A DNA stretch of 64,000 bases from Arcobacter venerupis (GTDB taxonomy: Bacteria > Campylobacterota > Campylobacteria > Campylobacterales > Arcobacteraceae): positions 806,001 through 870,000 of the forward strand of contig NZ_CP053840.1 of the NCBI RefSeq assembly GCF_013201665.1. The letters run 5' to 3'. Both the position numbers and the translations under genes were made by a program. The notes under the pieces were generated by a model. It did no database searches. It was given only the letters and a program-made list of their open reading frames with translations, and was not told where the DNA came from. This document shows, in pieces, positions 1-64,000 of this stretch (position 1 is its first letter; the number at the start of each line of letters is the position of its first letter).

Positions 1-1
1 T

Positions 2-550
2 ATTGGATTACCAAAACATATTTTAGTTCCTAAAAATAAACAAAAGGGAACTTACTCTATTGGAAATACAAAAGTTTTACAACTTCAACTTGACGAGAGA
101 ACAAATAGATTAATAGCTTCAGAAAAATATGATTTATTAAAAGAGATAAAAAATTTAGAAAAAAATGCTGAGGTTGAGATTATACTTTATTCAAAAACAC
201 CACTTGGATACAAAGTTATAGTAAATAACTCTTACGATGGAATGATTTATCACACAGAGATTTTCGAAAACCTAAAAATTGGTGATAAAAAAAGAGCATA
301 TGTAAAAAATATTAGAGATGATAATAAAATAGATATTTCACTTCAAAAGATTGGTGAAAAACCATCAGGAGATAAAGTTTTTGATGTGTTAGTTCAAAAT
401 GGTGGGAAATTGAATTTCACATACAAAAGTGAAGTTGAAGATATAAACAAAGTATTTGGACTTAGTAAAAAAGCTTTCAAAGCTTCATTGACAAAACTAA
501 TAAGTGAGGATAAAATTATCCTTGAAGAAGATGGTATTAGAGTTAAATAG
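2..550 (+). CDS. CvfB-like S1 RNA-binding protein, 3' part only
   Basis: The gene is open from the window edge, so its start is missing; about 182 residues remain. The visible part reads LPKHILVPKNKQ then a region with YDGMIYHTEIF and KRAYVKNIRDDNKIDISLQK, which are typical S1/OB-fold strands, followed by a C-terminal winged-helix segment (about the last 60 residues, GDKVFDVLVQNGG to the end). This order, tandem S1 domains then wHTH, is that of the CvfB/YitL family of RNA-binding proteins implicated in post-transcriptional control. No internal start is needed: the first in-frame Met (position 242) lies inside the S1 domain and is not a real start. No terminator is obvious before tpx. Confidence 0.7.
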   Translation: MGLPKHILVPKNKQKGTYSIGNTKVLQLQLDERTNRLIASEKYDLLKEIKNLEKNAEVEIILYSKTPLGYKVIVNNSYDGMIYHTEIFENLKIGDKKRAYVKNIRDDNKIDISLQKIGEKPSGDKVFDVLVQNGGKLNFTYKSEVEDINKVFGLSKKAFKASLTKLISEDKIILEEDGIRVK

Positions 551-612
551 TAACAGATAAAATAATTACATCTTGATAGCAAACAATTAAGAGTATATTT
601 ATCCTATTTGAT

Positions 613-618
613 TATAAT
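613..618 (+). promoter_or_regulatory. -10 box of tpx
   Basis: A perfect TATAAT lies 37 bases before the tpx ATG and follows a T-rich stretch, the usual shape of a housekeeping promoter in Campylobacterota where the -35 box is poorly conserved. A GGAAAA ribosome binding site precedes the ATG. Confidence 0.5.
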
Positions 619-654
619 TTCGTATAAATTTAAATAAATTAAAGGAAAATAATA

Positions 655-1203
655 ATGGCAACAACAAAATTAAAAGGTAATGAAGTAACTTTAAGTGGTA
701 CAGAAGTAAAAGTAGGAGATATCGCTCCTGTAGTTACAGTTGTAGCAAAAGATTTATCTGATGTTCAAATTGGTGGACAAAAAGGAAAATCTCAAATCGT
801 AGTTGTAGTTCCATCTTTAGATACAGCAGTATGTGCAGCTGAAACTAGAAAATTCAACGAAGCAGCAGCAAAAATTGAAGATGCAGAAGTAATCGTAGTT
901 TCTATGGACTTACCATTTGCAATGGGAAGATTTTGTACAACTGAGGGAATCGAAAACTTAACTGTTGGTTCAGACTTCAGAGCAAAAGCTTTCGCTAAAT
1001 CTTATGGAGTTTTAATCTCTTCAGGAGCATTAGCAGGTGTTGCTTGTAGAGCAGTATTTGTAATTGATGCAAATGGAATTATTTCTTACAAAGAAATTTG
1101 TCCAGAAATTACAGAAGAGCCAAATTATGAAGCAGCATTAGCAGCAGCTAATGGTGTTGTAGCATCATCTGGTTCTTGTGGAACTGGTTGCGGTTGCCAC
1201 TAA
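655..1203 (+). CDS. tpx: Thiol peroxidase (2-Cys peroxiredoxin Tpx) with Cys-rich C-terminal tail
   Basis: Atypical 2-Cys peroxiredoxin that reduces hydrogen peroxide and alkyl hydroperoxides using thioredoxin. The peroxidatic Cys60 sits in SLDTAVC and the resolving Cys94 in GRFCTTEG, the pair expected for Tpx, and the N-terminal TLxGxEVKVGDxAP block is canonical. The protein is 182 residues against roughly 165-168 for typical Tpx. The extra length is a C-terminal tail ending GSCGTGCGCH, with three Cys and a terminal His that are not part of the peroxiredoxin fold. The gene is monocistronic: its own -10 box at 613 and a strong hairpin terminator at 1216. The tail may bind metal or act as an additional redox site; that is inference. 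Confidence 0.93.
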   Translation: MATTKLKGNEVTLSGTEVKVGDIAPVVTVVAKDLSDVQIGGQKGKSQIVVVVPSLDTAVCAAETRKFNEAAAKIEDAEVIVVSMDLPFAMGRFCTTEGIENLTVGSDFRAKAFAKSYGVLISSGALAGVACRAVFVIDANGIISYKEICPEITEEPNYEAALAAANGVVASSGSCGTGCGCH

Positions 1204-1215
1204 TCTTAAATAAAT

Positions 1216-1248
1216 AAAAGCCATCAATCTTGATGGCTTTTCCTCTTT
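1216..1248 (+). terminator. Rho-independent terminator of tpx
   Basis: Perfect 11-bp stem (1216-1226 with 1231-1241), 4-base loop, followed by a pyrimidine-rich tail. Confidence 0.85.
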
Positions 1249-1272
1249 TTGCTTTATAACTCAAATAAGTAG

Positions 1273-1278
1273 TATAAT
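1273..1278 (+). promoter_or_regulatory. -10 box of the Sel1-repeat gene
   Basis: TATAAT 36 bases before the ATG at 1314, between the tpx terminator and an AGGAG-type ribosome binding site. Confidence 0.5.
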
Positions 1279-1313
1279 GATTTCAGACTAAATTTATTAG
1301 TAGGAGTAAAATT

Positions 1314-2054
1314 ATGTTAAAAAAATTACTAAAAATCACACTGTTCTTTTTCTTTGGCTTACAAACTCTATTTGCAGCAGCTGTAAATGATGGATTTGTA
1401 GAATATAAAAATGGAAATAACGAACAAGCTATCGAAATATTTAAAAAAGCTTGCGAAAATGGTGCTTCTTCTGGATGTTATAATCTAGGACTCATGTATT
1501 ATAATGGAACAAATGTTGAACAAGAATATTTTAAAGCAGCAGAAGCTTTCTCAAAAGCTTGTGATGGTGGACATGTTAATGCTTGTTACAACTTAGGATA
1601 TATGTATCAAAATGGTTTTGGTGTTCGACTAGATTCTAAAAAAGCATTATCTTTATATGAAAAAACTTGTGATGCTGGATTGGGAGCTTCTTGTTATAAT
1701 ATAGCAAATATGTATACCCTTGCAGATGGAGTTGAACAGGATACTTTTAAAACGGTAGAATATCTTACAAAAGCTTGTAACTTAAATCATCCAAAAGCTT
1801 GTTATAACTTGGCAGTTAGATATAATAATGCAGATGGAGTTGAAAAAAATCTTGCAAGATCGTCTTTACTTTATGAGAAATCTTGTGGTTTAGGATTTTC
1901 AAAAGCTTGTTATAATCTAGGAATCATGTATTTAGATGAAGAATATTATGTGAAAAATAATCAAAAAGCATCTGAACTTTTCAAAAAAGCTTGTGATATG
2001 AACCTTAGTGAAGCTTGTACTGCTTACGATAATTTAATTAAACAAGCAAATTAA
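1314..2054 (+). CDS. Secreted Cys-rich Sel1-repeat protein (Hcp-like)
   Basis: 246 residues with a Sec signal peptide (MLKKLLKITLFFFFGLQTLFAAA). The mature part is five to six Sel1-like repeats of about 36 residues, each with the signature ACxxGxxxxCYNLGxMYxNGxGV. In most repeats two Cys are spaced by seven residues, which is the disulfide arrangement of the Helicobacter cysteine-rich (Hcp) proteins and their Campylobacter relatives. These are periplasmic or secreted solenoid proteins; some were reported to bind beta-lactams, but no enzyme residues are visible here and the ligand is unknown. The gene stands alone with its own -10 box. Confidence 0.85.
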   Translation: MLKKLLKITLFFFFGLQTLFAAAVNDGFVEYKNGNNEQAIEIFKKACENGASSGCYNLGLMYYNGTNVEQEYFKAAEAFSKACDGGHVNACYNLGYMYQNGFGVRLDSKKALSLYEKTCDAGLGASCYNIANMYTLADGVEQDTFKTVEYLTKACNLNHPKACYNLAVRYNNADGVEKNLARSSLLYEKSCGLGFSKACYNLGIMYLDEEYYVKNNQKASELFKKACDMNLSEACTAYDNLIKQAN

Positions 2055-2097
2055 TTTGACTTGTTTGTAATCAAGGCTTTAATTTTTCATAACAGCT

Positions 2098-2126
2098 AAA
2101 ATCTCTTAAAAAATTTAGGAGATTTT
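2098..2126 (+). promoter_or_regulatory. Hairpin overlapping the nnrS ribosome binding site
   Basis: AAAATCTC (2098-2105) is perfectly complementary to GAGATTTT (2119-2126), with a 13-base A/T-rich loop. The 3' arm contains most of the AGGAG Shine-Dalgarno sequence (2117-2121) and ends directly at the ATG (2127). Folding would mask the ribosome binding site. Stability is modest, so a regulatory role is inference. Confidence 0.4.
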
Positions 2127-3320
2127 ATGTTGTTACTTTGGTATAAAAAGTTTTCTTCTCAACCACACCAACCATTTTTTACAAGTGGGATTCTATTTTT
2201 CATACTTTTTATGGTTTTATTTATTTTATCAAATTTAAATATTTTACTTTTAGATACTTCAATTTTGACTTATCATGCTTATAGTATGGTTTTTGTTATA
2301 TTTATTCAGTTCTTTTTGGGATTTTTATTTGTTGTTTTTCCACGATTTTTAGCCCAAGCTGAGATAAAAACAGAAGTTTATATGAAACAATTTTTCTTAT
2401 ATTTTATCGCTTCTTTTGGAATTCTTTTAACTTTGATTTTTTATTCTAAAATCACTTTTATATTTGAAATTATGATGTTAGTAGCTCAAATTATTAGTTT
2501 TAATTTACTTTATTCAATTCACAAAAAAAGTGCTGTAAAAATAAAAGAAGATACAAAATGGGTTTTAATTGCATTTTTGTCTGGCCTTATTTTTCATGGT
2601 TTATTTATTATTTCAAATTTAGATTTTTTTTACTCTTATGAAGTTTCAAAACTTGCTATAAATGGTGGATTTTATCTATTTATTTTTATGATAGTTTTTA
2701 CAATTTCACAAAGAATGATTCCTTTTTTTACAACTGCAAAGGCACCTGATTATAAGATAAATAAAAGTGAAAATCTTTTATTTCTAGTATTTGGTTTTTT
2801 AGTATTGAAAGTTGTTTTGCTATCTTTTGATAATGCAAAAATAAATATAATTGCAGATGTTCCTTTATTTATAATCATCACAAAAGAGTTAATAAAATGG
2901 AAACTTCCAATCTTTAAAGTTCCTTCAATTGTATGGGTTTTATATCTTGGACTTTATTGGATTCCAATAGCTTTATTAATCTCAATTATTGAGAGTTTTA
3001 TGGCATCTTATGACTCTAATATTGTTTTTGAAAAAGCTGTTATTCATACTTTGGCTTTGGGATATTTTATAACTTTACTTGTAGGTTTTGGAACGAGGGT
3101 AATTTTGGGACATTCAGGAAATATAATCCATGCAAGTAACTTTGCCACGTTTATATTTATATTTGTTCAACTGTTGACGATGCTAAGAATATTCACTTCA
3201 TTTAGTTTAAATTTCGGATTTGATTATATATTTTTGATAAATTTAACGGCAATTTTACTAATCGTTGGTTTATGTATATGGTCAAGTAAATATTTAACTA
3301 TTTTAATCAAAGGAAAATAA
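2127..3320 (+). CDS. nnrS: NnrS family membrane protein
   Basis: 397 residues with about 12 hydrophobic segments. NnrS signatures are present: the N-terminal HQPFFTSG, the central RMIPFF after a long TM, and the late HTLALGYFITLLVGFGTRVILGHSG block (described here in parts: HTLALGY, GFGTRV, LGHSG), whose His residues are the conserved heme/copper-binding candidates. NnrS proteins protect against nitric oxide stress and protect metal clusters from dinitrosyl iron complexes. The gene is followed by msrPQ, but that pair has its own -10 box. The leader hairpin at 2098-2126 could control translation. Confidence 0.85.
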   Translation: MLLLWYKKFSSQPHQPFFTSGILFFILFMVLFILSNLNILLLDTSILTYHAYSMVFVIFIQFFLGFLFVVFPRFLAQAEIKTEVYMKQFFLYFIASFGILLTLIFYSKITFIFEIMMLVAQIISFNLLYSIHKKSAVKIKEDTKWVLIAFLSGLIFHGLFIISNLDFFYSYEVSKLAINGGFYLFIFMIVFTISQRMIPFFTTAKAPDYKINKSENLLFLVFGFLVLKVVLLSFDNAKINIIADVPLFIIITKELIKWKLPIFKVPSIVWVLYLGLYWIPIALLISIIESFMASYDSNIVFEKAVIHTLALGYFITLLVGFGTRVILGHSGNIIHASNFATFIFIFVQLLTMLRIFTSFSLNFGFDYIFLINLTAILLIVGLCIWSSKYLTILIKGK

Positions 3321-3354
3321 TTTTCAACTAAACATACCCTTTACAATAAATTTC

Positions 3355-3360
3355 TATAAT
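3355..3360 (+). promoter_or_regulatory. -10 box of msrPQ
   Basis: TATAAT 26 bases before the msrP ATG, in the short gap after nnrS. Confidence 0.45.
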
Positions 3361-3385
3361 GTGGAAATTATAAAAAAGGGTATTT

Positions 3386-4345
3386 ATGAATATCATTAGA
3401 AAAAAATCTTGGGAAATTTCACAAAATGAAGTTACTCCAAAAGAACTATTTGAAAAAAGAAGAAGTTTTATAAAGTTAGGTGCTGCTTCATTGGTTGCTA
3501 GTGGAGCAATAATGGAGCTTTTGGCACAAGAAAATCTGCCAAAAATTACCCTTGATTTTATAAAAGATGAAAATAAAAACAATCTAAAATTAAATACATT
3601 TGAACAAATAACATCACACAATAATTTTTATGAATTCACTACAAATCAAAGTGCTGTAAAAGATATGGCACATACTTTAAAAACTGATAATTGGAAAATA
3701 AAAATAGATGGATTAGTTGAAAATCCAATGGAAATTGACTTAGATGATTTAAAAAAGATGTTAATGCTAGAAGAGAGAATTTATAGATTTAGATGTGTTG
3801 AGGGTTGGAGTATGGTTGTTCCTTGGAATGGTTATACACTTAGCTCTTTAATAAAAAAAGTTAAACCACTTTCAAATGCTAAATATATTAGGTTTGAAAC
3901 TTTAGTTGATTCTTCAAGTTTCCCTGACCAAGATAGAGGAGTTTTCGCAACTTTGGATTATCCTTATGTTGAAGGACTTCGAATTGATGAAGCTATGAAT
4001 GATTTATCTTTTTTAGCCATTGGGCTTTATGGGGATTTACTGCCAAAACAAAATGGTGCACCAATTAGATTAGTTACTCCTTGGAAATATGGATTTAAAT
4101 CTATAAAATCAATAGTAAAAATTTCATTTGTAGAAAAAGAGCCTTTAAATACATGGCAAAAACAAAATCCAAAAGAGTACGGTTTTTATGCAAATGTAAA
4201 TCCAAATGTTGATCATCCAAGATGGTCACAAAAAAAAGAGAGAGTTTTAGGTAGCTTTCTAAAACAAAATACATTAATGTTTAATGGTTATGAAAAAGAG
4301 GTTGCATCTTTATACAATGGAATGGATTTAAGAAAGTATTTCTAA
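3386..4345 (+). CDS. msrP: Periplasmic methionine sulfoxide reductase, molybdopterin subunit MsrP (YedY)
   Basis: 319 residues, close to the family's usual ~330. A twin-arginine signal is present ([19 protein letters not shown], about residues 23-41), so the folded molybdoenzyme would be exported by Tat. The sulfite-oxidase-fold core contains the Mo-ligand Cys137 in [10 protein letters not shown], followed by the usual PWNGYTL and the [18 protein letters not shown] block near the C terminus. MsrP repairs oxidised methionines in periplasmic proteins, taking electrons from the quinol pool through MsrQ. It overlaps msrQ at TAATG, so the two are translationally coupled. It is distinct from SoxC at 14122, which has the same fold but lies in the Sox cluster. 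Confidence 0.92.
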
Positions 4346-4896
4346 TGAAACGTTTTTTAATTTATTTAATATCATTATTACCACTGTTATATTTACTTGT
4401 GCGATTATTTATATTTGAAGATGTTAGTGATCCAATAAAATATATCTATACAATTACAGGGGCAAGTGCAACTGTGATAATTTTCTTTTCTATTACACTT
4501 TCATTAATAAGAGAAAAAATAAATTTAATAAAATATAGAAAAGAAATAGGACTTTTAGGCTTTTTTTATGCACTTTTGCATCTATTAAATTTTATAGTTT
4601 TAGATGCTTCTTTTGATTTTAGTTTTATTATAAAAGAGACAGTTGATAAACCTTTTATTTATTTAGGAATGATTGCATTTTTTATAGTTTTATTTATGGC
4701 AATAACATCAACAAAAGATTTATTTAGAAAATATAATAAATATCATAAATTTGTATACTTAGCCTTAATATTAGTTACAATTCACTGGATAATGGCTCAA
4801 AAAGCTATAAGTATATTGCAGTTTATATATATTGGAATAATTTTAATAATTGGATATTACAAACTTCTACAACAAATAATAAGAAAATATAAATAA
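4345..4896 (+). CDS. msrQ: Heme-binding membrane subunit MsrQ (YedZ)
   Basis: 183 residues with about six transmembrane helices. It belongs to the ferric-reductase-like transmembrane family; His residues in FYALLHLLNF, KYHKFVYLAL and VTIHWIMA are the expected b-heme ligands. It passes electrons from the quinone pool to MsrP. Its ATG overlaps the msrP stop (TAATG), the standard msrPQ arrangement. Confidence 0.9.
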   Translation: MKRFLIYLISLLPLLYLLVRLFIFEDVSDPIKYIYTITGASATVIIFFSITLSLIREKINLIKYRKEIGLLGFFYALLHLLNFIVLDASFDFSFIIKETVDKPFIYLGMIAFFIVLFMAITSTKDLFRKYNKYHKFVYLALILVTIHWIMAQKAISILQFIYIGIILIIGYYKLLQQIIRKYK

Positions 4897-4922
4897 AAAG
4901 AGTTATTTTATTAGCTCTTTTT
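4895..4922. terminator. Bidirectional terminator between msrQ and the HD-GYP gene
   Basis: AAAAAGAG (4895-4902) pairs with CTCTTTTT (4915-4922) around a 12-base loop; T-rich on both strands. It overlaps the stop codon of the convergent HD-GYP gene. Confidence 0.65.
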
Positions 4923-7301
4923 ATTAGTTAAATATTTACTAATATCTACTTCATCAATTTGCTCATCTAATAAGAAGTTTTTTGCATATTCTTTATAAAC
5001 ACCACTTGTTAAAAATATTTCAAAAAGATCACTGTCTATATGTTCATCATCTCTCATAAATGACATAATTTTTATTGATTCACTTAAAGTTTTTGCTTTT
5101 TTATATGGTCTATCAGCTGCTGTTAATGCTTCAAAAATATCTGCAATTGCCATAATTCTAGCTGGAATTGAAATTTCAGCTTTAACTAATTTTCTAGGAT
5201 AGCCTGTTCCTATCATCGTTTCATGGTGAGAACCTGCATATTCTGGTACATTTTTTAGATTTTTTGTAAAAGGAATATTTTCGAGCATTTTGATAGTTAT
5301 AATAATATGTTCGTTAATTTTGAATCTCTCTTCTTTAGTTAATGTACCTTTTTTTATACTAAGATTATAGAACTCACCTAAATTTCTTTCATATTTTGGA
5401 ACATCCATTTTAAAGCCAAATCTTTTATATTCATCTAAATCAATTTTTCTAAATCTATAAATAATTTGTTCCGTTTTATCTTGGAGTAAATTTTCAATAA
5501 CTGGTACAAAATCTTCTTTATTTTCCATTCTTCTTAACTCTTCATGTGACAAGCCCAATCTATTATCAAAGTTCCGTAACCACGTTATTTTGGCAATTTC
5601 TTCTAATCTATCAATACTTGATTGTTCCATAAATTCGCCACCTACATTACAATTTGCTATAAATTCAAAATCTAAAGTTAGTTTTTTATATTTTTGTTTT
5701 AGTTCTTCCTCAAGTTGAGTTTTATTTTTAGGACTTTGCAATAATTGTTCGTAATATTCAATAGTTGCATCTCTATATAAAACTTCAAATCTTGTTCTTA
5801 TTTCATGAATTCTATTATAAATAGTTTCTAGTTTTGTTGCTTTATCAACAACATATTCAGGCATTACAATTTTCCCACAATCATGTAACCAAGCGGCTAT
5901 TTTGAACTCTCTCCATTGCTCTTGAGTTGAAAAATTGAATTCTGCTAGTTTTTCATTTGTAGATTCAGAAGCAACTTTTGCTAGTGAGATAGCTAATTCA
6001 GGAACTCTTTTACAATGTCCACCTGTATATGGTGATTTTGAATCTATAGCTTCTGCTAAAATTTTTATAAAAGAATCAATTAAATTAGTCTGTTCTTTTT
6101 CATATTTTTGAATAGACTTAGACATACTTATAATAGAAGTTGATAATTTATGAAACTCATATATAATTGTTTTCACAGGTTTTACATTATCATATTTATT
6201 TTGTGCAATTTCATTTGTCAAAATTTCTAATTCATTTATTGGTTTTGTAACAAATCGTTGTAATATGTAATGAATTGGAAAATAGATAATTAGAATAATG
6301 AAAAAAGAAATAATAACACTATTTATAAGAGTATTTTTAATATCCGCAGTTACTATGTCTTTTTCTACATAAGAAGCAATGTACCAGTTCTGTCCACTAT
6401 TTTTTTCTAATTTTGAAATAAAATATATATATTCTTTATTATCTTTGTCTTTTAATTCACCAGTTAATAAATTTTTTTCTATTTTTTCAAAAATGTTTGA
6501 ATATAAAGAAGATTCCATATTATCAAGATTTAAAAGTTTATCATCTTTTGTTTTTAAATTAATATTAAATGAAGTCGCGATAACACCTTTTGACTGATTA
6601 AATAAAATTAATTTTCCATTTAAAATATTGGCCTTTGTTTCTAATAACTTTGATATTTTATTTAGAGTAAAATCAGCAGCAGCAACTTTTATTTTTTGAT
6701 TATATTCATTAAAATCTCCAACAGATATTGTAATTCCTGGTTCTTTAGTTGAGTCAAAAATATATGGTTCAGACCAATAAATCTTAGAACTTTCAACTGA
6801 TTTATACCAATCTCTTTTTCTTGGGTCATATGTTGAGTTGTTTATAACAATAGATGTTGTTAAGTAGTTTTCGTTTTTATAATACCAACAATCTAAATCT
6901 CTTTTGTCTATTTTATTTATACTTCTATATGCAAAAGTTGGTTCTCTTCTTGTTTGTAAAAAATTACCATATTCATCTGCTAAAAAAACACTTGCAATAT
7001 TTTCATTTGATTTTAACTGTTCCCACATTACTTTTTCAATAATTGCTTCATTTGAAATAATGTTTGTATTATCAGTTATCTTTGATAAAACATTTAATTG
7101 TCCCACGATACTTTTTAGCGATTCCATAATTGTATTTGATAAATTATTTGTAATTTCAAAATTCTTCTCTTCTAACATTTTATAGGATTGTTCTAATCCT
7201 CGTAAATAAAAATTTGAAATTAAAAATAGTGATAACAAAAGTGTCAATGATCCAAATAGGACAAAAATACTCACCATAAAGGTATATCTATTATTTTTCA
7301 T
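4911..7301 (-). CDS. Membrane Cache-sensor HD-GYP phosphodiesterase
   Basis: 796 residues. An N-terminal TM (about 7-30) and a second TM (about 325-347) flank a ~290-residue periplasmic double-Cache sensor (WYYKNENYLTTS, RDWYKSVESSKIYWSEPY, GITISVGDF are Cache hallmarks). A HAMP-like linker follows (PINELEILTNEIAQNK), then a cytoplasmic HD-GYP domain with intact motifs: GGHCKRVPEL, the metal pair in AAWLHDCGK, GSHHETMIGTGYPR (HHE and GYP) and IADIFEALTAADRPYK. It should hydrolyse cyclic di-GMP. Unusually, about 165 residues are inserted between HDCGK and the next helix (KKGTLTKEERFKINEH). Its start overlaps the upstream binding-protein gene by 11 bases, so the two are coupled. Confidence 0.88.
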   Translation of the reverse strand: MKNNRYTFMVSIFVLFGSLTLLLSLFLISNFYLRGLEQSYKMLEEKNFEITNNLSNTIMESLKSIVGQLNVLSKITDNTNIISNEAIIEKVMWEQLKSNENIASVFLADEYGNFLQTRREPTFAYRSINKIDKRDLDCWYYKNENYLTTSIVINNSTYDPRKRDWYKSVESSKIYWSEPYIFDSTKEPGITISVGDFNEYNQKIKVAAADFTLNKISKLLETKANILNGKLILFNQSKGVIATSFNINLKTKDDKLLNLDNMESSLYSNIFEKIEKNLLTGELKDKDNKEYIYFISKLEKNSGQNWYIASYVEKDIVTADIKNTLINSVIISFFIILIIYFPIHYILQRFVTKPINELEILTNEIAQNKYDNVKPVKTIIYEFHKLSTSIISMSKSIQKYEKEQTNLIDSFIKILAEAIDSKSPYTGGHCKRVPELAISLAKVASESTNEKLAEFNFSTQEQWREFKIAAWLHDCGKIVMPEYVVDKATKLETIYNRIHEIRTRFEVLYRDATIEYYEQLLQSPKNKTQLEEELKQKYKKLTLDFEFIANCNVGGEFMEQSSIDRLEEIAKITWLRNFDNRLGLSHEELRRMENKEDFVPVIENLLQDKTEQIIYRFRKIDLDEYKRFGFKMDVPKYERNLGEFYNLSIKKGTLTKEERFKINEHIIITIKMLENIPFTKNLKNVPEYAGSHHETMIGTGYPRKLVKAEISIPARIMAIADIFEALTAADRPYKKAKTLSESIKIMSFMRDDEHIDSDLFEIFLTSGVYKEYAKNFLLDEQIDEVDISKYLTNKKS

Positions 7302-8331
7302 TTAAGTCCTTACTTTTTAAATATTCTTTTTTCAAATTTTCAAATTTCTCTAAAATATTCATATATGTATCTTCATTATTAAATAATATTTCAGAATTTA
7401 ATAGACTTTTTTCATTTGGATAAGTGACTTTATTTGATAAGTCTTTTTCGTCAAGATATCTTTTTGAAGTTTCACTAGAAATAGCATATCCAGTTGTATT
7501 TCCAATTTTTGCAGAATTTTTATCATCAATAATAAAATCAATAAATTTATAAGCTAAATCTTTATTTTTTGAATCTTTTAAAATAACCATTCCATCTGCC
7601 CACTTTAAAGCACCTTCTTTAGGATAAATAAATTCAAAATCTTTAGAATTGTCAAGTATTAATTTAGCATCACCACTAAATGCCATTCCAACAGCAAAAT
7701 TATTTGTAATAAAATATGTAATTGCATTTGCTGAACTTATATCTTTAATATTTGGGATTAATTCTTTTAATTTTTCATTGGCTTTATTTATTTCTTGCTC
7801 ATTTGTACTATTTGCACTATAACCTAGAGATTTTAAGGTGATTCCAATTACATCGGCTGGTTCATTTGATAATAAAATTGAATTTTTGAATTCATCTCTC
7901 CATAAATCATCCCATTTTTCAATAGGTTCTTTTACAAGTTTTTTGTTGTAAATTAAACCAACTGTTCCCCATAAATAAGGAATTGTATATTCAAAAGAGT
8001 TTATGAAGGTACTTCGTAAAAAATTTTGATTTATATTTGAATAGTTTTTTAAGTTGTTTGGATTTAGTTTTTCTAATTTATTGAGTTTTTTTAGTTTAGT
8101 AATATAATTTGAAGAAACAATGAGTAAATCATAATCATTTTTTTTATTTATTTTTGTATATATTTCTTCATTTACTTCATGAATATCATATACAATTTTT
8201 ATATTATTCTCATAAGCGAAATCTTTTAATAATTCCACATCAATATAATCAATGAAATTAGAGATTTTTAAAATTCTTTGTTGAGCAAATAAAGAAGTAA
8301 TCATAATGATAATGCAAAATATATGTTTCAT
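7291..8331 (-). CDS. PotD/NspS-like periplasmic solute-binding protein
   Basis: 346 residues with a Sec signal peptide (MKHIFCIIIMITSLFAQ). It has the type II periplasmic binding fold of polyamine-binding PotD: ISNFIDYID at the start, the YDLLIVSSNYI strand, then IPYLWGTVGLIYNKK, WDDLW and KWADGMVILKDSKN with a C-terminal helical hinge. No ABC permease or ATPase gene adjoins it. Instead its 3' end overlaps a Cache/HD-GYP enzyme, as a sensory partner would. The Vibrio NspS-MbaA pair (polyamine-binding protein controlling a c-di-GMP enzyme) is a known precedent. Ligand identity is inference. Confidence 0.82.
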   Translation of the reverse strand: MKHIFCIIIMITSLFAQQRILKISNFIDYIDVELLKDFAYENNIKIVYDIHEVNEEIYTKINKKNDYDLLIVSSNYITKLKKLNKLEKLNPNNLKNYSNINQNFLRSTFINSFEYTIPYLWGTVGLIYNKKLVKEPIEKWDDLWRDEFKNSILLSNEPADVIGITLKSLGYSANSTNEQEINKANEKLKELIPNIKDISSANAITYFITNNFAVGMAFSGDAKLILDNSKDFEFIYPKEGALKWADGMVILKDSKNKDLAYKFIDFIIDDKNSAKIGNTTGYAISSETSKRYLDEKDLSNKVTYPNEKSLLNSEILFNNEDTYMNILEKFENLKKEYLKSKDLNEK

Positions 8332-8495
8332 AGTAGCTCTTTAAAACTTAAGATAAATAATTGCAAATAAACTAATTAATAATAGCATACTATTGAATGA
8401 ACTAATAAAATATTTATAAAATTAATTTTGATTTTTTAGGTGATTATTTTATTGAGCTTGATAAAAACTACTCAATAATATAAATCATTTGAAAT

Positions 8496-8512
8496 TGGTT
8501 ATTATTTAACCA
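8496..8512. promoter_or_regulatory. Inverted repeat in the amt upstream region
   Basis: TGGTTA (8496-8501) and TAACCA (8507-8512) form a perfect 6-bp inverted repeat with a 5-base spacer about 70 bases before the amt ATG. It could be an operator for the nitrogen regulon. The rest of the 248-base gap (8332-8579) is A/T-rich, and I see no convincing sigma-54 promoter. Confidence 0.3.
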
Positions 8513-8579
8513 GTTGTATTGTATTCTTTTGTAAGAAAACATGGTAAATTTCTTTATATACAAAAACAAAGGATAATGA

Positions 8580-9899
8580 ATGAAAAAGTGGCTTTTATCA
8601 ATTCCCTTACTAAGTGTTCTAGCATTTGCAGAAGATGTGGCTGAACCAGTAATTAATTCAGGTGATACTGCTTGGATGATGATCTCAACAGCATTAGTTA
8701 TGTTAATGACACCAATTGGATTGGCTTTATTTTATGGTGGTATGACAAGATCAAAAAATATACTAAATACATATTCAATGGTATTTGGTTCTTTTGCGAT
8801 TGCATTTATTGCATGGATCGTTGCAGGATTTTCTATCGCATTTGGAACTATTGATGGTTCTATGAATGAATTTATAGGTGGATTTGAAAATGTTATGCTA
8901 AATGGCATTAGTTGGAAAGATTTTGCAAGTGTTGATTTAGGACAACTTTATCCTAAATTTGTATTTGTAGTTTTCCAAGGTACTTTTGCAGCAATTACTG
9001 TAGCAATTGCTTCTGGTTCAGTTATTGAAAGAATGAAATTTTCATCTTGGATGACTTTTGCAGCTATTTGGACAATTGTTGTTTATGCACCAATTGCACA
9101 TATGGTTTGGGGTGGAGGATACTTATTTAATGAAGGTGCTCTTGACTTCGCAGGTGGAACAGTTGTTCATATGAATGGTGGTCTTGCTGGTTTAGTTTTA
9201 GCTGTGCTTCTTGGAAAAAGAGCTGGTTATAATAAAGTAGCAATGAAACCTGTAAGTATTATTTTAACAGCAGTTGGTGCTGGCCTTTTATGGTTCGGTT
9301 GGTATGGATTTAATGCAGGTTCTGCATTTGGTGCAAATGCAATTGCTGGTGTAGCATTTTTAACAACAACTGTAGCTGCTACTGTGGCAACTCTTGCATG
9401 GTTAGCAATTGAAGCTATAATATTTAAAAAACCAACACTTCTAGGTGCTGCTTCTGGTGCTATTGCTGGATTAGTTGCTATTACTCCTGCTGCTGGATTT
9501 GTAAGCGTAGGTGGAGCTCTTATTATTGGTATTGTTGGGGCAATTGTAGCCTTCTTTGGGGTTTCAATCGTTAAGAAAAAACTTGGTTATGATGATAGTT
9601 TAGATGCATTTGGTATTCACTTCCTTGCTGGTTTATGGGGAGCAATTGCAACAGGTATCTTTGCACTTAATGACAAAGATTTATTATGGGATGGTCCTCT
9701 TAAAGCTTCAGATGATAGAGTGGCACAAATTTTAGTTCAATGTGAGTCTGCACTAATTGTAGGTGCTTATACATTAATCGGAACAATAGTTGTTTATTAT
9801 ATTGCCTCATTCCTTACTGGTGGAGCGCGTGTAAATGAAGATAAAGAGAGTCAAGGTTTAGATGAATCAGTACACGGTGAACGTGGCTTCAACTTATAA
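8580..9899 (+). CDS. amt: Ammonium transporter Amt
   Basis: 439 residues; a cleavable-looking N terminus (MKKWLLSIPLLSVLAFAE) followed by 11 TM helices. Amt signatures are clear: DTAWMMISTALVMLM, GLALFYGGMTRSKN, the ammonium-site region APIAHMVWGGGYL, DFAGGTVVHMNGG, GWYGFNAGSAFG and the second pore His in DAFGIHFLAGLWG. It imports ammonium/ammonia across the inner membrane. The PII gene follows 22 bases downstream, the standard amt-glnK pair in which PII blocks the channel when nitrogen is plentiful. Confidence 0.95.
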   Translation: MKKWLLSIPLLSVLAFAEDVAEPVINSGDTAWMMISTALVMLMTPIGLALFYGGMTRSKNILNTYSMVFGSFAIAFIAWIVAGFSIAFGTIDGSMNEFIGGFENVMLNGISWKDFASVDLGQLYPKFVFVVFQGTFAAITVAIASGSVIERMKFSSWMTFAAIWTIVVYAPIAHMVWGGGYLFNEGALDFAGGTVVHMNGGLAGLVLAVLLGKRAGYNKVAMKPVSIILTAVGAGLLWFGWYGFNAGSAFGANAIAGVAFLTTTVAATVATLAWLAIEAIIFKKPTLLGAASGAIAGLVAITPAAGFVSVGGALIIGIVGAIVAFFGVSIVKKKLGYDDSLDAFGIHFLAGLWGAIATGIFALNDKDLLWDGPLKASDDRVAQILVQCESALIVGAYTLIGTIVVYYIASFLTGGARVNEDKESQGLDESVHGERGFNL

Positions 9900-9921
9900 A
9901 ATATATAATAAAGAGGACTAA

Positions 9922-10260
<339 letters not shown>

Positions 10261-10283
10261 TGCTTTTGCTTTGAGAATAAATT

Positions 10284-10319
10284 AAAAAGATGAAATTTAA
10301 TTATTTCATCTTTTTTTTT
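10284..10319 (+). terminator. Rho-independent terminator of amt-glnK
   Basis: Perfect 13-bp stem (10284-10296 with 10303-10315), 6-base loop, uninterrupted T run. Confidence 0.9.
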
Positions 10320-10345
10320 AGCTTTATTTTCAAATATAGTGTCAA

Positions 10346-10400
10346 GTTAACTCTTGGTTAATTCTTGATTGGGTTTTAGTTAATTATGGACTGATAAAAT
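10346..10400 (+). promoter_or_regulatory. 11-bp-phased direct repeats and extended -10 box
   Basis: GTTAACTCTTG (10346) is followed immediately by GTTAATTCTTG (10357), and GTTAATTATGG lies at 10379, exactly two more 11-bp steps on. This 7+4 direct-repeat phasing is how OmpR/PhoB-family response regulators bind. Nine bases after the last GTTAATT comes TAAAAT (10395-10400), preceded by TGA to give an extended -10. No ORF starts nearby; the next structure downstream is a terminator at 10494. Confidence 0.5.
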
Positions 10401-10406
10401 TAATTC

Positions 10407-10523
10407 ATAGATAAGTTGACGCAGCGACTTATTTATTCAATCGCTTAAGATAGATTTCTTAGACAAAATAATTTTTATGTTTCCTTGTATAAAGAAGGGA
10501 TGTCAAGAGTACATCCCTTTTTT
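10407..10523 (+). ncRNA. Candidate regulated small RNA (~115 nt)
   Basis: Between glnK and the helicase there is no plausible ORF, but there is a promoter-like element (10346-10400) and a strong terminator (10494-10523). Between them the transcript could form two small hairpins (AGCGA/TCGCT from 10423, and TAAGA/TCTTA near 10446-10461) separated from the terminator by an unpaired A/U-rich stretch, the layout of a trans-acting sRNA. I do not recognise it as 6S, 4.5S/SRP, tmRNA or RNase P RNA. The start point is inferred from the -10 box. Confidence is moderate because nothing but architecture supports it. Confidence 0.45.
10494..10523 (+). terminator. Rho-independent terminator ending the candidate sRNA
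   Basis: AAGGGATGT (10495-10503) pairs with ACATCCCTT (10511-10519) around a 7-base loop and is followed by a T run. It cannot serve glnK, which has its own terminator 175 bases earlier. Confidence 0.85.
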
Positions 10524-10603
10524 ATTTTCAATCTTTCTTAAATCTATTATGCTACTATTGCGAAATGATAACACTTTTTATAAATACAACAAACAACTAA
10601 TCC

Positions 10604-12664
10604 ATGCCTTTATCTAACTTAAATCAAGAACAACTAAGCGCAGCCACTTGTCCTGCTGGTTACAATCTTATTATTGCTAGTGCTGGAACTGGAAAAACTT
10701 CTACTATTGTAGGAAGAATTGCAACGCTTATAAATAGTGGCGTAAACCCAAATGAAATTTTACTTTTAACTTTTACAAATAAAGCAGCAGCTGAAATGGT
10801 AGCAAGGGTTGCTAAATTTTTTGGAAAAGATATTGCCAAACAAATTATGGCAGGAACTTTCCACTCAGTTTCATATAAACTTTTAAAAGAATTAAAAGTA
10901 AATATAACTCTAAAACAACCAAATGAATTAAAAACACTTTTCAAATCAATCTATGAAAAAAGAGTATTTTTTGAAAGAGATGATGAAGCAAATCCTTATG
11001 ATGGTGGATATTTGTATGATATGTACTCTTTATATCTAAACTCAAATGATGGGGAAGAGTTTGGTGAATGGATAAAGTCAAAAAATGCAAACCATGAATT
11101 ATATACTTTGATTTATGAAGATGTAATTGCTGAATTCCATGAATTAAAAACAAAATATGGTTATGCAAATTTCGATGATTTATTAACAATTATGTTAGAT
11201 ACTTTAAAAGAAAAAGAGTTTGAATTTAAAGAGATTTTAGTTGATGAATACCAAGACACAAATCCACTACAAGGAAGACTTCTTGATGCTTTTAGACCAA
11301 AGTCTTTGTTTTGTGTAGGAGATTATGACCAAAGTATTTATGCTTTTAATGGCTCAGATATTGGAATTATTTCAACTTTTGGTGATAGATATAAAGACGC
11401 AACAGTTTTTACTCTACGAAAAAATTACCGTTCAACAAAACCAATTCTAGATTTAGCCACAAAAGTTATAGAATATAATGAAAGAGTTTATGAAAAAAAA
11501 CTTGAAGTTGTACGAACTGAAAATGAACACAAACCAAAATTATTAGCTTTTAATGAACTTTTTTCTCAGTATGAATATATTTCAGAATTGATTTCTAAAA
11601 GTACAACTCCTCACAATGATATAGCGATTATTTATAGAAACAATTCAAGTGCCGATGGAATAGAAGCAAATCTAAGAGAGTTTTCAATTCCTGCAAAACG
11701 AAAAGGTGGGATGAGCTTTTTTGATTCGGTTGAAGTGAAATTTATACTTGATATTTTAGTTATGCAAATCACTCACAATGACATGATGGCTTTTATTCAC
11801 GTGGTTGAACATGGAAAAGGTATTGGAAAAGCAATTGCAAAAGATGTTTTTGATGCACTTATAAAACTAGGTGATGGAGATTTATTAAAAGGTCTTTTTT
11901 CACCAAGAGAAGATATAAATAACCCTTACGAAAATGGAAAAGTTAAAAATAGACAATTGGGACTTTTTGATGATTTTATAGAGTTAGGTTCAATTTCAAA
12001 GTTTAAAGATTGTAATTTTGAAGAGGCTTTTTTAGGGAATCCAATCTTAAAACATCCCAAATTAAATGTAGATGGCGGGAAATATTTATATGATATTTAT
12101 TTACTAATGAAACATTTAAGAAGAACAAAAATTCCAGAGACTTTAGTTTCAAGTATTTCATCTTCTATGGCATATTCAAAATTAAAAGATTTTTTATCTA
12201 CAAAAAGAGCAACACAAAAAGACGGAACAATAAATCCAAGTCAAAAGACAAAATCACTTGCCAAAATTAATAGAAAGGTAATGCTTTTAAAAAATATATC
12301 AAGAAATTTTCAAGATTTATCAAAATTCATAAATTCAATGATTTTAGGTGGAAGTGAAATGAGTGAAGGAGATGGAGTAAATCTTCTTTCAATTCATGCA
12401 AGTAAAGGTCTTGAATTCAAAGAAGTTTATGTAATAGACTTAATGGATGGAAGATTTCCAAATAGAAAACTTATGAGTAAAGGTGGAAGTATAGAAGAGG
12501 AAAGACGACTGTTTTATGTAGCCGTTACAAGAGCAAAAGATATTTTATATCTTTCTTATGCTAAATTCGACAAAATAAAAAAGATGACTTTCGTAGCTAG
12601 TCCATTTTTAAGAGAAGCGGGACTTGTAATTAAAGATGATGAAGAATCTAAAACACAAGATTAA
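10604..12664 (+). CDS. UvrD/Rep-family ATP-dependent DNA helicase
   Basis: 686 residues, a 3'-5' superfamily 1 DNA helicase. Motifs in order: Q motif LNQEQLSAAT, Walker A ASAGTGKTST, motif Ia LLLTFTNKAAAEM, Walker B EILVDEYQDTNPLQ, motif III GDYDQSIYAFNGSD, motif IV LRKNYRS, motif V LLSIHASKGLEFKEVYV and motif VI EERRLFYVAVTRAKD. Such enzymes act in excision repair, recombination control or fork restart. UvrD, Rep and PcrA cannot be told apart reliably here. No Cas4/RecB nuclease domain is seen. Confidence 0.9.
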   Translation: MPLSNLNQEQLSAATCPAGYNLIIASAGTGKTSTIVGRIATLINSGVNPNEILLLTFTNKAAAEMVARVAKFFGKDIAKQIMAGTFHSVSYKLLKELKVNITLKQPNELKTLFKSIYEKRVFFERDDEANPYDGGYLYDMYSLYLNSNDGEEFGEWIKSKNANHELYTLIYEDVIAEFHELKTKYGYANFDDLLTIMLDTLKEKEFEFKEILVDEYQDTNPLQGRLLDAFRPKSLFCVGDYDQSIYAFNGSDIGIISTFGDRYKDATVFTLRKNYRSTKPILDLATKVIEYNERVYEKKLEVVRTENEHKPKLLAFNELFSQYEYISELISKSTTPHNDIAIIYRNNSSADGIEANLREFSIPAKRKGGMSFFDSVEVKFILDILVMQITHNDMMAFIHVVEHGKGIGKAIAKDVFDALIKLGDGDLLKGLFSPREDINNPYENGKVKNRQLGLFDDFIELGSISKFKDCNFEEAFLGNPILKHPKLNVDGGKYLYDIYLLMKHLRRTKIPETLVSSISSSMAYSKLKDFLSTKRATQKDGTINPSQKTKSLAKINRKVMLLKNISRNFQDLSKFINSMILGGSEMSEGDGVNLLSIHASKGLEFKEVYVIDLMDGRFPNRKLMSKGGSIEEERRLFYVAVTRAKDILYLSYAKFDKIKKMTFVASPFLREAGLVIKDDEESKTQD

Positions 12665-12709
12665 TATTATAAAATACTGAGATTTTATTAAATTCCTATA
12701 GGAAAAAAA

Positions 12710-13870
12710 GTGGAAAAATTCTTTTTAATTATAACTGTTTGCACAATAATTATGATTTCACCGGGTGTTTCAAAACTATCTCGAACCCCAGTTGTTGTTG
12801 TTGAAATATTTTTAGGACTCTTTGCTGGATATTTCGGTTTATTATATGATGATGAAATTCTAAAATTAGTAGCTAAATTTGGATTTGTTTATTTGATGTT
12901 TTTAGCTGGACTTGAAATAAATCTAAAACTTGTAAAAATCATAAAAGCAACCCTTGCTATTAATGTAATTATGTATTTTATATTTTTGTATTCAATTGCA
13001 GGTATCGTTTGCTGGCTTTTTAACTTAGGAATAACATATTTTGTTGCTCTTCCTATTTTCTCTTTAGGTATGATTATGATGCTTATTAAAGAGTATGGAA
13101 AAGATGAACCTTGGCTAAATTTAGCTTTATCAATAGGTGTTGTTGGCGAAGTTATTAGTATTTTGGCGCTAACTTTATTTAGTGGTTGGATAGAGAATGG
13201 TTTTAATATTCAGTTTTTTCTTTCAATTTTAACTATTTTTAGTGTAATTGCTATTAGTATTTTAGGATTAAGAATTTTTTATCTTCTTTTTTGGTGGTTT
13301 CCTGAGTTAAAAAATTTTTTAATTCCAGATTCACAAGAAGATAGATATAACCAAGATATAAGATTTTCAATCTCTAGTTTACTTATTTTAGTTGCGATTA
13401 TGTTAGTTTTAAAAATTGATGTTGTTTTAGGAGCCTTTACAGCTGGATTATTTTTTAAAATGTTTTTTAATCAAAAGCACGAATTACTTGAAAAAATAGA
13501 ATCTTTTGGCTTTGGTTTTTTCGTGCCTATCTTTTTTATTTATACAGGTTCAACTGTAAAACTTGAAATGATTACTTTAGATATTTTAGAACATGCTATT
13601 TTTATTATGTTTTCAATAATTATGATTAGACTTATTAGTTCATATTTATCTTTTTACAAATACTTAAAATTTAAGCAAACAACTCTATTTGCTTTAAGTG
13701 ATTCTATGCCTTTAACTTTTATGGTTGCTATTGCAATGCTTTCATTAAATTATGGTTTAATTACTCAATCAGAGTATTTTTCTTTTATAATAGCAAGTAT
13801 GATAGATGGTCTCTTCTTAATGATTTTTATTAGAAAATTATATAAAATTTTTACTCCTAATCCTCTTTAA
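12710..13870 (+). CDS. Cation:proton antiporter (CPA2 family)
   Basis: 386 residues, about 11-12 TM helices, starting at a GTG (12710) placed after AGGAAAA. Family hallmarks are EIFLGLFAGYFG, FLAGLEINLKL and the late VDVVLGAFTAGLFFKMFF; the core is a Na+/H+ exchanger fold. There is no C-terminal TrkA-N (RCK) domain, so it is a minimal antiporter and not a KefB/C-type potassium efflux protein. The ion is not predictable. It begins 46 bases after the helicase gene and may be cotranscribed with it. Confidence 0.82.
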   Translation: MEKFFLIITVCTIIMISPGVSKLSRTPVVVVEIFLGLFAGYFGLLYDDEILKLVAKFGFVYLMFLAGLEINLKLVKIIKATLAINVIMYFIFLYSIAGIVCWLFNLGITYFVALPIFSLGMIMMLIKEYGKDEPWLNLALSIGVVGEVISILALTLFSGWIENGFNIQFFLSILTIFSVIAISILGLRIFYLLFWWFPELKNFLIPDSQEDRYNQDIRFSISSLLILVAIMLVLKIDVVLGAFTAGLFFKMFFNQKHELLEKIESFGFGFFVPIFFIYTGSTVKLEMITLDILEHAIFIMFSIIMIRLISSYLSFYKYLKFKQTTLFALSDSMPLTFMVAIAMLSLNYGLITQSEYFSFIIASMIDGLFLMIFIRKLYKIFTPNPL

Positions 13871-13894
13871 TTTATTCTCAAATAATTTATTTGT

Positions 13895-13948
13895 GAGTAG
13901 TCAAAATTAGCAATTTCTTTTATGAAAGAATTGCTAAAATGAATACTC
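13895..13948. other. Long hairpin upstream of the sox cluster
   Basis: A 54-base imperfect palindrome: TTAGCAATTTCTTT (13907-13920) pairs with AAAGAATTGCTAA (13925-13937) with one bulge, and the outer GAGTA (13895-13899) pairs with TACTC (13944-13948). No T run follows, so it is not a classic terminator. It lies between the antiporter stop and soxC and could be an attenuator, a processing site or an operator. Confidence 0.45.
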
Positions 13949-14121
13949 ATTTATCGTTGTATACTTCAAGGAACACCGATTTTAATGCTATTCTATTGCT
14001 ATGCATGAAATTTTTTATATAAGAAAAATTGATATTTTAAGTTTCATTTTAAGTTATAAAACTTATAATAACTTTGATGAATAAGGTTATAAAGATTTTT
14101 AAATAATTTAGGAGGTAAAAG

Positions 14122-15456
14122 TTGAAAAACAGTGAAGTTTTACAAAAAGATGTTAAATCTAATACTATTGAAGTAACAAGTAGAAGAGATTTTTTCAGAA
14201 AAACAGCTATTTACTCAGCTAGTGCCTTAAGTGCAGCATCAATTTTATCGCCAGTATCTGTAAAAGCAGATGAAGCGGCAATTATAAATGAAGTTCCTTG
14301 GGGTACAAAGTTAGGAGATCCAGTAGACAAGAACTTGTATGGAATACCATCGCCATATGAACATAGTAATATTAGAAGAACTCACGATTTGTTCTCATCA
14401 GGAGATGCATATGCATCTGTATCGATGTGTCCGATTCATGAATCTGAAGGTATTATTACACCAAATGGATTATTTTTTACAAGAGATCATGGTGGAACAG
14501 CCCATGTTGATCCTAATGAGTGGAGATTAATGATTCATGGTAAAGTTAAAAAAGAGATAGTTTTAACTTTGGAAGATTTAAAAAAATATCCAAGTGAATC
14601 AAGAATTTATTTTATTGAGTGTCCTGCAAATGGAAGTCCTGAGTGGAGAGGTCCTCAATTTAATAGTTTACAATTTATGAAAGGTCTTATGAGTGCTGCT
14701 CAATGGACTGGAGTTATGTTAAAAACTATTTTAGATGATTTAGGGCTAGAAAAAGATGCTATTTGGATGTTAGCAGAAGGAAGTGATAATGCCTCTAATC
14801 CAAGATCAATTCCTGTTGAAAAAGCTTTAGATGACGTAATGGTTGTTTGGGGGCAAAATGGTGAAGCATTAAGACCTGAACAAGGCTATCCTGTACGACT
14901 TATTGTTCCAGGATGGGAAGGAAACCTTAATACTAAATGGTTAAGAAGATTAGAATTCTCAGATAAACCATGGCATTCAAAAGAAGAGACATCAAAATAT
15001 ACAATGTTACAAAAATCTGGAAAAGCAATTAGATATTTCTGGGTAAATGAAGTTAACTCTGTAATTACAAGCCCATGTCCTGAAAAACCATGGACAAACT
15101 TGAAAAAAGGTGAAATGGTAGAAATAGAAGGACTTGCTTGGTCTGGACATGGAACTATTAAAGGTGTTGATATTTCATTTGATGGTGGAGATAATTGGGT
15201 TGAAGCAAAACTTAAAGGTTTAGTTTTACCAAAATCTTGGACAAGATTCTCTTATGTAATTAAATGGGATGGGAAACCATTATTATTAGCTAGTAGATCT
15301 TATGATGATTTTGGAAATATCCAACCTACAATTGATCAAGAAACTTCTGCTGTTGGTGTTGAATCAGTTTATCATAGAAATGCAATTGTAACATGGGAAA
15401 TAACAAGCAAAGGAGAGTGCAATAATGTTCAAATTAGAAAACACAAAAAAGCTTAA
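14122..15456 (+). CDS. soxC: Sulfite oxidase-like molybdopterin subunit SoxC
   Basis: 444 residues starting at TTG, chosen because AGGAGGT lies eight bases upstream and the Tat signal follows (SRRDFFRKTAIYSASAL, about residues 20-36). The sulfite-oxidase Mo domain has the ligand Cys167 in YFIECPANGSPEW, and the dimerisation domain (VEIEGLAWSGHG, GVDISFDGGDNW) follows. SoxC with its diheme partner SoxD forms the sulfane dehydrogenase that oxidises SoxY-bound sulfane sulfur, so thiosulfate can be oxidised to sulfate without stored sulfur. Its 3' end overlaps soxD by 32 bases. Confidence 0.93.
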   Translation: MKNSEVLQKDVKSNTIEVTSRRDFFRKTAIYSASALSAASILSPVSVKADEAAIINEVPWGTKLGDPVDKNLYGIPSPYEHSNIRRTHDLFSSGDAYASVSMCPIHESEGIITPNGLFFTRDHGGTAHVDPNEWRLMIHGKVKKEIVLTLEDLKKYPSESRIYFIECPANGSPEWRGPQFNSLQFMKGLMSAAQWTGVMLKTILDDLGLEKDAIWMLAEGSDNASNPRSIPVEKALDDVMVVWGQNGEALRPEQGYPVRLIVPGWEGNLNTKWLRRLEFSDKPWHSKEETSKYTMLQKSGKAIRYFWVNEVNSVITSPCPEKPWTNLKKGEMVEIEGLAWSGHGTIKGVDISFDGGDNWVEAKLKGLVLPKSWTRFSYVIKWDGKPLLLASRSYDDFGNIQPTIDQETSAVGVESVYHRNAIVTWEITSKGECNNVQIRKHKKA

Positions 15457-16609
15457 GAATAATCTTCTTAGTGTAGTTTTATCAACTTTATTAGCAACTT
15501 CTGCTTTAGGTGCAACTAAAAATGAAACTTCAGTTGATGGTGCTGTTAAATATCCAACAAAAGATGGAAAATATTCTTCATATTATGTAAATTCTCAAAA
15601 TATTAAGAATTTTAATATAGGTAGAACTCCTACAGATAGAGAAATTAGAGCTTGGAATGTTGATATAAAACCAGATGGTGTAGATTTACCTGAATTTGAT
15701 ATGAAAAATGGTGAAGTTGTATTAGGTGATGATGGTAAACCAAAAAAAGCAGAAGGTTCAGTTGAACTTGGTAATGAACTTTATGACTCACAATGTGTAA
15801 TGTGTCATGGAGATTTTGGAACAGGTGGAAAAGGTTATCCAAGACTTGCAGGTGGTACAAAAGAATCACTGAAAATTCAAAGACTAAATCCTGCTGATGA
15901 ACATCCGAATCCAGATACTGCAATAAGAACAATAGGTTCATATTGGCCATATGCCACAACTATTTTTTGGTATGTTCAAGATTCAATGCCTTTTCCTCAT
16001 CCAAAAAGTTTAAGTAATAGTGAAACATATGCACTTACAGCTTATTTATTATCAATTAATAATATTACAATTGATGGTGAAGAACTTGAAGATGAATATG
16101 TTTTAGATAAAGAAAAATTTTTAAAAATTAAAATGCCAAATGAAGATGGATTCTATCCTGAAGTTGATACAAAAGATGGTGTTAAAAATATGACAGCATT
16201 ACTTTCTGATCCAAAAATATATGGAACAGGAACAAGATGTATGAAAGATTGTATTAAAGAAGATGTAAATAATTTACTTCTAAAAATTAACATAGATTTA
16301 TCAGCTAATTCAAATCAGGCACTTTCAACAGTAAGAGATTTACCAAAGGTTGAAAATGCACAAACAACTAGTGCAGGACAAAATATTTATGAAACTACTT
16401 GTGTAAGTTGTCATGGTAATCCAGCCATTGGAGCACCAGTTTTAGCAGATAAAGAAGCTTGGGCTAAGGTAGTTGAAAAAGGAATTGATAAAGTATATAA
16501 TAATGCAATTCATGGTATAAATAGTATGCCTCCTAAAGGTGGTAACATGGATTTAACAGATGAGCAAATGAAAGAAGTAGTCGATTATATGATTAATTCT
16601 AGCAAATAA
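15425..16609 (+). CDS. soxD: Diheme cytochrome c subunit SoxD
   Basis: 394 residues with an N-terminal signal peptide (LSVVLSTLLATSALGA). Two c-type heme sites are visible, CVMCH (about 124-128) and CVSCH (about 326-330), each at the start of a cytochrome c domain; Met residues such as that in INSMPPKGG are candidate axial ligands. SoxD carries electrons from SoxC to the respiratory chain. The start is well supported: GGAGAG precedes it inside the end of soxC, and the overlap implies coupled translation at a 1:1 ratio. Confidence 0.92.
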   Translation: MFKLENTKKLKNNLLSVVLSTLLATSALGATKNETSVDGAVKYPTKDGKYSSYYVNSQNIKNFNIGRTPTDREIRAWNVDIKPDGVDLPEFDMKNGEVVLGDDGKPKKAEGSVELGNELYDSQCVMCHGDFGTGGKGYPRLAGGTKESLKIQRLNPADEHPNPDTAIRTIGSYWPYATTIFWYVQDSMPFPHPKSLSNSETYALTAYLLSINNITIDGEELEDEYVLDKEKFLKIKMPNEDGFYPEVDTKDGVKNMTALLSDPKIYGTGTRCMKDCIKEDVNNLLLKINIDLSANSNQALSTVRDLPKVENAQTTSAGQNIYETTCVSCHGNPAIGAPVLADKEAWAKVVEKGIDKVYNNAIHGINSMPPKGGNMDLTDEQMKEVVDYMINSSK

Positions 16610-16622
16610 CAAAGGAGAGCTT

Positions 16623-16976
16623 ATGAATGTAATTAAAAGGTTATTAACTGCATCTGCTATTAGTGGATTACTAGTAGTTAGTAGTTTTGCAGCTGATTCT
16701 GATTTAGTAAAACAAGGTGAAAAAATCTTTAATACTAATACTCAGGGAAATTGTTTAGCATGTCATGCTGCAAATGGTAAAAAGCTAGATGGTCCAGGAA
16801 GTATGGGCCCTGTTTTACAAAATTTATCAGTTTGGCCAGAAGAGGCTTTATATGAAAAAATTTATGATCCTTATACAACAAATCCAATCTCTGCTATGCC
16901 AGCATTTGGTAAAAATGGTTGGTTGAGTGATTCAGAAATTAAAGCAGTAGTTGCTTATTTAAAAACTATAAATTAA
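16623..16976 (+). CDS. soxX: Monoheme cytochrome c SoxX
   Basis: 117 residues with a signal peptide ending VVSSFAAD. One heme site, CLACH (44-48), and a Met ligand in AMPAFGKNG (Met92). The order GNCLACH, PGSMGPVL, then MPAFG and LSDSEIKAVVAYL is characteristic of SoxX. With SoxA it makes the SoxAX cytochrome that couples thiosulfate oxidatively to the Cys of SoxY. GGAGAG ribosome binding site; 13 bases after soxD. Confidence 0.92.
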   Translation: MNVIKRLLTASAISGLLVVSSFAADSDLVKQGEKIFNTNTQGNCLACHAANGKKLDGPGSMGPVLQNLSVWPEEALYEKIYDPYTTNPISAMPAFGKNGWLSDSEIKAVVAYLKTIN

Positions 16977-16992
16977 TAATAAGGAAAAGAAA

Positions 16993-17445
16993 ATGATTAA
17001 TAGAAGAAATTTTTTAGGTTTAGGATTAGGAGCTGTGGCAGTTGCTGTAATTCCTGGTAAATTAAGTGCAATTGATTTTAGAGAAACTAAGCCAAAAGCT
17101 TGGACTGCAACAAAAGTTGATGAAGCGGTAAAAGAACTTTTTGGAACAACAGCTACAACTGAGGGAAGTATTAAATTAAATGCTCCTGATATTGCTGAAA
17201 ATGGTGCTGTAATTCCTGTTTCTTTTGAAACAGATTTAAAAGCTACAAAAATTGCTGTTTTCCAAGATGCAAATCCTGAAAGTGCAGTTGCAGTATTTAC
17301 AATTCCTGAAAATGCAGTAATTGATTATGCAATTAGAATTAAATTAGCAAAAACTGGAACAGTAACAGTTATAGCAGAAGCTGATGGAAAATTATATTCA
17401 GCATCAAAATTAGTAAAAGTAACTATTGGTGGATGTGGTGGTTGA
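16993..17445 (+). CDS. soxY: Sulfur-carrier protein SoxY
   Basis: 150 residues. The C terminus ends IGGCGG, the swinging-arm motif whose Cys148 carries the pathway intermediates as thioethers. A Tat signal (INRRNFLGLGLGAVAVAV) agrees with export of folded SoxYZ. 16 bases downstream of soxX. Confidence 0.95.
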   Translation: MINRRNFLGLGLGAVAVAVIPGKLSAIDFRETKPKAWTATKVDEAVKELFGTTATTEGSIKLNAPDIAENGAVIPVSFETDLKATKIAVFQDANPESAVAVFTIPENAVIDYAIRIKLAKTGTVTVIAEADGKLYSASKLVKVTIGGCGG

Positions 17446-17502
17446 TTTTATTCAACTAAGCAATTAAATATTAAAATATAAATAAAAATTAAAGGAATTA
17501 AA

Positions 17503-17808
17503 ATGGCAGATTCAACAAAAATAAAAGCAAAATTAAAAGATGGAATAGTTGAAGTAAAAGCATTAGCAACACATCCAATGTTAAGTTACCAAGAAGCAGA
17601 AAGAGCAAAAAAAGAAGCAAACTTTATTACTTATGTAGTAGCAAAAGTTGGTGGGAAAATTGTTTATGAAGCTTCTACAAGTCAATTTTTATCAAAAGAC
17701 CCGTATATGAAATTTTCATTTAAAGGTGGAGCAGTTGGTGATGATATTGAGATTACTTGGAAAGATTTAAAAGGTACTACAGATGTTAGTACTGAAAAAA
17801 TTAAATAG
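17503..17808 (+). CDS. soxZ: SoxZ, partner of SoxY
   Basis: 101 residues, an immunoglobulin-like beta sandwich with the SoxZ pattern IKAKLKDGIVEVKALATHPM, then the C-terminal GDDIEITWKDLKG. It has no signal peptide and would be exported by piggy-back on the Tat signal of SoxY. 57 bases follow soxY. Confidence 0.95.
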   Translation: MADSTKIKAKLKDGIVEVKALATHPMLSYQEAERAKKEANFITYVVAKVGGKIVYEASTSQFLSKDPYMKFSFKGGAVGDDIEITWKDLKGTTDVSTEKIK

Positions 17809-17845
17809 TTACTAACTTTTAGTAATTTAATAAAAAGGAGATACG

Positions 17846-18760
17846 ATGTTATCAAAAATTGTAAAGTCAACAGCATTTCTAGCATTAACAGTATGTGCTT
17901 TAAATGCAGCTGATTTTAATGCAAAAGCAGAGAAAGATAGAATTGAAGCCGTAAAATATTTTGAAGCAAAGTTTGCTGATCCTGAAAAAAACAAAGATAA
18001 ATTTTTCCCTTATGCAACTGATGATGAGTTGAAAAATGATTATGAAAAAAATTTAAAGCATGATGACTTTAATATTGGAACTTATGCATATTCAAAAGAT
18101 GCGAAATCACAATATGAAGCAATTAAAGAGATGCCACCATATGAGTCAGATATTGAAACAGGAGAAGCTTTATATAACAAAAAGTTTGCAAATGGTAAAT
18201 CATTTGCAACTTGTTTTCCAGATCCTGCTGTAACAAACATGTATCCATATTTTGATGAAAAGAAAAAAGATGTTGTAACTTTAACTTCAGCTGTTAACGA
18301 TTGTTTAAGAGATAATGGTGAAAAAGAATGGGATACAAAAAAAGGTGACATTGCAAATCTTCAAGCATATTTAGTAAATGCAACAACTGAAGCTGGTAAA
18401 AAATTTGATATTAAAATTCAAAGTGAAGCAGCTAAAAAAGCATATGAAGCAGGAAAAGAGTATTACTATACTCAAAGAGGATATTTAAAAATGTCATGTG
18501 CAACTTGTCATATTCAAGGTGCAGGTCAAAGAGTTAGAAATGAAAAACTTTCTCCACTTGTAGGACAAATTACACAATTCCCTGTTTACAGATTAAAATG
18601 GGAGAGTTTAGGAACTATTGAAAGAAGATTATCAGGATGTATTGTTGATCAAGGACAAGTTGCACCAAAAGATGAAAGTACTCAAATGAAAGAACTTATA
18701 TATTTCATAGCGTATATATCAAATGGTATGGCAATTGATGGTCCAGATATAAGAAAATAA
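17846..18760 (+). CDS. soxA: Cytochrome c SoxA, single-heme type
   Basis: 304 residues with a signal peptide (TAFLALTVCALNAADF). Only one CxxCH is present (CATCH, 218-222). The N-terminal half has lost its heme site and keeps isolated Cys123 (ATCFPD) and Cys153 (NDCLRD), which form a disulfide in single-heme SoxA proteins of known structure. The active-site Cys265 in ERRLSGCIVDQG is the ligand that becomes a persulfide and conjugates thiosulfate to SoxY. It is followed after 14 bases by a small exported protein gene. Confidence 0.93.
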   Translation: MLSKIVKSTAFLALTVCALNAADFNAKAEKDRIEAVKYFEAKFADPEKNKDKFFPYATDDELKNDYEKNLKHDDFNIGTYAYSKDAKSQYEAIKEMPPYESDIETGEALYNKKFANGKSFATCFPDPAVTNMYPYFDEKKKDVVTLTSAVNDCLRDNGEKEWDTKKGDIANLQAYLVNATTEAGKKFDIKIQSEAAKKAYEAGKEYYYTQRGYLKMSCATCHIQGAGQRVRNEKLSPLVGQITQFPVYRLKWESLGTIERRLSGCIVDQGQVAPKDESTQMKELIYFIAYISNGMAIDGPDIRK

Positions 18761-18774
18761 TAAAGGTGAATATT

Positions 18775-19197
18775 ATGAAAAAAACAATTTTAAAATTCGC
18801 AACTGTAACAGCATTATTAACTTATGGATTAGTTAACGCATCAGCTTCTGATATATCTAAATTAGATGTTAAAAAAGAGTGTAATGTTGAAGTAAATGGA
18901 GTTGAAAAAGTAATAGCTACAGCTGCTAAGTATAATGAAATAGCTATAAAACATAAAGTTGAATTTATGAGACTTGGAATGAAAGCTAGCCAATATATTG
19001 AAGCTGTAGATGCTGCATTAAAATCAGGCGCTAAAAATATTGATATAGTAGATGATAAAAAGAAAAAAACAAGTGAAGCTACAATTGAATTTGGCGCGTG
19101 GCGAGCTTGTTCTTTTGCAATAAGTGCTTTAACTCAAGAAGAAGAAGCAAAAACTGATTGGAAACTTGCAAGTCCAAGTGATGGTTACAAATATTAA
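18775..19197 (+). CDS. Small exported protein of the sox operon, function unknown
   Basis: 140 residues from the ATG at 18775. A GTG at 18766 would add three residues but overlaps the AAAGG ribosome binding site, so the ATG is preferred. A signal peptide (MKKTILKFATVTALLTYGLVNASA) precedes a mainly helical, Lys-rich mature domain with two Cys (KKECNVEVNG and GAWRACSFAISAL) that could form a disulfide. It lies between soxA and a strong terminator. By position it may be a SoxAX-binding protein (SoxK/SAXB-like), but I see no clear signature of that family. No heme motif. Confidence 0.75.
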   Translation: MKKTILKFATVTALLTYGLVNASASDISKLDVKKECNVEVNGVEKVIATAAKYNEIAIKHKVEFMRLGMKASQYIEAVDAALKSGAKNIDIVDDKKKKTSEATIEFGAWRACSFAISALTQEEEAKTDWKLASPSDGYKY

Positions 19198-19218
19198 TTA
19201 ATAAATATTAATAGGTTT

Positions 19219-19253
19219 AAAAAGTCAAGATTTTTTACTCTTGACTTTTTTTA
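19219..19253 (+). terminator. Terminator between the soxCDXYZA operon and soxB
   Basis: Perfect 12-bp stem (19219-19230 with 19239-19250), 8-base loop, T run. It separates soxB from the upstream genes. Confidence 0.85.
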
Positions 19254-19316
19254 TTCTCATAAACCCAGAAATACTATGAAAACATAGTACTTTTAAACTG
19301 ATATAAGGTATAAAAA

Positions 19317-21083
19317 ATGAGTAAATTAAGTAGAAGAGAGTTTGTTTATATGATGGCTGTACTTGGTGCTGCTCCTGTATTTGCTAATTCTCATACAAGA
19401 ATGACAGATATTACAAACAAGTTAGAAGATTATTATAAATTAAAACCATTTGGTAATGCAAGATTTTTACATATGACAGATTGTCATGCTCAACTATTAC
19501 CTGTATATTTTAGAGAGCCTAGTGTTAACTTAGGATTTTTTAGTAATTTTGGTAAACCACCTCATATTGTAGGTGAGAAGTTACTTGATTATTATGGAAT
19601 TAAAGGTAATAAAAGACTTGAATATGCGTATTCATGTGTAAATTTTGAAGAACACGCAAAAGTGATGGGAAAAGTTGGTGGATTTTCTCAAATTAAAACT
19701 GTTGTTGATTTTCTAAGAGATAGTTATGGAAAAGAAAAAACTCTTTTATTAGATGGTGGAGATACTTGGCAAGGAACTGCAACTGCACTTTGGACAAGAG
19801 GTAAAGATATGGTTGGTGCTATGAATTTACTTGGTGTTGATGTGGCTGTTGGGCATTGGGAATTTACATATAAAGCAGAAGAAGTTTTAGAAAATGTAAA
19901 ATTACTAAATGCAGAATTTTTAGCTCAAAATATTTTTGTAAAAGAAGATTCTTTAATGAATGGTATTGAAGCTTATGATGAAGAAAGTGGATTAGCATTT
20001 AAACCATATACGATTAAACAAATGGGTAATGCAAGAGTTGCAATTATTGGTCAAGCATTCCCTTATACAACTATTGCAAATCCTCAAAGATTTATTCCTG
20101 ATTGGACTTTTGGGATTAAAGATGACAATATGCAAGAAATTGTAAACAAAATCAAAGAGGAAGAAAAACCAGATGCAATTATCGTTCTTTCTCATAATGG
20201 TTTTGATACTGATAAAAAAATGGCAGAAGTTTGTACAGGAATTGATTTTATTATGGGTGGGCATACTCATGATGGTGTTCCAGAAGCTGTTCCTGTTAAA
20301 AATGCTAGTGGTACAACGTATGTTTGTAATGCAGGAAGTAATGGTAAATTCTTAAATGTTTTAGATTTAGATATTCAAAATGGAAAAATCAAAGACTTTA
20401 AATTTACACTTTTACCAATTTTCTCAGATTTAATTCCTGAAAATAAAGAGATGAAAAAATATATTGAAGATGTAAGACTTCCTTTCTTAAAAGATTTAAC
20501 AAGAGAAATTGCAACAACTGATACAACACTATTTAGAAGAGGAAACTTCAATGGTTCTTGGGATCAAATTATTTGTGATGCACTTTTAGAAGTAAAAGAA
20601 GCGCAGATTTCATTAAGTCCAGGATTTAGATGGGGAACTTCTGTAATGCCAGGACAAGCAATTACTTTTGATGATTTAATGACACAAACAGCAATGACAT
20701 ATCCAGAAACATATGCAAGAGATATAACAGGAACAGATATTAAAGCTATTTTAGAAGATGTTGCTGATAACTTATTTAATGAAGACCCATATTATCAACA
20801 AGGTGGAGATATGGTAAGAACAGGTGGAATTTCATATAAAATTAATCCAAAAGGAAAAATGGGTGAAAGAATATCTGATATAGTTCTTACAAAAACAGGT
20901 CAAAAACTTGATGCAAACAAATCTTATAAAGTTGCAGGTTGGTCAACAGTTGGTGCTCAATCTCCTGGTGAACCAGTTTGGGAAACAGTTGAAACATATT
21001 TAAAAAATGTAAAACATATTAGTAATATTAAAGTTGATACTCCTGATATTATTGGAGTAAAAGGTAATCCTGGCATTATCTAA
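19317..21083 (+). CDS. soxB: Sulfate thiol esterase SoxB
   Basis: 588 residues. A Tat-like signal (KLSRREFVYMMAVLGAAP) is followed by a dinuclear-manganese metallophosphatase fold: TDCHAQLLP (about 54-62), LLDGGDTWQGTAT, the SoxB signature VGHWEFTY, and GGHTHDGVPE. The C-terminal 5'-nucleotidase-type domain holds SPGFRWGTS and the MTYPETYAR segment. SoxB hydrolyses the terminal sulfone of SoxY-bound intermediates, releasing sulfate. It has its own terminator upstream and downstream, so its expression can be separated from soxCDXYZA. Confidence 0.95.
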   Translation: MSKLSRREFVYMMAVLGAAPVFANSHTRMTDITNKLEDYYKLKPFGNARFLHMTDCHAQLLPVYFREPSVNLGFFSNFGKPPHIVGEKLLDYYGIKGNKRLEYAYSCVNFEEHAKVMGKVGGFSQIKTVVDFLRDSYGKEKTLLLDGGDTWQGTATALWTRGKDMVGAMNLLGVDVAVGHWEFTYKAEEVLENVKLLNAEFLAQNIFVKEDSLMNGIEAYDEESGLAFKPYTIKQMGNARVAIIGQAFPYTTIANPQRFIPDWTFGIKDDNMQEIVNKIKEEEKPDAIIVLSHNGFDTDKKMAEVCTGIDFIMGGHTHDGVPEAVPVKNASGTTYVCNAGSNGKFLNVLDLDIQNGKIKDFKFTLLPIFSDLIPENKEMKKYIEDVRLPFLKDLTREIATTDTTLFRRGNFNGSWDQIICDALLEVKEAQISLSPGFRWGTSVMPGQAITFDDLMTQTAMTYPETYARDITGTDIKAILEDVADNLFNEDPYYQQGGDMVRTGGISYKINPKGKMGERISDIVLTKTGQKLDANKSYKVAGWSTVGAQSPGEPVWETVETYLKNVKHISNIKVDTPDIIGVKGNPGII

Positions 21084-21088
21084 TTTTT

Positions 21089-21120
21089 AAGTATAAAGAG
21101 GATTTCTCTTTATACTTTTT
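21089..21120 (+). terminator. Rho-independent terminator of soxB
   Basis: Perfect 12-bp stem (21089-21100 with 21106-21117), 5-base loop, T run. Confidence 0.88.
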
Positions 21121-21176
21121 CTATTTAATAAATCTTTTTTTGTAAATATTTATTAAGTTGAAAAAAGGATTTTAAT

Positions 21177-21965
21177 TTGATAAAAACTTTACTGATATGG
21201 CTTTTTCTTTTTATGAATTTAATTGCTGACTATAAAGAGGGAAAAGAAATCTTCCAAAATAAATGTTCCTCTTGCCATGAAAACTACATTGATATTAATA
21301 TAATAAAAGAGAATTTTTTTGATAAGAATAATAAGCTTTTAAATTTAAAAGCACCAACTGTTAATATGTTAGCTTATGAAATTATGGATAGTTCAAAAAA
21401 AATAGGCGATGAAACAGACCCAGAAATGAGAGAAATTGAAATACAAAGTTTTTTAAAATCATATTTAGAGAATCCGGATAGATTTAATTCAATTTGTGAT
21501 GAACATATTTTAAAATATTATGATGTTAAAAAAAGTATGAAACTAAGTGATGATGAATACAATAATTTAGCGATATTTTTTATGGAATATAAAAAACATT
21601 TAACAATTAAAGATACTACAGCAAACACTTTAGCAAGTACAAATGAATCTGAAATTTTAAAAAAAGCAAAAAAAGAAAATAAACTTATTATGGTTTATGT
21701 TAATTCAAAAACTTGTCATTATTGTAAAACAATGAATAAAGAAGTTCTAGGTTTAGAAGATGTTCAAACTCAAATAAATAAAAATTATTTATTTATAAAA
21801 ATTGATGTTGATGAAACAGCTTTACCTTTTGATTTGAAAAAAGTTTATAAACAAATAACGCCAACTTTTTTTGTTCTTTCAAAAGAGGGAACTTATCTTA
21901 AACAATATCCTGGAGCTTGGGTAAAAAGTGATTTTTTAGAAATTTTAAAAGAGAATGTGAAATAA
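21177..21965 (+). CDS. Exported cytochrome c-thioredoxin fusion (SoxW-like)
   Basis: 262 residues starting at TTG, supported by GGATTT upstream and by the signal peptide that follows (TLLIWLFLFMNLIA). The N-terminal domain carries one heme c site (CSSCH, 30-34). The C-terminal domain is thioredoxin-like with active site CHYC (Cys180, Cys183) and the cis-Pro segment QITPTFFVL. SoxW-type thioredoxins reduce or protect Sox proteins; the joined cytochrome suggests direct electron exchange with the respiratory chain, which is inference. The next gene starts immediately at the stop codon. Confidence 0.82.
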   Translation: MIKTLLIWLFLFMNLIADYKEGKEIFQNKCSSCHENYIDINIIKENFFDKNNKLLNLKAPTVNMLAYEIMDSSKKIGDETDPEMREIEIQSFLKSYLENPDRFNSICDEHILKYYDVKKSMKLSDDEYNNLAIFFMEYKKHLTIKDTTANTLASTNESEILKKAKKENKLIMVYVNSKTCHYCKTMNKEVLGLEDVQTQINKNYLFIKIDVDETALPFDLKKVYKQITPTFFVLSKEGTYLKQYPGAWVKSDFLEILKENVK

Positions 21966-22412
21966 ATGAAAGATTTAGGAATTGTATTAGAAACATTTAG
22001 TGCCACAAAAGAATCAAGTGGACTTCCTCGGCCAAAAGTCAGAGAATTAAATCTTATAAAAGATTTTGGAATAGAAAATGATAAATTTGCAGGAAAAAAA
22101 CTTGATCAAACTGTTATGATTGTAGGAATAAAGTCTTATAAAATAGCTTTAGAAAATGGAATAAAATTAGAGTATGGAAGTTTAGGAGAAAATATTTTAT
22201 TAGATTTTGATCCACATGATTTAATTGTCAATCAAGAGTTAATAATAGGAACTTCAATAATTCAAATTACTCAAATATGTACCGTTTGTAGTCATCTTAG
22301 TATTTTTGGTGAAGAATTACCAACTTTACTAAAAAATCATAGAGGACTTTATTGTAAAATCTTAAAAGATGGTATCATATCAAAAGATATGATAGTAAAA
22401 ATTAAGGAATAA
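21966..22412 (+). CDS. MOSC-domain protein
   Basis: 148 residues, a stand-alone MOSC (molybdenum cofactor sulfurase C-terminal) domain: GLPRPKVRELNLIKDFGIENDKFAG near the start in pieces GLPRPKV and GIENDKFAG, then YGSLGENILLD, and a conserved Cys region QICTVCSHL. MOSC proteins act in Mo-cofactor sulfur handling or as Mo-dependent reductase components. Its place after sox accessory genes, in a cluster containing molybdoenzyme SoxC, makes a cofactor role plausible. It starts one base after the previous stop. Confidence 0.75.
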   Translation: MKDLGIVLETFSATKESSGLPRPKVRELNLIKDFGIENDKFAGKKLDQTVMIVGIKSYKIALENGIKLEYGSLGENILLDFDPHDLIVNQELIIGTSIIQITQICTVCSHLSIFGEELPTLLKNHRGLYCKILKDGIISKDMIVKIKE

Positions 22413-22417
22413 TTCAG

Positions 22418-22855
22418 ATGAAAAAAATTATATTAATTATATTAATAACAATATGTTCTTATGCTCAATCAAAGTTTAATGATCCTCAACCGACATTTGA
22501 AAACCCTAGAAAATTAGTAATAAATTTACATAATGATGATTTAGATACGGTTAATCATACTATTGGTTCAATTTATAATATTCTAAAAGAGTATCCAAGT
22601 GATACTTTAAAAGTTGCAGTTGTTTTATATGGGAAAGGTATGAGAGCAATAAAAAAAGATTATGATAAAAATACACTTGCTCGAATTACATCTTTAATGG
22701 AATATGATGTTGAATTTGTGGGATGTAGAAATACGATGGAAACAATGAACTGGAAAGATGATGATTTTATTGATGGCGTTGAATTTGTTCAAGCTGGAAT
22801 TGTAGAAGTAATTGAGAGACAAATGATTGGATATGTTGGTATCACACCTTATTAA
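22418..22855 (+). CDS. Exported DsrE/F-like sulfur-carrier family protein
   Basis: 145 residues with a signal peptide (MKKIILIILITICSYAQ). The mature part reads KLVINLHNDDL, LKVAVVLYGKGMRAI, VEFVGCRNTMETMNW and IVEVIERQMIGYVGI, the pattern of the DsrE/YchN alpha/beta fold, with a single conserved Cys in VGCRNTM that would carry sulfur. Periplasmic DsrE-like proteins are frequent beside sox genes. Six bases separate it from the MOSC gene. Confidence 0.75.
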   Translation: MKKIILIILITICSYAQSKFNDPQPTFENPRKLVINLHNDDLDTVNHTIGSIYNILKEYPSDTLKVAVVLYGKGMRAIKKDYDKNTLARITSLMEYDVEFVGCRNTMETMNWKDDDFIDGVEFVQAGIVEVIERQMIGYVGITPY

Positions 22856-22871
22856 TAAGAAAGGATAAAAA

Positions 22872-23660
22872 ATGTTTAAAAAATTTTTAATTTTAACAAG
22901 CTTGATTTTTGCATTTAATTTATCATTAAATGCAAAACAAATATCAGAATTTGAGTGTGCAAAAAAAGGTGAAAATTTTATATTTGCAGGTAATGAATGT
23001 ATAAAATACAAAGAGTTCAAAGGTGAAGTTGAAGGTACAATAAATATTATTGTTCATGGAACTTGGAAAGAAGGAACTGACACACTTGCAAGATATGCTC
23101 CTTTTGCTGAAGATATTGCAATGAGAACAGATGTTACAACAATAGCCGTTGCCCTTCCTGGATATGCTGGAAGTTCTACAAATAAATTTACATCTTTATC
23201 TCATGATGGAGTTGAAAATTTGGCTGCAAAAAAAGAGTATGTTGAATTTTTAGGGCAATTAGTTGAGGAATTAAAAAATAAATATGATGCTTCAACTGTT
23301 ACATACATAGGTCATAGTGCTGGTTGTATGATGGGTGCAACATTAACTGGCCTTAAACCAGATTTGATAAATAATATTCTTTGTGCTGGAGGAGTTTATA
23401 ATATCCATGAAAAAACAGATGTTAAAGATTTAATCTCAATAAGTGATGTATTAGATAAAGTTAATAAACAAACAAAATTTGCTCTTGTTTATGGAACAGC
23501 AGATGATATTTCTCCACCTAAGTTAACACTTGATTTTTATAAATTAGCAAAAGAAAAAGGTTTAGATGTAAGACTTGTAGAAGCAAAAGATGCTCTTCAC
23601 TTGGATTTAGATATGACAAATGCCTCAATAAATGCTATTTTAGAATTGGTTGAAGAGTAA
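22872..23660 (+). CDS. Exported alpha/beta hydrolase
   Basis: 262 residues with a signal peptide (ILTSLIFAFNLSLNA). The fold's landmarks are present: oxyanion strand IIVHGTWKEG, nucleophile elbow YIGHSAGCMMG with the catalytic Ser, the acid in YGTADDISPP and the His in KDALHLDLD. Substrate unknown. It is the last gene of the sox accessory run, 16 bases behind the DsrE-like gene. A pair of Cys near the mature N terminus (FECAKKG, NECIKY) could form a disulfide. Confidence 0.75.
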   Translation: MFKKFLILTSLIFAFNLSLNAKQISEFECAKKGENFIFAGNECIKYKEFKGEVEGTINIIVHGTWKEGTDTLARYAPFAEDIAMRTDVTTIAVALPGYAGSSTNKFTSLSHDGVENLAAKKEYVEFLGQLVEELKNKYDASTVTYIGHSAGCMMGATLTGLKPDLINNILCAGGVYNIHEKTDVKDLISISDVLDKVNKQTKFALVYGTADDISPPKLTLDFYKLAKEKGLDVRLVEAKDALHLDLDMTNASINAILELVEE

Positions 23661-23720
23661 AATATTTAATAAAAAGTTTAATAAATTATGGAATATTTTA
23701 CTCTATAAGTAAATGTTAAA

Positions 23721-23751
23721 ATAGGTTTACCATAATCTACGGTAAACCTAT
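23721..23751. terminator. Convergent hairpin between hydrolase and DJ-1 genes
   Basis: A perfect 11-bp inverted repeat (23721-23731 with 23741-23751). On the minus strand it runs into TTTT, so it best fits termination of the DJ-1 gene; no T run follows on the plus strand. Confidence 0.55.
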
Positions 23752-23790
23752 AAACTTTTAGATAAAGATTTTAATAAATTTGGTATGAGA

Positions 23791-24360
23791 TTATTTTGTT
23801 AATAATAACTCATTAAATTTAGCTAACCATTCAGGATGTGCAGGCCAAGCAGCAGCTGTTACTAAATTCCCATCAACAATTGCACTTTCAAATCCAATAT
23901 CTGCCCATGTTCCACCACCAAGACCCACATCAGGAGCACAAGCTGGATAACAAGAACAAGTTTTATTTTTTATAATTCCAGCAGCTGCAAGAACTAAAAT
24001 ACCATGACAAACAGAAGCAATTGGTTTATTTGCGCTATTGAAGTTTTGAACAATTTCAATAACTCTTGCATTTAATCTAATATACTCAGGAGCACGTCCA
24101 CCAGGAATTAGTAACGCATCATAAGATAATTCATCAACTTCTGAAAAAGAAGCATTTAAAGCAAAGTTGTGACCAGGTTTTTCTGTATAAGTTTGGTCAC
24201 CCTCAAAATCATGAATAGCAGTTTTAATTTGATCTCCTGCTTTTTTATCTGGACAAACAACATCAACAACATAACCTAACATCTTTAGACATTGAAAAGG
24301 AACCATAAGTTCATAATCTTCCACAAAATCACCAGCTAATATTAAAATTCTTTTTGACAT
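23791..24360 (-). CDS. DJ-1/PfpI family protein
   Basis: 189 residues, close to the family's typical length. It has the early acidic residue in [12 protein letters not shown] and the nucleophile-elbow Cys in [15 protein letters not shown], next to His, as in PfpI/YhbO-type proteins. A C-terminal [17 protein letters not shown] completes the fold. Members are described as stress-protection proteins, peptidases or glyoxalase/deglycase enzymes; which applies here cannot be read from the sequence. AGGAG ribosome binding site; monocistronic. Confidence 0.85.
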
Positions 24361-24559
24361 AACTTCTCCTTAATTTTATAAATTACTTTAATTCTATTGG
24401 AACAATGATTAAAACAAAATTTATTTTAAATCTATTTTTTCAAGTTTTATATAGTGAAACTTTATTGGATTTTAAAAGTTTTATTACATAATTAGATGTT
24501 ATATTATATTATGGTTTTTATACAAGTATTAGTATTGATTTTATAATTAGGATTTAAAA

Positions 24560-25591
24560 ATGGATAAGAAAAAACAGATGCCTTTTAATCTAAATAATTT
24601 TTTATTAGCAACAAGTTTAGCCTTTGATTTTAGAAAAAAAGATTTAGAAAATACAACTTTAGGACACTATAAAAGAGTGGCTTTTATAGCATTGCATTTA
24701 GGAATAAAACATAATCTTGAACCAAAACAACTAGCTGATTTATGCTCTTATTCTTTATGTTATGATTTTAAAAAAGAGGATTTGGAACAACTACCTTTTT
24801 TAGAAAGAGATGAAACTTTTAATAATCCTTTGTTTCTAGAAATTATCTCATTTGCTAGTTTTTTAGATAAAAAGTTCTCTTTAGGAATTGATAATATTGA
24901 AAATAGGATAAAAGCAAAAGAGTATATAAAAGAGAATAAAAGTGAACTTTTAGATATTTCTTCTCAAGTTGGATTTTTCTTAGATTTATTAAATGAAAAT
25001 GATATTTTGATGTTTATTTATGCCTCTTTGCATGATTTTACAACTATTTTAGATTTTGAAGAGATTTTAAAAATAACAACTATTTTTCACAAAATTGTAA
25101 ATCCAAATTCAAATCTTTTGCTTTTATGTGAAAGAATCACAAAAGAGTATGATTTTGAGCATAAAGATAAACAAACTTTTTTAATTGCTAACTCTTTACA
25201 AAACATTGGAAAATTAACGATACCTTCAAAAATTCTAAATAAAAAAGAGCCACTAACTTCAAATGAATATGAAATCATAAAAGCTTATTCATACTATTCA
25301 AAAAAGATTTTAAACAATATTATGGGATTTAATGACATTGCAGTTTGGGCTTCAAAAGTTCAAGAAAGAGTTGATGGAAACGGTTATCCTTTGGGTTTAA
25401 GTGCAAAAGAATTAAGTCTAAAAGATAGATTGATGAACACTTTAAATGTTTATCATGCTTTAAAAGAACCAAAAGTTTATAGAGTTGCTTTTAGGCATGA
25501 AAAAGCTATTGAAATAATGAAAAAAGAAGCAAAAGAGGGAAAACTTGATATGTCACTTGTGGAAGATTTTGATAGATTTTTTAAAGACTAA
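24560..25591 (+). CDS. Degenerate HD-GYP domain protein
   Basis: 343 residues, no TM. The C-terminal half aligns motif by motif with HD-GYP domains: LIANSLQNIGKLTIPSKIL, KKEPLTSNEYEIIKAY, VQERVDGNGYPLGL and KDRLMNTLNVYHAL. But HDIGK is replaced by LQNIGK, the THP His by AYS, HHE by KVQE and the VADxF Asp by LNVYH. Almost all metal ligands are gone while the GYP loop is intact. An early GHYKRVAFIALHLG resembles the first helix of the domain. It probably binds a protein or nucleotide and is not a phosphodiesterase. Confidence 0.75.
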   Translation: MDKKKQMPFNLNNFLLATSLAFDFRKKDLENTTLGHYKRVAFIALHLGIKHNLEPKQLADLCSYSLCYDFKKEDLEQLPFLERDETFNNPLFLEIISFASFLDKKFSLGIDNIENRIKAKEYIKENKSELLDISSQVGFFLDLLNENDILMFIYASLHDFTTILDFEEILKITTIFHKIVNPNSNLLLLCERITKEYDFEHKDKQTFLIANSLQNIGKLTIPSKILNKKEPLTSNEYEIIKAYSYYSKKILNNIMGFNDIAVWASKVQERVDGNGYPLGLSAKELSLKDRLMNTLNVYHALKEPKVYRVAFRHEKAIEIMKKEAKEGKLDMSLVEDFDRFFKD

Positions 25592-25604
25592 AAAAGTAAA
25601 TTTA

Positions 25605-25636
25605 AAAAAAAGAGAGTTCTAAAACTCTCTTTTTTT
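25605..25636. terminator. Bidirectional terminator
   Basis: 14-bp perfect stem (25605-25618 with 25623-25636) with A/T-rich ends serving both the HD-GYP-like gene and the convergent rhodanese gene, whose stop overlaps it. Confidence 0.88.
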
Positions 25637-26309
25637 ATGGTTTAACAGTTGTTAATCCTAAACTTAGCCAAGACTGCATTCCACCTCTATACCATTTTAG
25701 TTTCTCTTCTGGATAGCCAATTGCAGTTAGTGCTTTCATAGATTCAGGTGATTGTCCACACCAAGCTCCATTACAAAACATTAAAATAGTTTTTGCATTT
25801 GAAAAATCATATTTTCCATCTACTTTTTTTACACCTAAAATTTCAACATACTCTTCAAACTCATCTGGATATTGAGACTGTTTCATATAAATATATGGAA
25901 CATTTACAGCACTTGGAATTGTTTCATGATAAAACCAATTTTCAGTTCTTGAATCTACTAACATCATATTTTTATTTGTTTTAGCTTTTGCAATAAAATC
26001 TAAAACTTCAACTTCTCCATAAGTTTCAACTTTTTCTGAGAATTTTATTGGAGAAATTTTCCCCATATATGTAACAAAAGCTCTTTTGCAGTTTGCATCA
26101 ACTGAATCAGCAGCTTGACCATTTCCACCATATACAGCTTTTGGGTCAAAGTTTACATTTTTACACTCATCTTTTTTTTCTCTTTTTATGATGATAGTTT
26201 TTACTTCATCTTTTGAGTTCTTATAATTTACTTCAACCCCATCACTTTGTAAATCAACAGCAAAAAGTGAAGCACTTAATACAAAACTTCCTATAATTAT
26301 TTTTAACAT
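25635..26309 (-). CDS. Periplasmic rhodanese-domain protein
   Basis: 224 residues with a signal peptide (MLKIIIGSFVLSASLFAVD). A C-terminal rhodanese domain spans about 90-220: MLVDSRTENWF, IPSAVNVPY, and the active-site loop FCNGAWCGQSPES with Cys179 as sulfur acceptor and a second Cys184 in the loop. The Asn-Gly-Ala-Trp-Cys loop is found in periplasmic rhodaneses of sulfur-metabolising bacteria. It could move sulfane sulfur; its location 5 kb from the sox cluster is suggestive only. Confidence 0.82.
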   Translation of the reverse strand: MLKIIIGSFVLSASLFAVDLQSDGVEVNYKNSKDEVKTIIIKREKKDECKNVNFDPKAVYGGNGQAADSVDANCKRAFVTYMGKISPIKFSEKVETYGEVEVLDFIAKAKTNKNMMLVDSRTENWFYHETIPSAVNVPYIYMKQSQYPDEFEEYVEILGVKKVDGKYDFSNAKTILMFCNGAWCGQSPESMKALTAIGYPEEKLKWYRGGMQSWLSLGLTTVKP

Positions 26310-26438
26310 TTTTCTCTCCTTAATATTAAAACTTAGTACAAAAAATTATAGCACATCTATTAGAAAAATTAATAATGCTTTTTAAATATAGAGTTATATT
26401 GTAATATTAGTAAAATAACATCATAAGAAAAACTTGGA

Positions 26439-26444
26439 TATAAT
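26439..26444 (+). promoter_or_regulatory. -10 box of valS
   Basis: TATAAT 33 bases before the valS ATG, preceded by a T/A-rich region; no -35 box. Confidence 0.45.
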
Positions 26445-26476
26445 CGCGTATATTATAGAAAAAGATAGGATTTTTA

Positions 26477-29140
26477 ATGAGCGAAAAATACGAACCATCA
26501 CAAGTAGAAGATAGTTTTTATAAGATTTGGGAAGATAGAGGTTATTTTGAAATAGATGGAAATAAGTCTATTCAAGAATCAGATGCAAACGGAAAACAAA
26601 AAACATTTTCAATCATGATGCCACCACCAAATGTAACAGGAAGCTTACATATTGGTCATGCCTTGACATTTACATTACAAGATATTATTACAAGATATAA
26701 AAGAATGGATGGGTTTAAAACTCTTTGGCAACCAGGAACAGACCACGCAGGAATTGCAACTCAAAATGTTGTTGAAAAACAATTATTAGCAGAAGGTACA
26801 ACAAAAGAAGAAATCGGAAGAGAAAAATTCCTAGAACGTGCTTGGCTTCAAAAAGAAACATCTGGTGGAAATATAGTTCACCAAATGAGAAAATTAGGTG
26901 TTACACCTGCTTGGAAAAGAGAAAGATTTACAATGGATGAGGGATTAAAAGAGGCTGTAAAAGAAGCTTTTATCTCTTTATACAACGAAGGTCATATCAC
27001 TCAAAATAACTACATGGTAAACTGGTGTACACACGATGGAGCTTTATCAGATATCGAAGTTGAACATGAAGAAGTAAATGGTAAGTTTTATCATATGATT
27101 TATAAATTTGCAGATGGAAGTGGTGAACTTCAAGTTGCAACTACTAGACCTGAAACATATTTTGGGGATACAGCTATTATGGTTCATCCTGACGATGAAA
27201 GATATAAATCAATCGTTGGAAAAGAAGTATTATTACCACTAACTGAGCGAAAAATCAAAGTTATTACAGATTCACATGTTGATATGGAATTTGGAACAGG
27301 TGTAGTAAAAGTAACTCCTGCACATGACCAAAACGACTACGAAGTTGGAAAAAGACACAATTTAGAATTCATCAAAGTATTTGATGAAAAAGGTATTTTA
27401 AACGAATATTGTGGAGAGTTTGCTGGACTTGAAAGACTTGAAGCAAGACCAATTATTGTTGCAAAACTTCAAACTGAGGGATATATTGTAAAAATCGAAG
27501 AGCATATTCACCAAGTAGGGCATTGTTATAGATGTAAAAATATTGTTGAACCATTTATTTCTCAACAATGGTTTTTAAGTTCTGAAATGGCACAAGAGTC
27601 TATTAGAAAAACTAAAGAGACTACAAAAGAAAGAGCTCAAACTGGCGAGCATAATGGAACACTTTTCCACCCAGCACATTGGATAAATTCATATACAGCT
27701 TGGATGGATGAGTTAAGACCTTGGTGTATTTCAAGACAACTTTGGTGGGGACATAGAATTCCTGTATTTACTTGTGATGATTGTGGACATCAATGGGCAG
27801 ACAAAGCTGATGAACCAGAGAAGTGTCCAAAATGTGGAGGAAAACACTATACACAAGACCCAGATGTTTTAGATACTTGGTTCTCATCTGCTTTATGGGC
27901 AATGTCACCATTAGGTTGGGGAAATAATGGAAAATTAGAAGAGTTATATAACTCAACAGATGAAGAAGATTTTTATCCAAATTCTTTATTAATCACTGGT
28001 TTTGATATTATGTTCTTCTGGGTAGCTAGAATGATGATGATGGGTGAACATTTCAAAAAACAATTACCATTTGAAGATATTTATATGCATGCACTTGTAA
28101 GAGATGAACATGGTGCAAAAATGTCAAAATCAAAAGGAAATGTAATTGACCCACTTGACATGGTAAATGAGCATTCTGCTGATATTATTAGATTTACTTT
28201 AGCATATTTATGTGTTCAAGGAAGAGATATAAAACTTGGAGCTAAAAACCTAGAGCAATTTAGAAACTTTACAAATAAACTTTATAATGCAAGTAATTTC
28301 TTACAGTTAAATGTGGAAACTTTCCCTGATTTAAAAGATATAAAAATCGAAACACCACTTGGACTTTATATGCAAAGTAAATTAAGTGATGCAGTTGACG
28401 AACTTAGAAATGCACTTGAAACTTATAAATTTAATGAATCAGCGAGTATTTTATACAAATTCGTATGGAATGAATTCTGCGACTGGGGAATCGAGTATGC
28501 AAAAGCTAGTAAAGATTCAGTAATCGAACTTGGAGCAATTTTCAAAGAAACTTTAAAAATGGTAAGTCCATTTATGCCATTTATTTCTGATTATTTATAT
28601 CACAAATTAAGTGGAACAACACTTGAAGATGGTGATTCATTGATGATTATGAATTTCCCAAAAGAAATAGCAAAAAATCAAGAAATCGAAGATATGTTTG
28701 CAATTATTGAAGAAGCAATTACAGCAATCAGAAGAGCAAAAGTTATCATAGATATGGGTAACTCAAAAATCGCAAAAGCATATATAAAAATCAATGTAAA
28801 TATTGATAACGAAATGGCGAAACCATTTATTGAAAAATTAGCAAAAGTAGAAAACATCGAGTTTGTAACTGCAAAAGTAGAGAACTCAATCACAGATGTA
28901 AGTGATAATTTAGAAGTTTATATTCCAAGAGGTGAAATAGATATGGCACCAATTATTTCTAAACTTACTAAACAACAAGAAAAATTAGAAAAAGAGATAG
29001 CAAAATTAGCTGGAATGTTAAATAATGAAAGATTTGTAGCAAATGCACCAGCAAATGTTTTAGAAGAAAATAGAGCAGGGTTGGCATCGGCTGAAGATAA
29101 ATTGGCTAAGGTTGTGGCTGAACTTAAATCTTTGAGTTAA
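26477..29140 (+). CDS. valS: Valyl-tRNA synthetase
   Basis: 887 residues. Class I signatures: HIGH as GSLHIGHALT, KMSKS as AKMSKSKGN, plus the editing-domain block VATTRPETYFGDTA and the zinc-finger-like CDDCGHQW/CPKCGG. The C-terminal coiled coil (KLTKQQEKLEKEIAKL) that binds the tRNA is complete. It charges tRNA-Val. Single gene with its own promoter and terminator. Confidence 0.97.
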   Translation: MSEKYEPSQVEDSFYKIWEDRGYFEIDGNKSIQESDANGKQKTFSIMMPPPNVTGSLHIGHALTFTLQDIITRYKRMDGFKTLWQPGTDHAGIATQNVVEKQLLAEGTTKEEIGREKFLERAWLQKETSGGNIVHQMRKLGVTPAWKRERFTMDEGLKEAVKEAFISLYNEGHITQNNYMVNWCTHDGALSDIEVEHEEVNGKFYHMIYKFADGSGELQVATTRPETYFGDTAIMVHPDDERYKSIVGKEVLLPLTERKIKVITDSHVDMEFGTGVVKVTPAHDQNDYEVGKRHNLEFIKVFDEKGILNEYCGEFAGLERLEARPIIVAKLQTEGYIVKIEEHIHQVGHCYRCKNIVEPFISQQWFLSSEMAQESIRKTKETTKERAQTGEHNGTLFHPAHWINSYTAWMDELRPWCISRQLWWGHRIPVFTCDDCGHQWADKADEPEKCPKCGGKHYTQDPDVLDTWFSSALWAMSPLGWGNNGKLEELYNSTDEEDFYPNSLLITGFDIMFFWVARMMMMGEHFKKQLPFEDIYMHALVRDEHGAKMSKSKGNVIDPLDMVNEHSADIIRFTLAYLCVQGRDIKLGAKNLEQFRNFTNKLYNASNFLQLNVETFPDLKDIKIETPLGLYMQSKLSDAVDELRNALETYKFNESASILYKFVWNEFCDWGIEYAKASKDSVIELGAIFKETLKMVSPFMPFISDYLYHKLSGTTLEDGDSLMIMNFPKEIAKNQEIEDMFAIIEEAITAIRRAKVIIDMGNSKIAKAYIKINVNIDNEMAKPFIEKLAKVENIEFVTAKVENSITDVSDNLEVYIPRGEIDMAPIISKLTKQQEKLEKEIAKLAGMLNNERFVANAPANVLEENRAGLASAEDKLAKVVAELKSLS

Positions 29141-29164
29141 GAAGAGATTTTAGTTAGATTTTTC

Positions 29165-29197
29165 AAAAGCCCTGTCAGTTTTGATGGGGCTTTTTTT
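29165..29197 (+). terminator. Rho-independent terminator of valS
   Basis: AAAAGCCC...GGGCTTTT hairpin with two G-U pairs in the stem, followed by a T run. Confidence 0.85.
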
Positions 29198-29244
29198 ATT
29201 TAAATATTTTAAATTATAGTCCAGTTATAAAGGAGATTAAATTT

Positions 29245-30024
29245 ATGAGCCGTAAAAAATTTATTGAAAGTTGTGGAGCAACATGTTCTAATTGGAATTG
29301 GAGTTGGTCATTTATTAACAAAGAAAAAAAACAGATAATTTTTGGTGTGTGGACAATTAATATTGAAGATATTTATTGGAAAATATTTAGCTCAACATGG
29401 ATAAAGAATGAAAAAGGACAAAAAAGTAAAGGATTCAATCAATCAAAAGAACATATAAGACTCATTGAAGAAGAAAATTATGAACTGTATGTATTTAAAA
29501 TGTTTCATGATTCTAATAACAAAACTGAAATTATAAAGATTAGTAAATTTGAAGCAAATTTGATACAAAAAAGACTTATGAAAAAAGAAGATTCTTGGTA
29601 TGCAGTTGATATTAATGAACTCTCATTAGCAGAAGAAATATTTGATAATGAAAATCGTTTTTTTGAAGGAGCAAAAGAAACTGTAACTGTTAATAAATAT
29701 GAACGCAATTTAGACGCAAGAAATAGATGTATAGAAATACATGGCTATTTTTGTAAGGTATGTGGTTTTGATTTTGAAAAATTTTATGGAACATATGGTG
29801 CTAAATATATTCATGTTCATCATCTTATCCCTTTATATGAAATTCAAAAAGAGTATAAAGTTTGTCCAGAAAAAGATTTAATACCTGTTTGTGCTAATTG
29901 TCATGCTATGATTCATAGAGGGAGAGGAACAATATCTATTGAAGAGCTAAAAGCACATATAAATAAAGAGTATAATATCTTTTTTTCTCCCGTTCCTATC
30001 GTCCTCGATGGGAATACACACTAA
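29245..30024 (+). CDS. HNH endonuclease, 3' end overprinted by a palindromic repeat
   Basis: 259 residues. The C-terminal half is an HNH (beta-beta-alpha metal) nuclease with two zinc-binding pairs: CKVCGFDF, then HVHHLIPLYEI and LIPVCANCHAMIHRG. The N-terminal ~130 residues (GATCSNWNWSWSFIN, IFGVWTIN) form a separate globular domain I do not recognise by name; in such proteins this part often senses DNA modification, which is inference. The last ~11 codons (SPVPIVLDGNTH region) lie inside the first copy of the palindromic repeat at 29991, so the natural stop was probably displaced by the repeat. No methyltransferase gene is adjacent. Confidence 0.75.
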   Translation: MSRKKFIESCGATCSNWNWSWSFINKEKKQIIFGVWTINIEDIYWKIFSSTWIKNEKGQKSKGFNQSKEHIRLIEEENYELYVFKMFHDSNNKTEIIKISKFEANLIQKRLMKKEDSWYAVDINELSLAEEIFDNENRFFEGAKETVTVNKYERNLDARNRCIEIHGYFCKVCGFDFEKFYGTYGAKYIHVHHLIPLYEIQKEYKVCPEKDLIPVCANCHAMIHRGRGTISIEELKAHINKEYNIFFSPVPIVLDGNTH

Positions 30025-30235
30025 AACTATTTTCTCTTAAAAAATATAAGGCTCATTACTTCTTCTTACTTTTCTCGTTCCCATCGTCCTCGATGGGAAT
30101 GCATACTAAAAATATTTCCTCTTAAAAAATGTAAAGCTCTTTACTTCTTCTTACTTTCCCTCGTTCCCATTGTCCTCGATGGGAATGCATACAAAAACTA
30201 TTTTTTTTTAAAAATATAAAGGTCTGCGTATCTCT
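29991..30235 (+). repeat. Three tandem ~86-bp repeats with TTCCCATCG palindromes
   Basis: Each unit begins CGTTCC(C/T)AT(C/T)GTCCTCGATGGG in effect: a palindrome TTCCCATCG-TCCT-CGATGGGAA at 29993-30014, 30078-30099 and 30164-30185, spaced 85 and 86 bases apart, followed by a shared A/T-rich sequence (TTAAAAAATATAAGGCTC, then TTACTTCTTCTTACTTT). Copies differ by a few bases. The core resembles GTTCCCAxxG-TCC-CxxTGGGAATGC palindromes scattered in other proteobacterial genomes. It is G+C-richer than its surroundings. Confidence 0.85.
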
Positions 30236-30780
30236 TCCTTTGTATGGACAAAGTAAGCAAAACCACCAACGGCTTCGAAGCCCTTTGGGTTCCTTCACTT
30301 ATTGTTTTATCTTTTCTGTTTTGCTTGTGTTTACACTCTCTTTGAGAAAACTCATAAAAAAATATGCTCCCAGCATATTTATTTACTCAAACAGTTGCAA
30401 GCATTTTCGAAAAGAGAAAACAAACGTTTAGCTTCTGTAGATGTTGGAATATGGGATAAGGACATTTACATTTTTTATTTATGCACTTGCAACTTTTCTA
30501 AATTCAATTTAAAAAAGATAGTTTGAACTGCAGGAATTTCCAGACTTTGTTGAAGCCGGAAGTTAGATATTTATTTTCGGTTACGCCCGAAACTGTTTGA
30601 GCGTTAAGAAATGACCTAAACGGTCATTTTAGCGAGTTTTGCAGGGCAGAAAATAAATATCTAATTGTAGGGTAGCTTTGCCTTCAACAATTTGTCTGGT
30701 TGCTTTTTGTCTTACTTTTTACAATTAAAAAGTAAGAAAAGTGAAAACTTTCAAGTTTTCAAGAGAGATAAAACAAACAA
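30236..30780. repeat. Non-coding island of nested inverted repeats
   Basis: This 870-base gap (30025-30893) contains no credible gene. Structures seen: CTTTGT/ACAAAG hairpin (30238-30253); AAATATGCT/AGCATATTT with a 3-base loop (30360-30380); a 160-base nested element with outer arms 30540-30555 and 30682-30699, perfect 16-bp inner arms 30563-30578 and 30649-30664, and a central ATGACC hairpin (30609-30629); CTTACTTTTTA/TAAAAAGTAAG (30711-30736); and GAAAACTT/AAGTTTTC (30743-30760). The open frames at 30240-30526 have no ribosome binding site or recognisable product. Confidence 0.7.
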
Positions 30781-30893
30781 TATAAATCATTAAATATCCT
30801 AAATAAAAAAACAACCAAACCAAAAACATATCATAAGTTTGATTTAAGAGCAAATAGTTAAAATCTTAAAAAATAAAATACTAGGAACAAGAC

Positions 30894-31199
30894 TTGATAA
30901 CATGTTATTTAAATTATATAATTGATGCAAATAAAATAAAAGAGTTTGAATATTACGCCAAATTATGGATACCTTTAGTAAATAAGTTTGGAGGAACTCA
31001 CCATGGTTATTTTCTTCCATCAGAGGGAAAAAACAATGTTGCTTTAGCTTTGTTTACATTTCCAAGTTTTGCAACTTATGAAAAATATCGAAATGAATCT
31101 TTTGAAGATAAAGAGTGCATAGAAGCATTCAAATATGCAGAAGATACAAAATGTATCATAAGTTATGAGAGAAGTTTTTTTAGACCAGTTTTTAGTTAA
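30894..31199 (+). CDS. NIPSNAP family protein
   Basis: 101 residues starting at TTG with AGGAAC upstream. It matches the ferredoxin-like NIPSNAP domain: MITCYLNYIIDANKIKEFE, WIPLVNKFGGTHHGYFLPSEG in part (GGTHHGYFLP) and FPSFATYEKYRNESF. Homologous small proteins occur singly in many bacteria; the function is unknown. It is probably cotranscribed with the AlaX-like gene 21 bases downstream. Confidence 0.82.
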   Translation: MITCYLNYIIDANKIKEFEYYAKLWIPLVNKFGGTHHGYFLPSEGKNNVALALFTFPSFATYEKYRNESFEDKECIEAFKYAEDTKCIISYERSFFRPVFS

Positions 31200-31220
31200 T
31201 TAAGATATAAAAGAGTTGAA

Positions 31221-31859
31221 ATGAGTAATAAATTATTTTGGGAAAATCCCTATCAAACTGAGTTACATACAAAAATTAAATCAATTGTTGATAATAAAGT
31301 TGAACTTGAAGAGACAATTTTTTATGCGGAATCAGGCGGACAAGAAAGTGATACTGGAACAATAAATGGTTTTGTTGTAGAAAAAGCAGAAAAATCTGCT
31401 AAGTCAATTTTCTACACACTTGAATCAGATGCTAAATTTGCTATTGGGCAAGAAGTATTAGTCAAAATTGATTGGAATCGTAGATACAATTTAATGAGAT
31501 TGCATTTTGCTGCTGAAGTTGTATTAGAATTATTTTATAAAAGATTTACTAATCTTGAAAAAATTGGTGCACATATATCTGATAATAAAAGCAGAATAGA
31601 TTTTGAATTAAGTGAAAGTGTATCTTCTTTACTTCCTGAAATTCAAGCAGAAGCTCAGAGTTTAATTGATGCAGATTTTTTAATTGAAAGTTCATATTCC
31701 GATGAAAAAAATGAGCGAAGATATTGGAAAGTCGAGAATTTTGCTCAGGTTTCATGTGGAGGAACACATTTAAAGAGAACATCAGAAGTTGGTAAATTAA
31801 CTTTAAAAAGAAAAAATATTGGTAAAGGCAAAGAACGAATAGAAATTTTTGTTAATTAA
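31221..31859 (+). CDS. AlaX-like alanyl-tRNA editing protein with altered zinc site
   Basis: 212 residues resembling the second additional domain of alanyl-tRNA synthetase: FYAESGGQESDTG, RRYNLMRLHFAAEVVLELF and SCGGTHLKRTSEVG, the order found in stand-alone AlaX editing proteins, which hydrolyse Ser-tRNA-Ala or Gly-tRNA-Ala. The usual HxxxH zinc motif reads HFAAE, so the second His is Glu; the CxxxH half (CGGTH) is intact. Activity may therefore be altered. Confidence 0.75.
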   Translation: MSNKLFWENPYQTELHTKIKSIVDNKVELEETIFYAESGGQESDTGTINGFVVEKAEKSAKSIFYTLESDAKFAIGQEVLVKIDWNRRYNLMRLHFAAEVVLELFYKRFTNLEKIGAHISDNKSRIDFELSESVSSLLPEIQAEAQSLIDADFLIESSYSDEKNERRYWKVENFAQVSCGGTHLKRTSEVGKLTLKRKNIGKGKERIEIFVN

Positions 31860-31916
31860 TATATAAATTTTAAACACATAAAGCATAACTATGGATGCAA
31901 CTTCAAATTTAATTGA

Positions 31917-31948
31917 AAAATAAAGAAGAGCTTTCTCTTCTTTATTTT
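31917..31948. terminator. Convergent terminator
   Basis: A perfect 14-bp stem (31917-31930 with 31935-31948), loop CTTT. It serves the AlaX-like gene and the convergent 33-residue gene. Confidence 0.8.
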
Positions 31949-32043
31949 GAATTTTTTTTAGCTATTTTATCAGCTTTTTTTTCTTTCATTGATTTTGCAG
32001 GTTCTTTTTTTACTGCTTTTTTAACGTCTTTACCTTTTGCCAT
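31942..32043 (-). CDS. 33-residue Lys-rich protein
   Basis: A very short gene below usual ORF cutoffs. It begins MAKGKDVKKAVKKEP and ends DKIAKKNSK; about 15 of 33 residues are Lys and there is no hydrophobic segment. It is supported by a near-consensus ribosome binding site (AAAGGAG, seven bases before ATG) and a strong terminator overlapping its stop. Its composition, with one Asp and Glu-Lys pairs, suggests nucleic-acid binding or a ribosome-associated role, similar to the short basic AKGQ/KKxxKK proteins annotated in other Campylobacterota; this is inference. Confidence 0.65.
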   Translation of the reverse strand: MAKGKDVKKAVKKEPAKSMKEKKADKIAKKNSK

Positions 32044-32128
32044 TTTTACTCCTTTATCAAGTTATATGCTTTCATTATATCTTAAAAAAACTATCTTTAC
32101 ATTTGAGCATAATTAATTCTTGCTATTT

Positions 32129-32176
32129 TAAATAAACTGGTAGTTTATTTAGAATAAAAGTATTCTTAAGTATAAT
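32129..32176 (+). promoter_or_regulatory. Operator and -10 box of the TetR-MATE operon
   Basis: A perfect 10-bp inverted repeat TAAATAAACT-GGT-AGTTTATTTA (arms 32129-32138 and 32142-32151) sits 21 bases upstream of a TATAAT (32171-32176), where a dimeric TetR-type repressor would occlude polymerase. A CAGTTTAT half site recurs at 32185. The regulator gene starts at 32205, so autoregulation is likely. Confidence 0.6.
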
Positions 32177-32204
32177 TAGACCATCAGTTTATAAAAGGAT
32201 AAAT

Positions 32205-32801
32205 ATGCCAAAAATTGTGAATAAAGATGAAAAAATTGATTATATTTGTGAGGAAGCATACAAAGTATTTGTTGAAATTGGAATTGATGATTTTTCTTTA
32301 AACAAATTTATTGTAGATATTAATATGTCAAAAGGACAGTTTTACCACTATTTTTCTACAAAAGAGCAATTAATCTATAAAGTTATGTCAAAAAAGACAT
32401 TTGAATTAATCAATAACACAATAGAAAAATATAAATATGAAGAAAGTTATATAAATAAAATAAATTTAATTTTTGAGATATATCTAAATGAAGAACAAGC
32501 TTATAAGGATTTAAGAAAATTATATATTAATACTTTACACATGTATATTACTTCAAATGATGATGAAATAAAAAAGTTTAATAATGATTTATACAAAAAT
32601 ATATTTGATAGTTTAGAACAACTTTTTGACGATGAGATAGCAAAAGGTAATTTTCATGCCAATTCAAAAAATTTAGCAAAATCTTTATGTGCAACAGCCG
32701 ATGGAATGTTTTTATTATCAGTTATGATAGAAAATTATGATTTAAAAACCCAATTAACAAACTACTTTTTAGAGATTGAAAAGTTATCAAAAATAAATTA
32801 A
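32205..32801 (+). CDS. TetR/AcrR family regulator
   Basis: 198 residues. The N-terminal helix-turn-helix is typical: IDYICEEAYKVFVEIG, DFSLNKFIVDINMSKGQFYHYFSTKEQLIYKVM (recognition helix SKGQFYHYF). The C-terminal helical domain would bind an effector. It is ten bases from the MATE gene, which it probably represses through the palindrome at 32129. Confidence 0.88.
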   Translation: MPKIVNKDEKIDYICEEAYKVFVEIGIDDFSLNKFIVDINMSKGQFYHYFSTKEQLIYKVMSKKTFELINNTIEKYKYEESYINKINLIFEIYLNEEQAYKDLRKLYINTLHMYITSNDDEIKKFNNDLYKNIFDSLEQLFDDEIAKGNFHANSKNLAKSLCATADGMFLLSVMIENYDLKTQLTNYFLEIEKLSKIN

Positions 32802-32811
32802 AAGAAAATAT

Positions 32812-34143
32812 ATGAACGTAACAAAAGATAAAATATCATCAGTTTTTTTCCAATATTCAATACCCTCAGTATTAGGAATGTTGGCCATTTCATCAGCAAG
32901 TATTGTTGATGGATTTTTTATAGGAAATTATGTAGGGGATTTTGGCCTTGCTGCAATTAATATAAGTTTTCCTATTTTCTCTTTATTATTTGGTTTTGCT
33001 TTAATGTTGGCAATTGGTAGTAGTGTTACAACTGGAAAACTAATAGGTGAAGGAGATATTAAAAGTGCTTCTATGATTTTTAGTAAAACTATGATTTGTA
33101 TTACTCTTTTTAGTTTTTTATCTTGTACAGTTTTATTTTTGAATGTTGAAACTATTTTACATCTTTTTGGTGCAGATGAAAATTTGACAAAAATTGCAAT
33201 AGAATATTTATCAATTATATTGATTTTTATTCCATTTTTGATGATTGGAGTTGTTTTAGATTATTTTGTAAGAGTTGATAATAGACCAAATCTTGCTTTT
33301 GTAGCTTTACTTTCAAGTGCAATTATAAATGTGGTATTAGATTGGTTTATGATTGTATATTTACAAAAAGGTATTTTTGGAGCAGCATTAGCAACTGGTA
33401 TATCTCAACTAACATTATTGATTATTCTTTTGCCTCATTTTTTTTCAAAAAAGGCAACACTTAAATTTGTAAAACCAATAGGAAGTTATATTCAAATAAT
33501 AAAAGCTTCATACAATGGAGCTTCTGAGTTTGTAAATGAAATTTCAATTGGAATAACAACTTTAATTTTTAACTATGTAATGATAAAAAATTTCAATATT
33601 GAAGGAGTTGCAGCATTTACAGTTATAAATTATCTTTTAATGATAGGAATAATGATAAGTTTTGGAATTAGTGACTCTTTACAACCAATAATTAGTAAAA
33701 ATTTTGGGGCAAAAGAAAATAAAAGAATAGAAGAATTCTTGAAATTATCTTTTATTACTGCAAGTATTGTGGGCTTTATAATGATAGTATTAATTTTATT
33801 TATACCAGATACCCTTGCAAATATTTTTTTAGAAGATACAAATTATAAAACGAAACAAATAGTTCTAAATTTTGCTACATTTATTTGGATAGCTTTTATT
33901 TTTAATGGTATTAATCTTGTAATCTCAGCTTATTTTACTGCAATTCATAGGCCTTTGCATTCTATGATTATTGCTGTATCAAGAAGTTTTATTTTCCCTA
34001 TATTTTTTATATTTACTTTACCATTTTTATTTGATTTAAATGGAATATTTATGGCAATACCAATGGCAGAATTTATAAGTTTTATAATAGCAGTGATTTT
34101 ATTTAAAAAGTTTAGTCCAGAAAAGATAATTTATAAGTTATAA
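32812..34143 (+). CDS. MATE family multidrug/metabolite exporter
   Basis: 443 residues, 12 TM helices in two six-helix halves. MATE features include QYSIPSVLGMLAISSASIVDGFFIGN, GLAAINISFPIF and the second-half repeat NGASEFVNEISIGITTLIFNY in part. It exports cationic compounds using Na+ or H+. Operon with the TetR gene. Confidence 0.9.
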   Translation: MNVTKDKISSVFFQYSIPSVLGMLAISSASIVDGFFIGNYVGDFGLAAINISFPIFSLLFGFALMLAIGSSVTTGKLIGEGDIKSASMIFSKTMICITLFSFLSCTVLFLNVETILHLFGADENLTKIAIEYLSIILIFIPFLMIGVVLDYFVRVDNRPNLAFVALLSSAIINVVLDWFMIVYLQKGIFGAALATGISQLTLLIILLPHFFSKKATLKFVKPIGSYIQIIKASYNGASEFVNEISIGITTLIFNYVMIKNFNIEGVAAFTVINYLLMIGIMISFGISDSLQPIISKNFGAKENKRIEEFLKLSFITASIVGFIMIVLILFIPDTLANIFLEDTNYKTKQIVLNFATFIWIAFIFNGINLVISAYFTAIHRPLHSMIIAVSRSFIFPIFFIFTLPFLFDLNGIFMAIPMAEFISFIIAVILFKKFSPEKIIYKL

Positions 34144-34180
34144 AAAATAGATTCACTTTTTATAAAAGTGAATCTATTTT
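34144..34180. terminator. Bidirectional terminator
   Basis: A perfect 17-bp stem (34144-34160 with 34164-34180) and 3-base loop between the convergent MATE and FKBP genes; A/T-rich flanks both ways. Confidence 0.9.
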
Positions 34181-34582
34181 AATTTTATATTCTAAATCTT
34201 TTCCAGCAAGGGGATGATTAAAATCAATAGTTACCTCTTTTTCACCTATTTCTTTTACAATAAATTGAATAGGTTGGTCGTTTTCATCTTGAGCTTGTAT
34301 TTGCATTCCAACTTTTAAATCATCAATTCCTGTAAATTGCTCAATTGGAAGTATCTCAATTGCATTTGAGTTATACTCTCCATAAGCTTCAGCAGCAGGA
34401 ACTAAAATATCAGCCGCTTCTCCTGCTTTCATATTTATGATTCTACTTTCAAGGCCTGCAATTACTTGTCCTGTTCCAAAAGAAAATTCAAAAGGTTTGT
34501 TGCTTCTGCTTCCATCAACTAAAACTCCATCAACTTTTACTTCAAACATTATTTTTACTGTTTGATTAATTTCTATAGGCAT
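34160..34582 (-). CDS. SlyD-type FKBP peptidyl-prolyl isomerase
   Basis: 140 residues. The FKBP half has GxVxDGSRSNKPFEFSFGTGQVIAGLE in pieces (FEFSFGTGQVI), ADILVPAAEAYGEYN, and the inserted IF (chaperone) domain follows as EQFTGIDDLKVGMQIQAQ, then VTIDFNHPLAGKDLEY, the hallmark of SlyD. The His/Cys-rich metal tail of E. coli SlyD is absent. It catalyses prolyl isomerisation and holds nascent proteins in the cytoplasm. Confidence 0.9.
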   Translation of the reverse strand: MPIEINQTVKIMFEVKVDGVLVDGSRSNKPFEFSFGTGQVIAGLESRIINMKAGEAADILVPAAEAYGEYNSNAIEILPIEQFTGIDDLKVGMQIQAQDENDQPIQFIVKEIGEKEVTIDFNHPLAGKDLEYKIKIDSLL

Positions 34583-34721
34583 ATTATCCCTTATTTTAAT
34601 TTATGAACTATATTGTATTAAAAATAAAATATCAAATAAGCTGCCTTTATTGTTTGAAAAATGGATATTTTTTTATATAATAAAAAACAAAGTAATCAAA
34701 TTAAAATTAAAAAAGTAAATT

Positions 34722-35483
34722 ATGAAATTCAAAAAAGTCCAAATCATTTTTTTAATCTGTTTATTAACTCTATTTCAATCTTGTACTATGCCAACTCAAA
34801 AAATAGAAAGTATCGCTCAGACAAATTCTGCAACACAAATAGAAGAGTATAAAAAAGAGATTTTAAAATCATTAATTGAATATAAAAAAAGATTAGATTT
34901 AAGAAATCCATATGCTTATAATAAACAAATAGAAAGTAGTTTAGAACACCAAATCATAAAAAATCAAGATTATATAAACTTATTAAAAGATGGGAAAAGA
35001 TTAAATACTTATAATCAATATTTTTATTATGCTTTTTCAAAAGAAAATATAAAAAATAGAAATGATTTTTTAATAATAGGACTTTATAAACTTATCTTCA
35101 AAGCTTATAGTATGGATAGTGAACATCAATTTACAGCAATGGAATATAATAAGTATGAATTACAAAATTTATACGAATATCTTCAAGTTGTAAGATGGAA
35201 AATTAGAGTTGATAAAAATGATAAAGGTGAATATCTTTTTAATACTTGGCAAAATAATTGGCAACTTGAATTAGCAAAAAAATATAATGGTGATTATAAT
35301 ATTATCAATAATTTACAATACATAAAATCAAATAAAGAGAATGTTTATGACCATTCAAATTTCTCATTTGAGATTATTATTTCAAAAATTATTACGGATG
35401 TGGAGCATACACTTAGAAAAATAAATGTTGAACCTTATGAAATGAGTCTCTCTGCGCTTACAGGTTTTGTTTTTATTCTTTAA
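34722..35483 (+). CDS. Lipoprotein of unknown function
   Basis: 253 residues with a lipoprotein signal (FLICLLTLFQSC, lipobox LFQSC, Cys21). The mature part is Lys/Asn/Tyr-rich and mainly helical (EEYKKEILKSLIEYKKRLDLRN in part) and ends EPYEMSLSALTGFVFIL. No family recognised. Its last 66 bases recur as a direct repeat at 41016-41080, bracketing the accessory block downstream. Confidence 0.75.
   Translation: MKFKKVQIIFLICLLTLFQSCTMPTQKIESIAQTNSATQIEEYKKEILKSLIEYKKRLDLRNPYAYNKQIESSLEHQIIKNQDYINLLKDGKRLNTYNQYFYYAFSKENIKNRNDFLIIGLYKLIFKAYSMDSEHQFTAMEYNKYELQNLYEYLQVVRWKIRVDKNDKGEYLFNTWQNNWQLELAKKYNGDYNIINNLQYIKSNKENVYDHSNFSFEIIISKIITDVEHTLRKINVEPYEMSLSALTGFVFIL
35417..35482 (+). repeat. Left copy of the 66-bp direct repeat
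   Basis: The last 66 bases of the lipoprotein coding sequence, including its stop. The right copy (41016-41080) differs by one substitution (GTTGAACC/GTAGAACC) and one missing CT-register base (TCTCTCTGC/TCTTCTGC). Confidence 0.9.
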
Positions 35484-35530
35484 TTCAATGCATGGAATTT
35501 ATTTAATCTTCAAATAAGATAGTACTTTAA

Positions 35531-35896
35531 GATAAAAAAGTTTATCCTACAACATATAATCATCAAGTAAAGATAGCTTCTTTTCCTAAAGAACAAGCTA
35601 ATTTTTAGTACCAAATTTATAGATTAAAACCGTTTAATGATGGAATTATTTACATAAGCTGCACTAAAAGAAGGTATTAAAGCTAATATAAAATCTTCAA
35701 TGCCAACTGCTAATATTTTAAAATAAATTAATGGAAATAAAATTACATACGTGAAGAATTTAGGTATAACTGATATCTTAAGTAGTATGGAAATTATAAA
35801 TTATGATAAATATTTTGCAGAAGATATAGTTAATGCTCGAATTCATATTTATGCTTTTCGTTTACATGTTGATGAAGAAAAATATATAATATGTTA
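35531..35896 (+). pseudogene. Decayed gene remnant
   Basis: Conceptual reading gives protein-like stretches split by stops and a frameshift: VYPTTYNHQVKIASFPKEQ up to an in-frame TAG near 35606, then YQIYRLKPFNDGIIYI, a frame change near 35665 into AALKEGIKANIKSSMPTANIL, and after a stop near 35723 TYVKNLGITDILSSMEIIN, FAEDIVNARIHIYAFRL to a TAA near 35896. No start or intact frame exists. Parent protein unknown. The remaining 160 bases to 36060 show nothing I can name. Confidence 0.4.
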
Positions 35897-36059
35897 AGAA
35901 AGAAAAGTAGTTTTTTGAAAAAAGATAATTAGATATATAAAATTTAAAATTGGATTTTTAATATACTGCACAGAACAAGTTCGATAAAATCACTAATATC
36001 TATAAAATACTGCAGTTAGATATTGTAAATTTAGAGGAATACTTCAATACCCAGGATAA

Positions 36060-37874
36060 TTGTTGAATAATAATATACTTTTTATAATAAATGATGACAA
36101 TGAAGATTTAGACAAAAGAATATCTTTATTGAAAGATAAAACTATATATATTACTTCTTATAATTTAGAAATTTTAGAAAAATATAAATACCATTCTAAT
36201 GTAAAAAAAGTCTTCTATCTTGAAGAAATGCACACTGTATTTGAATCATCTGAACAAACAATTGATATTATTACTAAAGCAAATGAATTTCTAAAGTTAG
36301 TGATTAACGAAGAATTGATTTATGTACAAGGACAAATTGAAGGAGGTAATAATCAATCTATTTTAGATATAGTATTGTTTAAATTATCATTTGACAAAAT
36401 TATCACAGATTATAAAATTGATTTAGTTGAAAATTATACTTCAAGTTTTTATTATAAAGAAAATAAATTTATAAAAGATATTTTAATAGAAAATAAAATT
36501 GAATATTTAATTTATATTACTGATAAGTATAATTATTTTAAAGAATGTATTCGAATAGATTTTAAAAGATATTTTAAGGGGATATATGATTTCTTTAGTT
36601 TTTTGCTTTTAAATATCAAGTATAAAAAAAATAAATATAATAAGTATAAAAAAACTCTATTTGTGCATGTCGCTTCAAATATGCATAAATTTTATGATAG
36701 TTTCAAATATTTTACAGATACTATAGAACAAAATAGTGATTATAAATGTAAATTTATTACAAATGGAATAAATATCACAAATGAAAAATTAATACAAGAA
36801 AAACCTTATATTCTTGAACATTATATGACAGTGTTAGATTTTTTCTATTCATTTTTATCCACAATAAAGTATTTACTAATCTATAAAACAAACCAAAATA
36901 AATTCAACTTATTTTTTAATCACTTACCCCTTTCAATAAAGAATCAAATTAATAATGTGATTTACTATGAAATTATTGTTCAATATGGGTTTAACATCAG
37001 ATATAAAAAAGCATTAAATCGATTCTTTTCAAAAAATACTTTTTCAGCATGGAAGTTATGGGGTGGTGTTTCCCTCCCTGCAGGAAAAATTGCTGTAGAT
37101 ATTATAAATAGTAAATATAGTTACATAACAAGTTTTATATTTGATATTAATTCAGAATTTAAATATTACCCTTTCCTTACAGATAATTTAAATTTAATGG
37201 ATTATAAAATATTATTTGAACAAAAAGATAAAGAAGCATGTTTATATCAAGGATATGAGCCTAACAAATTATTACTAATTCCAGAATTGAATATAAAAAA
37301 AAATATGTTAAAACTAAAGAATCAATATACTCAAAATGATTCAATGAAATTACTAAATATAAAAAATGATTATTTAGAATATATATTTATTGATATTAAT
37401 GTTCGAATTAGAGGTATTATTCATATTCAAGAAATCGAAATTTTTATTTATAATATAAAACTTCTTGCAATAGAATTTATTAATTATGCCTTTATAATTA
37501 AGCCTCATCCTAGGTTCCAGCAATTTGAGTATTTAAAAAATCATCTTTCTGGAATTAGTAATATTTATTTATTTACTCCTGAGTTACCTATTTTCCATTT
37601 TTTAAATATATCTACTGTTGTTATAACAAAATTATCTGCTATTGGGTTTGAAGCTTTAACCTTAGGTAAAGTACTTATTTGTGTGATTTTAGATGATGAA
37701 TCAAATTGGGAAGGATATGGAGATAACGCAAACTATTTCTTTTCTTTTGTTGATGTTATGCATTTTTTACATAACATTCAAAAGACAAGTGAAATAATTA
37801 ATATTAAAAGTGAGAAATTAAAATATAAAGAGTCAAGTATTAACGATTTTCTTGAAAAGATAGAGAATAAATAA
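36060..37874 (+). CDS. Putative surface-polysaccharide transferase (GT-B-like)
   Basis: 604 residues from a TTG (a second TTG follows immediately; the GGATAAT upstream fits either). No clear signal or TM. The C-terminal part resembles the nucleotide-sugar/CDP-polyol-binding half of capsule and teichoic-acid type transferases: FIIKPHPRFQQFEYL, then VITKLSAIGFEALTLGKVLICV, i.e. the HP and S-x-x-x-E-A patterns of this group. The N-terminal half is unassigned. It is followed two bases later by a flippase. A role in building a lipid-linked or surface glycan is the likely reading. Confidence 0.5.
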   Translation: MLNNNILFIINDDNEDLDKRISLLKDKTIYITSYNLEILEKYKYHSNVKKVFYLEEMHTVFESSEQTIDIITKANEFLKLVINEELIYVQGQIEGGNNQSILDIVLFKLSFDKIITDYKIDLVENYTSSFYYKENKFIKDILIENKIEYLIYITDKYNYFKECIRIDFKRYFKGIYDFFSFLLLNIKYKKNKYNKYKKTLFVHVASNMHKFYDSFKYFTDTIEQNSDYKCKFITNGINITNEKLIQEKPYILEHYMTVLDFFYSFLSTIKYLLIYKTNQNKFNLFFNHLPLSIKNQINNVIYYEIIVQYGFNIRYKKALNRFFSKNTFSAWKLWGGVSLPAGKIAVDIINSKYSYITSFIFDINSEFKYYPFLTDNLNLMDYKILFEQKDKEACLYQGYEPNKLLLIPELNIKKNMLKLKNQYTQNDSMKLLNIKNDYLEYIFIDINVRIRGIIHIQEIEIFIYNIKLLAIEFINYAFIIKPHPRFQQFEYLKNHLSGISNIYLFTPELPIFHFLNISTVVITKLSAIGFEALTLGKVLICVILDDESNWEGYGDNANYFFSFVDVMHFLHNIQKTSEIINIKSEKLKYKESSINDFLEKIENK

Positions 37875-37876
37875 AA

Positions 37877-39307
37877 GTGAATAATAAACTCTCAAAAGAT
37901 AATGCTATAGTATTTTCAACCCAAATATTAGTATATATGAAAGGCTTATTTTTAATGCCTATCATTATAAAAACACTTGGTGTTTCAACTTATGGTACTT
38001 TCATTTTAATATCAACTTTTGTAGGTATTTTGGGTGGATTATCAAGTTTAGGAGTAGGAACTAAATCTTTTAGATATTTGCCTTCAGCTAAAAGTGAATA
38101 TGATAAAGCGCAAATATTTTATCCTCCATTTTATTTTAAATTATTTATATTAATATTTATTTCAATTATTATAGTAATTTTTGAAAAAAGAATTAAATTG
38201 TTCTTTATTCATGATGATTTAACATTTTCAATTTATATTTTGCCTTTATATCTATTATTTTACTTGATTTATGAGTATTCACATAATTATTTAAGATATA
38301 CATCTAGAATATTTTATATGAGCTTATTGGATTTTGGATATGCATATTTACACGTATTTTTTATATTATTTTATTCAAATAAGATTGGGCTAATAAATAT
38401 TAATATTTTATTTTTATCACAATCATTTGTAGCTTTATTTGTAGCTATTCCCGTTTTATTTTTAATTTTTAAAGAAATTAATTTTAATTTTATTTTTTTT
38501 AAGTTGAACGAAATAAAAGAAGAAATTAAAATTGGTTTGCCTATCGTATTAAATTTAGTAGTTGATTATATTTTGGCTACTTCTGATAGATTTATTTTAG
38601 CATATTTTATGGGTGCGATAGCAGTAGGTTTATATGTCCCTGCATATACTTTAGGTGCACTTATTCTTCTTGTTCCAAAAGCTATAGGAACGGTTGTACC
38701 ACAATTAATGTCAAAAAGTGTAGATAATGATGATTTTTTAGAAGCAAAAAAAATATTTTTACACTCAATTAAAATATTTATGATTCTAACTATTCCTTTT
38801 ATCTTTGGCATTTATCTTATAGGATATGATATTTTAATTTTATTGGCAAATGATGAAGTTGCTGATAATGGAAAATATATAGCTACTATCATAGCTATTA
38901 GCAGCTTTTTTTATGGTTTTAATATTTTAATGTCACAAGCAAATATGGTAGATCTCAAAACAGTAGTGATATTTAAGGCTAATTTTTTAGCTGGAATTTT
39001 TAATTTAATTTCAACGTTTATAGGTTTTTATTTTATACATAGTATATATGTTCCAGCAATTACTACCGTGTTGTCTTTTATGATTGCAACTATATATTTT
39101 TATAAAACTATAGAGAGTAAATGGTTAGATAATAGTATATTTTTTTTATTCATAAAAGTTTTAATGATATCTATTCTTATGTTTATATTTGTTAATATTT
39201 CTATGGTATTTCTACCTGAATTATCAATGGTAATGAGTATTATAATAAAGATATTACTTGCTTTAATAATATATTTTCCATTAGTAATACTATTAAAAAT
39301 ATTATAG
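37877..39307 (+). CDS. Polysaccharide flippase (Wzx/MATE-like)
   Basis: 476 residues starting at GTG, with 12-14 TM helices. N-terminal FSTQILVYMKGLFLMPIIIK, IKTLGVSTYGTFILIST and the mid-protein ILATSDRFILAYFMGAIAVGLYVPAY are typical of polysaccharide biosynthesis (Wzx-type) flippases. It would translocate a lipid-linked glycan across the inner membrane. Only two bases separate it from the transferase gene. Confidence 0.85.
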   Translation: MNNKLSKDNAIVFSTQILVYMKGLFLMPIIIKTLGVSTYGTFILISTFVGILGGLSSLGVGTKSFRYLPSAKSEYDKAQIFYPPFYFKLFILIFISIIIVIFEKRIKLFFIHDDLTFSIYILPLYLLFYLIYEYSHNYLRYTSRIFYMSLLDFGYAYLHVFFILFYSNKIGLININILFLSQSFVALFVAIPVLFLIFKEINFNFIFFKLNEIKEEIKIGLPIVLNLVVDYILATSDRFILAYFMGAIAVGLYVPAYTLGALILLVPKAIGTVVPQLMSKSVDNDDFLEAKKIFLHSIKIFMILTIPFIFGIYLIGYDILILLANDEVADNGKYIATIIAISSFFYGFNILMSQANMVDLKTVVIFKANFLAGIFNLISTFIGFYFIHSIYVPAITTVLSFMIATIYFYKTIESKWLDNSIFFLFIKVLMISILMFIFVNISMVFLPELSMVMSIIIKILLALIIYFPLVILLKIL

Positions 39308-39395
39308 AAAATACAAGCTTGATAGATTTATATTATTAAAATGTTAAAAAATATTTGATAAAGTTTTGTTTAAGCTAATAAATAAAGAGGAATAA

Positions 39396-40283
39396 ATGAA
39401 AATAATGTATTTACACATTGGAGCAGGTAAGACGGGTACATCTTCACTTCAATCTCAATTTGCAATAAATAAAGATGTATTAGAAAAATATAATATATAT
39501 TATCCAATATCAAAAAATGATAAACAAGCAAAGAATTTTAAAATAACTTCTGGGAATGCAGTTGATTTAGCTTTCTTACTTAGAGAAAAAACATCAGATA
39601 ATAAAATAATAGAAGGAATTATAAAAAGTCATATTTTAATGGCAGAGGGGAAAGATATTTTATTATCAAGTGAAATTATGCAATCCTTTGATTATGATAA
39701 AATTCAGATATGTAAAAATATAGCTTTTGTTCTTGGATATCAAATTAAAATTATCTATTATGTACGTGCAATTGTAGATAATCTTGTATCTTCTTATCAT
39801 CAGACAATTAAAAGACATGGTAATACTAAAAATTTAGATATATTTTTAAAAAGTTATAGAAATAAATTTAGAGAAACAATTGAAAAAATTGATGAGATTT
39901 TTGGCTCTAGTAATATAATAGTTAAGAATTATGATTTAGTAAAAGATAATATATTTTTAAATTTTCTTCAAAATATATTAAATATTGAAGATTGCAATAG
40001 TTTTAAAATAGAAAATAAAAGAGTCAATCGTTCATTAACTAAACGAGAGCTCTCTTTTATAAAGTATTTAAATTATTTTTTTAGAAGTAGAGTAATTTCA
40101 ACTTTAGCAAGTAATACTTTAATTCATATTAATCCAACAGCTAAATATGAATTAATAATATCAAAAAATGAATTTGAAATAGTATCAAATTTATATAATC
40201 AGGACTTAGCAGTTATAAATTCATATCTGCAAGAAAGTGAAAGACCTTTAAAGTTAGTTGATAATATTAAGATAAATGAATAA
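39396..40283 (+). CDS. Sulfotransferase-like protein
   Basis: 295 residues. The N terminus LHIGAGKTGTSSLQSQF is the P-loop-like 5'-phosphosulfate-binding motif (KTGTSSLQ) of PAPS sulfotransferases; IIYYVRAIVDNLVSSYHQ matches the 3'-phosphate-binding region (R-x-x-x-D...S). Also a LLSSEIMQSF strand. It probably sulfates a glycan made by the neighbours; the acceptor is unknown. Confidence 0.65.
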   Translation: MKIMYLHIGAGKTGTSSLQSQFAINKDVLEKYNIYYPISKNDKQAKNFKITSGNAVDLAFLLREKTSDNKIIEGIIKSHILMAEGKDILLSSEIMQSFDYDKIQICKNIAFVLGYQIKIIYYVRAIVDNLVSSYHQTIKRHGNTKNLDIFLKSYRNKFRETIEKIDEIFGSSNIIVKNYDLVKDNIFLNFLQNILNIEDCNSFKIENKRVNRSLTKRELSFIKYLNYFFRSRVISTLASNTLIHINPTAKYELIISKNEFEIVSNLYNQDLAVINSYLQESERPLKLVDNIKINE

Positions 40284-40312
40284 AAATACAAATTTAAAAC
40301 AAGAGAGAAAAA

Positions 40313-41023
40313 ATGTCATTAAATGTTAAGTGGGAAAAAGAAGTTTATTCTCAAAATAAACAAGTTAATAAATATCCATTTGGAGAGTTTATTTCAATAT
40401 TTTTTAATTCAATAAAACTTTTGCCCCAAGAGAAAGAGAAAAAAGATATTAAAATTCTTGAACTTGGATGTGGTACTGCTAATAACATTAAGTTTATGTC
40501 TGAGCAAGGATATCATGTTTATGGAATTGATGGAAGTGAAAGTGCTTGTAAAATTGCAAATGAATTTTTATTAAGTCAAAAAGTAAAAGCAACTATAAAG
40601 AAATCATATTTTCAAGATTTACCATTTGAAAATGAAATGTTTGATTTAATAGTAGATAGAGAAGCTATGTGTTGTGGTACATTTTCTAGTATAAAACAAA
40701 GTTGGAATGAAGCAAGTAGGGTTTTGAAAATTGGTGGAATGGTAATATCATTTATGTACACAAGTGATGATAGATGGTGTAAAAAAGCTAATAACGATAC
40801 TGAAATGGCTGTAAAAGTCGAAAAAAACACTTTTACAGATTTTAATGTTGGTGATTTTAAAAATATTGATATTGTTCATTTTACTGAATATGATGAGTTA
40901 TTTGAATTATTTGATTTTTTAGATATTAAATTAATTAATAAACATGGTAATAATACAGTTTTTACTGATGAATCAATAGACTTCTCATATGATGAGTGGA
41001 TTATTGTAGGAGTTAAAAAATAA
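40313..41023 (+). CDS. Class I SAM-dependent methyltransferase
   Basis: 236 residues. Motif I is ILELGCGTANNIKFM, then VYGIDGSESACKIAN (motif II acidic residue), DLPFENEMFDLIVDREAMCCG (post-I/IV region) and EASRVLKIGGMVISF (motif VI). Substrate unknown; a sugar or acceptor in the same block is likely. Its stop codon lies inside the right direct repeat, so its original 3' end may have been changed at the junction. Confidence 0.8.
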   Translation: MSLNVKWEKEVYSQNKQVNKYPFGEFISIFFNSIKLLPQEKEKKDIKILELGCGTANNIKFMSEQGYHVYGIDGSESACKIANEFLLSQKVKATIKKSYFQDLPFENEMFDLIVDREAMCCGTFSSIKQSWNEASRVLKIGGMVISFMYTSDDRWCKKANNDTEMAVKVEKNTFTDFNVGDFKNIDIVHFTEYDELFELFDFLDIKLINKHGNNTVFTDESIDFSYDEWIIVGVKK

Positions 41024-41080
41024 ATGTAGAACCTTATGAAATGAGTCTTCTGCGCTTACAGGTTTTGTTTTTATTCTTTA
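41016..41080 (+). repeat. Right copy of the direct repeat
   Basis: 65 bases matching the lipoprotein gene's 3' end at 35417-35482, with a one-base deletion that shifts the frame, so it is a non-functional fragment. It continues into AGGTTAAAGTTG, unlike the left copy, marking the repeat boundary. Confidence 0.9.
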
Positions 41081-41217
41081 GGTTAAAGTTGAGAATTTAT
41101 TACTTAATAAAAAATCAAGAAAAACTACTTATTCAGATACACTAATAATAAGTATTTGAATATGTAACAAATAACTCTTATATTCACTTCGTAAATTTAA
41201 CTAAAGGAAAATTCAAA

Positions 41218-41364
41218 ATGCTTGAAACAATTGCTATTATTTTACTTGTTTTATGGGTTTTAGGTCTTGTTACTTCAACAACAATTGGTGGATTTATTCA
41301 TATTTTATTAGTTATTGCAATTGTAATGATTTTACTTCGAATCATTCGAGGGCGACGTTTATAA
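41218..41364 (+). CDS. 48-residue lmo0937-type membrane protein
   Basis: A short gene starting MLETIAIILLVLWVLGLV and ending with a basic IIRGRRL. Two hydrophobic segments and a positively charged tail match the small lmo0937-type family found across bacteria, often stress-induced. Preceded by AAAGGAA eight bases before ATG and followed by a terminator. Confidence 0.75.
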   Translation: MLETIAIILLVLWVLGLVTSTTIGGFIHILLVIAIVMILLRIIRGRRL

Positions 41365-41386
41365 ATATTTCTATAATAGAAAACCA

Positions 41387-41423
41387 AATAAAAGAAAGAA
41401 GATATTTTTCTTTTTCTTTTATT
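41387..41423. terminator. Convergent terminator near 41.4 kb
   Basis: AATAAAAGAAAGAA pairs with TTCTTTTTCTTTTATT (two-base bulge), T-rich afterwards; it ends the small membrane-protein gene and lies next to the stop of the RND permease. Confidence 0.6.
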
Positions 41424-41429
41424 ATTTAT

Positions 41430-44400
41430 TTACTCTTTAGGCATTTTTCTAAGTTTATGTGTTAAGGTATATAAAATTGGTAGATAAATAAGATTTAATA
41501 CAGTTCCCCATGCAAGTCCAAATCCTAAAGCAATTGCTATTGGTTGGAAAATTACAGACTCTCCACTTGGAAATAAAATCAAAGTTAACATCCCAATAAC
41601 TGTAGTTACCGTGGTAATTACAATTGGTCTAAATCTTTTTGTGGCTCTTTGAAAAATTTCATCCAAAGTTTTTGCTTTTTTTAGATAAGTCATCATAATA
41701 ATTCCATCATTAATTACAACTCCTGAAAGTCCTAATGCCCCAATTAGTGAGGGCATTGATAGATTTAATCCCATAACTTGATGTCCTATTAATACTCCTA
41801 AAATCGAAAAAGGAATAACACTCATTACTATAAAAGTTTCTCTAAATGAGTTAAATAAATAAAGCATAGAAAGCATTATTAATACAAGAGCAAAAGCAGT
41901 TGCAAGTAACATATCATGTCCTAATTCTGCATTTTTTTCAGCTTCTCCTTTTAATACAATTTTAACTCCATCTTTTTCTATTTTCTCTAAAGTAGGTTTT
42001 AGTTTATTTAGAACCTCACTTGCTGTTATAACATCTGGATTTACATTTGCAAAAACATAGAAATTTTTGATTCCATTATCTTTTAGAAGTTGCTCAAAAG
42101 CTTTTATACTATTTAACTCTACAACTTCATATAAAGCAACATAAGTTCCATCTGATAGTGGAATTTTTGTATTTTTAAAACTTTCAAAATCATCTTTATT
42201 TTGAGATTTTATTTTTATGTCTAACATCTCTTTTTCATCAAAAGATACAGCCTTTTTCTTTAGAAGATATAAATTTGAAAGATAATTTCCAATAAATGAT
42301 TCAGTAAGTCCTAACTCTTCCCCATAAGAGTTAACTTTTACTTTTATTTCATCAATACCAAATTTTAAAGAGTTTGAAGAAGATTTAATTCCAATTATTT
42401 TTTTTAGTTCACTATCTAGTTCTTGAACAGCAGTTATTGCTTTTTGATTATTTGAAGTTACAATTCCTATTTGAATATCTGATTTAATAGGTCCAACTTT
42501 TTTTTCTAATACTTCAATTTCATCAAGATTAAATTTTTTCTTATAATCATTTAGTACTAAAAATTCTTTTAATTGAGTAGATACTTCATCTGATTTTATC
42601 TCTCTTGTTCTTCCTTCCTCATCATAATGAAAACTTAAAAATGGAGTTACATATTTATCTAAGAAATTTGAAGCTTTTGCTTTTTGTAATTCAACTGTCA
42701 TATACATAGCATAAGGGAAATTTTCTGTATTATTTCCAACATCTTTTCTATATCCTGCAACTGAACTTATATTTCTAATATAAAATTGGTCACTTTTTTT
42801 TATCAAATCAGATTCTATTGAACTTACTATTTCAAAGGCTTGTTCAAGGGTTGTATTTGCATTTGCTTTTATTGTGATTTTTACATCTGTTGAGTCAAAT
42901 TTTGGAAACATTTGAAATCTTGAATTGCTTATAAACTCAAAAGTTAAAATAGGAACCATAATTAAAAAAATCACAATAAAACTTTTTTTCCAATTCATAA
43001 AAAAATGAATGATTTTATTGTAAATCTCATTTGCTTTTTCCCATGAAGTCACTTTATCATCAGTTTTTAAAGTATGTGCTGCGTGAATTGGAAGGAAAAT
43101 AAATGATTCAATTAAAGAGGCCACAACCAAAGCACTTAAGGCAATTGGAATTAATCTCATAACTTCACCCATTGTTCCACTAATCATTAAAATTGGCAAA
43201 AATGAGAACAATGTTGTAAGAGAAGCTATGGTAACTGGTTCAACCATCTCTTTTGCACCCATAATAGCAGCTTCTTTAGGAGGATAGCCATCTTCTATAT
43301 GTTGTTGTATATTTTCACTTACAACTATTGCATCATCTACAACTATTCCTATGGCTATTAAAACACCTACGAGAGAAATCATATTTATTGTATATCCAGA
43401 AAGATAGAAATAAATAGCTGCAAGTACAAAAGATGTTGGAATTCCAACAATTATTATAAAAGACATTCTTAGATTAATTAAAAGAGCAACAATTATTGTA
43501 ATTAAAATAATTCCAAGCATAATATTTGAACTTACAACATTTAACCTATCAACAATTCTTTCGCTGTTATCATCAGCAATTGAAATATCAATATCTGGAT
43601 TTTTAGTTTTTATATCTGGTAAGAGTTTTTTAATTTCATTTACAATTTTTATAGCATCTGCTGTATCTGATTGAACAACTTGAAGAGATAAGGAATTTTT
43701 TCCATTAAAAGAGTATAAAGTTGAAGAATCTTCATATTTTTTACCAATAGTTGCAATATCTTTTATATAAAGAGTTTTCCCTGAAATTTTAACTAAAGTA
43801 TTTTCAAACTCTTGGGCTGTTTTTGCTCCATTATTTGTTGATACGTAATAGTGTTTTTTTGGATCTTCAATTTTTCCAATAGGGAAAATATATGATAAAT
43901 TTGAAATAACAGTAAACACATCACTTTTATTTAAATTTAAAGCATCAATTTTTCTTTCATCTAATAATACTTCAAAATATTTATCAGAATCGCCATAAAT
44001 TGAAATTTCATTTATTCCATTTATTGTAAGAAGTTTACTTTTTAAATCATCAGCAAAAGGTTTTAAATCATCAGTTGAGACTTTTTTAGAAGTAACTGAA
44101 ATATCAACTAAAGATCTAGTTCTATCAAGGGTATTAACAGAAGGTTCATCCATATCAGAGGGAAGATTTGTTTTAACTAAAGTTATTACATCTTTAATTT
44201 TATCCGCTTCTACATATTTATCGTGACCTTTTTTTAGTTCAAGTACAATAGTAAATTTTCCAGGACTTATAATCGTAGACATAGTATCAATAGAGTCAAT
44301 ATTTTTAATATTATCTTCAATTTCAACTACAACCATTTTATCTAGAATATCAACACTAGCACCACTATATGATCCTTTAATTGAAATCATATCAAGTTCA

Positions 44401-44525
44401 AAATTAGGAAATATCTCTTTGGGAGTTTTGGTATAAGACCAAATACCAATAGCAAATACAAGAATGAACAAAGTATAGTTCATCCGAGAATTTTCAACAA
44501 AAAATCTTAGAATCTTTTCAAACAT
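41430..44525 (-). CDS. RND efflux permease (AcrB/HAE1-like)
   Basis: 1031 residues, the usual RND size, with TM1, a large periplasmic loop (SVDILDKMVVVEIED, RSLVDISV), TM2-6 containing the proton-relay Asp pair in GIVVDDAIVVSENIQQH, and the second half with GLSGVVINDGIIMM. It has no adaptor or outer-membrane gene beside it; the complete adaptor-permease set at 62 kb is a different system. It follows lapD at 81 bases on the same strand. Substrate unknown. Confidence 0.88.
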   Translation of the reverse strand: MFEKILRFFVENSRMNYTLFILVFAIGIWSYTKTPKEIFPNFELDMISIKGSYSGASVDILDKMVVVEIEDNIKNIDSIDTMSTIISPGKFTIVLELKKGHDKYVEADKIKDVITLVKTNLPSDMDEPSVNTLDRTRSLVDISVTSKKVSTDDLKPFADDLKSKLLTINGINEISIYGDSDKYFEVLLDERKIDALNLNKSDVFTVISNLSYIFPIGKIEDPKKHYYVSTNNGAKTAQEFENTLVKISGKTLYIKDIATIGKKYEDSSTLYSFNGKNSLSLQVVQSDTADAIKIVNEIKKLLPDIKTKNPDIDISIADDNSERIVDRLNVVSSNIMLGIILITIIVALLINLRMSFIIIVGIPTSFVLAAIYFYLSGYTINMISLVGVLIAIGIVVDDAIVVSENIQQHIEDGYPPKEAAIMGAKEMVEPVTIASLTTLFSFLPILMISGTMGEVMRLIPIALSALVVASLIESFIFLPIHAAHTLKTDDKVTSWEKANEIYNKIIHFFMNWKKSFIVIFLIMVPILTFEFISNSRFQMFPKFDSTDVKITIKANANTTLEQAFEIVSSIESDLIKKSDQFYIRNISSVAGYRKDVGNNTENFPYAMYMTVELQKAKASNFLDKYVTPFLSFHYDEEGRTREIKSDEVSTQLKEFLVLNDYKKKFNLDEIEVLEKKVGPIKSDIQIGIVTSNNQKAITAVQELDSELKKIIGIKSSSNSLKFGIDEIKVKVNSYGEELGLTESFIGNYLSNLYLLKKKAVSFDEKEMLDIKIKSQNKDDFESFKNTKIPLSDGTYVALYEVVELNSIKAFEQLLKDNGIKNFYVFANVNPDVITASEVLNKLKPTLEKIEKDGVKIVLKGEAEKNAELGHDMLLATAFALVLIMLSMLYLFNSFRETFIVMSVIPFSILGVLIGHQVMGLNLSMPSLIGALGLSGVVINDGIIMMTYLKKAKTLDEIFQRATKRFRPIVITTVTTVIGMLTLILFPSGESVIFQPIAIALGFGLAWGTVLNLIYLPILYTLTHKLRKMPKE

Positions 44526-44606
44526 TATTTTCCTTTTTAAATGAACAAAGGATTATATAAAAGTTATATAAATAATATATTAATAAAGTTATGCAATAAG
44601 TAGAAA

Positions 44607-46835
44607 TTATCTACTTACTGCATATAAATTGTAGTTTTTTAGGAATTCAATATCTTCATCATTTTTTACATTTTCAGCTAAAACTTTAATATTAAGTAAA
44701 GATGCCAATTCACTAATTGATTCAACAAAACTTTGTTTTGAATAATCTTTACAAATATCGCAAGTATAATCTCTAGCTAATCTTATATAATCTAAATTAA
44801 AATCTTTTAAGTTTCCAAGTGGAATAAATTTAGATTCAAATCTTTTTATAATTATTTTTGCACCACATTTATGAATTTCATCTGCAAAGAATTTGAACTT
44901 ATCTTCATTTTTTGCAACAGCATAAGCAGTTGCAGAAAATACAAGTTGAGGAGCAATACTTTTGTTTTCAAGAATTTTATTTTTAATCCATGCAATGAAT
45001 GCTGTATTATTTATTGATTCTAATGATAAGTTAATTGAAATATCATGTTTAATACTATTTATTAAAATATGATTTACAACTTTTTCAATAACTTTTTTAT
45101 CAAATTCAACTATTTTTTCATATTTTTCAGCGATTGAAACAAATGTTCCTATTGGAATATTATTCCCATCTTTATCTTTAATATTTGCAAAAGCCTCTTG
45201 CATAACAACGTTATCATCATTTGAATTTAAAACTTTGCAATTTCCAATATAATTAACATCAAATCTTGAATTATCTATTATGTCAAAAATTAAATCTCTC
45301 CATGATTCCATATCTCTTGCTAACTCATTTGTATCTGTAATAAAAAATTCATTAGGTCCAATTAAAGTTGCTTTTTCATTAGCTTGAGTTGCACTTTGTA
45401 AAATTTCAGGAGTTGTTCCAATTGGATTAAATGGCGTTCCCCCCACATGAGCAATCTCACTTTTTTTGAATTCAAGTGCTAATTCTTCAAACTCTTTTTT
45501 TAATAACTGAGCAAATTTTACAGCATCTTCATAGTTAGAATTTTTAATAATTAAAGCAAATTCTGAACCAAAAAATCTATATGCACTAATTTTCATCTCA
45601 TCATTTAATTTTGTATATTTTAGTATTTTTGCAAATTTTTTAATAAAATTATCAACTTCATTTGTTGTATGTGATTTTGCAAAAGATGCTAAATCAGCTA
45701 TTTTAATTACAAATACATAACCAGTTGATTTATTTATAAACATCTTTTTCATATCTGTTTCAAAATTTTGTTTTAAACAAAGTCCTGTTAATTCATCGCT
45801 AGAGAGTTTTTTACTTAGACTTTCAAGGGTATTGTTTAATCTATTTATAATTGCTTCTATTTTTGTCGACATATCATTAAAAGCAATGGCAACTGCTTTT
45901 ATTTCTGTTGTCCATGGAAGACTTTCTATAAGACCAAATTTTCCACTTGCAATATTATTTGCTAATTTTTCAAGTTTTTTAAGTGGTTTTAAAATATATT
46001 GAACAAAAATAAATATTAAAGCCATTGAAATTAAAAAGGCAATAAGTGCATAAATACTTGCACTTTTGGCTTGGTCATAAAGTTTAGCATATGCATCACC
46101 TGGATTTGCACTTACATAAATAATTGCACTTGTTTGCCAACCATCACTTATTTCACTTGATTGTTCAACTAAATCAATTGGAATTAGATTTATAAACCAT
46201 TGTGGAATATAATCAAATTTTACATCTCTTGTAACTTTTACTAAAACATTATTAATAGCTAAAGAAGAAGTTGCATTGATTTTTTTACCATTAATATTTG
46301 AAGCGGTAAAAGAAACAATTATATTTTTGCCACTTTGTAAGTTTTCATTTGGTGTAAAAATATAACTATTTTCGACTTCTGGAATATCAGTTTGGGTTTG
46401 AGTATTTATTTCATCAGGATGTTCTAATGCATTTAATTCATTTTCCATACTTGAAACAGATGTTAAAACATCAATTTTTCCAATTTTATCATCAACTTTT
46501 ACATCAGAAATTTGCCATTTATCATTATCTAAATCTTTTGTATTTTTTAACAAATCACTATCATTTATTGCAAAATAAGAGTTTTCTAATCTAATCTCTT
46601 TATAAAAACCTCTATTTGCAATGGCATTTATAATTGATTCGATTTCAGGGTCTTTTTTATCTTTTAGAAGATTTCTTAAACTCATTCCCAAAGAAGTTGC
46701 TGTATCCTGAGCTTTTGTTACTGACTCCGTTTCTAAATACTCTTTAGTGTTTTTAACACTAATAATAAAATTACCTGCAAAAATCATAAAAAATATTATT
46801 GATATGATTATATATAACTGTTTAGACAAAGACAT
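44607..46835 (-). CDS. lapD: LapD-like degenerate GGDEF-EAL c-di-GMP receptor
   Basis: 742 residues. TM1 (about 7-28), a periplasmic LapD/MoxY-type domain (SLGMSLRNLLKDKKD, FANRGFYKEIRL-type motif), TM2 (about 260-285), HAMP (PLKKLEKLANNIASGKFG), then GGDEF degenerated to FFGSEFALII and an EAL domain that lacks EAL and the metal ligands and ends abruptly (NLYAVSR). This is a sensor that binds c-di-GMP and, when bound, sequesters the LapG protease. The gene starts 14 bases after lapG. Confidence 0.85.
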   Translation of the reverse strand: MSLSKQLYIIISIIFFMIFAGNFIISVKNTKEYLETESVTKAQDTATSLGMSLRNLLKDKKDPEIESIINAIANRGFYKEIRLENSYFAINDSDLLKNTKDLDNDKWQISDVKVDDKIGKIDVLTSVSSMENELNALEHPDEINTQTQTDIPEVENSYIFTPNENLQSGKNIIVSFTASNINGKKINATSSLAINNVLVKVTRDVKFDYIPQWFINLIPIDLVEQSSEISDGWQTSAIIYVSANPGDAYAKLYDQAKSASIYALIAFLISMALIFIFVQYILKPLKKLEKLANNIASGKFGLIESLPWTTEIKAVAIAFNDMSTKIEAIINRLNNTLESLSKKLSSDELTGLCLKQNFETDMKKMFINKSTGYVFVIKIADLASFAKSHTTNEVDNFIKKFAKILKYTKLNDEMKISAYRFFGSEFALIIKNSNYEDAVKFAQLLKKEFEELALEFKKSEIAHVGGTPFNPIGTTPEILQSATQANEKATLIGPNEFFITDTNELARDMESWRDLIFDIIDNSRFDVNYIGNCKVLNSNDDNVVMQEAFANIKDKDGNNIPIGTFVSIAEKYEKIVEFDKKVIEKVVNHILINSIKHDISINLSLESINNTAFIAWIKNKILENKSIAPQLVFSATAYAVAKNEDKFKFFADEIHKCGAKIIIKRFESKFIPLGNLKDFNLDYIRLARDYTCDICKDYSKQSFVESISELASLLNIKVLAENVKNDEDIEFLKNYNLYAVSR

Positions 46836-46849
46836 TTTGTATTCCTTTA

Positions 46850-47491
46850 TTAAAATCTACTCATTAAATCTTTCCAAGATCTAAGTTCATTATTCCCAAC
46901 TCTTGCTTCACCTTTTGTTTTAGCTTGCCATAATCCAGAAGCGTTAAAACTATAAACAGGTTTTAAATCAGGTCTTTTTGATGCTAGTTGTAAAGTTTTA
47001 TTAATATTATCTAAAACAACAGGTTCTACTCCTACTTTATGATAATAAGTCAAAACCATATGAGCTTCTTCATATTTACTATTTGCTTTTCTATAAGAAA
47101 CATAAGTGATTCTTAGTTTTTCATCTGGAACCCCTAATTTAATTAAAGAAAAGTATTTCGCTATTGCATAATCTTCACAATCTCCTGCCCCAATTCCCAT
47201 AAATTCAAATGGTGTTGCCCAATAATCTTTAACTCCCCAAACACTTGAATCTGATTTGTAAGTAATTTGATTAAAAAAATCATTTACATTTTTAAGTTGA
47301 TTTAAAATAGATTCATTTTTTGAAGATTCAATCATAGAATCCCAAGCTTCGACTCTATTTTTTCCTTGAACACCAAATTTTTTCTCTATGGCATCTACTT
47401 TTGATTGGTCAATATTAAAGGTTTTTGAAGCAGTTGAAAAAAGAGAGAAAAAAGAGATAAGAATAAAAGATATTATTAATATTTTTTTCAT
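46850..47491 (-). CDS. lapG: LapG-like periplasmic cysteine protease
   Basis: 213 residues with a signal peptide (MKKILIISFILISFFSLFST). Bacterial transglutaminase-like cysteine protease: catalytic Cys105 in GAGDCEDYA, His144 in YEEAHMVL and Asp161 in VVLDNI, the LapG order. It would cleave a large surface adhesin at an internal dialanine site, releasing biofilm cells when c-di-GMP is low. The adhesin is not in this window. Confidence 0.88.
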   Translation of the reverse strand: MKKILIISFILISFFSLFSTASKTFNIDQSKVDAIEKKFGVQGKNRVEAWDSMIESSKNESILNQLKNVNDFFNQITYKSDSSVWGVKDYWATPFEFMGIGAGDCEDYAIAKYFSLIKLGVPDEKLRITYVSYRKANSKYEEAHMVLTYYHKVGVEPVVLDNINKTLQLASKRPDLKPVYSFNASGLWQAKTKGEARVGNNELRSWKDLMSRF

Positions 47492-47544
47492 CTTATCTCC
47501 TTTTTTAACAATATGATAGCCAATATTTGATTAAATATGTAAAA

Positions 47545-48855
47545 TTATTTTAAGAGATTTTTTATCTCTTCTTCGCTAATTTTTTCATTATCATATTTAA
47601 TCGCAATTATATTTTCAGTATTATTTATATACCACTCGTCAATAGCTGTATGGTTTAAATTTCCACTATTTTCTAAATGGAATTCATTAAGTGACAAATA
47701 AGCAAATTTTTTCTTAGATGGATTTGCCATAGTAATAATCAAAATTGCCCATAAAACACAAATTACTGCGATTACAACAACTAAAGTACTAAGTGTTACA
47801 TCTTGATAAAACATTCCACCAATCATACCACCAAGGAAAGTTCCTAAATACCCAGCTGAATTGAAGATTCCTAAAACTAAACCTCTTTGATGAACTTTTG
47901 CAAATTTTGAAGCAAGAGATTGCATAATTGGTTCATGCATATTAAATCCAATAAAGAATATAACAACACCAATTACAAATACAGCTGCACTTGTACTAAA
48001 TCCAATAATTAAATAAGAAACAGCAAAGAAAACAATACCAATGATTAAAATTTCTCTAAATTTACCTTTTTTTTCTGCAATAATCGCAGCAGGTGCCATT
48101 GAAAGAAATCCAAAAATCATAGCAGGAATATATACTTGCCATAAATCAGACATTTGCCATCCGTAAGTTTTAGTTAAAACCATTGGAATAATCATAAATG
48201 CAAATGTCATTAAACCTTTTTGTAAAAAGTTTGTGATATTCATTTTAATTAGATTTACATTTTTTAAAACTGCACCCAATTCAACTTTTTTATTGTAAGT
48301 GTGAGTTATATGTGGAGGATTTGGAACCATTTTAATTAAAACAAAAATAGAACCAAGTGCGATAAACATAGTAATGTAAAATAGAGTTTCAACACCAAAT
48401 TTTGCACCAATTGTAGGACCTGCTGCCATTGATGCTGCAAATGCAACTCCAATAAACATTCCCATTGTAGCCATCGCTTTTGATCTTTGTTCTTCTTTTA
48501 CTAAATCACTAATTGTTGCAGTTACAACGGCACCAATAGCACCAGCACCTTGTAAAAGTCTTCCTAATAATAAAGAATAAATATCAGTAGAAATAGCACA
48601 AATTAAAGAACCAATAGCAAAAAGTAATAATCCAATGATAATTGTGCCTTTTCTTCCTAATTTGTCACTAATTATTCCAAATGGAACTTGGAATATCATT
48701 TGAGTTAAAGCGTAACCACCAATTACAATTCCAACTAAAGTTGGAGTTGCACCTTCTAAATTCATAGCATATACTGATATAACTGGTAAAACTAAAAATA
48801 AACCGAAAAATCTTAGCGCTATAATTGCACTAAGGGGTAAAACTGATTTAATCAT
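47545..48855 (-). CDS. MFS transporter with C-terminal soluble extension
   Basis: 436 residues; 12 TM helices with MFS motifs (GISDKLGRKGTIIIG, LGRLLQGAGAIGAVV). After the last TM there is a ~50-residue cytoplasmic tail (LSLNEFHLENSGNLNH, IAIKYDNEKISEEEIKNLL) resembling a small alpha/beta ferredoxin-like domain. Drug-efflux type by sequence. It diverges from rdgB, 75 bases away. Confidence 0.85.
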   Translation of the reverse strand: MIKSVLPLSAIIALRFFGLFLVLPVISVYAMNLEGATPTLVGIVIGGYALTQMIFQVPFGIISDKLGRKGTIIIGLLLFAIGSLICAISTDIYSLLLGRLLQGAGAIGAVVTATISDLVKEEQRSKAMATMGMFIGVAFAASMAAGPTIGAKFGVETLFYITMFIALGSIFVLIKMVPNPPHITHTYNKKVELGAVLKNVNLIKMNITNFLQKGLMTFAFMIIPMVLTKTYGWQMSDLWQVYIPAMIFGFLSMAPAAIIAEKKGKFREILIIGIVFFAVSYLIIGFSTSAAVFVIGVVIFFIGFNMHEPIMQSLASKFAKVHQRGLVLGIFNSAGYLGTFLGGMIGGMFYQDVTLSTLVVVIAVICVLWAILIITMANPSKKKFAYLSLNEFHLENSGNLNHTAIDEWYINNTENIIAIKYDNEKISEEEIKNLLK

Positions 48856-48930
48856 TTATAATCCTAAACATAATATAATTTGTCGTGATTATAGTTAATA
48901 ATAGTTAATAATAGCTTGAAAAGGATAATA

Positions 48931-49530
48931 GTGAAGATAGTTTTAGCATCTGCAAACAAAGGTAAAATCGCAGAATTTGAAAAATTAATGCCCCATGATG
49001 AGGTAATTGCTTTTAGTGAAATTTTAGGAAAAATAGAAATAGATGAAGACCAAGATACATTCAAAGGTAATGCTATTAAGAAAGCACAAACTATTTATGA
49101 TGAACTCCAAAAAATAGGACAAAAAGATGTGATTGTAATATCTGATGATTCGGGAATTACAGTACCAGCTTTAAATAATGAACCAGGAATTTATTCAGCA
49201 AGATATGCAGGAATTGGTTCAACTGACAAAGAAAATAATGAAAAATTAATCCAAAATTTAAATGCAAAAAATCTAGAAATTACACCTGCATTTTATACAG
49301 CATGTATTTCAATAGTTTATAAAAATGAAGTTTATACAGTTCATGGTTGGATGTATGGAAATGTGATAAATAAAGAGTTAGGTGATGGTGGTTTTGGATA
49401 TGACCCAATGTTTATTCCAAATGGTTTTGATAAAACTTTAGGAGAGTTGGGATATGAAGCCAAAAAAGGGTTTTCTCACAGAACAAAAGCTTTGAATTTA
49501 GCTAAAAAAGTTTTGGATGTTATTCTTTAA
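48931..49530 (+). CDS. rdgB: Non-canonical purine NTP pyrophosphatase (RdgB/HAM1)
   Basis: 199 residues from GTG at 48931; an in-frame TTG at 48916 is rejected because the AAAAGG ribosome binding site lies between the two and family members begin MKIVLA. Motifs: [34 protein letters not shown] in parts, and the late [13 protein letters not shown] and SHRTKAL. It removes ITP, dITP and XTP from the nucleotide pool. Its end overlaps the last pseudopilin gene. Confidence 0.93.
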
Positions 49531-49846
49531 CAACTCTTTCATAAAGTGAAATATTATAATCTTTCGCTTTTACAAAAATATCAAGGATAAAAGTAGAATC
49601 TTTTGGTTCTACTTTTGCATAAATATCAAATAAGTCATCTTCAATTTTTAGATGATTTATTCCTTTTAAATTTATATCTTTTAGATAATTTTTTAAAAAT
49701 TCTTTATGATTTTTAGCTTGAATATACAAATATTGATTTGTTAAATTTACACTTCTTAGTGATTTTGTTTCTAATATAAAAATTCCTAAAACTGAAAATA
49801 GTGTTATTAATACTATTGTTATTAAAAGTGTGTAAGCTTTTTTCAT
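49520..49846 (-). CDS. Pilin-like protein 3 of the proC operon
   Basis: 108 residues, a short N-terminal basic region (MKKAYTLL) then a hydrophobic helix [17 protein letters not shown] and a polar C-terminal domain. It lacks the clear GFTLIE-type prepilin site but has the size and layout of a minor pseudopilin, and overlaps the preceding gene by four bases. Possibly part of a transformation-type pseudopilus. Confidence 0.55.
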
Positions 49847-50184
49847 ATCAAAAATTCCCAGTTTTGGATGATTTTATCGTTTAAATTTATATGAATAGAG
49901 ATTTTATTCGCATTTTTATTTAATTTAAACTCTTTTATATTTTCAAGTAATAAACTATTTTTAAAGTATAAATTATTATTTGAATAACTAAATTCATCTA
50001 GTTCATTTAGATGTTTTCCAAAAAACACTTTTGTAGATAATAAATCTATTTTTTGGATTTCTATTTGTTGATTTATTTTATTTTCAAAAAATAACTCTTT
50101 TGTAAAAAGGGTAGAATAGACTATTACTATTGATGAGATTATTAGGGTTAAAATTATTTCCAGAAGAGAAAAACTATTTTTCAT
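49843..50184 (-). CDS. Pilin-like protein 2 (prepilin N-terminal motif)
   Basis: 113 residues beginning MKNSFSLLEIILTLIISS. The short basic leader, then S-F-S-L-L-E with Glu at position +5 after the predicted cleavage site, matches prepilin-peptidase substrates. Small C-terminal domain, no Cys. It overlaps both neighbours, so all are coupled. A minor pseudopilin for DNA uptake or secretion is likely. Confidence 0.7.
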   Translation of the reverse strand: MKNSFSLLEIILTLIISSIVIVYSTLFTKELFFENKINQQIEIQKIDLLSTKVFFGKHLNELDEFSYSNNNLYFKNSLLLENIKEFKLNKNANKISIHINLNDKIIQNWEFLI

Positions 50185-50491
50185 ACTTAAAAACTTTTAT
50201 GTTTTCATTTTCAAATTGATATTTTGAAACAACGATATTTTCAGTGTGTTCTTCATTTATTGTAACTTGTAGATTTTGAGTTGTTTTTAAAAAGTTAGTG
50301 TAATTTTTTGTACTAAAACTATTTTCTAAATTATTTAATAACATATAGTTTTTTTGATTTGTTTCATCGTGATAAGTAGAATATATAAATCCACTTATCA
50401 CAACAGATAAAAAAGTGATACTAATTAGAGTTTCTATTAAGGTAAAACTATTTTTTTCCAAGTTCTGTAGCTTTTTTGTGAGCTTCTTCAA
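50174..50491 (-). CDS. Pilin-like protein 1, overlapping proC
   Basis: 105 residues from ATG at 50491, 44 bases inside proC. A prepilin site NSFTLIETLISITFLS begins about residue 14. A TTG at 50461 (LEKNSF) would give a shorter, more usual leader, so the start is uncertain. In Campylobacter jejuni, as I recall, proC is followed by the natural-transformation gene ctsT; position and gene type agree, but identity is not proven. Confidence 0.65.
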   Translation of the reverse strand: MKKLTKKLQNLEKNSFTLIETLISITFLSVVISGFIYSTYHDETNQKNYMLLNNLENSFSTKNYTNFLKTTQNLQVTINEEHTENIVVSKYQFENENIKVFKYEK

Positions 50492-51212
50492 TAGCTTTTA
50501 TCATTGCGTCTCTCACTCCACACTCTTCAAGTTTTGCATATCCAGCAGCTGTGGTGCCACCAGGACTCATAACCGAATCTTTGATGATTGCAGGGTGAGA
50601 ATGTTTTAATAATGATGCAGTTCCAGAAAATAAACCTTGAACTAATTGGTAACTAAGATGTCTTTCAAGTCCAGCTTTAACAGCACCATCTGCAAGAGCT
50701 TCTGCAATTAGCGCTAAATATGCAGGTCCACTTCCTGCAACTGCTGTTGCAATGTCAAGTTGGTCTTCTGTATTTACCCAAATAACTTGACCTATACTAG
50801 AAAATATTTCCATAGCTACCATTTTTGCTTCATTATCACCTGTAATTGTAGTCATTGAGTTTTGAACTGATGCTGCAACATTTGGCATAGTTCTAATATA
50901 GTGTTGTGCTTTTATTTGTTTTTTTAATGTCTCAAGTTTTGTCCCAGCTAAAATAGATAATAATATATTTGCATTTCCTGAAAGTCTTGCTGAAACGCTT
51001 TGTAGCGCATATGGTTTTACACAAAATAATATATTTTTTCCTGTAATATCTTCATTGTCTTCTAATACTTTTATTGTTATTTGTGGGATTTTTTCTTGAA
51101 TTGCTTTTAGTTTGTCGTTATCTCTTCCAATGATTTCAACTTCATGATTTTTTATTAATCCTCTTGCTAATGATTGTGCCATAATACCATTACCAATTAA
51201 TGTAAGTTTCAT
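50448..51212 (-). CDS. proC: Pyrroline-5-carboxylate reductase
   Basis: 254 residues. An N-terminal Rossmann GNGIMAQSLARGL, then FCVKPYAL, RTMPNVAASV and the C-terminal VAGSGPAYLALIAEALADGAV and SPGGTTAAGYAKLE-type motif are ProC hallmarks. It performs the last step of proline synthesis using NADPH. First gene of an overlapping operon with pseudopilin-like genes. Confidence 0.95.
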   Translation of the reverse strand: MKLTLIGNGIMAQSLARGLIKNHEVEIIGRDNDKLKAIQEKIPQITIKVLEDNEDITGKNILFCVKPYALQSVSARLSGNANILLSILAGTKLETLKKQIKAQHYIRTMPNVAASVQNSMTTITGDNEAKMVAMEIFSSIGQVIWVNTEDQLDIATAVAGSGPAYLALIAEALADGAVKAGLERHLSYQLVQGLFSGTASLLKHSHPAIIKDSVMSPGGTTAAGYAKLEECGVRDAMIKAIEEAHKKATELGKK

Positions 51213-51333
51213 TATATTGCCTTTTTAATTATTTTAGATTAATTATAGCAGATAATTCCTAAGCTATTATTTTGATACAAAATAGTATTAAATTAAATTA
51301 TTTATTGCAAAGTAAAGCATCAAGTGATAAATA

Positions 51334-51663
51334 TTAGAGTTTTGACAATATAACTAAAATAAATGGAACATGATATTTAGGAGCATCAACAATATCAAAT
51401 ATTTTGCATGTCACTCCTGCAAATTTTAAAATATCATCTTTTGTATATTCATGCTCATATGCATCATTTAGTAATTCTAAAGTTTTTTGTGATACTAATT
51501 CTAAATCATCACATTTAACAATATCCTCATCAAGTGTTTTTACAAATTTACAGGCATGTGGAAATGTTTCTAATAGTTCTTTTAATTCTTGTTCTTCAAT
51601 ACCTTCTAAAAGTTGTGAGTACTTATGAAAAAAATCACTTATTTCTTGAAATTTACAAACCAT
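51334..51663 (-). CDS. Small acidic helical protein, unknown
   Basis: 109 residues, mainly helical and acidic (EQELKELLETF, DILKFAGVTCKIFD), with three Cys, no signal peptide. No family recognised. It sits between proC and bamD. The neighbouring genomes place fliW here, but the sequence does not look like FliW. It may be an uncharacterised lineage-specific protein. Confidence 0.55.
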   Translation of the reverse strand: MVCKFQEISDFFHKYSQLLEGIEEQELKELLETFPHACKFVKTLDEDIVKCDDLELVSQKTLELLNDAYEHEYTKDDILKFAGVTCKIFDIVDAPKYHVPFILVILSKL

Positions 51664-51866
51664 ATGATTCCTTTAAGTTTATTTCTTTATATACAAAAAG
51701 TGTACCATTTACTTCATCTTCAATAAGCATTTGCTTGCTTTTTATTATACTTTTTAATTTAACCAAACAAAAATAAATATTTTGTTTAGTTTTATATAAA
51801 ACAAACTGCCAAAAAAATAAGCTAGTATTAGATAGAATATCACTTTTATGAGAAAGGATATTTAAA

Positions 51867-52520
51867 ATGAACGGAAGCTTTAGACTAAAAAACTTATTAT
51901 TAATAGCTTGTACAGCCTTTGTACTTACTGCTTGTTCAAGTAAGAAAGATGAAGAATATAATAAACCAGCAATTTATTGGTATAACAAAATGTTGAAACA
52001 AATAGCTTCTAGTGATTTAGATGCAGCTGATGATACTTATACATCTTTAGAAAGTGAACACAGAAATACACCTTTTGTTCCAACTGCTATGTTGATATTA
52101 GTAAATGCACACATTGATGAAGAAGAGTATGCTCTTGCAAACTTCTATTTAGATGAATATATTAAAAGATTTAGTTTAAGTAAAGATATTGATTATGCAA
52201 GATATCTAAAAATTAAAGCAAACTTTTTAGGATTTAAATACCAATTTAGAGATCAACAATTAATTGAAGACACGTTAACTCAAATTAATGAGTTTAAAGT
52301 GAAATATAAAAATTCACCTTATATGCCTTTAGTTGATACAATTAATTCAAGATTATATATGGCAAAAGCTTCAATGGATAAAGAAATTGCAGAGCTTTAT
52401 ATAAGAAGAGATAAAGAATTAGGAAGTGCTTTTTATGACCAAAAAGTAAAAAATTCTTGGGTTGAACCAACAGAAATTGTACCTGTAGATGTTCCATATT
52501 ACAGAGCAATATTTGAATAA
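51867..52520 (+). CDS. bamD: Outer-membrane assembly lipoprotein BamD
   Basis: 217 residues with a lipoprotein signal (FVLTACSS). TPR-like repeats: AIYWYNKMLKQI, FVPTAMLILVNAHIDEEEYALANFYLDEYIKRF in parts, then KYKNSPYMPLVDTI. BamD is an essential partner of BamA for inserting beta-barrel proteins in the outer membrane. Lon follows 28 bases downstream. Confidence 0.9.
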   Translation: MNGSFRLKNLLLIACTAFVLTACSSKKDEEYNKPAIYWYNKMLKQIASSDLDAADDTYTSLESEHRNTPFVPTAMLILVNAHIDEEEYALANFYLDEYIKRFSLSKDIDYARYLKIKANFLGFKYQFRDQQLIEDTLTQINEFKVKYKNSPYMPLVDTINSRLYMAKASMDKEIAELYIRRDKELGSAFYDQKVKNSWVEPTEIVPVDVPYYRAIFE

Positions 52521-52548
52521 ATTTTATAGATTTTAGGAGTTAAATTAG

Positions 52549-54966
52549 ATGGAATTAGAAAATTATGATGAATTCCCACAAACTATACCTTTAATAATAG
52601 AAGATGATATATTTTTATATCCTTTTATGATTGCTCCTTTATTTTTAAGTAATGAAGACAATATTAAAGCAGTTGAATATGCTATTGAACATAACAAACT
52701 TGTAGTTGTTACTGTTTCAAAGCATGGGAAAGAAGGAAAAAGAGAAGCTGATTCTTTTTATGATGTAGGTGTTGTTGGAAATATAATGAGAAAAGTATCT
52801 TTACCTGATGGTAAAATAAAAGTACTTTTTCAAGGTTTAGTAAAAGGTCATATTTCAGAGTTTACTATGGAAAACTCTTTATTTGCAAAAGTTGATATTT
52901 TAAGAAGTGAAGAAGCAAATCCTGAGAGTATTAAATCTGTTATTGAAGTATTGATTGAAAATGTAAAAAAACTATCAAGATTAAATATTAAGTTTCCAGC
53001 TGATTTAGTAAAAACTATTGAAGAAAATGATGATGCTACAAGAATTGCAGATTTAATTTCATCTGTTTTAAAAGTGAAAAAAGATGAAGCTTATAAACTA
53101 TTTGCCCAAACAAATATTGAACAAAGACTGTTTGATATTATTGAAGTAATTAAAAAAGAGATTGAATCTTTTAAAATTCAAAAAGAAATTACTCAAAAAG
53201 TAAACTCAAAAATTGAAAAAACTCACAAAGACTACTTTTTAAAAGAACAAATTAAAGCTATTCAAAAAGAACTTGGAAGTGATAATCAAAAAGATGAAGA
53301 GATTAAAGCTTACAAAAAAAGATTAAAAGCTAAAAAAGAGTTTATGCCAAAAGAAGCTTATAAAGAGACAAAAAAACAAGTTGAAAAACTTGGAAGAATG
53401 AATCCAGATTCTCCTGATGCTTCACTTTTACAAACTTATGTTGAGCAAGTTTTAGATATTCCTTTTGGTGAATATGCAAATGAAAAAATATCTGTAAAAA
53501 ATGTTGAAGAACAATTAAACAAAGACCATTATTCACTATTAAAACCAAAAGAGAGAATCTCTGAATATTTTGCTGTTAAACAACTACTTGAGCAAAGAAA
53601 TATTGAAGATTTAAAATCTAAAGGTACAGTTTTATGTTTTGTAGGACCTCCAGGTGTTGGTAAAACATCATTGGCAAACTCAATTGCAAAAGCATTACAA
53701 AGACCATTAATCAGAATTGCTCTTGGTGGGATGGAAGATGTTAATGAGTTAAGAGGACACAGAAGAACTTATGTTGGAGCAATGCCTGGAAGATTAGTTA
53801 AAGGTATTATTGACGCAAAAAAAATGAATCCTGTAATGGTTTTAGATGAAATTGACAAAATAGGAGCAAATCACAGAGGTGATCCAACTGCTGTTATGTT
53901 AGAGATTTTAGACCCTGAACAAAATCATGAATTTAGGGATTTATATCTAAATTTTCCACTTGATTTATCTCAAGTTATTTTTGTGTCAACTGCAAATGAT
54001 GTTAGAAAGATTCCAGCACCACTAAGAGATAGAATGGAATTTATTGAAATTTCATCATATACTCCAAATGAAAAATATCATATTGCAAAAGATTATTTAA
54101 TTCCTCAAGAGTTAGCAAAACATGGACTTCAAAAATCTGAAGTAAGTCTAAACAAAGCAACTATTGAGATGATTATTTCAAAATATACAAGAGAAGCAGG
54201 GGTTAGAAATTTACGAAGAGTATTCTCAAAACTATTTAGAAAAGTTGTAAAACAGATTTTAAATGATGACACAATTGAAAAAGTAACAATTGCTACAAAA
54301 GATTTAAAAGCATATTTAGATAATCCGATTTTTGAAATTGACCCAGCAGATAAGAAAAATTCTATAGGGATTGCAAATGGATTAGCATGGACTTCTGTTG
54401 GTGGAGATGTTCTTAAAATTGAAGCTATTAAATTAAAAGGAAAAGGTTCTCTATCAGTAACTGGAAATCTTGGAGAAGTTATGAAAGAGTCTTCAAGAAT
54501 CTCTTATTCAGTTGTAAAAGTTTTAATAGATAAGGGTGTTTTATTAATTGATAGTGAAATCATTCCAAAATCTTCACAAGAAATCACAGATAAAACTATG
54601 ATTGATCCAAGTGAAGTTTATAAAAGATATGATATTCACTTACATATTCCAGAGGGTGCAACGCCAAAAGATGGACCAAGTGCTGGTATTACAATGGCTT
54701 TAACAATAGCTTCGATTTTAGCTGAAAAGCCAATAAAATCAGATATTGCAATGACTGGTGAATTAACACTTTCTGGAAAAGTTTTACCAATTGGTGGATT
54801 AAAAGAGAAACTAATTGCAGCATACAAAGCAAAAATGAAAAAGGCATTAATTCCTAGAAAAAATTTCGAGAGAGATTTAGATGAAATTCCTCAAGAAGTA
54901 AAAGATGCAATGGAAATAAAAGCTGTTGATGTAATAGAAGATGTTTTAAAAGAAGCATTAGTATAA
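52549..54966 (+). CDS. lon: ATP-dependent protease Lon
   Basis: 805 residues, full length. An N-terminal LON substrate domain (IPLIIEDDIFLYPFMIAP), coiled coil, AAA+ module with Walker A GPPGVGKTS and Walker B VMVLDEIDK, and the serine-lysine protease domain with TPKDGPSAGITMA (catalytic Ser) and the Lys in the GLKEKLIAAYKAKM region. It degrades misfolded and regulatory proteins. Confidence 0.97.
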   Translation: MELENYDEFPQTIPLIIEDDIFLYPFMIAPLFLSNEDNIKAVEYAIEHNKLVVVTVSKHGKEGKREADSFYDVGVVGNIMRKVSLPDGKIKVLFQGLVKGHISEFTMENSLFAKVDILRSEEANPESIKSVIEVLIENVKKLSRLNIKFPADLVKTIEENDDATRIADLISSVLKVKKDEAYKLFAQTNIEQRLFDIIEVIKKEIESFKIQKEITQKVNSKIEKTHKDYFLKEQIKAIQKELGSDNQKDEEIKAYKKRLKAKKEFMPKEAYKETKKQVEKLGRMNPDSPDASLLQTYVEQVLDIPFGEYANEKISVKNVEEQLNKDHYSLLKPKERISEYFAVKQLLEQRNIEDLKSKGTVLCFVGPPGVGKTSLANSIAKALQRPLIRIALGGMEDVNELRGHRRTYVGAMPGRLVKGIIDAKKMNPVMVLDEIDKIGANHRGDPTAVMLEILDPEQNHEFRDLYLNFPLDLSQVIFVSTANDVRKIPAPLRDRMEFIEISSYTPNEKYHIAKDYLIPQELAKHGLQKSEVSLNKATIEMIISKYTREAGVRNLRRVFSKLFRKVVKQILNDDTIEKVTIATKDLKAYLDNPIFEIDPADKKNSIGIANGLAWTSVGGDVLKIEAIKLKGKGSLSVTGNLGEVMKESSRISYSVVKVLIDKGVLLIDSEIIPKSSQEITDKTMIDPSEVYKRYDIHLHIPEGATPKDGPSAGITMALTIASILAEKPIKSDIAMTGELTLSGKVLPIGGLKEKLIAAYKAKMKKALIPRKNFERDLDEIPQEVKDAMEIKAVDVIEDVLKEALV

Positions 54967-54970
54967 ATAG

Positions 54971-55564
54971 ATGAAAAGAGGAGCTAGAGATAGTGTACTT
55001 GTAAATAATTTTTTTACTATAGCTTCTATCGTACTTATTTCTATCACTATGATGTTATACTCAAAATATATCGCAAATGATGATTATGACGAAGTCACAA
55101 AAGAGAGAGTTATTCCTCTTTCTTGTGAAAAAGAGATTTTTACAGTCTCAAAAGTTTATAATCAAGACCTTCTAAATAAGTCTATGAAAGCTTTAAATAA
55201 AGGTTTTTATAAAATAGAAGGCTCTTACAAAAAATCCCAGCAAACACAATCTATTATTGAAGATTTTATCTCTTTGAATGAATTAAATAGTTATTATGTA
55301 AAAGCTATTGAAAAACCTCCAAAGCCAAATATTGAAAAATATTTAACTATAAAATATGAAATAATAGAGAACGATAAAAAAGACCAAAACAAAAAAACAA
55401 GTGATTGTAAATTTTGTTCAGGAGCTATTTTAACTTCATTTTTAGCAGATGATAAAGAGATTTTCAAGTTTTATACAGATTTTAAATATTATGACAAAAA
55501 TGAGATAGCTTCAAAAATAGATTGCACAATAAAGGTATATAAAAACAATGTTAAAAAACTTTAG
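54971..55564 (+). CDS. Membrane-anchored protein of unknown function
   Basis: 197 residues; one TM near the N terminus (FFTIASIVLISITMMLYS), then a polar domain with paired Cys (SDCKFCSGA) and other Cys (LSCEKE, IDCTIK). It starts five bases after lon and overlaps the rhomboid gene by 17 bases, so it is part of that operon. No family recognised. Confidence 0.65.
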   Translation: MKRGARDSVLVNNFFTIASIVLISITMMLYSKYIANDDYDEVTKERVIPLSCEKEIFTVSKVYNQDLLNKSMKALNKGFYKIEGSYKKSQQTQSIIEDFISLNELNSYYVKAIEKPPKPNIEKYLTIKYEIIENDKKDQNKKTSDCKFCSGAILTSFLADDKEIFKFYTDFKYYDKNEIASKIDCTIKVYKNNVKKL

Positions 55565-56090
55565 CAAAAAAGATTTCACTGCCACAAATGTTCTAATAAC
55601 AATTACAGTTTTAATGTATATTATTCAAATAAATATTTCAAATGGTGGTTTATTATTTGGATTAAATCTATATTTTTTAGTATATGGTTTTTGGTGGCAA
55701 CCACTCAGTTCTATGTTTGCCCATGGAGGACTTGGACATCTTGGGATGAATATGTTTGTTCTTTGGCAATTTGGAAATTTACTTGAAAGATTTATGGGTG
55801 CTAAAAAGTTTGTTGCTTTATATTTAATAACTGGATTATTAACTTCAATTTTATCATTTGCATATATATATTATGTAGACCATAATGTAAATTTAGTTGG
55901 AGCATCAGGAGCAATTTGTGCTTTACTTGGGTATTTAGCTTATTATGATAAAGCCCAAAGAGGTGGAATAATAACTTGGATTTTATTAATCTCGGTTGCG
56001 CCGCTGATAATTGGGCTTCCAATTGCTTGGTATTCTCACTTTATTGGTTTAGGAATTGGATTTTTATATGCAATTATTACAAAAAGATAA
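55548..56090 (+). CDS. Rhomboid family intramembrane serine protease
   Basis: 180 residues, six TM helices. Catalytic Ser in LVGASGAICALLGYL and His in AWYSHFIGLGIGFL; also FAHGGLGHLGMNMFVLW, the typical loop-1/TM2 block. It cleaves membrane proteins within or near the bilayer. Start overlaps the preceding membrane-protein gene. Confidence 0.9.
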   Translation: MLKNFSKKDFTATNVLITITVLMYIIQINISNGGLLFGLNLYFLVYGFWWQPLSSMFAHGGLGHLGMNMFVLWQFGNLLERFMGAKKFVALYLITGLLTSILSFAYIYYVDHNVNLVGASGAICALLGYLAYYDKAQRGGIITWILLISVAPLIIGLPIAWYSHFIGLGIGFLYAIITKR

Positions 56091-56252
56091 TTAGTTATTT
56101 ACAAAATAAGTTACTATACTCATAACAAATAAAACAAAAGCAATGCCTACAAATACATCTTTTAGGGTTACTGTTGGGTTTAAAATTCCACAGTAGGGAC
56201 ATTGTCTTTTTTTTGGTTCGATTTCATTTTTACAATTTTTACAAGTTGCTAT
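56091..56252 (-). CDS. 53-residue zinc-ribbon membrane protein with non-AUG start
   Basis: An unlisted short frame reading ATCKNCKNEIEPKKRQCPYCG, then a TM helix (VFVGIAFVLFVMSIVTYFV). CxxC/CPYCG forms a zinc ribbon. In frame, the codon where ATG is expected reads ATA (ATC is directly before it); AAAGG lies seven bases upstream. A single transition would make ATG-GCA. So this may be a real gene with an AUA/AUC start or one recently losing its start. Confidence 0.45.
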   Translation of the reverse strand: MATCKNCKNEIEPKKRQCPYCGILNPTVTLKDVFVGIAFVLFVMSIVTYFVNN

Positions 56253-56346
56253 GATTTATCCTTTTGAAATTTTTGAAATAGTAACATATTTTATAGTTTT
56301 AAATGATTAATTAATGTTTTGATAAACTAACAAAAAAGGATAAAAA

Positions 56347-56541
56347 ATGCAAGAGATACATATCCAATGTCCATATTGCTTACAGGCAATTTCGATTCTT
56401 TTAGACACAGGTATTTATGGACATGAAACTGTTGTTGATGATTGTGAAGTCTGTTGTCGACCAATTGAAATCTCTTATATCGTTGAAGATGGAGAGATAA
56501 AAACCTATTCTTATAATAGTATTGAAGGAAATGAATTTTAA
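56347..56541 (+). CDS. CPXCG-motif zinc-binding small protein
   Basis: 64 residues: IQCPYCLQAISILLD then CEVCCRPIEI; two CxxC pairs make a zinc site. Such CPXCG proteins are common small proteins of unknown function. Its stop codon overlaps the start of the phosphatase gene (TAATG). Confidence 0.85.
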   Translation: MQEIHIQCPYCLQAISILLDTGIYGHETVVDDCEVCCRPIEISYIVEDGEIKTYSYNSIEGNEF

Positions 56542-56996
56542 TGGAAGTAAAGTCAATTTTATTTGTGTGTTTAGGAAATATTTGCCGTTCGCCACTTGCC
56601 GAGGGAATTGCAAAAAATTATATAAAAGAGAAAAATTTAAATTTAGTGATTGAAAGTGCTGGAACTGGACATTGGCATATTGGTGAAAAACCTTGTGATA
56701 ATTCGATAAAAGTTGCACTTTTAAATGGTGTCGATATTTCAAAGCAAAAAGCTCAACAAGTAAAAAAGTCAGACTTTAAAACCTTTGATTTAATAGTTGG
56801 TCTTGATGATAGCAATATTTCAAATTTAAAAAACTTAGGTTGTAAAAATCCTATAAAACTTGGTGATTTTGGTTTTAATGGAGAGTGTGTTCCTGATCCA
56901 TATTTTTTTGATGGATTTGAAGGTTTTGATAAAGTTTTTGAGATGATTGATGTTTGTGTTAGAAATTTGATTGATGAGAAAGTAAAGAGCGCTTAG
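56541..56996 (+). CDS. Low-molecular-weight protein-tyrosine phosphatase
   Basis: 151 residues. The CX5R loop is VCLGNICRSPLAEG (Cys10, Arg16); general acid Asp in CVPDPYFFDGFEGFD. LMW-PTPs dephosphorylate tyrosine-phosphorylated proteins, often polysaccharide-export kinases, or arsenate-like targets. It overlaps the CPXCG gene. Confidence 0.92.
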   Translation: MEVKSILFVCLGNICRSPLAEGIAKNYIKEKNLNLVIESAGTGHWHIGEKPCDNSIKVALLNGVDISKQKAQQVKKSDFKTFDLIVGLDDSNISNLKNLGCKNPIKLGDFGFNGECVPDPYFFDGFEGFDKVFEMIDVCVRNLIDEKVKSA

Positions 56997-57006
56997 GCTT
57001 CTTTAC

Positions 57007-58092
57007 TTATTTAACTTTTTTGTGAGCTAAAACCCATAATTCAACTTTTTCAGTCTCTCTTGAATCTGTTCTTTGAGTTCTTCTTGATGAAGCTCTTACT
57101 TCTCGTCTTAAGTGTAAATCTTTTCTAAATCTATTATTTTTTTGTAGTTCTTCTATTATTGGATGAGTGCTTTGATTATCTACTTCTTGAGCAAGATTTG
57201 AGAATATTAAAACTAATTTTCCATCTTCTTTTAGATATTTTTTTGCTTCTTCGAAAAACCTTGGAAATAGGTCTTCTTCATAATACATAGCTTTATCAAT
57301 TCCCTCTTCTAAATTATGTTTTGCCAATAACCAAGGAGGATTAAATACAATTACATCTACTTTTCTATCAAAATCTCCAAATAAATCACAGTGATTTAGA
57401 GTTATTTTCTTTTGGAAATCTAATCTTCTGCCATCTTTATAAACGCCAATAATCGCATTTTTGTTTGTATCAGTTGCATAAACATTTTCAAAACCATTTT
57501 GAATTAATTGATATGTTAAAATACCACTTCCCACACCAATATCAATGGCATTATCTTTAGGTCCATCATATTTTTTTAACCACTTATCAAACAGTTTTAA
57601 ATGGTCAAATCTTGTTGGGAAATATGTTCCATAATATGGATGAATCGTTAAATTCAAAGTTTTAATCTCAAGACCTTTTTCATGCCATTGCCATGAACTA
57701 TTCATTCCTTGAACTTCAGGAAAAGATATATAAAACTCTGAAACATCTGGATAAAGTGATTCTAACCAGCCAATATTTGGAGCTTTTTTAACATCTAGTT
57801 TATTATCTTTTACTTTGATTAGTAATCTGTGTGAAGCTTTTCTAAAAGCTGCTCGATAATCTCGTTGTCCTTGAAAGCTTTTGTCATTGAATTTTTCTGA
57901 AAGATTCTTTTTTAGTTCAGCAAGAACTTGTAACCCATTACTGTAATATTCTTCAACAAAAACATATTTTCCTGCAATCATTTGCGCAACAACTGATTGA
58001 GTATCCATTTTTCTATAAAATTTTATACCTTCGATTGGCGAAGTTATAATATTAGGTCTATCTGGTTTGATAGATTGTAAATTTGTAGCCAT
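57007..58092 (-). CDS. SAM-dependent methyltransferase with NPPW motif
   Basis: 361 residues. Motif I AIDIGVGSGILTYQL, motif II/III VYATDTNKNA, and motif IV VFNPPWLL, which marks N-methyltransferases acting on glutamine, adenine or guanine of proteins or RNA (RlmG/PrmC-like). The N-terminal ~150 residues precede the catalytic domain. Target not predictable. It ends 11 bases from the convergent LMW-PTP gene. Confidence 0.82.
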   Translation of the reverse strand: MATNLQSIKPDRPNIITSPIEGIKFYRKMDTQSVVAQMIAGKYVFVEEYYSNGLQVLAELKKNLSEKFNDKSFQGQRDYRAAFRKASHRLLIKVKDNKLDVKKAPNIGWLESLYPDVSEFYISFPEVQGMNSSWQWHEKGLEIKTLNLTIHPYYGTYFPTRFDHLKLFDKWLKKYDGPKDNAIDIGVGSGILTYQLIQNGFENVYATDTNKNAIIGVYKDGRRLDFQKKITLNHCDLFGDFDRKVDVIVFNPPWLLAKHNLEEGIDKAMYYEEDLFPRFFEEAKKYLKEDGKLVLIFSNLAQEVDNQSTHPIIEELQKNNRFRKDLHLRREVRASSRRTQRTDSRETEKVELWVLAHKKVK

Positions 58093-58213
58093 ATAATTAT
58101 TCCCTTTATCTAGTGTGGCAGTTTATTGTATGCTGGCTTAGGTTTGGGTTGGAATTAGGAAATATTGATGTTTTGTACAAGAAATAGTAAAACGATTGTT
58201 TTAATATCTGCAT

Positions 58214-58300
58214 AAATTGAATATTATAATATTCAAAAATACAAATTGAACACTATAATATTCAAAAATATAAATTGAACACTATAATATTCAAAATTAG
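58214..58300. repeat. Three tandem 29-bp iterons upstream of the SatD gene
   Basis: Units start at 58214, 58243 and 58272, exactly 29 bases apart, with the form AAATTGAA(T/C)A(C/T)TATAATATTCAAAA. Unit 1 contains a perfect 20-bp palindrome TTGAATATTATAATATTCAA (58217-58236); units 2 and 3 keep it with two mismatches. They lie 12-98 bases before the TATAAT promoter (58312-58317). They are contiguous without spacers, so not CRISPR; they are likely operator sites. Confidence 0.85.
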
Positions 58301-58311
58301 ATTAGTTCTGT

Positions 58312-58317
58312 TATAAT
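58312..58317 (+). promoter_or_regulatory. -10 box of the SatD-TM pair
   Basis: TATAAT 31 bases before the ATG at 58348 and 12 bases after the iteron block. Confidence 0.5.
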
Positions 58318-58347
58318 ATATAAAATTTTATGTAAATTGGAAATAAA

Positions 58348-59025
58348 ATGGAGAAACATTTTATATTAATGGGTGATATTATTAATAGCAGAAAAATAGA
58401 TGAAGAACAATTATGGACAGATTTAAATGATGTAATTAATAATGCTAAAGAAGAGTTTAATGAAAGTATTTTATCTTCTTTAGAGATTAAAATTGGTGAT
58501 GAATTTCAAGTTATTATGAAAGATATTAATTCTTTATTGTCATTATTATTGTATTTGGATATATATTTTAGATATAAAAAGATTAACTGCAGATTTGCTA
58601 TTGGTTTTGGAGATGTTACTGGGGATATTAACTATAAATCTGCATATAACATGTTAGGAATGGGATTAACAAATACAAATGAATTATTAAATAATAAAAA
58701 AGAAAAATATAGTTTTTTTATTCAAGATGATATTTATAAAACAATTTTATTAAATACTATAGGAATTTTGTTAGAAGATACTTTATCTAATTTAACTAAT
58801 AAGCAAATTTTATTTTTATTTTATAAAATAATTCAGAAAAGTAATATGGATGAGCTGGAATTAAAAATGGGAACAGGGGAAAGAAATTTATATAATTATT
58901 TTGAACGTTCTAAATATAATTTAATAAGAAGAATTTTTGGTCAAATATCTAGTATTTTTATTTTTGATGAAGAGTCTTTAAAAAGAAAATATTTTAATGA
59001 ATTTAAAATTAATATAGGGAAATAA
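58348..59025 (+). CDS. SatD family protein with cyclase-like motifs and C-terminal HTH
   Basis: 225 residues. N-terminal domain: FILMGDIINSRK (Asp10), LEIKIGDEFQVIMKD (Asp51), CRFAIGFGDVTGDI, NMLGMGLTNTNELL. This matches the order and spacing of class III nucleotidyl cyclases (DIxxS/T, KxxGDxF, IGxxxGxVxGDI, GxxVNxAxxL): the two metal-type Asp are 41 residues apart against about 44. The transition-state Asn/Arg positions read Thr108/Glu112, so ordinary cyclase activity is doubtful. The C-terminal segment (LTNKQILFLFYKI, ERNLYNYFERSKYNLIRRIF) looks like a helix-turn-helix that could bind the iterons. A four-base gap leads to the membrane gene. Confidence 0.72.
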   Translation: MEKHFILMGDIINSRKIDEEQLWTDLNDVINNAKEEFNESILSSLEIKIGDEFQVIMKDINSLLSLLLYLDIYFRYKKINCRFAIGFGDVTGDINYKSAYNMLGMGLTNTNELLNNKKEKYSFFIQDDIYKTILLNTIGILLEDTLSNLTNKQILFLFYKIIQKSNMDELELKMGTGERNLYNYFERSKYNLIRRIFGQISSIFIFDEESLKRKYFNEFKINIGK

Positions 59026-59029
59026 TAAA

Positions 59030-59482
59030 ATGATAGAAGATAAATTTATAAAATTTTTATTAGCAATTACTTTTTTAGGTCTTTCAATATGTTTTCTGTA
59101 TATTGGTAATCAGATTATTAAATATTTTTTATTTAAATCTAGAGTACTTGATACAACAACAGTTTCCCAAGAGGATTCTGAACCTTTAAAAAATGGTAGT
59201 AGAATTGGATTCTATGAAAGAGTTTTGTATTTTATTGGGATAGTAACTCAGAATTGGATATTAGTAAGCTTAGTTATTGGACTAAAAACAATTTCACGGT
59301 ATCAAAAGTTAGATAATCAAAATAATGCAGAGTATTTTTTAATAGGTTCTTTGTTAAGTCTTATTTATTCAATAATTGTATCTATGTTATTTATATTTTC
59401 TTATAAAATATTTGGAATTGAATACTTAGACTATATTTATAATCTAACTGTTCATAATATAAATGTTGTTAATTTAAAATGA
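59030..59482 (+). CDS. Small multi-TM partner of the SatD-like protein
   Basis: 150 residues with about four TM helices (LLAITFLGLSICFLYIGNQII in part, YFIGIVTQNWILVSLVIGL, FLIGSLLSLIYSIIVSMLF). The segment GFYERVLYFIG...LKTISRY...AEYFLIGSLLS strongly recalls the C-terminal part of DUF3307-type membrane proteins that accompany SatD genes in other bacteria; the larger N-terminal domain is missing. Function unknown; it may be an effector or receptor controlled by the SatD product. Confidence 0.65.
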   Translation: MIEDKFIKFLLAITFLGLSICFLYIGNQIIKYFLFKSRVLDTTTVSQEDSEPLKNGSRIGFYERVLYFIGIVTQNWILVSLVIGLKTISRYQKLDNQNNAEYFLIGSLLSLIYSIIVSMLFIFSYKIFGIEYLDYIYNLTVHNINVVNLK

Positions 59483-59592
59483 ATTCAAAAAACTGTAAAG
59501 ATATTTAACAAGATAATCTTCATCCTCTTTTATGTTCTCTTTTGGTAAGCTTCTTGCATATTCAAACAAATATTTATTAAAAGAGAAAAATT

Positions 59593-61044
59593 ATGAAATT
59601 AAACGAACTAAAACTTGAAGTTGATTACTTTGAGTTTGATGAAAAGTATTATCACAAAGTAAATCCTACGCCTTTAAAAAATCCTAAATTTGTATCATTT
59701 AACCCACTTGCTTGTGACTTAATAAATCTTGATTATTCTGAGTGTGAAACTTCAGATTTTGTGGATTTTATAAATGGAAGTAAGATTTTAGAAGGTTCAA
59801 TTCCTTTTGCTATGGCTTATGCTGGGCATCAATTTGGTTATTTTGTTCCACAACTTGGAGATGGTCGAGCTATAAATTTGGGAAGTGTAAACAACTGGCA
59901 TTTACAAACAAAAGGTTCAGGACTTACTCGATATTCACGAAGTGGTGATGGAAGAGCGGTTTTACGTTCATCAATTCGAGAATATCTTATGAGCGAAGCG
60001 ATGTTTGGTCTTGGAATTCCAACAACTAGAGCTTTGGGAATTATTGATTCTGATTCTTTTGCTCATAGGGATTGGGAACAAGAGTCTTGTGCGATAGTTC
60101 TTCGAATGTCACCATCTTGGATTAGAGTTGGAACTTTTGAGTTTTTTGCTCGAAGTAGGGATAAAGAGACAATCTCTCAACTGGCTGATTATGTGATAAA
60201 ACAGTCATATCCACATTTGGAAAATCAAGAGAACAAATATGAAAAAATGTTTTATTCTTTAGTAGATAAAACAGCTGAACTAATAGCCTTATGGCAAGTT
60301 TATGGATTTCAACATGGAGTTATGAATACTGATAATTTTTCTCTTGCTGGACTTACAATTGATTATGGTCCTTATGCTTTTATGGATTATTTTGAGAAAA
60401 ACTCTATTTGTAATCACTCAGATGAAGAGGGGAGATACTCTTATAATAACCAACCTTATGTTGCTAGATGGAATCTATTTGCGTTAATTAGTGCTTTAAA
60501 ATTGATTTGTGATGAGAGTAAATTAGAATCTTATATGAAAGCATTTTTACCACAACATGAAAAAGTATATTTAGATTTAATGAACAAAAGATTAGGTTTG
60601 GATGCTTCAAAAAGTGGAAATTCAAATCTTCATTTGATTTTAGAATTACTTGGAAGTTTAGAAAATGCAAAGATGGATTACAATGTTTTCTTTTATAGAT
60701 TAACTCATCTTAAATCTTTTGATGATTTATGTTCTATTCTTGATATAGCAGTTTTTCAAGAGCCACTTAAAAAATGGTTTGAATCTTATAAAAAAGTTTG
60801 TGATGAACAAAAAACAACTTTTGAATCAAGATTTGAAGTTATGAAAAAAGTAAATCCAAAATATATTTTAAAAAACTATATTTTGCAAGAAGCTATTGAA
60901 AAAGCCCATGAGGGAGACTATACTTTGGTAAATGATTTACTAAAAATTGCTCAAAATCCCTATGATGGGCATCCTGCTTTTGAAAGATATGCACAGCCGA
61001 CTCCAATGAAACATGCAAATATAAAACTATCTTGTTCTTCTTAA
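59593..61044 (+). CDS. selO: Protein adenylyltransferase SelO (YdiU family)
   Basis: 483 residues. Pseudokinase motifs: GDGRAINLG, LQTKGSGLTRYSRSGDGRAVLRSSIREYL (in parts QTKGSGLT, YSRSGDGRAV), HGVMNTDNFSL (catalytic loop) and TIDYGPYAFMD (metal motif). The C terminus ends LSCSS, where many homologues have selenocysteine; here it is Cys. It AMPylates proteins in redox stress. Monocistronic. Confidence 0.93.
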   Translation: MKLNELKLEVDYFEFDEKYYHKVNPTPLKNPKFVSFNPLACDLINLDYSECETSDFVDFINGSKILEGSIPFAMAYAGHQFGYFVPQLGDGRAINLGSVNNWHLQTKGSGLTRYSRSGDGRAVLRSSIREYLMSEAMFGLGIPTTRALGIIDSDSFAHRDWEQESCAIVLRMSPSWIRVGTFEFFARSRDKETISQLADYVIKQSYPHLENQENKYEKMFYSLVDKTAELIALWQVYGFQHGVMNTDNFSLAGLTIDYGPYAFMDYFEKNSICNHSDEEGRYSYNNQPYVARWNLFALISALKLICDESKLESYMKAFLPQHEKVYLDLMNKRLGLDASKSGNSNLHLILELLGSLENAKMDYNVFFYRLTHLKSFDDLCSILDIAVFQEPLKKWFESYKKVCDEQKTTFESRFEVMKKVNPKYILKNYILQEAIEKAHEGDYTLVNDLLKIAQNPYDGHPAFERYAQPTPMKHANIKLSCSS

Positions 61045-61045
61045 A

Positions 61046-61069
61046 TTAATAGTTCAAAAGAGCTATTAA
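61046..61069 (+). terminator. Hairpin after selO
   Basis: TTAATAGTTC pairs with GAGCTATTAA (one G-U) around an AAAA loop; only a short T-rich tail, so termination is likely but not strong. Confidence 0.5.
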
Positions 61070-61085
61070 TTATTTTAAATATTTA

Positions 61086-61100
61086 TTGACCATTGGTCAA
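61086..61100. promoter_or_regulatory. TetR-type operator 1
   Basis: TTGACCATTGGTCAA, a near-perfect palindrome with the TGACC half sites, 30 bases upstream of the -10 box. Confidence 0.65.
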
Positions 61101-61129
61101 AAATTCAAAATAAATTAAGTTTCTCTTAG

Positions 61130-61161
61130 TATACTTTCAAACTTGACCGACGGTCAGTCAA
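61130..61161 (+). promoter_or_regulatory. -10 box and TetR-type operator 2
   Basis: TATACT (61130-61135) is followed by TTGACCGACGGTCAGTCAA (61143-61161), whose core TGACCGACGGTCA is palindromic. A regulator bound here would cover the transcription start, and operator 1 shares its half sites. Confidence 0.65.
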
Positions 61162-61189
61162 TAAAAAATAATATTTTTTAAGGATAATC

Positions 61190-61789
61190 ATGGCACCAAG
61201 AGTTGATAAAGAACAAAGAAGAAGAGAAATAGCTATTTCGTGCATGGATTTAATAAATCAGGTGGGAATTAGAAAATTAACAGTTTCAGAAGCTGCAAAA
61301 ACAGCAGGAATTGGAAAAGGTACTATTTATGAGTATTTCGAAAATAAAGATGATATTGTTTTTGAAATAATTAATATAAATATTGAAAATTACCATAATG
61401 AATTTTTGGAAAATATAAAAGATATAAAAACAATAAAAGATAAAGTTTTTCTTTTTTTTAAATTTGTATTGGATGAAAGTGCTGAAAATCAAAAAGAGTT
61501 TAATGGTTATAAAGAGTATTTATCAGTTGTTTTAAGTGATGATAATCAATCAATGAAAAAATATAACAATAAATGTCATATTTTTTTTACAGAGCAATTG
61601 AAAAAGATTTTTCTTGAGGGAATTGAGAAAAAAGAATTAATACCAAAATCTTTAGATTTTGTAGACAGTTTGATTGTTTTTGAAAATGGTTTGACTTTAC
61701 TAAAAATGACTCAAGAGCATTTTGATGTAAGTAGCCTTTGCAAAAATTTTATAAATAATTTATTTGAATTAATAGAGGAAAAAAAATGA
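61190..61789 (+). CDS. TetR/AcrR family regulator of an efflux operon
   Basis: 199 residues; HTH REIAISCMDLINQVG, KLTVSEAAKTAGIGKGTIYEYFENKDDIVFEI with recognition helix GKGTIYEYF. First gene of the RND operon and likely repressor acting on the two TGACC palindromes. Its last codons overlap the next gene by four bases. Confidence 0.9.
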   Translation: MAPRVDKEQRRREIAISCMDLINQVGIRKLTVSEAAKTAGIGKGTIYEYFENKDDIVFEIININIENYHNEFLENIKDIKTIKDKVFLFFKFVLDESAENQKEFNGYKEYLSVVLSDDNQSMKKYNNKCHIFFTEQLKKIFLEGIEKKELIPKSLDFVDSLIVFENGLTLLKMTQEHFDVSSLCKNFINNLFELIEEKK

Positions 61790-62013
61790 TAAGTAGAAGA
61801 TATGAAAGAATAGTTTTCGCCTTTTTTATGGCGTTATTTATGAGTTTTATAATGAGCTTCATAATTACATATATAAATTTAGGTTTTGTTGAGATTTTTA
61901 TCACTAGCTGGTTAAATGCATGGGGGATTGCTTTTATTTGTGCCTTTCCTATAATTGTGGTTGTTGCACCAATAGTTCATAAAATTGTACATAAGTTAAT
62001 AGTAAAAATATAA
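61786..62013 (+). CDS. DUF2798 family small membrane protein
   Basis: 75 residues, two TM helices (FAFFMALFMSFIMSFIITYI, AWGIAFICAFPIIVVVAPIV) in the DUF2798 arrangement. Function unknown. Coupled to the TetR gene (4-base overlap) and 10 bases before the adaptor gene. Confidence 0.8.
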   Translation: MISRRYERIVFAFFMALFMSFIMSFIITYINLGFVEIFITSWLNAWGIAFICAFPIIVVVAPIVHKIVHKLIVKI

Positions 62014-62023
62014 GGAAATAAAA

Positions 62024-63094
62024 ATGATAAAAAAAATTAGTTTAGTCTTAGTATCTACTTTTTTAATGTTTTCAAATTTAAATGCAGCTGAGGCTGCACC
62101 TCAAGTTGCGTTAGTTGAAACTCAAGCATTAAAAACACAAGAAGTGAATGATTTACAAGAGTTTATAGGAACTGTGAATTTTGATAAAAAATCAAAGATT
62201 GCAAGTGAAAGTTCAGGTGTGGTAAAAAAGATAAATTTTGAAGTTGGACAAAAAGTTAAAAAAGATGATGTTTTAGTTCAAATAGATTCTGATATTTTAG
62301 ATGCACAAATCAAAGCTTCACAAGCTGCTGTGAATATGTATGAAGTTCAGTTAAAAAATACAAAGAAAAATTATGATAGATATGCTTCTTTAATTGGAAA
62401 AAATTCTATTTCACAAAAAGTTTTTGATGATGCAAAAGTTGAATATGATGTTGCAAATGAGAATCTTATTTCTTCAAAAGCAAGATTAAATGAGCTTAGT
62501 ATTCAAAAATCAAAAAAAGTTATAAAAGCTCCATATTCTGGTGTAATTGTTGAAAAAAATATAAATTTAAATGAATGGTTAGATCAAGGAAGTTTAGTAG
62601 CAACAATAGTAAATACAGAAGATTTAGAAATTGTTTTTAATCTTCCTATATCTTTTATTGGTGGATTAAAAAGTGGAGATGTTTATGATATAAATATTTC
62701 AGATGAAATCATTAAAGCAAAACTTTATGCTGCAATTCCAAGTGGGGATAAATTAACAAGAACTTTCCCTGTTAGATTCAAAGCAGATGCAGGAGATAAA
62801 TTCATTTTTGATGGAGCAAGTGCAAAAATTAATTTTGCAAAAGAGACAAAAAATAATGCGCTTGTAATAAATAGAGATGCAGTTATTAAAAGATTTAATA
62901 TGGATGTTGTTTTTGCTGTTGTAAATGATAAAGCTGTGATGATTCCTGTAAAAGTTACTACTTATTTTGGATTAAATGCTGCAATTACTGGCGAGGGATT
63001 AGTTGATGGAATGCAATTAGTTACAAAAGGAAATGAGCGAGTTTTCCCTGATATGGGTGTAAAAGTATTAAATAATAATACTGAAAACAAATAG
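62024..63094 (+). CDS. RND efflux periplasmic adaptor (membrane fusion protein)
   Basis: 356 residues with a signal peptide (LVLVSTFLMFSNLNAAEA). Lipoyl half motifs GTVNFDKKSKIASESSGVVKKINFEVGQKVKKDD in parts, a helical hairpin with ISQKVFDDAKVEYDVANENL, then KAPYSGVIVEKNINLNEWL and beta-barrel/membrane-proximal domains. It links the inner-membrane pump to an outer-membrane channel. Confidence 0.9.
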   Translation: MIKKISLVLVSTFLMFSNLNAAEAAPQVALVETQALKTQEVNDLQEFIGTVNFDKKSKIASESSGVVKKINFEVGQKVKKDDVLVQIDSDILDAQIKASQAAVNMYEVQLKNTKKNYDRYASLIGKNSISQKVFDDAKVEYDVANENLISSKARLNELSIQKSKKVIKAPYSGVIVEKNINLNEWLDQGSLVATIVNTEDLEIVFNLPISFIGGLKSGDVYDINISDEIIKAKLYAAIPSGDKLTRTFPVRFKADAGDKFIFDGASAKINFAKETKNNALVINRDAVIKRFNMDVVFAVVNDKAVMIPVKVTTYFGLNAAITGEGLVDGMQLVTKGNERVFPDMGVKVLNNNTENK

Positions 63095-63102
63095 GATAAA
63101 GC

Positions 63103-64000
63103 ATGGATTTAATAAAATTTTCAATTAAAAACCCTGTAACTATTATTGTTTCAGTTTTGATTGTGGTTTTATTTGGATTTATATCACTTGGTAATTTACC
63201 TTACCAATTAACTCCAAATGTTTCAAAACCTGAAATTAAAATTACAACAGTATGGCCAGGTGCTACGCCTTATGAAATAGAGCGAGAAATTATAGAAGAG
63301 CAAGAAGATGCTTTAAAAAGTTTAAATAATTTATTAGAATATGAATCTTCTTCAACAGATAATTCAGGAGAAGTAAAACTTACTTTTAAACTGGGAACTG
63401 ATATTAGAGTAGCACTTCAAGATGTTTCAAATAAACTAAATGAAGTTAGTTCTTATCCTGATAATGTAGATGAACCAATTATTGAAACTGCAACTGCAAG
63501 TCCAGTTATTTGGATGATGTTACAAACTTTAGATGATAATAAAAGAAATATTGATGAATATAGAACATATTTTAATAATGAAATAAAACCACTTATTAAA
63601 AGAGTTGATGGAGTTTCAGGAACTATGGATGGAGGTGGACGAGAGCAAGAGATGCAAGTTAATCTTGATGTAAATAAACTTGCAGCTTATAATCTTACAA
63701 TTCCACAAGTTATTGATATTTTACAAGCAGAGAATGTAGATATTTCTGCAGGAACTCAAAATATGGGTAGACGTTCATATAGAATTAGAACAGTACATAA
63801 ATTTTTATCACCTCAAGATATAAAAGATGTTATTTTAGTTTCAAATAGAGAACAAAGAGTAACAGTAGGCGATGTGGCAACAGTTGATTTTGGATATGAA
63901 ACTCCAAGTACAGTTGCTATGTTTTTTGGTAAAGATGGAATATTTTTAGGTGTTCAACCAAGTGCTGATGCGAATATTGTACAACTTACAAATGATGTAG
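63103..64000 (+). CDS. RND efflux permease, 5' part (cut by the window end)
   Basis: 299 codons are visible, open to the end. It starts MDLIKFSIKNPVTIIVSVLI, then LPYQLTPNVSKPEIKITTVWPGATPYEIE, the N-terminal TM1 and porter-domain entry of RND transporters, in pieces; AALQDVSNKL-type and GGGREQEMQV porter features follow. Starts eight bases after the adaptor, so it is its pump. Confidence 0.92.
   Translation, partial: MDLIKFSIKNPVTIIVSVLIVVLFGFISLGNLPYQLTPNVSKPEIKITTVWPGATPYEIEREIIEEQEDALKSLNNLLEYESSSTDNSGEVKLTFKLGTDIRVALQDVSNKLNEVSSYPDNVDEPIIETATASPVIWMMLQTLDDNKRNIDEYRTYFNNEIKPLIKRVDGVSGTMDGGGREQEMQVNLDVNKLAAYNLTIPQVIDILQAENVDISAGTQNMGRRSYRIRTVHKFLSPQDIKDVILVSNREQRVTVGDVATVDFGYETPSTVAMFFGKDGIFLGVQPSADANIVQLTNDV

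Follow-up and report, generated by a model that had tools for sequence, protein, structure and literature searches.

The most probable reading of this locus, at somewhat better than an even chance, is that a glycan block of about 5.5 kb was inserted at the 3' end of a lipoprotein gene with a long target duplication of 65 bp. The locus lies within the window, which is the whole 64-kb stretch of DNA analysed, and its features are listed in Table 1. The original prediction saw the block as a swappable or recurrent cassette. This is not supported, since the block has no integrase or transposase, no other genome has cargo at the site, and the repeat has no third copy; a single insertion with duplication is preferred for the same reasons. 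The block is a clear and fairly ordinary gene acquisition without a mobility gene of its own, and the event is of a known kind.

Table 1. Features of the block and its borders, in window positions.
Feature	Positions	Strand	Remarks
Putative lipoprotein gene (target)	34722..35483	+	253-aa ORF, lipobox-like LFQSC
Left repeat copy	35417..35482	+	in-frame 3' end of lipoprotein gene
Decayed coding-like stretch (0.58 kb)	35483..36059	+	stops in every frame
604-aa protein, candidate glycan transferase	36060..37874	+	candidate role from context
Polysaccharide flippase (Wzx-like)	37877..39307	+	PF01943 (Polysacc_synt) 1.9e-11, PF13440 9.5e-08
Sulfotransferase-like protein	39396..40283	+	N-terminal GKTGTSS P-loop; PF00685 E 0.0048
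SAM methyltransferase	40313..41023	+	2.1e-16; full length
Right repeat copy	41016..41080	+	frameshifted relic of lipoprotein 3' end
Right flank with DUF5670 small membrane protein gene (about 41219-41365)	41081..41430	+	PF18919 7.4e-15
RND transporter gene	41430..44525	-	close to lipoprotein gene in 19 other genomes

The two copies of the repeat measure 66 nt on the left and 65 nt on the right. They differ by one substitution (T35429 on the left, A41028 on the right), and the right copy is missing one base that corresponds to a position near 35450 of the left copy, which puts it out of frame. Including the next base, 64 of the 67 aligned positions are identical, and the coordinates, the single substitution and the single deletion given in the original prediction are correct. 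The lipoprotein gene stays intact through the left copy, which keeps it whole and in frame; the right copy is a decayed relic. The longest exact run common to both copies is 32 nt. The only other exact 24-mer repeats in the window belong to a local tandem array at 58.2 kb, leaving this pair as the only long dispersed exact repeat. Therefore, the 32-nt run and the lack of any other dispersed 24-mer repeat in 64 kb exclude a chance origin. The genome, a single contig of 3.2 Mb that is Aliarcobacter-like by its nearest named relatives, has no further copy. Inverted repeats around the block borders were also considered; in this AT-rich DNA their matches of 70-76% appear to be due to chance.

The lipoprotein gene is found in 58 of the 104 genomes of the family Arcobacteraceae. 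It is widespread in the family yet has no Pfam family, and in the closer relatives it is usually convergent with the RND gene. The gap between the lipoprotein and RND transporter genes is 9-55 bp in 19 other Arcobacteraceae genomes, which are those whose examined loci extend to the RND transporter gene, compared with 5.9 kb in the window. In two more genomes (G011 and G014) the lipoprotein gene directly adjoins the next flank gene. The block is absent from all 19 and from these two, and no cargo of any kind is present at the lipoprotein 3' end among the relatives examined. The named relatives (Aliarcobacter, Poseidonibacter and Arcobacter records) agree in having an uninterrupted lipoprotein/RND site. 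The comparison is between species, with one genome per species. These sites, uninterrupted and without the block, bear out an insertion bracketed by a duplicated lipoprotein 3' end. The empty site had been expected to join the lipoprotein end to 41081; uninterrupted sites do occur in relatives, but that exact junction is not seen in any genome examined, and in the relatives the sequence that follows the lipoprotein end corresponds to 41431 or later positions.

The sequence to the right of the block bears on the extent of the insertion. G022 has a segment 75% identical to 41092-41382 at the matching locus, after a MATE gene, but without the lipoprotein gene. Since this segment is present at the locus in G022, the right flank is probably native, as judged from this alignment, and the inserted part would run from 35483 to about 41020. 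The RND gene is absent at the locus in G011, G014 and G022; therefore, within the genus, breakpoints have recurred in the stretch to the right of the lipoprotein gene.

The two copies also bear on the lineage in which the duplication arose. Against relatives that align well, the left and right copies score at most two positions apart, and both match the nearest species at 59 of 67-68 positions, compared with 64 of 67 to each other. On this comparison of sequences the copies are sisters, each being the closest match of the other. Because both are equally far from the nearest relatives, the duplication arose in this lineage, and it may well have arisen at the moment of insertion. The block is a species-restricted acquisition, since the sites of relatives do not have it and its 604-aa protein and flippase are without relatives in the class.

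The right junction carries a sign of how the block was joined. The right copy had been thought to supply the stop codon of the methyltransferase. The stop is within the repeat, but the gene is of full length, with a natural end that overlaps the repeat. Three relatives of the methyltransferase stop at the same residue as the window gene, on AAAAAATGA, and end in GVKK-stop on GTNAAAAAATGA. In the window the methyltransferase gene ends with GTTAAAAAATAA, and GAAAAATAAATG is the lipoprotein sequence at the start of the repeat; the natural end of the methyltransferase and the repeat start overlap by 6-8 bp (AAAAAT(AA)). Since the relatives end at the same residue, the methyltransferase stop lies inside this overlap, and the overlap points to joining by microhomology. 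The chance of a shared run at a random junction of window DNA is 0.004 for at least 6 bp and 0.0006 for at least 8 bp, which favours microhomology to the limited extent that one junction, in an A-rich stretch and judged after the fact, can do so.

Template switching could produce this structure. A repair or replication fork would copy up to the lipoprotein stop, then switch template to incoming DNA carrying the block, and finally switch back 65 bp upstream by means of the AAAAAT(AA) common to the methyltransferase end and the lipoprotein gene. On the opposite side, the repeat ends no more than one base from the lipoprotein stop codon. Under random breakage this would be a coincidence, and it counts against an insertion with target duplication. 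Such a position is what integrase sites in gene 3' ends typically show, and an att model explains it more naturally; selection to keep the gene contributes too. The junction scar can discriminate between microhomology joining and site-specific integration.

The block could possibly, though it is unlikely, be a decayed or cis-mobilizable integrative element whose repeats are the attL and attR of a site-specific recombinase targeting the lipoprotein 3' end. Such an element would have brought a replacement 3' end, and its own integrase would have been lost or never present. The repeat is at a gene 3' end and the gene is restored, as in an IME or CIME: the left copy completes the lipoprotein gene up to its stop codon, with the right copy as the displaced relic. 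A length of 65 bp is plausible for att and the repeat fits it. Islands between gene-end repeats are known, some without an integration module (Dehalococcoides ssrA, PMC3146451). However, a foreign element should bring a diverged 3' end and the two copies are sisters; there is also neither an integrase inside the block nor a related element at the site, and no relative has cargo there. Scans of the block proteins with Pfam, NCBIfam and PHROG found no integrase or transposase, as the original prediction had stated, with serine recombinases sought through the Pfam and PHROG scans. A PF00589 search of the genome, reading through stops, found no tyrosine integrase or remnant in the block. The six tyrosine integrases that it did find are all outside the block, at loci that have no 13-mer in common with the repeat. 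A composite transposon or an IS-borne block was rejected, as there is no transposase match among the block proteins. It is improbable that the lipoprotein 3' end is a recombination site used in trans by a host recombinase or some other recombinase, with surface-glycan blocks that lack mobility genes being exchanged between strains of the species.

Campbell-type homologous integration of a circle or of transformed conspecific DNA, in which the block was already linked to the 65-bp lipoprotein end, would produce an identical structure. The copies are conspecific in sequence, and a 44-bp repeat was judged sufficient for homologous excision of cagPAI (PMC3120642). Such an integration is nevertheless distinctly unlikely, as it merely shifts the question of the first joining to another strain, and plasmid records contain nothing that matches either the block or its 604-aa protein. 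Being a fragment of the lipoprotein gene, the right copy could in principle be what remains of a tandem duplication whose two copies the block later separated. Only 65 bp are left of such a copy, the homology stops at 41016, and at this upstream edge a complete methyltransferase gene comes to its natural end. Furthermore, of the 58 genomes that have the lipoprotein gene, 57 show one match only, and the other has a weak second match about 16 kb away. The remnant of a full tandem copy, which had been named as a possible refutation, is therefore very unlikely.

Insertion with target duplication has a precedent in the same bacterial phylum. Insertions with long target duplication are described for restriction-modification (RM) genes of Helicobacter pylori (Nobusato et al. 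2000, as cited in PMC1643837, PMC3031569 and PMC3874152), with an H. pylori example in PMC1643837 and duplications of the order of 100 bp reported for RM genes in PMC3874152. As the citing papers describe them, those insertions have no transposase or integrase, a direct duplication of about 100 bp and an uninterrupted site in relatives; the block likewise has neither enzyme, a direct duplication of 65/66 bp and uninterrupted sites in relatives. Their cargo consists of RM genes, whereas here it consists of surface-glycan genes, and the block differs further in that its target is a gene 3' end and that the comparison is between species and not strains. The cag pathogenicity island of H. pylori is also flanked by direct repeats, of 22-44 bp, and lies beside the glutamate racemase gene (PMC3120642). 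It differs in its size of about 37 kb, in having a type IV secretion system and in being carried by many strains, while the block is 5.5 kb and is in a single genome. The Dehalococcoides ssrA islands have a 20-bp repeat, and 16 islands have a conserved integration module (PMC3146451). These and CIME-like islands resemble the block in that a direct repeat of a gene 3' end marks either border and that not all of them have an integration module; many islands use the ssrA site, whereas the site of the block has no other island and no integrase. With the block, the cargo of insertion with long target duplication would widen from RM genes to include surface-glycan genes, and its range from Helicobacter to include Arcobacteraceae. 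It is a clean case of a chromosome gaining glycan genes in the absence of any mobility gene.

The gene content of the block is as the original prediction described it, with a flippase, a sulfotransferase-like protein, a methyltransferase, an unclassified 604-aa protein and a decayed stretch. The first three and the transferase candidate probably make or decorate a surface glycan. The decayed stretch, searched in pieces, has no useful Pfam or PHROG match and no relative in the 104 family genomes. The 604-aa protein is a probable glycan transferase from its context. It has no Pfam or NCBIfam match, and the best hint is a weak match (E 0.12) to a UDP-GlcNAc 2-epimerase chain; single-sequence structure prediction gives a mean pLDDT of 34. 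At the cut-offs used it has no relative in 397 class genomes, and viral contigs contain no match to it. The flippase has no relative in 377 class genomes at the cut-offs used. As far as the class genomes searched go, these two proteins are orphans, which makes them possible sources of new glycan chemistry.

The only cargo relatives in the family or class at these cut-offs are distant ones of the methyltransferase and of the sulfotransferase-like protein. The PF00685 match of the latter falls below the curated cut-off; a relative of 29% identity lies beside glycan genes in G423, which belongs to another family. The three methyltransferase relatives have about 50% identity and each lies between PseG- and PseI-like genes, labels assigned by reading the sequences, in a nonulosonate locus. 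The block resembles nonulosonate (pseudaminic/legionaminic-type) loci in its methyltransferase but differs from them in having no nonulosonate synthesis genes.

The host genome has two NeuB loci. One is pse-type and the other, elsewhere in the chromosome, is nonulosonate/O-antigen-type and holds an APS kinase and another sulfotransferase. The O-antigen-type locus (L111, G000:C1:1998000-2017000) has APS kinase, sulfotransferase and NeuB genes, a content with which the species might produce a sulfated surface glycan. APS kinase is a sulfate-donor enzyme. Since it is present with a sulfotransferase in a host NeuB locus, a sulfate donor is plausibly available.

A GC and codon profile of the block had been proposed as a check. 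The GC content is low, at 20-24% compared with about 27%, but GC3 and codon scores are close to or within the host range; therefore, the composition is no proof of foreign origin.

Rfam and tRNA scans of the window are empty. At 29984-30221 of the window, between an HNH gene and an AlaX-like gene, an 85-bp unit occurs in 2.8 copies in tandem, each built around an inverted-repeat core (CGTTCCCATCGTCCTCGATGGGAATGCATAC). This unit has no Rfam match, and in G004 and G022 the corresponding position holds single or partial copies. The window also has 2.9 tandem copies of a 29-bp AT-rich unit at 58214-58296.
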